Shown here one piece after another: positions 1 through 33,088 of a stretch of 33,088 nucleotides of DNA (position 1 is the first letter of the stretch; every line of letters begins with the position of its first letter). This DNA comes from Alphaproteobacteria bacterium. GTDB lineage: Bacteria; Pseudomonadota; Alphaproteobacteria; Micropepsales; Micropepsaceae. Below the pieces are notes generated by a model. It had not been told where the DNA came from, searched no databases, and worked only from the letters and a program-made list of their open reading frames with translations. The DNA lies in the NCBI GenBank assembly GCA_013140995.1, contig JABFRX010000089.1:1-33088 (forward strand), in the 5' to 3' direction. The position numbers and the translations under genes were made by a program.

Positions 1-1
1 C

Positions 2-574
2 CGTTATGGCGCCTTTGCGCTGATCGGCGTGTTGGCTGTGGTTTGGGCGGTGGTGGGCTTGGGGCTGGTTGGGGCCGAGCGCGACGCGCAGTTCGGCCGT
101 GCCGTTCTCGGGTCGTTTCGGCTGACGGATCAGAATGGGATCGTTGTCACGGAACGCACAGTCTTGGGGCGGCCTTCGATCGTATTTTTCGGTTTTGCCT
201 ACTGTCCCGACGTTTGCCCGACCACGCTGGCGTCAATGACCGCTTTGCTGGGGCGGTTGGGCGGCGATGCGGACAAGCTGGGCGCATACTTCGTGACGGT
301 CGATCCAGAGCGGGATACGGTGGCGGCCTTGAAGACCTATCTCTCGTCGTTCGATAAGCGCATCCGCGGACTTACGGGGCCGACCGATCAGATTGCGGCG
401 ATCGCGCGGCCGCTCGGCGTTTTCTATGAACGCAGCGGCTCTGGGAGCAGCTATACGATGGATCATACGGCCAGTGTGTTCTTGCTCGACGCGCAAGGGC
501 GGTTGCACGGGACGATCGCTTATCGCGAAGACGCAAGCGTCGCGGAAGAAAAGGTGCGCGCTTTGCTGCGCTAG
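2..574 (+). CDS. SCO1/SenC/PrrC family copper chaperone (5' partial)
   Basis: Thioredoxin-fold protein of the SCO1/SenC family, which delivers copper to the CuA site of cytochrome c oxidase on the periplasmic side. The copper-binding CPDVC motif sits in the stretch FFGFAYCPDVCPTT, and the third ligand is the histidine of MDHTASVFLLD near the C-terminus. A hydrophobic N-terminal segment (membrane anchor) begins the visible protein. The frame stays open to the left edge of the window (codons for RYGAFALIG precede the first GTG at 29), so the true start is probably outside and the gene is partial. Its TAG stop overlaps the stop of the convergent histidine kinase gene within CTAG at 571-574. Family identity is firm; whether an oxidase cluster lies to the left cannot be seen. 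Confidence 0.93.
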   Translation, partial: RYGAFALIGVLAVVWAVVGLGLVGAERDAQFGRAVLGSFRLTDQNGIVVTERTVLGRPSIVFFGFAYCPDVCPTTLASMTALLGRLGGDADKLGAYFVTVDPERDTVAALKTYLSSFDKRIRGLTGPTDQIAAIARPLGVFYERSGSGSSYTMDHTASVFLLDAQGRLHGTIAYREDASVAEEKVRALLR

Positions 575-1998
575 ACGGCTTGCTTCAACGGCGGGGCCGC
601 ATGCACCATGCGGACGCGCGACGCGGGGAGTTCGACGCGTACGGTCGTGCCGACGTCTTGTTGGCTCGACAGTTTCAGTGTGCCGCCGTGGATTTCGATG
701 ATCTTCTTCGAGTACGGAAGACCGAGGCCCGTGCCGCCGTGGCGACGTGCGACGGCGCTTTCAACCTGTTCGAACGGACGCAGGATGCGTTCCAGATCGC
801 TGGGCGGAATGCCGATGCCGGAGTCTTTGACGAGCAGGGTCAGCCCGTTGAGGCTCGACGTCTGCGCCGACACTTCCACCCGGCCGCCGGGGGGCGTGAA
901 CTTCACGGCGTTGGAGACGAGATTAAGGGTCACCTGACGGATCAAACGTTCGTCGGCCATAATTTGGTGATCGCCGGGCGACTTCGTGAGTACGAGTTCG
1001 ATCTGACCTTCTTGCGCCTTTTGTCCGCACATGCGCAGCGTCTTATCGAGGACGGCGTTGATGTCGAAGCTCGTTTCGTAGAGATCCAGCTTGCCGGATT
1101 CGGCTTTGGCCAAGTCCAGAATGTCGTTGATGATGGCGAGAAGGTGCTGGCCGCTGCTGTGGATGTCGCCCGCGTACTCGACATATTTGGGGGAGCCGAG
1201 CGGGCCCATCATCTGCTGCTTGAAGAGTTCGGAAAAGCCCAGGATCGCATTCAGCGGCGTGCGAAGTTCGTGGCTCATCACGGCTAGGAACTCGCTCTTG
1301 GCGCGGTTGGCAGCCTCGGCCTCGTCGAGCAGCGCCTTCATCACGTGGTTTTTCTGTTCGATGATTTTCTGCGCGACGTAGTTGTTGCGGATGTGGGTTT
1401 CGAGCAGGTAGCTGCAGAAGCAGCCGACGCCGGTTGCCATCCCAAGGAAGAAGTTGTTCGAGATGTAGTCGCCGATGGGGATCGGGTTGATATAAAGGGC
1501 AACAATCTGGTAGCTGCCCCAAAGCCCAATGGTCACCATGAGAGAGTTGGAGAAGCGCAGCCCAAGCAAGCTTCCCGAGTAGATGACGACCATGATGAGG
1601 CCGGCGTAGTATTGACTGTTGAACGGCGGACCAAGGGCCGCCGTCATGAACACGACGCCGAGACCGCCCGCGATCATCGCCGAGGCCAGCGCCGGCTGCA
1701 CGAACCGCTCGAACGAAGGCGCGAACGAAAAGGCCAGAACGCCGAGCACGATCGGAACGGCAAATCCGTATCGGATGAGCAACAGAACCGAGTGATACCT
1801 AACAGCTACCAGCGCGTCGAGCAGACCGAACATCGAATAGAGTACGGCTGCTGCGATCAGATACACGCGAATGAAGTGCACGGATTCGCGGAATGAGCGA
1901 GCGTTGAAGTCGCGCTCGACCTCCGCGTTCTTGAAGACAAGCAATATCCGGTTCAGCGCGAACCGGTCCCGCGTGTCGGTCGCTCGTGCGGCAGTCAC
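571..1998 (-). CDS. Orphan membrane-bound sensor histidine kinase
   Basis: A 475-residue transmembrane histidine kinase. Residues about 40-200 form roughly six hydrophobic segments with no obvious periplasmic sensor domain, followed by a short coiled linker (about 205-235). The H box is FLAVMSHELRTPLNAILGF with the phosphorylated histidine at about 243. The ATP-binding domain carries the N box NLVSNAVKFTP (about 359-369), the G1 box DSGIGIP (about 392) and the G2 box GGTGLGL (about 421). There is no fused receiver and no adjacent response regulator, so it is an orphan kinase; the nearest receiver-containing gene is at 5756. The start is GTG at 1998. It ends tail to tail with the SCO1 gene, sharing four bases. 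Signal and partner are unknown. Confidence 0.92.
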   Translation of the reverse strand: MTAARATDTRDRFALNRILLVFKNAEVERDFNARSFRESVHFIRVYLIAAAVLYSMFGLLDALVAVRYHSVLLLIRYGFAVPIVLGVLAFSFAPSFERFVQPALASAMIAGGLGVVFMTAALGPPFNSQYYAGLIMVVIYSGSLLGLRFSNSLMVTIGLWGSYQIVALYINPIPIGDYISNNFFLGMATGVGCFCSYLLETHIRNNYVAQKIIEQKNHVMKALLDEAEAANRAKSEFLAVMSHELRTPLNAILGFSELFKQQMMGPLGSPKYVEYAGDIHSSGQHLLAIINDILDLAKAESGKLDLYETSFDINAVLDKTLRMCGQKAQEGQIELVLTKSPGDHQIMADERLIRQVTLNLVSNAVKFTPPGGRVEVSAQTSSLNGLTLLVKDSGIGIPPSDLERILRPFEQVESAVARRHGGTGLGLPYSKKIIEIHGGTLKLSSQQDVGTTVRVELPASRVRMVHAAPPLKQAV

Positions 1999-2169
1999 TT
2001 TGAATTCCCCACCAGACCTGTTTCACCCGGTCTTGCCCAAAACTCTACGGGTAGGCGAGTTAAAGACGCGCTTACGGCGCATTTGCGTTGTTGTTTTGGT
2101 AACCAACCAGATTGGGCTAGCCGATTGCCGCGTTTTGGAGCAACTTTCTGGCTCTCTGTGGGGGCGGGG

Positions 2170-3525
2170 TTGAATACCAATCGTAAAGGAGTGCGGCTAG
2201 GGCGCGCGCTGGCCGTCTGCTTGATGGGCTCGGTCGCCGTTGCGGGCGAAAGCCATGCGGCCGGCTTTGCGCTTCGAGAGTACGGCTTCGATGCGACGGC
2301 GACCGCCTTTGCGGGGGCCAGCGCGCAGGCGGATGCGCCGGGCTTCCTTGGGACGAACCCCGCGTCGAGTTCGGGGGTCGAGCAATGGGACGCGCAGCTT
2401 ACCCTCAACGCTATCTATCCGACGTCCGAAGCGTCTTACACAGTCGCAACGACCTCGTTCGCGACGCCAACAGGCGGACGTGCGACGCCCGACGACTTCA
2501 TTCTGGACGCCTACGAGCCCGGTCTGTCGCTCCGTGGCCGCATCGATGAGAACCTTACGTTCGGCTTAAGCGTTAGTGCGCCATGGGGCCTGGGTACGCG
2601 GTATGCGCCGAGTTGGGCGGGGCGATACTATGCGGTCGAGTCCAAGCTGCTGACCGTCAACGTCGCGCCGTCGATCGCGTACCGCGCGAGCGAGGCCCTA
2701 GTTTTGTCGGCAGGCGTCCAAGCGCAGTACGCGAAGGGAACGCTGTCCAATGCCATCGACTTTGGCACGATCGGGCTTGCGAACGGCGTCGCAGGGGCGG
2801 TACCTGCCGCCCAAGACGGCTTCGTCGAGTTGACTGCCAGCGACTGGGGATTTGGATTTGTTGCCGGTGCGTTGTGGTCGCCGTCCTCCGGTGTGACGTT
2901 CGGGGCGAGTTACCGGTCGGCGGTGGAACATGAACTCTCAGGCTCGGTCGATTTCTCGCTCGATGCTTTCGGCATCGGATCGTTCCTTTCGGGGGCAACG
3001 GGTGCCTTCGTCGATACGCGCGGTGCCACCAAGTTGACGACGCCCGCCGTCTCGTCGCTTGGCGTGAACGTCGCTCTGACGCCAGAAATTTCGCTCCTTG
3101 CCGAGGCAGGCTTCACTCAATGGAGCGCGTTCGAAGAATTGCGTGCGCGCTTTGCTAACCCCGCGCAACCCGACGACTTTCAAGTGTACGACTGGAAGGA
3201 CACGTGGCTCGGTGCGGCCGGCGTTCGCTATCAGCCGGTCAAGGATTGGATTTTCAGGGCGGGCGTTGCCTTCGATGAGAGCCCGACGCGCGACCGCACA
3301 CGCGACCCCAGAATTCCGGATTCGGATCGCACGTGGCTCGCCTTCGGTGTTCATCATGATTTGAGCGAAGGCACCAGCCTTCAGCTGGGTTACGCCCGGC
3401 TGACGTTTCCGGGCGAGCCGATCGGCCTGTCGGCGGCGGCGGCCGGGAATGCGGTGCGCGGCAATCTGGTAGGCCGAACGGACGCCGACGCCGACATGAT
3501 TACGCTGCAGCTGACGGTCCGCTAG
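2170..3525 (+). CDS. FadL/OmpP1/TodX family outer-membrane transport protein
   Basis: Beta-barrel outer-membrane channel of the FadL family, which takes up long-chain fatty acids and other hydrophobic compounds. I place the start at TTG 2170, because this gives a normal signal peptide (basic NTNRKGVRLGR, hydrophobic core ALAVCLMGSVAVAG, cleavage after SHA) directly before AGFALREYGFDA, the usual FadL hatch region; the frame also has an upstream start at 2083. The NPAS motif (GTNPAS) near mature residue 35 and the alternating aromatic and polar strands to the C-terminal LQLTVR are typical. Length (451 residues) matches the family. The desaturase and hydrolase genes follow on the same strand, so the region is a plausible lipid uptake and modification group; the substrate is not known. 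Confidence 0.9.
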   Translation: MNTNRKGVRLGRALAVCLMGSVAVAGESHAAGFALREYGFDATATAFAGASAQADAPGFLGTNPASSSGVEQWDAQLTLNAIYPTSEASYTVATTSFATPTGGRATPDDFILDAYEPGLSLRGRIDENLTFGLSVSAPWGLGTRYAPSWAGRYYAVESKLLTVNVAPSIAYRASEALVLSAGVQAQYAKGTLSNAIDFGTIGLANGVAGAVPAAQDGFVELTASDWGFGFVAGALWSPSSGVTFGASYRSAVEHELSGSVDFSLDAFGIGSFLSGATGAFVDTRGATKLTTPAVSSLGVNVALTPEISLLAEAGFTQWSAFEELRARFANPAQPDDFQVYDWKDTWLGAAGVRYQPVKDWIFRAGVAFDESPTRDRTRDPRIPDSDRTWLAFGVHHDLSEGTSLQLGYARLTFPGEPIGLSAAAAGNAVRGNLVGRTDADADMITLQLTVR

Positions 3526-3611
3526 CGGATTAACGAAAAAGCGTTGCGGCCTTTGTTGTGGGCCGGGCATGTTTCGTTGTATTCGTTGGTTCTTGGAGCG
3601 TTGGAGCCGGG

Positions 3612-4676
3612 ATGGCGCACCGTAGCATCGATCGAATGGCTTTGGCGCCTTTTTCGCGCCGGTCGGTCTGGCGTTCGCTCGCGTACTTGGCCGCCGATCT
3701 CGCCGTGTATGCCGCCTTCGTCTATGGCGCTCTCGTCGCGGACGCGCTTTGGCTCAAACTGCTTTTCGCATTCGGCGCCGGGACTATGATCTCGTTGACT
3801 GCGATCGCCGGGCACGACGCAGGGCATCAGAGCTTTTCGGGCAGCAAGATTTTGAATCGGATTTGCGGGACGATCGCGTTTCTTCCCGCGCTACATCCGT
3901 TCGCGCTGTGGGAGCATCATCACAACCGCGTGCATCACCGCTTCACGGCGCAAATCGGCGTAGACAATGCATTCTCGCCGATGACGGTGGACGCTTACCT
4001 AGCTGCATCGCCGCAGCGTCGTGCCTACTACCGGTTTTTGCGCAGCCTTTGGGGGCAGCCGGTCTTCTATCTGGTCGACGTATGGGCGCCGCAGATGCTC
4101 CTGCCGTTTACGCAGCGTACGCCCGCCATGTCATCGCGCGTTTGGCTCGACCTCTTTCTTGTCTATGCGTATTTCGTACTGTTCATCACGGCGTGCACGT
4201 TCGTATCGCTCAGTGTGGCCGGCGGCGGAAGCATCTGGAACGCAGCCGTCAATGCGCTGGTGTTCGGTTTTGCCATTCCGTTTCTCATTTGGAACGTATT
4301 CATTTCGTTTCTGTCGATCGTTCAACATACCGGTCCCGACGTTCGTTGGATGATGCCCACGGGTCTTCCATCGACGGTCGAACAGTCAATGGCAGGAACC
4401 GTCCATGTGGTCTTGCCGGAGTGGGTTGACCGGCTGTTCCATAGGATCATGCAGCATCAGGCTCATCACGTTCATGTGGGCATTCCGCTGCAAGAATTGA
4501 AGGCGGCGCAAGAGGCAGTCGAGGATGTGAACGGCGGGCGGCTCGTGCAGGTGTGGACGCCTAGCTATCATCTCCAGCTCACGCGTGCGTGTCAGCTGTA
4601 TGATCCGCGATACAATCGCTGGTGCCGTTTTGCCGACGCGGCCCGCGAGCAAACCGTGCAAGACGCCGCGGCCTAA
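3612..4676 (+). CDS. Membrane fatty acid desaturase (omega-6/DesA-like)
   Basis: Integral-membrane di-iron desaturase that would introduce double bonds into acyl chains. All three histidine boxes are present: GHDAGH (His68/72), EHHHNRVHH (about 102-109) and QHQAHH (about 282-286), with hydrophobic stretches around 25-65 and 180-240. I chose ATG 3612 because GGAG lies just upstream and the protein then starts MAHRSIDRM; the frame is open from 3558, but those codons do not resemble the family. The 354-residue length fits the acyl-lipid desaturase group. The stop is three bases before the next gene, so the two are probably co-transcribed and coupled. Whether the substrate is a phospholipid acyl chain or another lipid cannot be told; a carotenoid-type oxygenase is the less likely alternative. 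Confidence 0.9.
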   Translation: MAHRSIDRMALAPFSRRSVWRSLAYLAADLAVYAAFVYGALVADALWLKLLFAFGAGTMISLTAIAGHDAGHQSFSGSKILNRICGTIAFLPALHPFALWEHHHNRVHHRFTAQIGVDNAFSPMTVDAYLAASPQRRAYYRFLRSLWGQPVFYLVDVWAPQMLLPFTQRTPAMSSRVWLDLFLVYAYFVLFITACTFVSLSVAGGGSIWNAAVNALVFGFAIPFLIWNVFISFLSIVQHTGPDVRWMMPTGLPSTVEQSMAGTVHVVLPEWVDRLFHRIMQHQAHHVHVGIPLQELKAAQEAVEDVNGGRLVQVWTPSYHLQLTRACQLYDPRYNRWCRFADAAREQTVQDAAA

Positions 4677-4679
4677 CCC

Positions 4680-5537
4680 GTGCAGGTCTCGATTGGCGAC
4701 CAGCCGATTTTCTTCGACGTCATCGGTGCGAAGCTCGCCCCAGACGGGCCGCAGATGCGCGAGAAGCCGACGCTGATCGTCATGCATGGCGGCCCGGGGT
4801 TCGATCACTCGGGTTTACGCCAGGATTTCGACGGTTTCGCGGATATCGCGCAGGTTCTGTACATCGATCACCGCGGCAACGGCCGTAGCGTGCCCAGCGA
4901 TCCCGCCACGTGGACGCTGGCGCAATGGGGCGACGACGTTCGATCGTTCTGCGACGCTCTCGGTATCCACAAGCCGATTGTGTTCGGTCAATCCTTCGGC
5001 GGCATGGTGGCGCAGTCGTACGCGACCCGTCACCCGGACCACCCGCGCGCGCTGATCTTGTCGAGTACCGCCGCGCGGATGGACTTCGATGCGAGCTTGG
5101 CGCTTTTCCGGGTTAAGGGCGGTGACGAAGCTTTCGCCATCGCGGAGAGGATGTGGGGATCGGGGAGCGACGAGGAATTCGACACGTACATGCGCGTCTG
5201 CATGCCGCTTTACAACACGACGGTCAGGGAAGGGGGTGAGCATGCCCGCGCCCGTGCAATCACGCGGCGCGAGGTTTACCGCCATTTCTCGCTGCCGGGG
5301 CGCGAGATACGCCGTATGGATTTCCGGGCAGCCTTGAACAAAATCCTATCCCCAACACTGATCTTGGCCGGAGCCAACGATCCAATCACGCCGCCCCATT
5401 TGGCGGAGGAAATGGCCAGCTGCATGATGCCCGGCCTTGCCAGTTTGCGGACCTTCGAAAATTGCGGCCACGGTGCGTTTCGTGACGATCCCGCGTCAGT
5501 TCTGCAAACGATCCGCGATTTCATCGCGCGCGTGTGA
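4680..5537 (+). CDS. Alpha/beta hydrolase, proline iminopeptidase-like (S33 family)
   Basis: Cytoplasmic alpha/beta-hydrolase of 285 residues. The oxyanion motif is HGGPG (36-40), the nucleophile elbow is GQSFGG (Ser about 105), an acid follows in GANDPITPP, and the catalytic histidine is in NCGHGAF near the C-terminus. HGGPG plus DHRGNGRS is characteristic of proline iminopeptidases and their relatives, though many such proteins act on esters or lactones. No signal peptide is seen. GTG at 4680 is the likely start, three bases after the desaturase stop, so it should be the second gene of that operon. Next to a desaturase, a lipid ester substrate is as plausible as a peptide; this is inference. 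Confidence 0.88.
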   Translation: MQVSIGDQPIFFDVIGAKLAPDGPQMREKPTLIVMHGGPGFDHSGLRQDFDGFADIAQVLYIDHRGNGRSVPSDPATWTLAQWGDDVRSFCDALGIHKPIVFGQSFGGMVAQSYATRHPDHPRALILSSTAARMDFDASLALFRVKGGDEAFAIAERMWGSGSDEEFDTYMRVCMPLYNTTVREGGEHARARAITRREVYRHFSLPGREIRRMDFRAALNKILSPTLILAGANDPITPPHLAEEMASCMMPGLASLRTFENCGHGAFRDDPASVLQTIRDFIARV

Positions 5538-5755
5538 AAAGGCGTTGCGGTCGCGCAGGCCGATATGCTTCATGGTTAACCCATCACGTTGGGAAGAAAT
5601 TCATTCGAATCTGTTGCGGCCGTCACTGGGGCGTATCCACGCAAGTGGTTTACATCTAAGTTGTCATACCCAATCTAGGGACTAACTCCGGGACGCAATG
5701 AGTCCAGGGGCGTTGGTCTCCAGACGGCAAGCTCCGTCAGAACAAGAGAGACACG
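5538..5755. other. Intergenic leader of the CsgD-like regulator gene
   Basis: A 218-base gene-free stretch. Near its right end a short hairpin, GACGG and CCGTC around a six-base loop, occupies about 5722-5737, some 20 bases before the regulator start, where it could sit in the 5' leader. I see no convincing sigma-70 promoter hexamers. Confidence 0.35.
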
Positions 5756-6454
5756 ATGCGGGGGGCATTGGTGGAACACACTGTCGTATGGCTGGTCGAT
5801 GCTCACCCGCTGTTGCGTTCGGGCCTGCGGTCGCAATTGGACGGGAAGGGCTTTGAGATTGCCGCGGAAGCCGCGACCGTCGATGAGATCACGCTAAGCG
5901 GGTCCGGCGGGCCTGCGCCCAACATCATCATTCTCGATTTCGCGCAGGGCGCCGACGCCGTCGCCGTTTTGAAGTCTGCGCAGCCGCAGGCGCGGACGGT
6001 CGTGTTCGCGGAGTCGGCCGAACTCTCGCATCTTGCCGACATGTTCAGTGCCGGCGCCGACGGCTATCTGCTGAAAAGCATCACGCCGAGCGCGCTAATC
6101 GAGTCCTTGCGGCTCGTGGCGCTGGGCGAGAAAGTCTTTCCCAGCATGTTGACTGATTTCTTGGGCGCGATGCGCGCGAACCAGTTGGGCACCAGCGAGC
6201 GGGTTCGCGTCGGCGACATCCCGCTGTCGCAGCGCGAGGTGGACATTATCCGCCGCTTGGCAGACGGGCACTCAAATAAGGCGATCGCCAAGGAACTCTC
6301 GATTACCGAGGCGACAGTCAAGGTGCACTTGAAGACGGTGCTGCGGAAGCTCGGCGCCTCCAACCGTACGCAAGTGGCTATATGGGCCGTGCAACACGGC
6401 CTGACGAACAACGGCAGCAATAGCGCCAAGAACGGCCGGGCGAAGCCCGCTTAG
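5756..6454 (+). CDS. LuxR/FixJ-type response regulator with altered receiver, CsgD-like architecture
   Basis: A 232-residue regulator: receiver domain (about 9-125) joined to a LuxR-type helix-turn-helix (about 157-215, PLSQREVDIIRRLADGHSNK and TEATVKVHLKTVLRKLG). The phospho-acceptor aspartate is retained (IIILDF, Asp61), as is the lysine (YLLKS, Lys107). The usual acidic pair in the first loop reads DA (VDAHP, Asp15-Ala16) and the switch Thr/Ser position reads Ala in VVFAES. Such changes weaken phosphorylation-dependent switching in relatives such as CsgD, the curli regulator. No partner kinase is adjacent. It lies just before a divergent secreted protein gene and a CsgG-like exporter, so control of that locus is a reasonable inference. 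ATG 5756 is preceded by AAGAGAG. Confidence 0.88.
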   Translation: MRGALVEHTVVWLVDAHPLLRSGLRSQLDGKGFEIAAEAATVDEITLSGSGGPAPNIIILDFAQGADAVAVLKSAQPQARTVVFAESAELSHLADMFSAGADGYLLKSITPSALIESLRLVALGEKVFPSMLTDFLGAMRANQLGTSERVRVGDIPLSQREVDIIRRLADGHSNKAIAKELSITEATVKVHLKTVLRKLGASNRTQVAIWAVQHGLTNNGSNSAKNGRAKPA

Positions 6455-6455
6455 A

Positions 6456-7040
6456 TCAGTTTCCCTGGTTCCTAAACGTCGCCGGACCGCGATCGAGTTC
6501 CGGATGCGCGCGGAATGAGGGCATAAGCGAGAGATCGGGCGACGACTCGCCGCGCCGGCGCGGTCCAGCTACCCTCGGCATACCGTAAGCGGCCGCCGTC
6601 CAGCCATCGACCGCCGTGTAGCCGCCATCAATTACGCCAAAGACTCGCTCCGTCCATGCGCTAACCGCATGATTTGGCGCGAAAAGGCGCGCGTAGTCGG
6701 CTGCGTAGTTGGCGTAAGGTGCAACCATCAACGCGTGGCTCATCAGCCGGCCGGCATACGGTGCAGCGCCCGAGGTTCCGTAGGCAAAATTGGGCGGGGG
6801 AAGCGGCGGTTCGTACCTGTTCAATGCAGGTGCGTACACGAACGTGTTGCCAACGGTGATCCCAGTATGACCCGCTTGGGCCGAAGCCGATGCAACGAAG
6901 GCCGGCGCGGGTGACGCGCCGAGCTGTACGCCGCTTTGGCTCGGAAATGCGTACTGATCGCCGGCACCGGCGATCGACGAGGCACACAAACTCAGTGCTG
7001 CTGTTGTGACGGCTGTCGCAAGGCTGCTGGTTACTTTCAT
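6456..7040 (-). CDS. Secreted hypothetical protein, Ala/Pro/Tyr-rich
   Basis: Unrecognised 194-residue exported protein. ATG 7040 follows a good ribosome site (GAGGACACC) and gives a signal peptide MKVTSSLATAVTTAALSLC with probable cleavage after AGA, leaving a mature chain starting GDQYAFP. The mature part has no cysteine, is rich in Ala, Pro, Gly and Tyr, includes PPLPPPNFAYG, and ends with a charged tail (PRRRGESSP...). An upstream in-frame start at 7103 would give a non-signal N-terminus and is unlikely. It is divergent from the CsgG/HfaB-like gene and convergent with the LuxR regulator. An accessory or structural role in the neighbouring export locus is a guess from position only. Confidence 0.7.
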   Translation of the reverse strand: MKVTSSLATAVTTAALSLCASSIAGAGDQYAFPSQSGVQLGASPAPAFVASASAQAGHTGITVGNTFVYAPALNRYEPPLPPPNFAYGTSGAAPYAGRLMSHALMVAPYANYAADYARLFAPNHAVSAWTERVFGVIDGGYTAVDGWTAAAYGMPRVAGPRRRGESSPDLSLMPSFRAHPELDRGPATFRNQGN

Positions 7041-7454
7041 GGTGTCCTCGAAACGCATTGGTTCACGACTCGCCTGATGAGCATCGCAAAGGAATCGCGG
7101 CACGTGAAGCGAGCATTGGCGTGTACCACCAAAGTAAGTAGCGATGGTTCCAAATGGTGACCGGTGTGGACAAATCTTGCGCCAACCGCACTCCTAACGT
7201 GCAGGTGCAGGTGCGTTGCAGCAGGTGATCGGTAGTCGTCCACAGACGTGACGCGATTGGAGTACGCCCAATGGTGAAGGATTCGACGCGCTGCGTGTTT
7301 CGACAGGCTAGCGCGCTGGCGGGGTAATTCGGAAGGCTCGGAAGTACCAGCCTTTGTCTCCAGTGCAGCCGCTCGTGAACTCCAAGTAATTTCCCCCCCG
7401 AACAGCGCGACGAGGCGATGGATTCCTCCGTCACGCGAACTGGGGTGGAAACCG
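7041..7454. promoter_or_regulatory. Divergent intergenic region upstream of the CsgG/HfaB-like operon
   Basis: A 414-base stretch between divergent genes. Open frames here on the minus strand have no start signal or family resemblance, so I treat it as non-coding. It must hold promoters for both the secreted protein gene and the exporter operon. It has a GCAGGT-rich patch at about 7200-7230 and the base composition is less GC-skewed than the flanking genes. No terminator or clear operator was found. Confidence 0.45.
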
Positions 7455-8306
7455 ATGAAGCGCCTTACGGCACTAGGACTTGGGCTTCTCTTCACGACGG
7501 CACTGACATCTTGTGCGGGCTTGGCACCCGGGGACGCAAGCGGCGTGAAGCCGTTGATCGTCTATCCGGTGACCAGCAACGATACGCCGTATAGTCAGTG
7601 TCTGCGTAAACTGAAGAATGTCCAGGCGAGCAGCTTGCCCGTGTTTGCCGTGGGCGAGATCGCCGACAAGACCGGACAGGTCTCTTATTACGACAAGTCG
7701 GGTAACAACTTGACGCAGGGCGCCGCCGAAATGGTGATGAGCGCACTCTACAAGACCGGCAAGGCGCACCTGGTTGAGCGGTACGACCTGCGCATTCCGC
7801 TCGCCGAGGTGAAGCTGGCCGAGCAAAACCGTCTCAGCCGCCCCGCGGATGCGTTCGGCAAGCTGCCAGCGACTGATTTCATCATCGTCGGCGCGCTGAC
7901 AGAGCTTAACTACAACATTGTAACCGGGGGTTTGGGGTTGCGCGTTGCGGGCGTTGGTGCCGGTGTACGCATGGCGGTCGTGAACGTCGCGCTCGACCTG
8001 CGCGTGATCAATTCGAAGAACTTCGCAGTGTCTTACGTGTCGTCGCTGCAGAAGCAAATCTACGGTTACGAGGTCGAGGCCGACGTGTTCCGGTTCTGGG
8101 ACTCAACGCTTGTCGAACTCGAAGCGGGCCATACGCGCAACGAGCCGCTTCAGCTTGGCGTGCGTACCGTCGCCGAGATGGCAACCTATCAGATCATGAC
8201 AGAATTCCTCCGGCTACCGAGGGATCCCAGCTGCGCCCTCGTAGAGAACGACCACGTGTCGTCTTATCTAGAGCAGCTAAAACCTAATGGGGAGACCACT
8301 AAATGA
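7455..8306 (+). CDS. CsgG/HfaB-family outer-membrane secretion lipoprotein
   Basis: A 283-residue lipoprotein like CsgG (curli export pore) and HfaB (holdfast-anchor assembly in Caulobacter). The signal peptide ends in the lipobox LTSC with Cys20 as the lipidated residue. The body shows family landmarks: TPYSQCL, PVFAVGEIADKTGQ, the LVERYD segment, and the glycine- and valine-rich LGLRVAGVGAGVRMAVVNVAL region typical of the pore-forming beta hairpins. Length matches CsgG (about 277). Ribosome site GGGGTGG precedes ATG 7455. Its stop overlaps the ATG of the next gene (ATGA at 8303-8306), so exporter and presumed substrate are translationally coupled. No CsgE or CsgF homologue is recognisable nearby, closer to the simpler hfa layout than to E. 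coli csg. Confidence 0.9.
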   Translation: MKRLTALGLGLLFTTALTSCAGLAPGDASGVKPLIVYPVTSNDTPYSQCLRKLKNVQASSLPVFAVGEIADKTGQVSYYDKSGNNLTQGAAEMVMSALYKTGKAHLVERYDLRIPLAEVKLAEQNRLSRPADAFGKLPATDFIIVGALTELNYNIVTGGLGLRVAGVGAGVRMAVVNVALDLRVINSKNFAVSYVSSLQKQIYGYEVEADVFRFWDSTLVELEAGHTRNEPLQLGVRTVAEMATYQIMTEFLRLPRDPSCALVENDHVSSYLEQLKPNGETTK

Positions 8307-9268
8307 AGACCCTAAAGAGTGCGAGGATCCTTGCGGCAAGCTTGGGTGTTCTCGCAGTCGGCGCAATGGCGACACCCGCCATGGCGTTCGACAATGTGGA
8401 CTGGACTTGGAATAAGAAGATCACGCAAAACGAATACATCAACGTCTACATCGACTTGGACGTCGATACGACCGGGTTGGTCGAAGTTGAGAAGTTGCAG
8501 ATCTTCCTTGGGAACGTGGATGCCCAATCGACGGTCAGCAACATCTACAACACCCAAGACCAAGATGGCTGGTACGAGTACATCCGCTATTGCTACTGCT
8601 ACGTCCCGGTTTGGGTCGATCCGTCGGAGTATGCGCCGACGGAGCTGCCCATCGTGCGTAGCATCGCGACGGCGGTTGGCAACAACCAGTCGATCACCTC
8701 GGATGTCCCCGTGTACCTGCACGACGGCCAGTTCGTAGCGAATACGTGGTTCAACTACGACTACGATGCGCTGCGCACTGCTGTCGACTCGCGTATGGGC
8801 GGCGGCAACGGCGGTCCGCACCATGAGAACGGCAACTTCCATACCGATCTCGCGGTGTACTTCACGTTAGGCGCGGCGTTCGGCTTGCTGCAAGCGGCCG
8901 ATATTCACGCGTACTCTAACGTGTACGACATCCTGAACGCGAGTGTTGAAAGCTCGGCCACGGCCGTCGCCAACAACCTCTCGGTCAATCTCGAGTCGGA
9001 TGTCGACGGAAGCTGCACGTCTGGTTGCTACGGCAAATCGAACCACATCGTGATCGCTGACATTACGCAATTTGCGTATGCCAACGTGAGCGCGGTGTCG
9101 AACGTGAACTGGGTCGTGGCGGACAACTACACTGGCTTGCGTACGATCACGTCGCCGGACGGCGTCGCGGCGACGCCGGATCCGGTGGTCCCGCTGGTTA
9201 GCTCGATCGCAACAGCGGTCGGCAACAACGTGTCGATCAACGTGGGCAAAGTAGACCCGACGAACTAA
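8303..9268 (+). CDS. Secreted repeat protein, candidate fibre subunit or anchor exported by the CsgG-like pore
   Basis: Unrecognised 321-residue exported protein. The signal peptide (MKTLKSARILAASLGVLAVG, cleavage after AMA) precedes a mature chain starting FDNVDW. Three copies of the motif S-x-A-T-A-V-x-N-N-x-S-[IV] occur at about residues 120 (SIATAVGNNQSI), 217 (SSATAVANNLSV) and 301 (SIATAVGNNVSI), 84-97 residues apart. Between them are Asn/Ala/Val-rich stretches such as ITQFAYANVSAVSNVN. Asn/Gln-rich periodic repeats behind a CsgG-type gene recall curlin and holdfast-anchor proteins, but I do not claim homology to CsgA or HfaD. Cysteine pairs occur in YCYCY and CTSGC. The ATGA overlap with the exporter supports joint function. 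Confidence 0.8.
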   Translation: MKTLKSARILAASLGVLAVGAMATPAMAFDNVDWTWNKKITQNEYINVYIDLDVDTTGLVEVEKLQIFLGNVDAQSTVSNIYNTQDQDGWYEYIRYCYCYVPVWVDPSEYAPTELPIVRSIATAVGNNQSITSDVPVYLHDGQFVANTWFNYDYDALRTAVDSRMGGGNGGPHHENGNFHTDLAVYFTLGAAFGLLQAADIHAYSNVYDILNASVESSATAVANNLSVNLESDVDGSCTSGCYGKSNHIVIADITQFAYANVSAVSNVNWVVADNYTGLRTITSPDGVAATPDPVVPLVSSIATAVGNNVSINVGKVDPTN

Positions 9269-9292
9269 GCCGGGTCGGATAAGAGGCAAGGG

Positions 9293-9315
9293 CGGCGGGG
9301 CGAAGTGCCCCGCCG
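9293..9315 (+). promoter_or_regulatory. Intercistronic GC hairpin between the two secreted-protein genes
   Basis: A perfect 9-bp stem (CGGCGGGGC at 9293-9301, GCCCCGCCG at 9307-9315) with a five-base loop. No U-run follows, so it is more likely to act as an mRNA-stabilising or partial attenuation element between the 8303 and 9349 genes than as a full terminator. Confidence 0.55.
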
Positions 9316-9348
9316 TCATCTCGGACAAGCCAAAGATTGGGTGAAGTC

Positions 9349-9828
9349 ATGACGAAGTTTCAGTTGGGTGCGGCCTTGGCCGGTGCCGTGAGCGTTTGCT
9401 TGATTGGCCTTTCGACCGCGAGCGCCGATCCGTTGGGAGGCAAGGATCCGTGGAATTTTACGCCGACAAATCGACTGAGTGCGGCGGTGATAATCAAGAA
9501 TGTCGAGGACGGCAACGGCACGTCCGGCGCGGGCTCCGGCGGCGGCGGAACGACCGTCGTTTGTGGCGGCACGAGCGGCGGTTCGGGGGACAACGCGAAC
9601 GGCGCTGCTTCGTCCGCCACGGCGAACAACACCTGCATTATCGTCAATAATTCCAGCGGCGCGATTGTCGATGTGGATCAGGATTCCACCGGCAATCAGT
9701 CGGCCGACTCCAACGCCAACTCGCAGTCGAGTTCGGCGACGACGACGAACAATGGTGCGAGCACGCATAACGGGCCGACAGGCAATATCGATGAGGTCTC
9801 CGCTATCTTGAATACGCGCCGCCAATAG
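9349..9828 (+). CDS. Small secreted Ser/Asn/Gly/Thr-rich protein, candidate second fibre subunit
   Basis: A 159-residue exported protein of low complexity. ATG 9349 follows GGGTGAAG and starts MTKFQLGAALAGAVSVCLIG, a signal peptide with cleavage after ASA. The mature chain begins DPLGGKDPWNFTPTNRLSAAV, then becomes rich in Gly, Ser, Asn, Ala and Thr with two cysteines (VVCGG and NNTCIIV) and a polar repeat-like run (VDQDSTGNQSADSNANSQSS). The composition resembles secreted amyloid or surface-filament subunits. It lies 80 bases after the repeat protein, shares its strand, and is closed by a strong terminator, so it is the likely last gene of the exporter operon. No homologue is recognised; function is inferred from context. 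Confidence 0.75.
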   Translation: MTKFQLGAALAGAVSVCLIGLSTASADPLGGKDPWNFTPTNRLSAAVIIKNVEDGNGTSGAGSGGGGTTVVCGGTSGGSGDNANGAASSATANNTCIIVNNSSGAIVDVDQDSTGNQSADSNANSQSSSATTTNNGASTHNGPTGNIDEVSAILNTRRQ

Positions 9829-9855
9829 CAAGTTTGCGACAAGGGGACAGTGAAG

Positions 9856-9881
9856 AGGCCGCCCGTGGGGCGGCCTTTTTT
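9856..9881 (+). terminator. Rho-independent terminator of the CsgG-like operon
   Basis: A perfect 9-bp stem, AGGCCGCCC (9856-9864) with GGGCGGCCT (9868-9876), a three-base GTG loop and a run of six T at 9876-9881. It is 28 bases after the stop at 9828 and marks the end of the 7455-9828 transcription unit. Confidence 0.93.
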
Positions 9882-9884
9882 GTT

Positions 9885-9918
9885 CGCAACGTTAGAGCGG
9901 GCGCAACGTTAGAGCGGG
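9885..9918. repeat. 17-bp perfect tandem duplication
   Basis: CGCAACGTTAGAGCGGG occurs twice head to tail (9885-9901 and 9902-9918), immediately after the terminator and just before the stop codon of the opposite-strand TPR gene. It appears to be a recent slippage duplication in non-coding sequence. Confidence 0.9.
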
Positions 9919-9924
9919 CCGCTT

Positions 9925-10575
9925 CTAGGGTTTGATCCCGAGTTGCGTCATCTCCTTCTCGACACTGTCGCTCATTCCGCGCGCATCGGACATGTCCTTC
10001 TTGCCGCCGTTTTCGTCGCCCAACTTTTTCTTTACGACGCCACGACCGTAGAGCGCCTTGTAGTGCGTCGGGACGCGTTTCACCGTCGCATCGAAGAACG
10101 ACTGAGCCTCGGCGAAATCAGCCGAGCTGTAAGCGACCAAGCCACGCATGAAGTAAGGCGGTGCAAATGCCGGCTTGAGCTTGATGACCTGATCGAAGTC
10201 GGTCTTGGCACCGGAAAGGTCCGACAGCGACATGAACACCATCCCACGCTGGAAATAGAACTCCGGCGCCTGGCGGATGCCGATCGCCTTGTTTAAGTCC
10301 GCCATCGCGTTGTCGAGTTGACCCACCGCGAAGTAGGCGGCGCCACGAGTCGCGTAGTAGTCTCCTGTATGGGGATGTTTGACGAAGCCGGAGTTTATGA
10401 TTTTCGTGCAAACGGGGATTTGATCTTCGGGCTTCGACCCATCGACCCCCATGCATACGCGCAGGTCGTTCTGCGTCAACTTTGTTCCAGCCTTTGCCTT
10501 CGGCGCAGCCGCCGCCGGCATTGACAGAATTGCGAGAGCTGCGGCAGCAGCGGTTGCAACGAGGATGCGCGACAT
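9925..10575 (-). CDS. Exported tetratricopeptide repeat protein
   Basis: A 216-residue protein with an N-terminal signal peptide (MSRILVATAAAAALAILSMPAAAA, cleavage after AAA) and about three TPR units over residues 70-190 (for example DYYATRGAAYFAVGQLDNAM and PPYFMRGLVAYSSADFAEAQ). TPRs bind peptides or scaffold complexes; this would act in the periplasm. Cys41 and Cys56 in CMGVDGSKPEDQIPVC could form a disulfide. ATG 10575 lies three bases after the stop of the upstream TPR gene, so the two are one operon. It is convergent with the exporter operon but separated by its terminator. Partner unknown. Confidence 0.88.
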   Translation of the reverse strand: MSRILVATAAAAALAILSMPAAAAPKAKAGTKLTQNDLRVCMGVDGSKPEDQIPVCTKIINSGFVKHPHTGDYYATRGAAYFAVGQLDNAMADLNKAIGIRQAPEFYFQRGMVFMSLSDLSGAKTDFDQVIKLKPAFAPPYFMRGLVAYSSADFAEAQSFFDATVKRVPTHYKALYGRGVVKKKLGDENGGKKDMSDARGMSDSVEKEMTQLGIKP

Positions 10576-10578
10576 GCC

Positions 10579-11340
10579 CTAGCCCCCCGTCTTTGCCAAC
10601 GCGGCGAGCTGGGCTTTGGCTTCTTTGTGGCCGGGCGTGATCGCCAGGACAGCTTCAAAGTCGGCCTTTGCCTTCACCTTGTCACCGCCACCAGCGTATA
10701 GAGCGCCGCGGTTGTACAAGGCGACTGTTTGTTTGGCGTCCATCGAGATAGCTTTCGACAGGTCATCCATCGCTTTTGGCTTGTCGCCCGTGATCATGTA
10801 GGCGCTGCCTCGTGTTGTGTACGAGGCCGGATCCTTCGGATCCAACTCAATCGCTTTGCTGAGGTCCGCGATTGCTTTGCCGGGGTTCTTCTTTCCCATA
10901 TACGCCATGCCACGGTTGTTGAAGGCCGACGAGGACTTGGGGTCGATCAAAATTGCTTTATCCAAGTCCTTGATCGCAGCATCGAATTTCTGCTGGGCGA
11001 TTAGTATTCCGGCGCGTGTCTGAAGCGCCCGGCTGAAGTCCGGCTTCAGGCGCAAGGCTTCATTCATATCGACAAGAGCCTTGGGGCCGTCGCCAAGACG
11101 GATGTAGGCGGAGCCGCGGTTGTAGTGAGCGCCAGCCTTGTCTTGCGGGCTGACTTTGGGTTCCTTCAGCACCGTCGTGCAAGCGGCCACCAGCTGTTGC
11201 CAACCGGCCGGCGCCTTGCCAAAGCACAGACTTGCTGCTTGCAACAGCTGCGCTGATGCCGTGGGGCCCGCGGCTTGAGCGGGTGCAAGGGTTGCGGTAA
11301 GCGAAATGGCGGCTGCGCCAAGTTTTGCTGTCATGCTCAT
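10579..11340 (-). CDS. Exported tetratricopeptide repeat protein, paralogous to the next gene
   Basis: A 253-residue protein with a signal peptide (MSMTAKLGAAAISLTATLAPAQA, cleavage after AQA) and five clear TPR units from about residue 68 to 240, each with the A-x-x-x-R-G-x-A-Y pattern (AHYNRGSAYIRLGD, AFNNRGMAYMGKKN, SYTTRGSAYMITGD, ALYNRGALYAGGGD). Periplasmic or surface location is expected. It is the first gene of a two-gene operon with the shorter TPR gene. The two share architecture (signal peptide, a cysteine pair, TPR array), suggesting an old duplication. Start ATG 11340, with another ATG two codons in. Confidence 0.9.
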   Translation of the reverse strand: MSMTAKLGAAAISLTATLAPAQAAGPTASAQLLQAASLCFGKAPAGWQQLVAACTTVLKEPKVSPQDKAGAHYNRGSAYIRLGDGPKALVDMNEALRLKPDFSRALQTRAGILIAQQKFDAAIKDLDKAILIDPKSSSAFNNRGMAYMGKKNPGKAIADLSKAIELDPKDPASYTTRGSAYMITGDKPKAMDDLSKAISMDAKQTVALYNRGALYAGGGDKVKAKADFEAVLAITPGHKEAKAQLAALAKTGG

Positions 11341-11606
11341 GTTTCATCCGTGGAGGTGCAAACCCACCGCCCATCGCGCGCGGGTGTCGGCTCGAATCAT
11401 CGCCAACGCGGCCTGCGTGCTCAAGCGAGGGTTCATCTAATGCCGCTGGCAAAGGGGGTACTTCGTTCGAGCAGCGTGCGTGATGGTCGTTACAGTGTGC
11501 CCCAACCACGTGCGCGGACGTCGCTCGTGAACGTCTCGCGTGTAGGCATTGCTCCGAATCGTTCGTTCCGGCAGCTTCGGTGCGAATGAGGTTAGGGAGG
11601 TCTTCC

Positions 11607-12290
11607 ATGCGCAAGAGTTTGTTTGTCGCGAGCGCAACTGTGGCGCTCACTGGATGCCAAGGCATGTCTGTCGGCGTTGGCGTTGGGGGCATGTCGGGCA
11701 ACGTCGGTGGAGGTGTGTCGACTTCGGTGGACGTGGGCGACGGTGGGTCGAGCTCGCTTCGGCAGGTCACTGTTTCGATGTTCAAGATCGATGCGAACGG
11801 CGAGGGGCCGGAGATCGGCACGTTGACGCTTTCGGACTCGCGCGGCGGCTTGCGTGTCGTACCGAAATTGAAGGGTCTGCCGCCTGGGCCGCATGGGTTT
11901 CATGTACATGAGAACCCGAACTGCGGTCCCGCGATGAAGGATGGAAAGATGCAAGCCGGGCTTGCCGCTGGCGGTCACTACGATCCGAATGCGACGGGCA
12001 AGCATGTTGGGCCGATGGGCAGTGGCGGTCACCGGGGCGACCTGCCGCTGCTCAACGTGGCAGCGGACGGGTCGGCAACGGAGGGGGTCAATGCGTTGCG
12101 GCTTTCGGTGAATGATGTGCGGGGGCGCGCGATCGTCATCCACGAGGGCGGTGACAATTTCTCGGATCAACCCAAGCCGCTTGGCGGCGGCGGCGGGCGA
12201 ATTGCATGCGGTGCAGTTAGCGTCGATTCGGATGGGCCATCTTATGGGTTACCAGTCCGGGAAAAGCCCGCTCAAGAGGGACCGAAGTGA
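11607..12290 (+). CDS. sodC: Lipoprotein Cu/Zn superoxide dismutase
   Basis: Converts superoxide to oxygen and hydrogen peroxide in the periplasm. ATG 11607 follows GGGAGG and opens a lipoprotein signal peptide with lipobox LTGC (Cys17), then a Gly/Val/Ser-rich linker to about residue 50. Catalytic ligands are visible: copper His pair in HGFHVHE, bridging His in GGHYDP, zinc His in GKHVGP and GGHRGDL with its Asp, and the last copper His in VIHEGGDNFSD. The disulfide cysteines are in NPNCGP and RIACG. The frame is open from 11580 but that start would spoil the lipobox. The stop overlaps the GTG of the next gene (GTGA at 12287-12290), suggesting an oxidative-stress operon with the glutathione transferase. 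Confidence 0.94.
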   Translation: MRKSLFVASATVALTGCQGMSVGVGVGGMSGNVGGGVSTSVDVGDGGSSSLRQVTVSMFKIDANGEGPEIGTLTLSDSRGGLRVVPKLKGLPPGPHGFHVHENPNCGPAMKDGKMQAGLAAGGHYDPNATGKHVGPMGSGGHRGDLPLLNVAADGSATEGVNALRLSVNDVRGRAIVIHEGGDNFSDQPKPLGGGGGRIACGAVSVDSDGPSYGLPVREKPAQEGPK

Positions 12291-12895
12291 CACTAAAGAT
12301 CTATGGCTACGCTGCTTCGCGCGCGATCCGAACGCTTTGGCTATGTGAGGAGCTTGGCGTTTCCTACGAACACGGCAAGACAACGACCGCGGACGGTGGC
12401 ACGCGGACGCCAGCGTATCTGAAAGTCAACCCGGCGGGTCACATTCCGGCCATCGACGACGGCGGGTTCGCGCTGTCGGAGTCGATGGCGATCAATCTTT
12501 ATCTCGCTAAGAAGCACGGCAAGCTCTATCCGGCCGATCCGCACGGCGAGGCCAAGGCGTGGCAATGGAGCTTTTGGGTGATGGCTGAACTCGATCAACC
12601 TGTCGTGCGCTGGATAACGCACGGCATGTTGCTGCCGCCGGAGTCGCGCGACGTGAAGATTGCGCGGGATGCGCGCGAGGCGATGGAGTGGCCGCTACAG
12701 GTGTTGGACGGTGCGCTTTCGAAGCGACCCTATCTCGACAGCGACTTGTTTACGATCGCCGACTTGAATGTGGCGTCGGTGCTCTACCGGCTGTTGTTCG
12801 TCGATCTTGCGGGCAAGCCGCATCTCGAAGCTTGGCTGAAGCGATGCTGGGACCGCCCCGCTGCGGTGAAGGCGCGCAGGCTCCGGGAGGGGTGA
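12287..12895 (+). CDS. Glutathione S-transferase family protein
   Basis: A 202-residue cytoplasmic GST. The N-terminal thioredoxin-like domain carries SRAIRTLWLCEELGVSYE and the glutathione-binding segment GHIPAIDDGGFALSESMAINLYL (cis-Pro in HIPAI, the Glu-Ser pair in SES). The all-alpha C-terminal half includes FTIADLNVASVL, the conserved N-capping region. The catalytic residue is probably Ser9 (AASRAIR), as in bacterial beta/theta-like GSTs with Ser or Cys. GTG 12287 overlaps the sodC stop by four bases, which implies coupled translation. Substrate is unknown; detoxification of oxidation products fits the neighbour. Confidence 0.9.
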   Translation: MTLKIYGYAASRAIRTLWLCEELGVSYEHGKTTTADGGTRTPAYLKVNPAGHIPAIDDGGFALSESMAINLYLAKKHGKLYPADPHGEAKAWQWSFWVMAELDQPVVRWITHGMLLPPESRDVKIARDAREAMEWPLQVLDGALSKRPYLDSDLFTIADLNVASVLYRLLFVDLAGKPHLEAWLKRCWDRPAAVKARRLREG

Positions 12896-12959
12896 TTACC
12901 TCCTGCGTAATCGCTGGGCTGCACGCGGGCCGATAAGTTGCCGCCAACGGGTGAGAGCC

Positions 12960-13361
12960 ATGCTGACGATTGATCAACTGAACGCCAATCCGTTGCCGTT
13001 CGCGAGGCTCATGGGCCTGCGCCTTGTGTCCGTCTCGAAGGACGAGGTCGTCGCCGAGCTGAAGGTGCGTGACGATCTTTGTACGGCGCCGATGCAAATC
13101 TTACATGGCGGTGCGGCGATGGCGCTTGCTGACACGGTGGGCGGGGTCGCGACGTTTCTCAACCTGCCGGAGGGAGCGAAGGGCACGACCACGATCGAGA
13201 GCAAGACGAACTTCTTGGCGGCAGCAGAGGTGGGAACGACGGTGCGCGCGATAACGACGCCGGTTCATCGTGGGGCCAAGACGCAGGTTTGGCAGACGCG
13301 TATTACGCGCGAAGACGGGAAGCTGCTCGCGCTCGTAACGCAGACGCAGATGGTGCTTTAG
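12960..13361 (+). CDS. PaaI-family hotdog-fold acyl-CoA thioesterase
   Basis: A hotdog thioesterase of about 133 residues that hydrolyses acyl- or aryl-CoA thioesters. The signature is LHGGAAMALADTVGG, with the HGG loop and the acidic Asp on the central helix, followed by the strand-rich half (TTTIESKTNFLAAAEVGTTV). An in-frame GTG at 12951 three codons upstream is an equal alternative start. It is about 60 bases downstream of the GST gene, same strand, and could be read through. The stop overlaps that of the convergent esterase gene by four bases. The natural acyl group is unknown. Confidence 0.9.
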   Translation: MLTIDQLNANPLPFARLMGLRLVSVSKDEVVAELKVRDDLCTAPMQILHGGAAMALADTVGGVATFLNLPEGAKGTTTIESKTNFLAAAEVGTTVRAITTPVHRGAKTQVWQTRITREDGKLLALVTQTQMVL

Positions 13362-14182
13362 CGGCTGGCGAGCCGCGCTTCGATGAAGGATTCGGTATCC
13401 TTCAGGACGCTTGCACGCCAGCGCCAGCCCCAGAGGTAGGCTGCGAAGATTTCGAAGTGGCCGATGTTAGGGTAGACCTTGGCTTCCGCTTGCGAGCCTG
13501 CGGCCGAGAGCGCGTTGGCGAGGTTGACGCTGGCGTGCTGGCCCACAATGCGGTCGCGTTCGCCGTGTAGCAGGAGCATCGGCGGCGCATCGGATTTGAC
13601 GAGTTTGATCGGCCGCGCAACGTGAGGCGCATCACGCGACGTTGCGAAGATGTCTTTGACGCCCGTCCACTTCAGCGGGTCGAGCGTGTAGGGGCCTGCG
13701 AGGCCGACGACGCCTTTGATGGACGACGTCTTTAGGCCATGCGCACCAAGATACGACGGGTCGAGCGCGAGCAGCGTCGAGATATGGGCGCCGGCCGAAT
13801 GACCCATCACGAACAGGCGCGATGAGTTTCCGCCGAGCTCGGCCGCATGATCATGCATCCACTTGAACGCCAGTGCTGCGTCTTCGACGAATGCCGGGAA
13901 TGTGGCGGCGGGATAGAGATGGTAGTCGGGTACGACGACGGCGAAGCCGCGCGCGGCCATCGCGCGTCCGAACAGGCGGTAGTACCAGCGTGCCCCGGAG
14001 ACCCATCCGCCGCCATAGAAGTAAAGGATCGTCGCCTTCACCGCGCCGTTCTTCGGCACGTAGATGTCGAGCTTTTGGCGGGGCAGGGGCCCGTAGGGGA
14101 TGTGGCGCGAACCGACGTTCGAATGGAACGCGAGCGGCGGTTGTTCGGCGGATGCGACGGCGACTGTGCTCATGGCCGCCAT
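13358..14182 (-). CDS. Alpha/beta hydrolase, carboxylesterase/BD-FAE-like
   Basis: A 274-residue esterase. The oxyanion segment YFYGGGWVSG resembles the HGGG motif of hormone-sensitive-lipase relatives, the nucleophile elbow is GHSAGAH (Ser about 150), the acid lies in HGERDRIVG and the histidine in NIGHFE. A weak hydrophobic start (MAAMSTVAVASAEQ) is too short to be a sure signal peptide. ATG 14182 or 14173 may start it. It is convergent with the thioesterase and lies downstream of the large putative barrel gene on the same strand, with about 65 bases between. An ester or acylated carbohydrate substrate is plausible. Confidence 0.9.
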   Translation of the reverse strand: MAAMSTVAVASAEQPPLAFHSNVGSRHIPYGPLPRQKLDIYVPKNGAVKATILYFYGGGWVSGARWYYRLFGRAMAARGFAVVVPDYHLYPAATFPAFVEDAALAFKWMHDHAAELGGNSSRLFVMGHSAGAHISTLLALDPSYLGAHGLKTSSIKGVVGLAGPYTLDPLKWTGVKDIFATSRDAPHVARPIKLVKSDAPPMLLLHGERDRIVGQHASVNLANALSAAGSQAEAKVYPNIGHFEIFAAYLWGWRWRASVLKDTESFIEARLASR

Positions 14183-14249
14183 AAGGTCGTTACGCCAAGG
14201 GTGCGCGTCAAGAGCGACGCGTTCGCACGAATGCCTGGGCGGAAAACCG

Positions 14250-15887
14250 TCAGTTCAGCGGCGTAGAGAACGTCAGCAACACTGCGTGCCCGCCGCCGCG
14301 CTCCCGGCCGCTGACCGGATCGCGGTCGCTGCCGTTGAGGTCGTAGCGGTACTCGAGCTTCAGTTTCGCGTCCGGCCGGTTCAGTTCTTCCTGCACGAAG
14401 CTCGACACATCGACGCTCAGTTGCAGCTGTTTTGTCTTGGCGCGGGCAGCGAGGTTGTCGTCGATGATCTGCGACTGCGCGTCGGCGGCGCCGTAGCGCA
14501 GTTCGATCCGCGGTCCGTTCTCGGGCGCGTAGGCGACGGAAATGTGGGGTGCCACTTCGCTCTGCTGATTGCGAACGCCGGCGATCTCGTCGTCGGTCTC
14601 GATCATCGAGAGGCCTGCACCGAACTGCCAGTTGCCGCGGCGGACTTTGTGCGAAACGTCGATGAAGCGGTCGCGCGAACGGGCAAGAGGGAGGCTATCC
14701 TCGTTGCTTCCCGGCGACACGATGTCTGTCCTGACGCGGCGCTCCCAAAAGCTCGCCGTCGTTTCGCCAAGGCGTGTGTCCCAGGTGAGCGCAGCATTCG
14801 CCGTCGAAACGCGGTCGCGGGGCCCCGGCAAGAGTTCGGCGCGGATCACGTCGCCTCGTTCGAAGCCGCCGCTGACCACGGTCGGCAGCAGCGGGCGGAT
14901 CGGGTCGATCGCATCGGCAACCGCGTCAGGCAACACGTCGGCGACGATGACGTCAGCGTTGATGCCGGTGAACGACGTCCGCTTCAACCACTGACCGCCT
15001 TGGGTCAGGCTAAATTCCATGCCTTCTTTGCGATAGATCTGCAACGCGGACGACGCATAGGCTAGCGTCACGCCTTGGCGCTTCAACGCTTCGCGGTTTG
15101 TGACGTAGTCCTGGTAGTCGACCTTTACACGTGCTTCGCCGAACTCGATGCTCGACGACAGGTTGGACCACGAGCCCGGCAGCACCAAACGGCCGGTCGG
15201 CAGTTCGTTCAGCGCCGTCGAGAAACCTTCCGACGTTTCGCCGAAGTCGCCGTCGACCAGTAGTTTCAAGTTTTCGGAGTCGATGACCCTGGCCGAGAAG
15301 CGGTGGCGGCGCGACGTGTCGTTCAGACCTGTCGAGCGGTCGCGCTCACGCAGTTGCGGATCGCGGAAATCGCGCGTGTCGCCTTCGTCGACTGTCTTGA
15401 CGATGTCGGTGCTGAACGAGAGGCGGCCGTTGAAAAGTTGCGCGTCGAAGCCGGCACTTTCGGCGGGGACCGAACTGAAGTTCAAACCGTTCGCCAATCG
15501 ATCGACCTTAACGCCGACGGACGGTTCCAAATCGAAAGCGGCACTGCGGAACTTAAGGGAGACGGGCGCTTGTGCAGCGCTGCCGTCGGAGAACTGAACC
15601 GGCGTGTCGAGATTGTCGAACGCGGGCGTTAGGTCTTTCCAATTGGGTTGCGGGGCCACGAAGAGTTCGGCATCGTGTTTCGCCAGCACTTTGGCTTTCA
15701 ACTTTTTGATCTGCTGGGCTGCGACCGAGGCTTCGATCCCAAGGTTGCTTGCGACCATCGTGGGTGCGAGCCAATAACCCTGTATCGGTTCGGCACGGGC
15801 GGTGCCGGCGAAACAGACAGCGGTGCCTGCCAGCAACAGCGTGCTAAGCCGGCTTTGTCCCATTGGACGAGGTGAACGGTGTTCCAT
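14250..15887 (-). CDS. Large exported protein, putative outer-membrane beta-barrel
   Basis: A 545-residue protein I do not recognise. It has a signal peptide (hydrophobic core LSTLLLAGTAVCFAG, cleavage after ARA, mature EPIQGYW). From about residue 90 on it shows repeated 8-12 residue amphipathic stretches (SLKFRSAAFDLEPSVGVKVD, ARVKVDYQDYV, RIELRYGAADA, LKLEYRYDLNG) and ends in AVLLTFSTPLN, consistent with many transmembrane beta strands. No plug or known domain is seen. ATG 15887 has GGAG upstream; ATG 15863 (MGQSRLST) is an alternative that gives a cleaner signal peptide. A soluble beta-rich periplasmic protein is the main alternative. It may be co-transcribed with the esterase gene. Confidence 0.72.
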   Translation of the reverse strand: MEHRSPRPMGQSRLSTLLLAGTAVCFAGTARAEPIQGYWLAPTMVASNLGIEASVAAQQIKKLKAKVLAKHDAELFVAPQPNWKDLTPAFDNLDTPVQFSDGSAAQAPVSLKFRSAAFDLEPSVGVKVDRLANGLNFSSVPAESAGFDAQLFNGRLSFSTDIVKTVDEGDTRDFRDPQLRERDRSTGLNDTSRRHRFSARVIDSENLKLLVDGDFGETSEGFSTALNELPTGRLVLPGSWSNLSSSIEFGEARVKVDYQDYVTNREALKRQGVTLAYASSALQIYRKEGMEFSLTQGGQWLKRTSFTGINADVIVADVLPDAVADAIDPIRPLLPTVVSGGFERGDVIRAELLPGPRDRVSTANAALTWDTRLGETTASFWERRVRTDIVSPGSNEDSLPLARSRDRFIDVSHKVRRGNWQFGAGLSMIETDDEIAGVRNQQSEVAPHISVAYAPENGPRIELRYGAADAQSQIIDDNLAARAKTKQLQLSVDVSSFVQEELNRPDAKLKLEYRYDLNGSDRDPVSGRERGGGHAVLLTFSTPLN

Positions 15888-16562
15888 GGCGATACAGTGC
15901 TCCGCAAGAAGCGCGCCACCGGCTCAAAACCACCGCTTCGGCGCGAAGAAGAAACCACGTCGCGGTCAAAATAACCGCGCCGTCAGACCTTCCCGTCTTT
16001 TCGAAACACCGCCGCCCAAATTACCCAACGCTCGCCGACGCCGCGCGGACGTCTTAGCCCCTTACGCATACTGCCGCCCTCCCTAGGCGGTAGCCGCGCA
16101 ATACGCCTCACAACAAATGGACTAGAGAATCACGCGACTACTCTACCCAGAAGCGTATGTCTACTTTCGGGTTTGCAATAGAGGGGGATGAAAATTTTTC
16201 CGCATGCGGAGCAATTTGCATCGCTTGCCGATCGTTTACGACGTGCACGGACGATGATCGCAAAGTGTTACCGGCCGTTGCAGAGGTTGATCGCAGCCGA
16301 TGGTTACGACGACCGCACTCATGCACGGAGAGAGTTTCGATGCGCATGCTCTGAACGCCTAACGTGTTTTTGCAATGCAGCGTGTTTTGTCTGGCGAGCC
16401 GAACGCTTCCCTTCGAAGAGTTAAGCACTTGAGCGGTCAGAAAGTGCGGCTTGGAACGCCTCTTGCTCAAAGCTTCAAGCCCTGGCGCGTTAGTCAGAAG
16501 ACCGGGGGCCGCGCTGTTGTCATAAGTGTCGGGCTTAGGCTGTCGCTGGGATAAGTTGGTTT
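15888..16562. other. Gene-free region between the barrel gene and the LuxR solo
   Basis: About 675 bases with no supported gene. A minus-strand frame at 16138-16470 has no start signal or recognisable composition. It contains an imperfect hairpin at about 16071-16093 (CTGCCGCC with GGCGGTAG), and a 12-bp perfect palindrome TCCGCATGCGGA at 16199-16210. The patch at 16190-16200 is A/T-rich. It must carry the promoters of the two divergent genes. Confidence 0.5.
16199..16210. promoter_or_regulatory. 12-bp perfect palindrome, possible operator
   Basis: TCCGCATGCGGA is self-complementary over its full length, beside an A/T-rich run, in a long non-coding region some 350 bases upstream of the LuxR solo. 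Lux-box-like dyads are targets of LuxR-type dimers, but the distance is large and the assignment is tentative. Confidence 0.3.
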
Positions 16563-17309
16563 ATGGTGGTTCTCTTAGAGGGTCGTGTTGGGGCAATGGA
16601 CACGTACGCCGAACTGACCGAAGCGCTAGCGCGCATTCGTGCCGCTGCAACTCAAACAGCCGTTTGGCCGGGCGTTAAGGATTTCTCGGCTCGATTTGGT
16701 TACTCGCATCTCTTTGCCCTCGACCTGACGCGGTTGGCCGGCGGCATAAGTGAAGCGATGCTTCATAGCGATACTCCGAACGTCGTTGGGGCGTTCGACC
16801 GTGAGCTGACCGCGGAGCAACACCCGGTCATTCGCGCCTGTATGGAGGCGCCCCAGACCTTCCTTGTTTCCGAGGTGCGGGACGCCCCGGCGCAGAAGGG
16901 GGCCCCGTGGACCAAGTTTCTGGCGGATGTCGTTCGCACCGGCGAAGGCTTGGTGGTGCCGGTCTATCTGGGCGGCCAGCCGTTTGCGGCCGCAAACTTC
17001 GGTGGGGCGAAGCCCGATACCTCGCCGCTGACTCGTGCGCTGTTACAGGTGGTCGCTCACGCGGCGGTGGACCGGACAATCGAGCTGCGCGACGGCAGGC
17101 CGGCTGCGGTCAACATGCTCTCGGCGCGCGAGGCGCAATGCCTGCGGCAGGTCGCGATCGGGCGGCCGGATGCCGAGGTCGGCCAGCTGTTGGGGATTAG
17201 TCCGCGGACCGTGCGCTTCCACGTCGACAGCGCCAAGGCGAAGCTGGGCGTTTCGACCCGTATTCAGGCGGTCGCCAAAGCTCTTCGCGAGCGCATCATC
17301 GCCGTCTGA
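16563..17309 (+). CDS. LuxR-family solo with autoinducer-domain-like N-terminus
   Basis: A 248-residue transcription factor. The N-terminal part (about 15-165) fits the autoinducer-binding PAS-like fold; the C-terminal LuxR helix-turn-helix spans about 180-240 (MLSAREAQCLRQVAIGRPDA, ISPRTVRFHVDSAKAKLGVS). No luxI-type synthase is in the window. In the segment TPNVVGAFDRELTAEQHPVI, the positions that are Trp, Tyr and Asp in AHL-binding relatives appear to be Val, Phe and His, so an acyl-homoserine lactone ligand is doubtful. ATG 16563 or ATG 16596 (MDTYAEL) may be used; neither has a strong ribosome site. Targets unknown. Confidence 0.88.
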   Translation: MVVLLEGRVGAMDTYAELTEALARIRAAATQTAVWPGVKDFSARFGYSHLFALDLTRLAGGISEAMLHSDTPNVVGAFDRELTAEQHPVIRACMEAPQTFLVSEVRDAPAQKGAPWTKFLADVVRTGEGLVVPVYLGGQPFAAANFGGAKPDTSPLTRALLQVVAHAAVDRTIELRDGRPAAVNMLSAREAQCLRQVAIGRPDAEVGQLLGISPRTVRFHVDSAKAKLGVSTRIQAVAKALRERIIAV

Positions 17310-17313
17310 CGCG

Positions 17314-18000
17314 TTAGCCGAGTGTCCGGCCTATCCAGATGACGCGGCCGAGTGCTTCCAACGCGTCGGGGTCGAGGTCCGCGTAGGGCTGATAGCGTTC
17401 GTTGTCGGCGGCGATGGTCACCCGCTTTGTGGCGGGGTGCATCGTCACGCGGCGGATCAGCAGCGTGTCCTCCAGCCTCAAAACATAGATACCCTCGCGC
17501 CTTAGGTTAAGCTGTGCGGTGTCGACCAGCGCATGATCGCCGTGGCCGAGTGTCGGCTCCATCGAATCCCCCGACATGGCGACGGCTGCAAGTTGCGAGA
17601 ACGGGCTCGACGTTACTTGGCGCAGCCAAGCGCTTGCGAACAATTCGAAGCCCATGGCGTTTGCCGTGTCGGCGAGTGCAGTGCGGCCGGTCGCGAGCCG
17701 CATATCGAACAGCGGTATGCGCTCGTAGTCGGCGAGTTCGGGGACAGTTTCTTGCGGTTCGGTTCGCGCTTGGCGTTTTGCTTTCGCGGGTTCGCGTATG
17801 CGGCCGTCGCCGGTTTCGAGCCAGAGCGGATCTTGGCCGAGCGCGCGGGCGAACTTCGCGCCGTGCTTCGTTCCTTTCGCGCGGCCGGATTCGAGTTCCA
17901 TCACGGCTTGCTGCGAGACGCCGACGGCGCGTGCCAAACTCACTTGCGTCATGCCTAACGCTTCGCGCGCTTTTTTGATTCTGGTGCCTACGCCCGACAT
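17314..18000 (-). CDS. XRE/Cro-CI helix-turn-helix repressor with S24 (LexA-like) domain
   Basis: A 228-residue phage-repressor-like protein. Residues 5-62 form the helix-turn-helix (KKAREALGMTQVSLARAVG, VSQQAVMELESGR), followed by a basic linker and an S24 peptidase-like domain (about 95-225). The nucleophile motif is present (SGDSMEPT, Ser146). In the strand where CI/LexA proteins have the general-base Lys (VKR), this protein reads LLIRRV, so Arg183 occupies the site and self-cleavage may be lost. ATG 18000 (MSGVGTRI) is the start; the frame is open to 18474 but the extra codons run into the divergent gene and look non-coding. It is divergent from the membrane protein at 18172, which it may regulate. 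Confidence 0.92.
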   Translation of the reverse strand: MSGVGTRIKKAREALGMTQVSLARAVGVSQQAVMELESGRAKGTKHGAKFARALGQDPLWLETGDGRIREPAKAKRQARTEPQETVPELADYERIPLFDMRLATGRTALADTANAMGFELFASAWLRQVTSSPFSQLAAVAMSGDSMEPTLGHGDHALVDTAQLNLRREGIYVLRLEDTLLIRRVTMHPATKRVTIAADNERYQPYADLDPDALEALGRVIWIGRTLG

Positions 18001-18118
18001 GCGAAGACCCTCCCGATTCCTGAGCCAGTCTAGCGCGGGTGGCGGCGAAGCGCCGCGATTGCCCGAATTCCGTCCTTTTCCAGCCACCTGCGTGATCGAC
18101 CCACGCAAATGCGGCTTG

Positions 18119-18158
18119 CTTGCATCATGTGAATGAGGCTCTCCTGAGCCTTGCATCA
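18119..18158. promoter_or_regulatory. Candidate operator: palindrome flanked by direct repeats
   Basis: A perfect six-base stem AGGCTC-TCCT-GAGCCT (18136-18151) is flanked by two copies of CTTGCATCA (18119-18127 and 18150-18158). It lies between the divergent S24 repressor and the membrane protein gene, just before the latter's start, where a repressor or a leader hairpin would act. Confidence 0.4.
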
Positions 18159-18171
18159 ACGGTGGGGCTTG

Positions 18172-18984
18172 ATGCCTTCGGCTTGCGATTCCGGCGGCGC
18201 GTTCGGTTGCGCGATTGAGAACATCCCGTGGGTGATCGGGATGCTCTTGGCGCTTGTCGTGTTGCTTGTCGCGGCGCGCGTCGCTTTGGTGCTTCTCGAG
18301 CGCCGCCGTCATGCACCGCAAATTGGGCCGGTTGCCGCGCGGCCCGCACCCCGGGTGGTCGGGCCTGGCAGTCCAGTGCAGCCGACACCCCCGGTGCCCG
18401 TGAAGCCTACGCCGCTGCAGTTGCGCGTCGCCGATGCGCCGGACTTGCGGGTTACGGATTTTTCGAACGGTCAAACGCGCAGCGACTTCGGCGAGATGAT
18501 CACCGACATTATTCTGACCGGCGACGGGTGGAAGAAGTTGCCGTCAAAGGCTGCCTCCGGCGTTGGGATCGGCGGCCTTTACGTGCGCGAGGTTAAAGGC
18601 GGTGGCGGGTTCGAAGCGCTGGCCGTCGACACGAAGACCAGCGAAGCCGAATACGCACCGGCCGCGATGTCGAATGCAGCGTTGGAACAGGCGCTAAGCG
18701 CGCTCTATGCGCAGGGTGCGTTCGGCAGGTCGATCAACGAGAGCGTTGCCCACGAGCTGATCCGCGGTTTGCGGAATGGGCCGCCGTTCTTTCGCAAGGA
18801 ACTATGGCGGCACAATCTGACGAATGGGGTCACCGCGGTGACGCAGCTTGGACCCGCTGGCGAGCCGAAGAGCAGCACTATGCGCTCGCATGCGCGATTG
18901 GTAACCGGCGCTTACGCGTCGCTGAAGCAACTCGACCGCGGTGGCGTCTATCTCGCCGGCCGGTCGATCGACGACGGCGCTTAG
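18172..18984 (+). CDS. Membrane-anchored protein of unknown function, possible degenerate nuclease-like domain
   Basis: A 270-residue protein with one N-terminal transmembrane helix (WVIGMLLALVVLLVAARVALVLL), a basic stop-transfer ERRRH and a Pro-rich linker (PVQPTPPVPVKPTPLQ) before a soluble domain of about 180 residues. In that domain, GVGIGGLYVREV ... AVDTKTSEAEYAP resembles the core of PD-(D/E)xK-type nucleases (acid in GxDG, then (D/E)xK), but the first acid is Gly here while DTK remains; this is a weak resemblance. ATG 18172 follows GGTGGGG; TTG 18151 is an alternative in the same frame. The stop overlaps that of the convergent sugar dehydrogenase by four bases. Topology suggests a cytoplasmic or periplasmic domain tethered to the inner membrane. 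Confidence 0.7.
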   Translation: MPSACDSGGAFGCAIENIPWVIGMLLALVVLLVAARVALVLLERRRHAPQIGPVAARPAPRVVGPGSPVQPTPPVPVKPTPLQLRVADAPDLRVTDFSNGQTRSDFGEMITDIILTGDGWKKLPSKAASGVGIGGLYVREVKGGGGFEALAVDTKTSEAEYAPAAMSNAALEQALSALYAQGAFGRSINESVAHELIRGLRNGPPFFRKELWRHNLTNGVTAVTQLGPAGEPKSSTMRSHARLVTGAYASLKQLDRGGVYLAGRSIDDGA

Positions 18985-20153
18985 GACGCCGGTTCGATCC
19001 GCAGCACGCGGCCGGTCTTCTCACCCGCTGGCGGATTGTCCGTGGTCACGTAGACGAAGCCGTCCGGGCTGACCCGCACGTCGCGGATGCGTTCGTTCAA
19101 CTCCTTCAGCAGTTCCTCTTGTCCGGCGACGTTGCCTTGCGCGTCGAGATCGACACGGCGGAGGTGCTTAAACGCAAGTGCGCCGAGCAGAAGATCGCCG
19201 TTCCATGCCGGGAACTTGTCGCCGCGATAGATCGCGAGGCCCGAGGGGGCGATTGACGGCGTCCACTGCAGGACGGCTTGTTGCATGCCTTGGCGCGCGG
19301 TGAACGGCGAGACGTAGGCGCCCGAGTAGTCCATGCCGTATGTGATGACCGGCCAGCCGTAGTTGAATTGTGGCTCGATGACGTTGAGTTCGTCGCCGCC
19401 TTTGGGTCCGTGTTCGTGCTCCCACAGCTTGCCGGTTTCGGCGTCGAAGGCGAGGCCTTGCTGGTTGCGGTGGCCGTACGACCAGTTTTCGCGCTTGGCG
19501 CCGCCGATCGAGAACGGATTGCTGTCCGGCACGCTGCCGTCGTCGTTTAGGCGTACGATCTTGCCGAGGTGGTTCGTCACGTCCTGCGCTTTTTCACGGT
19601 ACTCGAACCCGTCGCCGACGGTGAGTGCGAATGTGCCGTCCGCGAGGAATGCAAGGCGGCCGCCGTAGTGGTTGTTCGTGTCCTTTAGCGGCGATGCTTC
19701 GAAGATCACCTTGATGTCTTGGAGAGAGGTGCCGTCGAAGCGGGCGCGAGCGACGCGCGTTGCGTTCGCGGCTGCAGTGCCGTGCGCGTAGGTTAGATAG
19801 ACGAAATTGTTTTCGGCGAATTTGGGGTGCAGGACGATGTCGAAGAGGCCTGCTTGGCTTCCGGTGTGGACCGGCGGCACGCCCGCAATCGGCTGCGGCT
19901 GAAGCTGCCCGTTGCGGATGATACGAAGGCGCCCGGCACGCTCCGTCACCAGGATCGCTCCATCGGGTAAGAACGCCACCGAATACGGATGGTCCAGTCC
20001 CTTCGCGACTTCCGTCACTTTGTAGCCGGTGCTTACGACTTTGGCGGTGCTTGGCGGAGGCGGCGGGGGGCGAATCGGACCGGGCAGAACGTCGGCCAAT
20101 GCGGTGTGTCCAGCCATCGCAAGCGCGGTCGCCAGCAGCCAGCGTATGTGCAT
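18981..20153 (-). CDS. PQQ-dependent sugar dehydrogenase (YliI/Asd type)
   Basis: A 390-residue periplasmic six-bladed propeller enzyme that oxidises aldose sugars using PQQ. The signal peptide is MHIRWLLATALAMAGHTALA. Family motifs follow in order: GLDHPYSVAFLPDG, LVTERAGRLRII, HPKFAENNFVYLTYA, the active-site NNHYGGRLAF, HRNQQGLAFD, LWEHEHGPKGGDELN and NYGWPVITYG. ATG 20153 has GGAGAGA seven bases upstream; the frame extends further to 21101 but that sequence lies over other genes. No PQQ synthesis genes are present here, so PQQ would come from elsewhere. It ends tail to tail with the membrane-anchored unknown protein. Confidence 0.93.
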   Translation of the reverse strand: MHIRWLLATALAMAGHTALADVLPGPIRPPPPPPSTAKVVSTGYKVTEVAKGLDHPYSVAFLPDGAILVTERAGRLRIIRNGQLQPQPIAGVPPVHTGSQAGLFDIVLHPKFAENNFVYLTYAHGTAAANATRVARARFDGTSLQDIKVIFEASPLKDTNNHYGGRLAFLADGTFALTVGDGFEYREKAQDVTNHLGKIVRLNDDGSVPDSNPFSIGGAKRENWSYGHRNQQGLAFDAETGKLWEHEHGPKGGDELNVIEPQFNYGWPVITYGMDYSGAYVSPFTARQGMQQAVLQWTPSIAPSGLAIYRGDKFPAWNGDLLLGALAFKHLRRVDLDAQGNVAGQEELLKELNERIRDVRVSPDGFVYVTTDNPPAGEKTGRVLRIEPAS

Positions 20154-20240
20154 CCGAGTCTCTCCGGTCAAAACGAGGATAGAGACATCTGACCCTATTT
20201 CGGGGCATAAGCAAAGGGTCCGAAATGGGGAGCTTGAGCC

Positions 20241-20699
20241 GTGATTGTCCGCTGGATCGCCGCCTTTCTTGCAGCCACCGCCGTGATGGTGGTTTTGGGT
20301 TCGCTTGCGCATTCGCTGATGGTGCAGCAGGCGTGGATCGCTGCGACGGACATCGGCGATGGCGTCGTGCCTGCGACGTTGTCGGCCGGAGAGCGGTCCG
20401 GTTGGATACTGCACGACCTCACCGGCATGTTGCCGCTGTTCGGCGGCCTTGCCGGCGTCGCGCTTTTGGTCGCGTTTCTGGTGGGAAGCTTGGTCGCGCG
20501 CTTTACCGGTTTGCGCCCGGTCGTTTTTGCGGTCGCGGGTGCGACCGCGATCTTCGTCCTGTTCACCGTGATGAAGATGACGCTTGGGACTGTGGGCGTG
20601 TTCGGTGCGCGCGGGACTGTGGGTTTGGGTTTGCAGGTTGCGGCCGGGTTGATCGCGGGTCTTGTGTTTGCCGCCCTCACGCGTTCGCGCGCGGCTTAG
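20241..20699 (+). CDS. Four-helix integral membrane protein, hypothetical
   Basis: A 152-residue membrane protein with hydrophobic helices at about 5-25, 65-88, 95-118 and 125-147, and a short hydrophilic stretch (about 32-60) that includes DIGDGVVPATLSAGERSGW. No catalytic motif is seen. GTG 20241 has GGGGAGC upstream. It is divergent from the sugar dehydrogenase and abuts the next small membrane protein gene, whose ATG begins one base after this TAG, so the two are probably translated together. Function unknown. Confidence 0.8.
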   Translation: MIVRWIAAFLAATAVMVVLGSLAHSLMVQQAWIAATDIGDGVVPATLSAGERSGWILHDLTGMLPLFGGLAGVALLVAFLVGSLVARFTGLRPVVFAVAGATAIFVLFTVMKMTLGTVGVFGARGTVGLGLQVAAGLIAGLVFAALTRSRAA

Positions 20700-20921
20700 A
20701 TGAGCACGTCGAAGACACCGCGGGGTAAGTTCTTTCAGACGCTGCGGATCGGCGCGGTGTTCGTCGTCGTGTCGCTCTTGGGGTTCGGGTTGGCGCGTTA
20801 TCTGGAAGAAGGTAAGCGGTTCGACTTCGGGTCGTGGGTCGTGATCGCCGTGCTTGCGATCGCAGTCGTCGTCACGGCGGCGATCCGGGCGTTCGCCGCG
20901 TCGCTCAAGAACAAGAACTAG
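20700..20921 (+). CDS. Small two-helix membrane protein, hypothetical
   Basis: A 73-residue protein with a basic N-terminus (STSKTPRGKFFQTLR) and two hydrophobic helices (about 17-33 and 45-65), ending in SLKNKN. It starts directly after the upstream stop and would be the second gene of a small membrane-protein operon. Its 3' end may overlap the start of the MFS gene. No family recognised. Confidence 0.65.
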   Translation: MSTSKTPRGKFFQTLRIGAVFVVVSLLGFGLARYLEEGKRFDFGSWVVIAVLAIAVVVTAAIRAFAASLKNKN

Positions 20922-22140
20922 CCGGGCTCCAGCCATTCTCACACGCAACCTAAAACTCTTCTTGGGCTCGCGGTTTGCGGGCAATGTCGCGATGCAGGTG
21001 CAGGCGACGGCCGTTGCTTGGCACATCTTCAAGCTGACCGGCGACCCGTTCGCGGTTGGTCTCGTGGGCTTGGCCCAGTTCGTGCCGATGTTCGCGCTCA
21101 CACTCTATGCGGGCGACGTCGCCGATCGGTTCGAGCGGCGGCGAATCTTGGCGGCGAGCTATGCGGTTGAAGGACTGTGCTCGCTGATGTTCATCGGGCT
21201 CGCTGTGGGTGGTGTGACCGATACGTTGCCTTATTTTGCGACGCTGGTGCTGTTCGGCGCGGCGCGCGCGTTTTCGGCGCCGGCGTCGCAGTCGTTCTTG
21301 CCGCAGATCGTTTCGCCTGAGGAATTGCCGCGCGCCATCTCCGTGTCGTCGACAGTGTTTCAGGTTGCGGTGATCTCCGGGCCGGCTTTGGGTGGTGCGG
21401 TGCTGACGCTTGGCGCGGGGGCCGCGTATGCGATCTCGTTCGTGCTGTTCGTTGCGAGTGCTGCCGTCATCTACTTGATCGACGCGGCGGTGCGGCCGCG
21501 TGTGGACTCCGGCGGATCGCTCTATGAGCGGGTGCGCGAGGGCGTCACGTACGTGCGGCGGCGGCAGGAGTTGTTCGGTGCGATCTCGCTCGATCTCTTT
21601 GCGGTGCTGCTCGGCGGCGCGACGGCGCTTCTGCCGTTCTTCGCGCACAATATTCTGAACGTCGGCGAAGTCGGGTTCGGGATATTGAAGGCGGGACCCG
21701 CGATCGGCGCGGCGGTCATGTCGGTCGTGCTGACGGCGATGCCGCTCGGCCGGCATGCGGGGCTCAAGATGTTCGGGTCGGTTGCCATCTTCGGTGTCGC
21801 CACGATCGTGTTCGGGTTGTCGGAGAATTTCTATCTGTCGCTCGCGATGCTGATCACGCTTGGGGCGGCGGATATGATCTCTGTCAACGTGCGCCAGTCG
21901 CTGACGCAGCTGATCACGCCCGATCACATGCGCGGGCGGGTGAGCGCCGTGAACATGCTCTTCATCGGGGCGTCGAACGAGCTTGGCGAATTCGAGTCCG
22001 GCCTGACCGCCGCCTGGTGGGGTACCGTGCAGGCTGTTGTCGTGGGCGGCGCGGGGACACTCGCGATCGTCGGGCTTTGGTCGTATTGGTTTCCGGCGCT
22101 ACGTAAGGTCGATAGACTAAGCGATCTGAAACCGGTGTAG
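20854..22140 (+). CDS. MFS exporter, EntS/MFS_3-like
   Basis: A 12-helix major facilitator transporter of up to 428 residues. The loop 2-3 signature is YAGDVADRFERRRIL, and the sequence RNLKLFLGSRFAGNVAMQVQ resembles the N-terminus of the EntS-like drug and siderophore exporter group. The start is uncertain: TTG 20854 is the only canonical start upstream of the conserved RNLKLFLGSR, but it overlaps the preceding gene and gives a Ser/Arg-rich leader that looks out of frame with real protein; TTG 20962 and ATG 20992 would cut into helix 1, and a non-standard start near 20935 is possible. The substrate is unknown. A GFA-family gene follows nine bases after. Confidence 0.88.
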   Translation: MRSQSSSRRRSGRSPRRSRTRTSRAPAILTRNLKLFLGSRFAGNVAMQVQATAVAWHIFKLTGDPFAVGLVGLAQFVPMFALTLYAGDVADRFERRRILAASYAVEGLCSLMFIGLAVGGVTDTLPYFATLVLFGAARAFSAPASQSFLPQIVSPEELPRAISVSSTVFQVAVISGPALGGAVLTLGAGAAYAISFVLFVASAAVIYLIDAAVRPRVDSGGSLYERVREGVTYVRRRQELFGAISLDLFAVLLGGATALLPFFAHNILNVGEVGFGILKAGPAIGAAVMSVVLTAMPLGRHAGLKMFGSVAIFGVATIVFGLSENFYLSLAMLITLGAADMISVNVRQSLTQLITPDHMRGRVSAVNMLFIGASNELGEFESGLTAAWWGTVQAVVVGGAGTLAIVGLWSYWFPALRKVDRLSDLKPV

Positions 22141-22148
22141 GAGTTGCC

Positions 22149-22568
22149 ATGGAACGGACCGCGATTTGCTGCTGCGGAAGTTTGCGCGTGAAGGTTCGCG
22201 GCGAGCCGTTGCGCGTCGTTGTCTGTCACTGCTTTCAATGTCAGCGCCGCACGGGCAGCGTGTTCAGCGACAACGCGAACTTCCAACGCGCGCAGATGAT
22301 CGCGGTCGAGGGCGAGACGAAGACGTTCACGCGGGCGACAGAACGCGGCGGGCGGATGACGTTTCATTTCTGCCCACGGTGCGGGTCGTCCGTGTATTGG
22401 GATTTCTCGCTCGACCCGCTGACGGTGGGCATTGCGGTCGGTGCGTTCGCCGATCCGGGGTTTGCGAAGCCCGTGCGTTCGCTGTTCGGCGTCAGCCGGC
22501 ATCATTGGGTGCCGGATGTCGAGGGGGCTGAGGCGTACCTGGCCGATCAGCATGGCCCGCGGGAGTAG
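22149..22568 (+). CDS. GFA family (DUF636) zinc-binding protein
   Basis: A 139-residue protein of the glutathione-dependent formaldehyde-activating (GFA/CENP-V) fold. The zinc ligands are visible: CCC near residues 7-9, CHCFQC (about 26-31) and FCPRCGS (about 74-77). ATG 22149 has AGGAG upstream, just after the MFS stop. Most bacterial members lack a proven reaction; thiol-adduct handling is the usual suggestion. The gene lies next to a palindromic repeat on its 3' side. Confidence 0.9.
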   Translation: MERTAICCCGSLRVKVRGEPLRVVVCHCFQCQRRTGSVFSDNANFQRAQMIAVEGETKTFTRATERGGRMTFHFCPRCGSSVYWDFSLDPLTVGIAVGAFADPGFAKPVRSLFGVSRHHWVPDVEGAEAYLADQHGPRE

Positions 22569-22580
22569 AAGGAAGTAAGA

Positions 22581-22721
22581 TTCACCACCAAGACACCAAG
22601 AGGCACCAAGTTTCACCAAGAGGTCGGCGATATCTTCGGCGCGAAGCGCCCGTTATGCGTTCGATGCGCGCTATCGCGCGCGGGTGCCAGGCTTGGTGTT
22701 CCTTGGTGTCTTGGTGGTGAA
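22581..22721. repeat. Palindromic intergenic repeat (CCAAGACACCAAG type)
   Basis: A 30-base arm at 22581-22610 (starting TTCACCACCAAGACACCAAG) is repeated in inverse at 22692-22721 (ending TTGGTGTCTTGGTGGTGAA) with 27 of 30 positions matching. The spacer of about 80 bases contains further short GCGC-rich dyads. Inside each arm the unit ACCAAG recurs. It fills the gap between the GFA gene and the 3' end of the acyl-CoA dehydrogenase gene. It resembles dispersed REP/MITE-like elements with no coding capacity. Confidence 0.8.
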
Positions 22722-22735
22722 CCTTTCTTTTCTGC

Positions 22736-23857
22736 CTATTGGGCGGGTCCTAGAAGGATCGCCGCGATGCGTTCGTTTTGCATTTCGGTGGAGCCGTCCG
22801 TGTAGTTGGCGACGCGGGCGGAGGCGAGGTGGCGGAGGAACGGGTATTCTTCGCGCAAGCCCGCGGCACCCATGAGTTGGCAGGCGTCCGAGATGCGCTG
22901 CACTGCCATGCGGGTTGCGAACTTTTTCGCGTGTGCCGAGGCGAGAGCGGCGTCTTCGTTCGCGATGATCTTCGCGGCGGCCGAGGCTACGAGTTGGCGG
23001 GCGGCTTCGGCGTCCGTTGCGATGTCGGCGGCCATCCAGCGCCAGCCCTGTTTGGCGGCGAGTGGGCTGCCGAACGCTTCGCGCGATTTGCCGTAAGCGA
23101 CGGCGGTGTCGAGGCAGGCATCGACCATCGCGACGCACATCGCGGCGACGTAGGTGCGGGCTTGGTTGACGCTGGCCATCGCGCGGCGAAAGGCCTGGCC
23201 GGGTGGGGCGACGACCTCGTCCGCGTTGACGCGATAGTTCTCAAGTTTGAAGCCGCCAGCGCCGATCACGCCGCCACCGGCTAGCGCTTCGGGGTCCGCG
23301 CGGCGAAAGCCGTCGCGCGTGCCGTCAACGAGGAAACTGCCAATTCCGCGCCAGCCTTGTGTGGGATCCGTCTGCGCGTAGGTGATGAAGACGTCGCCGA
23401 ATGCCGCGTTCGTGATCCACCCTTTTTCGCCGGTCAGGCGCCAGCCGTCGCCATCCTTTACGGCGCTCGTTTTGATTCCGGCGAAGTCGCTGCCCGCGCC
23501 GGGTTCGCTGAGCGCGCTGCCGCCGAAGCGTTCACCTTTGAGCATCGCGGGGACGTAGCGTTCGGCCACCGCGCGCGGAAGCGTGGTCGCGAGGTTTGCG
23601 GCGCAACCCGCCGTGTTCGTGAGCGAGAACGCGAAGTCGTAGGAGTGATGCGCGAGCACCTGTAACAGGTCGAGCTTGTCGCCAAAGTCTATTTCGTGAC
23701 CGCCCCATGTTCGCGGCGCTTGGAACGCGAGCAGGCCTTCTGCGGCGGCAGCTTTGAGTGCGTCCACTTGCATACGGCCTTCGCGGGTCCATTTTGCTGC
23801 GTTGGGTGCGACGTGGGTTGCGGCAAAGCGCGTCGCCGCTTGAACGATCTCGTGCAT
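22736..23857 (-). CDS. Acyl-CoA dehydrogenase
   Basis: A 373-residue FAD enzyme that introduces a 2,3-double bond into acyl-CoA. Signatures: SALSEPGAGSDFAGIKTSA (FAD/substrate segment), LTGEKGWITNAA, and the C-terminal ISDACQLMGAAGLREEYP with YTDGSTEMQNERIAAILL. The usual catalytic Glu site (YEGT in medium-chain enzymes) reads as Asp354 in this alignment, an uncommon variant. It is the second gene of an operon, three bases after the acyl-CoA synthetase stop. ATG 23857. Acyl chain specificity is unknown; electron transfer flavoprotein genes are not in the window. Confidence 0.92.
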   Translation of the reverse strand: MHEIVQAATRFAATHVAPNAAKWTREGRMQVDALKAAAAEGLLAFQAPRTWGGHEIDFGDKLDLLQVLAHHSYDFAFSLTNTAGCAANLATTLPRAVAERYVPAMLKGERFGGSALSEPGAGSDFAGIKTSAVKDGDGWRLTGEKGWITNAAFGDVFITYAQTDPTQGWRGIGSFLVDGTRDGFRRADPEALAGGGVIGAGGFKLENYRVNADEVVAPPGQAFRRAMASVNQARTYVAAMCVAMVDACLDTAVAYGKSREAFGSPLAAKQGWRWMAADIATDAEAARQLVASAAAKIIANEDAALASAHAKKFATRMAVQRISDACQLMGAAGLREEYPFLRHLASARVANYTDGSTEMQNERIAAILLGPAQ

Positions 23858-23860
23858 GCG

Positions 23861-25468
23861 TTAGAGACCCAGGGTGGAGCGTGCGAAGTCGGTCGCGGCT
23901 TTGTAGTCGGGCTTACCGTTCGGGGCACGAAACATCTGTGGCACGGCGAGGATGCGCTTTGGCGTCTTGTAGCCGGCCAGATGTTCGCGCACATGCGCGC
24001 GTATCGCGCCCTCATCGAATCGCGCATTCGGTGCGAGTTCGACGACGGCGGTGACGGCATTGCCCCACTTATCGTCAGGCACCCCAACGACGAGCGCGTC
24101 GTCGACGCTGTCGTGCAGCTTTAGCGTTTCTTCGACTTCCTCAGGATAGACCTTTTCACCTGCCGTATTGATGCAGGCGCTGCCTCTCCCTAAGAGCGTG
24201 ATCGAACCGTCTGCGTTGACGAGGCAGAAGTCGCCGGGGATCGACCAGCGTTGGCCGCAGATGACGAAGAACGTCTTCGCGGTTTTCGCTTCGTCTTTCC
24301 AATAACCGACCGGGATGTTGCCGCCGCGCGCGATAACGCCGGGCGCGTTGGAACCTGCGGCGACGGGTTTGTGGTCCGGCGTGAACACGGCGACGTCCGT
24401 GCCGAGAGTGAACTTCGCGGTCGGCGTTTCACCGTCCTTCGTCGTCGCGGACATCGCGAAGCCGACAGCTTCGGAGGAGCCGAACGAATCCAGCAGCGTC
24501 ACCTGCGGGATGTGGGCGACGAGGCCGTGCTTGACCTCGCGCGACCACATCGTGCCCGAGGAGACGATCATCACGAGCGATGAAAGGTCCCATTGGCCGG
24601 GGTTTTCGTCCAGCGCGCGTAGCATGGGTTTCGCGAAGGCGTCGCCGACGATCGCCATCTGCGTTGCTTTGCGTTTGGCTGAGACTTCCCACAGTTCGAC
24701 GGGATCGAATGTCGCGGCGCCAAGCGTGATGACACTGCCGCCCATCGCGAGCGCGCCGAAGGAGGTTAGGAGGCCGGTGCCGTGCATCTGCGGGCAGACG
24801 GGAATGAAGCGGTTGCCGGGTGTCGCGCGAACGATGTCCACGTGCTCGGCGACCGTTGTGGGGATGACCGGCATCAGCGCAGGGTTCATCTGCGCGGCAC
24901 GCAAGTCGTGGTGGCGCCACATCACGCCCTTCGGCATGCCGGTCGTGCCGCCGGTGTAGAGAAAGAAAAGGTCATCGGGCGAGCGCTTGATGTCGAGGTC
25001 GCCTGCGCCATGCGCTGCGACGAATGTTTCGTAGTCTTGGGCGAAGGCGGGGAGGGTCGTGCCGTCGACCTTAACCTGCAGCCACGTTTTCACACCGGGA
25101 AGGCGGTCGCGGATGGAGGCGACCATCGGTGCGAACTCGCTGCCGTAGACGACGACGCGAGCGTCCGAGTTGTCGAAGATGTAGTGCAGCTCTTCCGCTT
25201 TGTAGCGGTAGTTGACATTGACGTGAACGAAGCGGCCCTTAAACGACGCGATCGTCGCTTCCATGTATTCGGGGCGGTTACGGATCAGGATCGCGAGTTT
25301 GTCGTCGGGTTGGTGCCCTGCCTGAATCAGTCCGCGGGCGAGGGCGTTCGTGCGGCCGTGGAACTCGAGCCAAGTTGTCGTCTTGTCTCCGTGGATCAGC
25401 GCCGGTGCCGATGAGGGCACGACCTTTGCGACTGCGTCGATAATGTCGCCGTAGTTCCACACGCCCAT
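23861..25468 (-). CDS. Acyl-CoA synthetase (AMP-binding, ANL superfamily)
   Basis: A 535-residue ligase that activates a carboxylic acid to its CoA thioester through an acyl-adenylate. The ATP loop is YTGGTTGMPKGVMW, the adenine motif is SFGSSEAVG, the hinge region lies in LLGRGSACINTAGEKVYPEE and the C-terminal catalytic Lys is in PNGKPDYK. I chose ATG 25468 (MGVWNYGD) because GGAGGAA precedes it at ideal spacing; the frame is open to 25543. It heads the operon with the acyl-CoA dehydrogenase, so together they would activate and begin oxidation of an acid. It is divergent from the GH84 gene with a 77-base gap. Confidence 0.93.
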   Translation of the reverse strand: MGVWNYGDIIDAVAKVVPSSAPALIHGDKTTTWLEFHGRTNALARGLIQAGHQPDDKLAILIRNRPEYMEATIASFKGRFVHVNVNYRYKAEELHYIFDNSDARVVVYGSEFAPMVASIRDRLPGVKTWLQVKVDGTTLPAFAQDYETFVAAHGAGDLDIKRSPDDLFFLYTGGTTGMPKGVMWRHHDLRAAQMNPALMPVIPTTVAEHVDIVRATPGNRFIPVCPQMHGTGLLTSFGALAMGGSVITLGAATFDPVELWEVSAKRKATQMAIVGDAFAKPMLRALDENPGQWDLSSLVMIVSSGTMWSREVKHGLVAHIPQVTLLDSFGSSEAVGFAMSATTKDGETPTAKFTLGTDVAVFTPDHKPVAAGSNAPGVIARGGNIPVGYWKDEAKTAKTFFVICGQRWSIPGDFCLVNADGSITLLGRGSACINTAGEKVYPEEVEETLKLHDSVDDALVVGVPDDKWGNAVTAVVELAPNARFDEGAIRAHVREHLAGYKTPKRILAVPQMFRAPNGKPDYKAATDFARSTLGL

Positions 25469-25545
25469 GCCATTTCCTCCAATATCTTTTGCGGGCAAGC
25501 CTATCGGAATTTGTCGCCGCGACAAGCGGTTGCTAGAGTCCAATC

Positions 25546-26616
25546 ATGAGCACCGCACCGCAACTCGGCATCATCGAAGGCTATTTTGGCACGCCCTGGC
25601 GTTGGGACGACCGCACGCATGTGATGCGGACGCTCGCCGATCACGGCTACAGGTTCTTCATCTACGCGCCAAAGGCGGACGCTCATTTGAGGCGGCGCTG
25701 GAAAGAGCCTCATCCGAGAGAGACGCACGAAGCGCTTGCAGGCTTCGCGGCGGCGTGCCGGGTGGCGGGTGTGCGGTTCGGCGTGGGTTTGAGTCCGTTC
25801 GAGGTCTACCGGCATTTCGACGACGACGCGAGGGCGACGCTTCGCGCACGGATTGCTGTGTTGGATTCGCTTGGCCTCGACGATCTTGCGATCCTTTTCG
25901 ACGATATGCGCGGCGATATTGCGGACTTGGCGACGCGGCAGGCGGGCATCATTGCCTTCGTCGCGTCATTCACGAAGGCGACGCGGCTGATCACGTGTCC
26001 GTCCTATTACACCGACGACGCGGTGCTCGATCGCGTGTTTGGGGCTCGGCCTGCGAACTATCTCGAAGATCTGGGGCGGCTGCTCGATCCGAAGGTCGAA
26101 GTGTTTTGGACCGGCGAAGAGGTTTGCGCGCGGGCGTATTCGCCGGGGCACCTTGCGGACGTCGCGGGGAAGCTCCGGCGGAAGCCATTTCTGTGGGACA
26201 ACTATCCGGTCAATGACGGGCCGCGGATGTCGCAGCATCTGCATCTGCGCGCGTTCACCGGGCGGCCGGCGGCGATGGCAGGGCACGTTGCGGCACACGC
26301 GATCAACCCGGCGCTGCAGCCGCATTTGAGTTTGATCCCGGCCCTCACGCTGGTGGACAGTTACCGTGAAGGTGACGCCTACCGCTACATGGCGTCGTTT
26401 CGTGCGGCGGCGCGTGCGGTGATGGGCGAGGAGGCGGGGCGGCTGTTGGAGGGCGATCTGCTATCGCTGCAAGACGCTGGGCTTGGTAACCTCGGTGAAC
26501 GTGTACAGCGGTTGCGCGCCAAGTGGGCCGCGCATGCGCACCCCGCCGCGCAGGAGATCGTCGCCTGGCTCGACGGTAAATGCGCGATCACCAGCGAAGA
26601 GATGCTGACGAGTTAG
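25546..26616 (+). CDS. GH84 family beta-N-acetylglucosaminidase (O-GlcNAcase-like), cytoplasmic
   Basis: A 356-residue glycosidase of family GH84, which removes beta-linked N-acetylglucosamine by substrate-assisted catalysis. The N-terminal strand GIIEGYFGTPW matches the family (usually IEGFYGxPW; here FY is reversed), the two catalytic aspartates are in ILFDDMRGD (Asp119-Asp120), and WDNYPVND (about 217-224) is the substrate-binding stretch. No signal peptide is visible, so it should act in the cytoplasm, unlike many secreted GH84 enzymes. ATG 25546. It stands alone, divergent from the acyl-CoA synthetase, with its 3' end overlapping the anti-sigma gene by four bases. Natural substrate unknown. 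Confidence 0.9.
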   Translation: MSTAPQLGIIEGYFGTPWRWDDRTHVMRTLADHGYRFFIYAPKADAHLRRRWKEPHPRETHEALAGFAAACRVAGVRFGVGLSPFEVYRHFDDDARATLRARIAVLDSLGLDDLAILFDDMRGDIADLATRQAGIIAFVASFTKATRLITCPSYYTDDAVLDRVFGARPANYLEDLGRLLDPKVEVFWTGEEVCARAYSPGHLADVAGKLRRKPFLWDNYPVNDGPRMSQHLHLRAFTGRPAAMAGHVAAHAINPALQPHLSLIPALTLVDSYREGDAYRYMASFRAAARAVMGEEAGRLLEGDLLSLQDAGLGNLGERVQRLRAKWAAHAHPAAQEIVAWLDGKCAITSEEMLTS

Positions 26617-27260
26617 CGCGGACGAGGATCGAACCGAGCCAGCGTCATCGTAAGCAATATCAGCAATACCACCGCGACGATGTGCGTGGCGAAGTCGATC
26701 GGGTTCGTGCCGTGGGCGTGGACGAATTGGAGGAGCGTGGCGGCGAGCAGAGCGCTGCCGAGCGTTGCGAGCGCCGTCACGCGGACTGCGTCGATCGGGA
26801 GGTGGCGGCGGAGGAATACATAGGTGACCGCTGCGGTGGGCAGGCCCACCCCAACGATAAAGAAGAAGCAGTCGCTGCTGTCGAACAGCGATACCGGCGT
26901 ATAGCCGAGGTCCGACACTTGCCGGTAGCATTCGAGGCCGCCGCCTGCGAGCCAGAGTGCGAGGCCGGGCAGGGGGAGATAGGACCACGTTTGGCTTCGA
27001 CCGGGGATCGATAGCGTCACTGCGGCTACGATCGCGCCGACGCCTGCCAGCAATGCGCCGGCGAGTTCGAGTGTGAACGGCATGCTCGTTAGATGCGCGA
27101 GGGTTTCCGTCACGTGGCCGCCGAACGCTGCCATGACCGTTGCCATGACCGCTATGATACCGGCGAGCAAAACGCCTGCGCGTGCGAGTGGTGGCGCGAG
27201 TGCCTTCACGGGTTTTGCCGTGGTTGCCAAGTCCTCAATCAGCTTGCCGGTGTCACGCAT
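26613..27260 (-). CDS. NrsF-like (DUF1109) membrane anti-sigma factor
   Basis: An approximately 215-residue, six-helix inner-membrane protein of the NrsF/DUF1109 family, which holds an ECF sigma factor inactive at the membrane in Caulobacter. Two cysteines lie where the family has them (LECYRQV and SSDCFFF), and metal or oxidant sensing through them is proposed for NrsF. Helices are at about 28-48, 64-85, 92-112, 128-148, 157-177 and 185-205. I prefer ATG 27260 to GTG 27269. It overlaps the sigma factor 3' end, so the pair is co-translated. It ends four bases into the GH84 gene's stop. Confidence 0.88.
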   Translation of the reverse strand: MRDTGKLIEDLATTAKPVKALAPPLARAGVLLAGIIAVMATVMAAFGGHVTETLAHLTSMPFTLELAGALLAGVGAIVAAVTLSIPGRSQTWSYLPLPGLALWLAGGGLECYRQVSDLGYTPVSLFDSSDCFFFIVGVGLPTAAVTYVFLRRHLPIDAVRVTALATLGSALLAATLLQFVHAHGTNPIDFATHIVAVVLLILLTMTLARFDPRPR

Positions 27261-27870
27261 CGCGACCACCCGTCAGAGCCACACGGAGCGACAACATTGC
27301 ACGGTGGAGCAGCGACTTCAGCGCGGGGACGGACTGACCGCTTTGAACGGCGGCTTCCGCGAGCGATAGTTCTTCGATTTTGAGCATGCGAACGGCTGCG
27401 CGTTGTCCTGCCGGTAAGGCCGCTAGAGCGGCAGCGATTTCGGCGCGGGTTTCGTGTTGCGCGTCGGCGGCGGTTGCGGTGTCGGCGACATCTTGCGTTG
27501 CGTCCGTTGTTTCGGTCTCGATTGCAGCGCGCCTGGTGCGTGCACGCAGGGCGTCGATCGCGCGGGCTTTGGCGACGGCTCCGACCCACGGTTCGACAGG
27601 GCGGCCGGGCTCGTAGGTCTCACGGATGCGATGGAGGGTGAGCAGCGTCTCTTGTACCACGTCTTCGATTGCGCCGGCGTCGCGATGATAGCGGCGTGCG
27701 ATCACGCGGATGAAGGCGGCGGCTTCCTTCAAAAATGACGCGTAGGCGCGCTTGTCGCCGGTTTGCGCCGCCGTCATTAACCGCTGCCAGCGGGCGGATG
27801 GCGCTTCGCTCGTTTCGTCGTCCTGCTGCACGAACGCCCAAAGCCTTTCGATTACCGCTTGCGCGATCAT
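27253..27870 (-). CDS. ECF sigma factor, SigF-like
   Basis: An extracytoplasmic-function sigma factor of about 205 residues. Region 2 includes DVVQETLLTLHRIRETYEPG and PVEPWVGAVAKARAIDALR; region 4 includes LPAGQRAAVRMLKIEELSLAEAA and SVPALKSLLHRAMLSLR, the DNA-recognition helix. ATG 27870 (MIAQAVIERLW) is likely; GTG 27927 adds 19 residues that look unstructured, and neither start has a strong ribosome site. The overlapping NrsF-like gene is its predicted inhibitor. In Caulobacter, SigF responds to heavy metal and organic oxidant stress; the same role here is inference. Confidence 0.88.
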   Translation of the reverse strand: MIAQAVIERLWAFVQQDDETSEAPSARWQRLMTAAQTGDKRAYASFLKEAAAFIRVIARRYHRDAGAIEDVVQETLLTLHRIRETYEPGRPVEPWVGAVAKARAIDALRARTRRAAIETETTDATQDVADTATAADAQHETRAEIAAALAALPAGQRAAVRMLKIEELSLAEAAVQSGQSVPALKSLLHRAMLSLRVALTGGRDA

Positions 27871-27961
27871 CACGAACGGGGGGCTCGCGTCAATCGCGGC
27901 TGCAGGTATGGAAGGTGTTCTGTGCACATCAGGCTATTCGTTTGAACTTCGGCGTTTGTTG

Positions 27962-27971
27962 CGCGTGATCA
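27962..27971. promoter_or_regulatory. 10-bp palindrome in the divergent sigma/YHS intergenic region
   Basis: CGTGATCACG is a perfect palindrome in the divergent gap between the sigma factor gene and the YHS-domain gene. It could be an operator. I found no GTAACC-N16-CGAA match of the Caulobacter SigF type that would prove autoregulation. Confidence 0.3.
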
Positions 27972-28051
27972 CGTGTCTGTGACCCGCGAAACCTTTGGGC
28001 AGTACCGGGCGAAGTAACCTTGCAGAGACACAAAAACCGGGAGCTCTTCTC

Positions 28052-28513
28052 ATGAAATCGTTTGTTTCTACTCTGTTTGGCACTTTTGCACTGGGCGCCG
28101 TGTTGTTTTCGATACCCGTCGCATCGGCCCGTGATGCGGACGTTTATACAGGCACGTTCTCGTCGCTTGCGGTCGGCGGTTATGATCCGGTCGCCTATTT
28201 CAAGGCGGGGCGTCCGGTACCTGGTGCCGCGCAGTTCTCCAGCGAATACAAAGGCGCGACTTGGCGGTTTGCATCGAAGGAAAATCTGGATGCGTTCCGT
28301 GCCAATCCAGCGGCGTTTGCACCGCAATACGGCGGGTATTGCGCCTGGGCCGTATCCCAAGGCTACACGGCGTCCGGCGATCCGCAGTTTTGGAAGGTCG
28401 TGAATGGCAAGCTCTATCTGAATTACGATGGTTCCGTGCAGGCGAAGTGGGAGAAGGACATTCCGGGCTTCATTGCCAAGGCCGACGGCAACTGGCCACG
28501 CGTTTTGAACTGA
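28052..28513 (+). CDS. Secreted YHS-domain protein
   Basis: A 153-residue exported protein. ATG 28052 gives a signal peptide MKSFVSTLFGTFALGAVLFS with cleavage after ASA; GGGAG lies upstream. The YHS segment is AVGGYDPVAYFKAGRPVPG ... WRFASKENLDAFRANPAAFAPQYGGYCAW, a metal-binding fold found in copper ATPases and secreted proteins. The frame is open from 27995 but the earlier codons are not protein-like. It is divergent from the SigF-like gene, making it a possible regulon member (inference). Small secreted YHS proteins are of unknown function. Confidence 0.9.
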   Translation: MKSFVSTLFGTFALGAVLFSIPVASARDADVYTGTFSSLAVGGYDPVAYFKAGRPVPGAAQFSSEYKGATWRFASKENLDAFRANPAAFAPQYGGYCAWAVSQGYTASGDPQFWKVVNGKLYLNYDGSVQAKWEKDIPGFIAKADGNWPRVLN

Positions 28514-28595
28514 ACGCAGCGTCTATCGACACAATACCTTCCCTTTGTGGGCCTTGAGGACGACCTTGAGCCCAGTGACTCCGAGAGCGCGTGCC

Positions 28596-29894
28596 ATGGG
28601 CAAAGACCTTCACGACTTGCAGCTGACGACGGGCCGGGCCGATACGGTTGCGGCCTACAACGTGTTCGCGGGCGATTGGATCGGCTATGGGCCGCGGGTG
28701 CGGTCCATCTTTGCGGCGGCCGATGCAGACGCGGATTGCGCGCTCGTCAATGCTCACGCGGCGGCGGTGCATATGGCGCTGGAGGCGGCACCTGGTTTCA
28801 AGACCGCGCGTGGGTATTTGCGGCGCGCGCGGAAGGCTTCGTCCGGTGCGACAGCGCGCGAGCAGACGTTCGTCGCGGCGGTCAACGATTGGTGGCGCGG
28901 GAACGTGCCTGGTGCGCTGAAGCGGTTGCGTTCTGTCGTGGCGCAGAACCCGGCAGACATAGTCGCGGCCAAGTGGGCGCAGTATCTGGCGTTCAATCTG
29001 GGTGATGCGGCGGCGATGTTGGCGGTCGCTAAGGGCGTTCTGCCGGCGCATGAGGAGACTGCGGCTGCGTGGAGTATGCTTGCGTTCGCGCACGAGCAGA
29101 ACAACGCGATCGGCGTCGCGGAAGAGGCGGCGTATCGGGCGCTTTCGATCGACGCGAAAGACCCGTGGGCGCATCATGCGATCGCGCATGTGATGGAGAC
29201 GCGGGGCAAGGCCGATGAGGGGATCGCGTTCTTGACGAAGCATGCGGCCGGTTGGGCCGACCGCAGCATCTTCGTGCGCGAGCACAATTATTGGCACTTG
29301 GCGCTGTTTCATATCGATCGCGAGGAGCCGAAGCTGGCGCTTGAGATTTTCGATAAGCATCTGTGGGGCACTTGGCGCGAGTTCGCGCAGGAGCAGATCG
29401 GTGCGATCTCTGCGCTGTTGCGGCTTGAGCTTCGTGGTGCTGATGTGGGTCAACGCTGGGAGCCTGTTGTGAAGAAGGTCATCGAGCGTTGGCACGAGCA
29501 TATTCTTCCGTTCAATGACCTGCATTTCGTCACCGCGCTCGCGCGCGGCGGACGTAGGCGTGAGGCGCATGAGTTTCTCGCGTCGATGAGGCGGCACGGC
29601 GCTAACGATGTCAGCGGCGTTTGGGAATCGGTTGCGATCCCTTGTGCGGAGGGCCTTGTTGCGTATGCGGAGCGGCGGTTCGCGGCGGCTGCGGATGCGA
29701 TCGGGCCGGTGCTCGCGCGGCTGCACCTGATCGGCGGCAGCCATACGCAGCGCGACGTGTTTGTGCAAACCTGGATCGATGCTAGCTTGCGGGCGGGCCG
29801 TCACTCGGCGGTTGTTCACGTTATCGATCTGCGCGCGCGTACGAAGCCGAATGAGGCAGCGCGCTTGCTGCAACTTGTCGCCAAGGCTGCTTGA
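28596..29894 (+). CDS. TTC38-like tetratricopeptide repeat protein
   Basis: A 432-residue soluble helical-repeat protein. It carries the signature of the TTC38 family, HAIAHVMETRGKADEGIAFL followed by HNYWHLALFHIDREEPKLAL and FDKHLWG, which is shared with eukaryotic TTC38. TPR-like units run from about residue 40 to 430. No signal peptide. ATG 28596 is preceded by GAGAG; a GTG at 28575 is possible. The stop TGA (29892-29894) shares a base with the ATG of the radical SAM gene, so the two are translationally coupled and likely act together. TTC38 proteins have no established reaction. Confidence 0.88.
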   Translation: MGKDLHDLQLTTGRADTVAAYNVFAGDWIGYGPRVRSIFAAADADADCALVNAHAAAVHMALEAAPGFKTARGYLRRARKASSGATAREQTFVAAVNDWWRGNVPGALKRLRSVVAQNPADIVAAKWAQYLAFNLGDAAAMLAVAKGVLPAHEETAAAWSMLAFAHEQNNAIGVAEEAAYRALSIDAKDPWAHHAIAHVMETRGKADEGIAFLTKHAAGWADRSIFVREHNYWHLALFHIDREEPKLALEIFDKHLWGTWREFAQEQIGAISALLRLELRGADVGQRWEPVVKKVIERWHEHILPFNDLHFVTALARGGRRREAHEFLASMRRHGANDVSGVWESVAIPCAEGLVAYAERRFAAAADAIGPVLARLHLIGGSHTQRDVFVQTWIDASLRAGRHSAVVHVIDLRARTKPNEAARLLQLVAKAA

Positions 29895-30963
29895 TGGAAG
29901 CCATCTACTGGGTGTTGACGTGGGCTTGCCATCGCAAATGCCGCCACTGCTATGACGACCGGTTCCGGCCGTACGTACGCGACGAGTTGAAGCGCGTGGT
30001 GGGCGAAGGGCAGCGCGCTTATCGCGCGGTGCTGAGGAACTTGCCGGACGACATGACGTTCCGTGATCCGAAGACGGGTGCGCGCAAGCGTAGCCTGATT
30101 GTGCTTGCGGGCGGCGAGTTGCTGATCGACGGTGTGCGGGAGGAGTTGTTTTATCCGGCACTTGAGGCGATCCGCGAGCGGTGGGGCGACCGTGCGCCGC
30201 ATGTGTCGGTGCAGACGACGGGTGACGTACTGACGCCGAACCGGATTGAGGCGATGTTTTCGCGCGGCGTGCGCACGATCGCGGTGGCTTCGATCGACGA
30301 CTATCACGTGGGGTTGGAGGGCGAGAAGAAGTTCGCTTTCATGGACGATATCCGCGCGATGATGGCGCCGTTCGGGGCGAAGGAGATCGACCTTGGCGGT
30401 GCGCGCGACGAGCGGCTTAAGGCGAAGTCGCCGGCGACGCGGCGCGATGCGATGGGTGAGGGGCCGTTCTTCCTGTTTTTCGGGGCGCAGCCGGAGCTTG
30501 GATCGGCGAGCTGTGGCCGCGCGGACGGGCGTGGGCGAACGGGCTTTCCAATGCGACCTATGAGACGAACTTTTGCGCGCGCTGGAGTGGCGGCAAGAAC
30601 TTCATGAACTACGGCGAGGCTGGGTCGGAGGTTGCGATCGAGCCGGACGGGTCGGTCTATCCGTGTTGTCTGAAGACGAAGGCGCCGCTGGGCAACCTGA
30701 CCGAAGAGCGCCTGACCGATATTCTCGACAGTCTCAACGGCCATCCGGCCTTCGAGGCGATCAACAAGGGCGATCCGGAGGCTATGGGCCTTGGTGCGGG
30801 TTGGTCGCGCGAGGCTTATCGCGAGGCTTCGAGCGTCGTCGACCCGAAGGGGCGTGCGGTCGCGAATGTCTGCCTCGGGTGCGACGCGTTTTTCGAGCAA
30901 CATTTGAAGGGCGAGCTTCAGCGTTTGCGCGCGCAGCGGCTGGCGGGTCTGGCCGCCGTGTGA
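29894..30963 (+). pseudogene. Radical SAM/SPASM-like protein, split by a -1 frameshift
   Basis: A radical S-adenosylmethionine protein whose reading frame breaks near 30498. The N-terminal half (ATG 29894) has the iron-sulfur motif CHRKCRHC (CxxxCxxC) at about residues 12-19. The first frame reads correctly to about PEL, then becomes Arg/Gly-rich and stops at 30607. In the -1 frame, coding quality resumes at once (WIGELWPRGRAWANGLSN, then CARWSGGKNFMNYG) and runs to 30963 with a SPASM-like cysteine set (VYPCCLK, VCLGCDAFF). A single missing base at about 30498-30501 restores one protein of about 356 residues. No slippery heptamer is seen, so this is a real mutation or a sequencing error rather than programmed. 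Coupled to the TTC38-like gene. Confidence 0.82.
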
Positions 30964-30987
30964 CGCCGGTGCTAGCGTTCGCCTGCG

Positions 30988-31413
30988 ATGACGCGGGACA
31001 TGGTGAAATCGGTGGCATTGTACGGGCTTGCGCTGGCCGCAGGTGCGTTCGTGCTGCAGTGGCTGCAGTACAAATATGTCGCACGGGCGTTTGCGCCGGA
31101 GATTTACATCGCGCTGATTGCGCTGGCTTTTACCGGGCTTGGGATTTGGGCCGGCATTCAGCTGACGCCGAAGGTTGTGACCGGGCCGTTCGAGCGGAAC
31201 GACGCTGCTCTGAAGGCGCTGGGTTTGACAGAGCGCGAGCTCACCACGCTGGAGCGGCTCGCCGCCGGTGATGCCAACAAAGAGATCGCGCGCTTGCTCG
31301 ACATCTCGCCGAACACGGTCAAGACGCACATTGCGAATCTGTTTCAGAAGCTTGAGGTGCAGCGCCGCACGCAGGCGATCCAGAAGGCGCGGGAGCTTCG
31401 GCTGATCCCATGA
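30988..31413 (+). CDS. Membrane-tethered LuxR-type regulator
   Basis: A 141-residue protein with two N-terminal transmembrane helices (about 8-25 and 38-58) and a LuxR helix-turn-helix (about 78-137: GLTERELTTLERLAAGDANK, SPNTVKTHIANLFQKLEV). There is no receiver or ligand domain, so the DNA-binding domain is held at the inner membrane. ATG 30988 or ATG 31000. It overlaps the VOC gene by four bases (ATGA at 31410-31413), and a DUF4199 gene follows; this LuxR - VOC - DUF4199 order is a recurrent bacterial neighbourhood as I remember it. Signal unknown. Confidence 0.88.
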   Translation: MTRDMVKSVALYGLALAAGAFVLQWLQYKYVARAFAPEIYIALIALAFTGLGIWAGIQLTPKVVTGPFERNDAALKALGLTERELTTLERLAAGDANKEIARLLDISPNTVKTHIANLFQKLEVQRRTQAIQKARELRLIP

Positions 31414-31889
31414 CATCCGATGAGTTCACACGGCGAAGTGCATTGGGCTTGGCGGCCGGTGCGGCTTTGGCGATACAAGCAGCGGGCGCAAAGCCCGCGG
31501 GAGAGGTTTCGATGGAACGGGTGACTGGGATTGGCGGCTTCTTCTTTAAGGCGAAGGACACCGCGGCGCTCGCCAAATGGTACGAGGAGAACTTGGGGGT
31601 TGACCCGGTGCCGAAGGACTATGGCGGCAAGGCCTGGCGGCAGGAGGCGGGGACCACCGTCTTCGCGCCGTTCAAGCAAGACACCACCTATTTCGGCAAA
31701 CCTGAGCAGATGTGGATGCTCAATTTCCGGGTGCGGAGCCTCGACAAGATGGCGGCGCAGCTTCGGGGCAAAGGGATCGCGGTCGAGATCGACCCGGAGA
31801 CCTATCCGAACGGGCGGTTCGGCAAGGTCGTGGACCCGGAGGGAAACCCGATCCAGCTGTGGGAGCCGGGCGGCGTCGACAAGGGATAA
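31410..31889 (+). CDS. VOC (glyoxalase-like) family protein with possible Tat signal
   Basis: A 159-residue vicinal-oxygen-chelate fold protein: GGFFFKAKDTAALAKWYEENLGVDP opens the first betaalphabetabetabeta module and VDPEGNPIQLWEPGG closes the second. The N-terminus TSDEFTRRSALGLAAGAALAIQAAGA resembles a twin-arginine signal (RRSALGL). An internal ATG at 31512 (MERVTGIGG) has its own strong ribosome site (GAGAGG), so a cytoplasmic form starting there is also possible. The first start overlaps the LuxR stop. Substrate and metal are unknown; the conserved Glu in QLWEP is a family ligand position. Confidence 0.9.
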   Translation: MTSDEFTRRSALGLAAGAALAIQAAGAKPAGEVSMERVTGIGGFFFKAKDTAALAKWYEENLGVDPVPKDYGGKAWRQEAGTTVFAPFKQDTTYFGKPEQMWMLNFRVRSLDKMAAQLRGKGIAVEIDPETYPNGRFGKVVDPEGNPIQLWEPGGVDKG

Positions 31890-32007
31890 CTCGTCCACCG
31901 ACTGGCGGATTTCGGCGAAATCACCCTTTCGGGCGATACATTTGCGCGGCGTTGGCGGGTAGTTCCTTGGGCCTCGTCAACGCTCGAGGAGGGGCAGCAA
32001 GCATCCC

Positions 32008-32547
32008 ATGACCAACATCATCTTTCTCTACGGCACGTTTGCCGGACTGATCGTCATCGGCGCGATGATCGCGTTCATTATCTATGTCGGCGGGCAGCCG
32101 GACATGAACGACAACTCGTTGTTGTTCGGCTACACCACCATGATCGTCGCCTTGTCGATGATCTTCTTCGGGGTGAAGCGGTATCGCGACCGCGACCTGG
32201 GCGGCGTGATCAAGTTCGTGCCCGCGTTCCTGATGGGGCTGGGCATCGCGATCGTGGCGGGGGTGATCTACGTGGCCGGATGGGAGGTCTATATGGCCGC
32301 GACCGACGGCTCGTACATGAAGGCCTATATGGACCACTACATTGCGGGCGAGAAGGCGAAGGGGCTGACCGGCGCCGCGCTCGACAAGCTCGTCGCCGAG
32401 ATGGACGCCATGACGGCCGCGTACACCACGAACATGCCCTATCGGATGGGGCTCACGTTCCTGGAGATTTTCCCGGTGGGCGTGATCGTCGCACTGATCT
32501 CTGCGGCGTTGCTGCGGATGCCAAGGTTCCTCCCTGCAAGAGCGTAG
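32008..32547 (+). CDS. DUF4199 family membrane protein
   Basis: A 179-residue integral membrane protein of the DUF4199 type. Helices lie at about 8-28, 40-57, 70-95 and 145-168, with a long hydrophilic loop (about 100-140: YMKAYMDHYIAGEKAKGLTG). GAGGAGGGG lies upstream of ATG 32008. It is the last gene of the LuxR - VOC - DUF4199 group, 118 bases after the VOC stop. Function unknown; a sensory or regulatory partner of the tethered LuxR is an inference from gene order. Confidence 0.88.
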   Translation: MTNIIFLYGTFAGLIVIGAMIAFIIYVGGQPDMNDNSLLFGYTTMIVALSMIFFGVKRYRDRDLGGVIKFVPAFLMGLGIAIVAGVIYVAGWEVYMAATDGSYMKAYMDHYIAGEKAKGLTGAALDKLVAEMDAMTAAYTTNMPYRMGLTFLEIFPVGVIVALISAALLRMPRFLPARA

Positions 32548-32551
32548 GCTC

Positions 32552-32640
32552 ACCTGGGAGCGCGGCCATCCTGGCCGCTCTTTCTTTCTTCTGTTTGTTC
32601 GGATGCAGAAAGAGCGGCCAGGATGGCCGCGCTCCCAGGT
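32552..32640. repeat. Perfect 34-bp inverted repeat (palindromic repeat element)
   Basis: The arms 32552-32585 and 32607-32640 are exact reverse complements over all 34 bases (core GCGGCCATCCTGGCCGC, outer ACCTGGGAG), with a 21-base loop. No T-run of terminator length follows (TTTT at 32641-32644 region is short), though in RNA it would form a very stable hairpin. It is five bases after the DUF4199 stop and may double as a terminator. A related, diverged element begins at 33023. Confidence 0.93.
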
Positions 32641-32697
32641 TTTGGTCCACGCGGACAGCTGTGGCTTTGCGGTACTTGCGAAAATCGACTCGATCCA

Positions 32698-32774
32698 ATC
32701 CGTTACAGCGTAACAAAGGCGGTTGTCTGCCGTTCTTGACGCAACATATGCGTAACTTATCCGTTACATGTAAC
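32698..32774. promoter_or_regulatory. Cluster of GTTAC/GTAAC dyads, candidate operator pair
   Basis: Two boxes share ATCCGTTACA: ATCCGTTACAGCGTAAC (32698-32714) and ATCCGTTACATGTAAC (32759-32774). The second lies in the 14-bp perfect palindrome CGTTACATGTAACG (32762-32775). A fifth half-site GTAAC is at 32752-32756. Paired dyads 61 bases apart suggest cooperative regulator binding at a promoter for a gene to the right. Confidence 0.5.
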
Positions 32775-33022
32775 GTCAAGGTGCAACGGGCGGCGGTGGT
32801 TGGTATGCTTAATCAGCTTGCGGTTGGTGAAAGCGCGCGGCAAAAATGCACCGCTGGACATGGGTTTTCGGCGTGTTTTGGTATCGATAGGCAGGTTCAA
32901 GTCGCAGCCGCTGGCCGGGTGAAGCGGCCAGGGAAAGCGGCGCTAGCCACAGAGCGGCGGTGCCACTGAATATAAGCGAAGATAGTTATGCCATGTGCGG
33001 ATTGCAAGGGGGCGTCTTACTT

Positions 33023-33088
33023 CCTGGGACCGCCGGCATCCCTGCCGGCTCTTGGGGCCGCTCAACGTCAGCAAGGGCCGGCAGGGAT
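33023..33088. repeat. Second palindromic repeat element, truncated by window end
   Basis: CCTGGGACCGCCGGCATCCC begins a left arm whose inner part ATCCCTGCCGGCTCTT (33038-33053) matches the reverse complement of 33073-33088 at 15 of 16 positions. The layout (TGGGA, GC-rich dyad, CATCC core, CTCTT) parallels the 34-bp element at 32552, so both seem to be members of one repeat class. Confidence 0.75.

Follow-up and report, generated by a model that had tools for sequence, protein, structure and literature searches.

A probable divergent sister of the Caulobacter holdfast anchor: an HfaB/CsgG-type locus with three unnamed families of secreted proteins in Alphaproteobacteria

The window analyzed here is a stretch of 33,088 nucleotides from an alphaproteobacterium of the Micropepsaceae, and the locus that concerns us begins with a LuxR/NarL-type response regulator (5756–6454, + strand). 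Next to it, on the opposite strand, lies the gene for a secreted protein with a signal peptide, referred to as PB (6456–7040, −), whose start is best placed at the ATG at 7040 and whose stop ends at 6456. Three genes on the + strand follow: a lipoprotein of the HfaB/CsgG type, presumed to be an outer-membrane pore (7455–8306); a secreted, HfaD-like repeat protein, PD (8303–9268); and a small, low-complexity, HfaA-like secreted protein with one repeat unit, PE (9349–9828). A preliminary description of this DNA had listed a CsgG/HfaB-type lipoprotein with the lipobox LTSC, its coupling to a repeat protein by an ATGA overlap, a low-complexity secreted protein and strong terminator downstream, and a divergent secreted protein and LuxR-type regulator upstream. 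All of these were found, with the exporter stop and PD start overlapping at 8303–8306. The probable intrinsic terminator, a hairpin followed by a U run (9852–9880, +), lies within a 56-nt stretch (9840–9895) that folds at −30.2 kcal/mol (z −5.6); it was absent from the list of a simple terminator scan, probably because the pairing of the stem continues into the T run. Two adjoining, secreted-looking tetratricopeptide-repeat proteins are encoded just downstream on the opposite strand (9925–11340, −), and a Sel1/TPR-like gene lies downstream of PE in about 11 other loci.

Comparison with relatives in the genus gave dN/dS values of 0.02–0.05 for the exporter and 0.20–0.41 for the secreted proteins (0.21–0.41 for PB). 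The exporter, PB, PD and PE are all under purifying selection, and within the genus the secreted proteins are the fastest-changing. These low ratios, together with the preservation of gene order in distant genomes, indicate that the genes are real.

The exporter matched the Pfam CsgG family (95 bits) and CsgG structures (E 1.3e-17). Among curated families its best match was the NCBIfam HfaB model, with 168 bits where the cut-off is 300; a canonical HfaB from the same bacterial family scores 376 on this model. The exporter is HfaB-like, yet below the curated HfaB cut-off, and its sequence suggests that it probably forms a CsgG-type outer-membrane pore. The only other Pfam-CsgG gene in the same genome (L002:1087–2226, contig C130) is without a lipobox, and its C-terminal stretch resembles an SH3 domain by eye. 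The regulator carries GerE (E 7.5e-20) and receiver (E 2.4e-9) domains; in the latter the second residue of the acidic pair is Ala, and the putative phospho-acceptor Asp61 is kept. It probably controls the locus.

None of the three secreted proteins had a Pfam or NCBIfam match, and their relatives gave isolated weak matches to curated families (for the PB family, NCBIfam was searched with the window protein alone), one of them a PE relative that matched HfaA at E 0.004. The three families are without a name in these libraries. The earlier characterization of the proteins as unrecognized stands as far as curated families are concerned, but not at greater evolutionary distance, where profile comparison linked the PD family to HfaD and the PE family to HfaA. 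PB and its counterparts appear to be the only secreted family here without a known relative. PB proteins from the genus align with the products of divergent genes elsewhere at an N-terminal aromatic motif, which in the window protein is YAF, and at two C-terminal WT motifs (alignment A3), with an overall identity of 10–19%, and the divergent genes of the different loci likely share a common origin.

PD contains three repeat cores, ATAVGNNQSI (8660–8695, +), ATAVANNLSV (8951–8986, +) and ATAVGNNVSI (9203–9238, +), in which A122, A124 and N127, A219, A221 and N224, and A303, A305 and N308, respectively, are near-invariant (alignment A1). Matches of the PE profile extend to the repeats in a number of PD relatives, indicating that PE and PD share a repeat unit. 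Structure prediction, proposed earlier as a check for stacked beta folds in both proteins, gave a beta-rich model of moderate confidence for PD (pLDDT 66) and predicted PE to be disordered. A Foldseek search with the PD model placed the amyloid protein FapC first among solved neighbors, as a weak match (E 1.5e-3, TM 0.2); the fold search returned no significant structural match, and none at all from the viral library.

Using the exporter as a query against genome contigs, we found 39 loci in many families, nearly all of them in the Alphaproteobacteria, with 51–93% identity in the best segment; gene spacing was tabulated for 39 rows, one of which is the window. The order hfaB-PD-PE recurs in essentially all of them, so the survey of relatives called for in the preliminary description bore out a conserved arrangement. 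In rows with a sufficiently long contig and a PD start that could be located, the distance from the end of the exporter gene to PD is no more than about 45 bases, and that from PD to PE no more than about 200; the script misplaced the PD start in rows L050, L057 and L061, and the contigs of L026, L039 and L052 were too short for the whole set. A homologue of the regulator lies within the fetched flanks in 33 of the 39 rows and a PB-like gene in 32, one of the latter being a weak match. A class-wide draw of 387 genomes contained PD in 12, with an adjacent HfaB-like gene in 11 of these, and the locus also occurs in Azospirillum, Oricola and Fodinicurvata; Oceanibaculum pacificum and Fodinicurvata fenggangensis are examples of cultured carriers from the environment. 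It is scattered across the Alphaproteobacteria, and our searches of open-access literature found no description of it. One genome (G050; L062, L063 and L064) carries five complete exporter-PD-PE cassettes and one further PD-PE pair; three of the five cassettes form one cluster, which also contains the extra pair next to a partial exporter gene, and LuxR-type regulators are present in each cassette region.

The secreted families share a short aromatic motif, [WFY]x[WFY], near the mature N terminus, represented in the window by Tyr30-Ala-Phe32 of PB shortly past the signal peptide (6945–6953, −), Trp34-Thr-Trp36 of PD (8402–8410, +) and Trp35-Asn-Phe37 of PE (PWNF; 9451–9459, +). Scored within residues 1–16 after the predicted signal-peptide cleavage site, which was placed by a simple home-made rule, the motif is present in 78% of PE proteins (n = 37), 100% of PD proteins (n = 36), 93% of the divergent proteins and 86% of PB homologues (n = 7), compared to 2–18% of shuffled mature sequences. 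Proteins within a family do not count as independent cases, and the evidence proper is the occurrence of the motif at a common position in three separate families. Of 38 further open reading frames of the loci with a predicted secreted product, one had a match, itself a member of the divergent family, and the remaining 37 had none; HfaA and HfaD are also without the motif at their mature N termini. We propose that it is a candidate export tag, with a role comparable to that of the N-terminal targeting segment of CsgA.

Relatives in the same family as the window carry hfaA-hfaB-hfaD, and the window's genus has the hfaB-PD-PE locus instead. Three HfaA proteins and one HfaB tested from these same-family genomes all scored above the NCBIfam cut-offs, and two of three proteins in the HfaD position matched the HfaD model below its cut-off. 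Because a first iterative PE search had absorbed HfaA, the PE profiles were rebuilt without it, so that the PE and PD profiles compared by hhalign with same-family HfaA and HfaD came solely from loci of the window type. PE matched HfaA with a probability of 95.0% (E 4.1e-8) and PD matched HfaD with 94.8% (E 4.8e-8), while the best of sixty column shuffles reached 0.3% and reversal gave at most 1%. The PE-HfaA match is about 40 columns long and centers on a single repeat unit, A-T/S-A-x-[GA]-N ... Q-x-x-x-G-[ND]-Q. These results suggest a distant kinship between the PE family and HfaA, and likewise between the PD family and HfaD. The curated HfaA model (NF037934) found no match in the window's genome or four genus relatives, and the HfaD model none in PD or its 32 relatives. 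In a tree of exporters, canonical HfaB formed a single long-branched clade, and the window's genus grouped with exporters of Rhizobiales, Rhodospirillales and further lineages. The root is unreliable and the outgroup branches are saturated, and we claim no descent between the two types. Both a window-type cassette and another HfaB-type gene are present in one genome (G072), indicating that the two can coexist.

We consider it likely that this locus and the Caulobacter HfaABD anchor are divergent sisters, and that an HfaB-like pore would here export an HfaA-like protein, an HfaD-like protein and one extra protein to form a surface adhesive or anchor. The preliminary description, which saw a curli- or holdfast-anchor-like export locus, is supported in part, by the conserved order, the HfaB/CsgG-type exporter and the missing CsgE and CsgF; the roles of fiber subunit, nucleator or anchor that it gave to the three secreted proteins are candidate ones. 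Our own reading draws on the matches of the exporter to HfaB and to CsgG structures, the conserved order, the HfaB-like neighbor of PD in 11 of 12 genomes, the five cassettes of one genome, the PE-HfaA and PD-HfaD profiles, the repeat common to PE and PD, and the motif common to three families; it is weakened by the exporter score under the HfaB cut-off, the lack of the motif in HfaA and HfaD, the moderate PD model with no significant structural match, the predicted disorder of PE and a search for holdfast polysaccharide genes that identified none. Under the control of the LuxR-type regulator, the HfaB-like lipoprotein would assemble a CsgG-type outer-membrane pore. PD with its several repeats, PE with its one and the separate PB would reach the periplasm by means of their signal peptides and pass through the pore, perhaps recognized by the aromatic motif. 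PD and PE, with their common repeat unit, may then assemble together into a surface adhesive, which could be an amyloid-like fiber or a polysaccharide anchor.

The first of these two forms, a curli-like fiber in which PE and PD polymerize independently of polysaccharide, is possible but somewhat doubtful. A CsgG-type pore, secreted substrates with repeats, a LuxR-type regulator and the place of amyloid FapC at the head of the Foldseek matches are all consistent with it, but the weakness of that match, the single repeat unit of PE, the lack of detectable CsgA similarity in PE and PD, and the missing CsgE (own genome) and CsgF (own genome and 60 relatives) argue against it. The second form, a true holdfast anchor through which a holdfast-type polysaccharide would be tethered to the cell in the manner of HfaABD in Caulobacter, seems to us unlikely. 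In its favor are the relatedness of PE to HfaA and PD to HfaD and the presence of this locus in the window's genus where same-family genomes have canonical hfaABD, and the genome does contain two polysaccharide-export (OPX) genes. However, these are not assignable to HfsD, and their neighborhoods look like general exopolysaccharide loci and are not callable as HfsDAB. The locus is, moreover, present in Azospirillum, Oricola and Fodinicurvata, which to our knowledge are not known for holdfasts. That the CsgG-family protein is an envelope lipoprotein and not an exporter, with PB, PD and PE as ordinary periplasmic proteins, is very improbable: many Pfam-CsgG proteins stand outside curli systems, and PMC3521004 reports a large share of non-specific matches, but HfaB is the best curated match of the exporter, whose gene has a fixed place next to relatives of HfaA and HfaD, two proteins that in Caulobacter depend on HfaB for their surface location (PMC6707917).

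It is conceivable, and we offer this tentatively as falling a little short of an even chance, that the locus represents a separate fiber or anchor system, widespread but patchy, whose HfaB-like pore recognizes three unrelated substrates by the two-aromatic motif, and of which the Caulobacter anchor is a specialized sister. The assembly of HfaA, HfaB and HfaD, and the way in which they hold the holdfast, are described as still unclear in PMC6707917. With its three unnamed families of secreted proteins and a candidate export tag, a compact sister system in organisms other than the canonical holdfast bearers would offer a second case in which to study substrate choice and export by HfaB-type pores, and could show whether the holdfast anchor is at heart a protein fiber.

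A related subtype, in which the HfaB/CsgG-type protein is fused to an OmpA domain, was found in two genomes (G072 and G327; L072:2378–4549 and L074:2855–4963). Like the present locus, it combines such a protein with a neighboring secreted repeat protein whose mature N-terminal region bears a two-aromatic motif, PWQF, in the corresponding position; it differs in the C-terminal OmpA domain of the exporter and in the upstream position of the secreted protein, and a PD-family neighbor was not found. The same kind of upstream protein occurs at a further locus (L075:2360–4578), where the exporter is, by eye, without the OmpA-like end.

The locus shares with the curli genes of Escherichia coli (csgBAC/csgDEFG) a CsgG-family pore, secreted repeat proteins, a divergent arrangement and a nearby LuxR-type regulator, but it is not curli by curated tests. 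The absence of CsgE and CsgF from the system, as envisaged in the preliminary description, was confirmed for CsgE in the window's own genome and for CsgF in that genome and 60 relatives. Alphaproteobacterial curli often lack both proteins too (PMC3521004). PB, PD and PE had no match to Pfam Curlin_rpt, and the comparison of PE and PD with CsgA gave no similarity above the reversed control, and the idea that these two are curlins was set aside. The same genome encodes two unlinked proteins with curlin repeats above the Pfam Curlin_rpt cut-off (L103:1893–2537, +, contig C255; L104:3418–3981, −, contig C182), neither of which has the [WFY]x[WFY] motif and which occur in a genome without CsgE or CsgF.

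Nor is the locus HfaABD by curated tests (NF037934, NF037935 and NF037936): exporter, HfaA and HfaD each fall short of the cut-off, and the order is hfaB-PD-PE, with PE last, in place of hfaA-hfaB-hfaD. It is further set apart by the extra divergent secreted protein, the linked LuxR-type regulator and the aromatic N-terminal motif. The two systems nevertheless have in common an HfaB/CsgG-type lipoprotein, a large repeat protein encoded directly after it and a small one-repeat protein, PD being a probable remote homologue of HfaD and PE of HfaA. By its architecture, the locus works like both HfaABD and curli.
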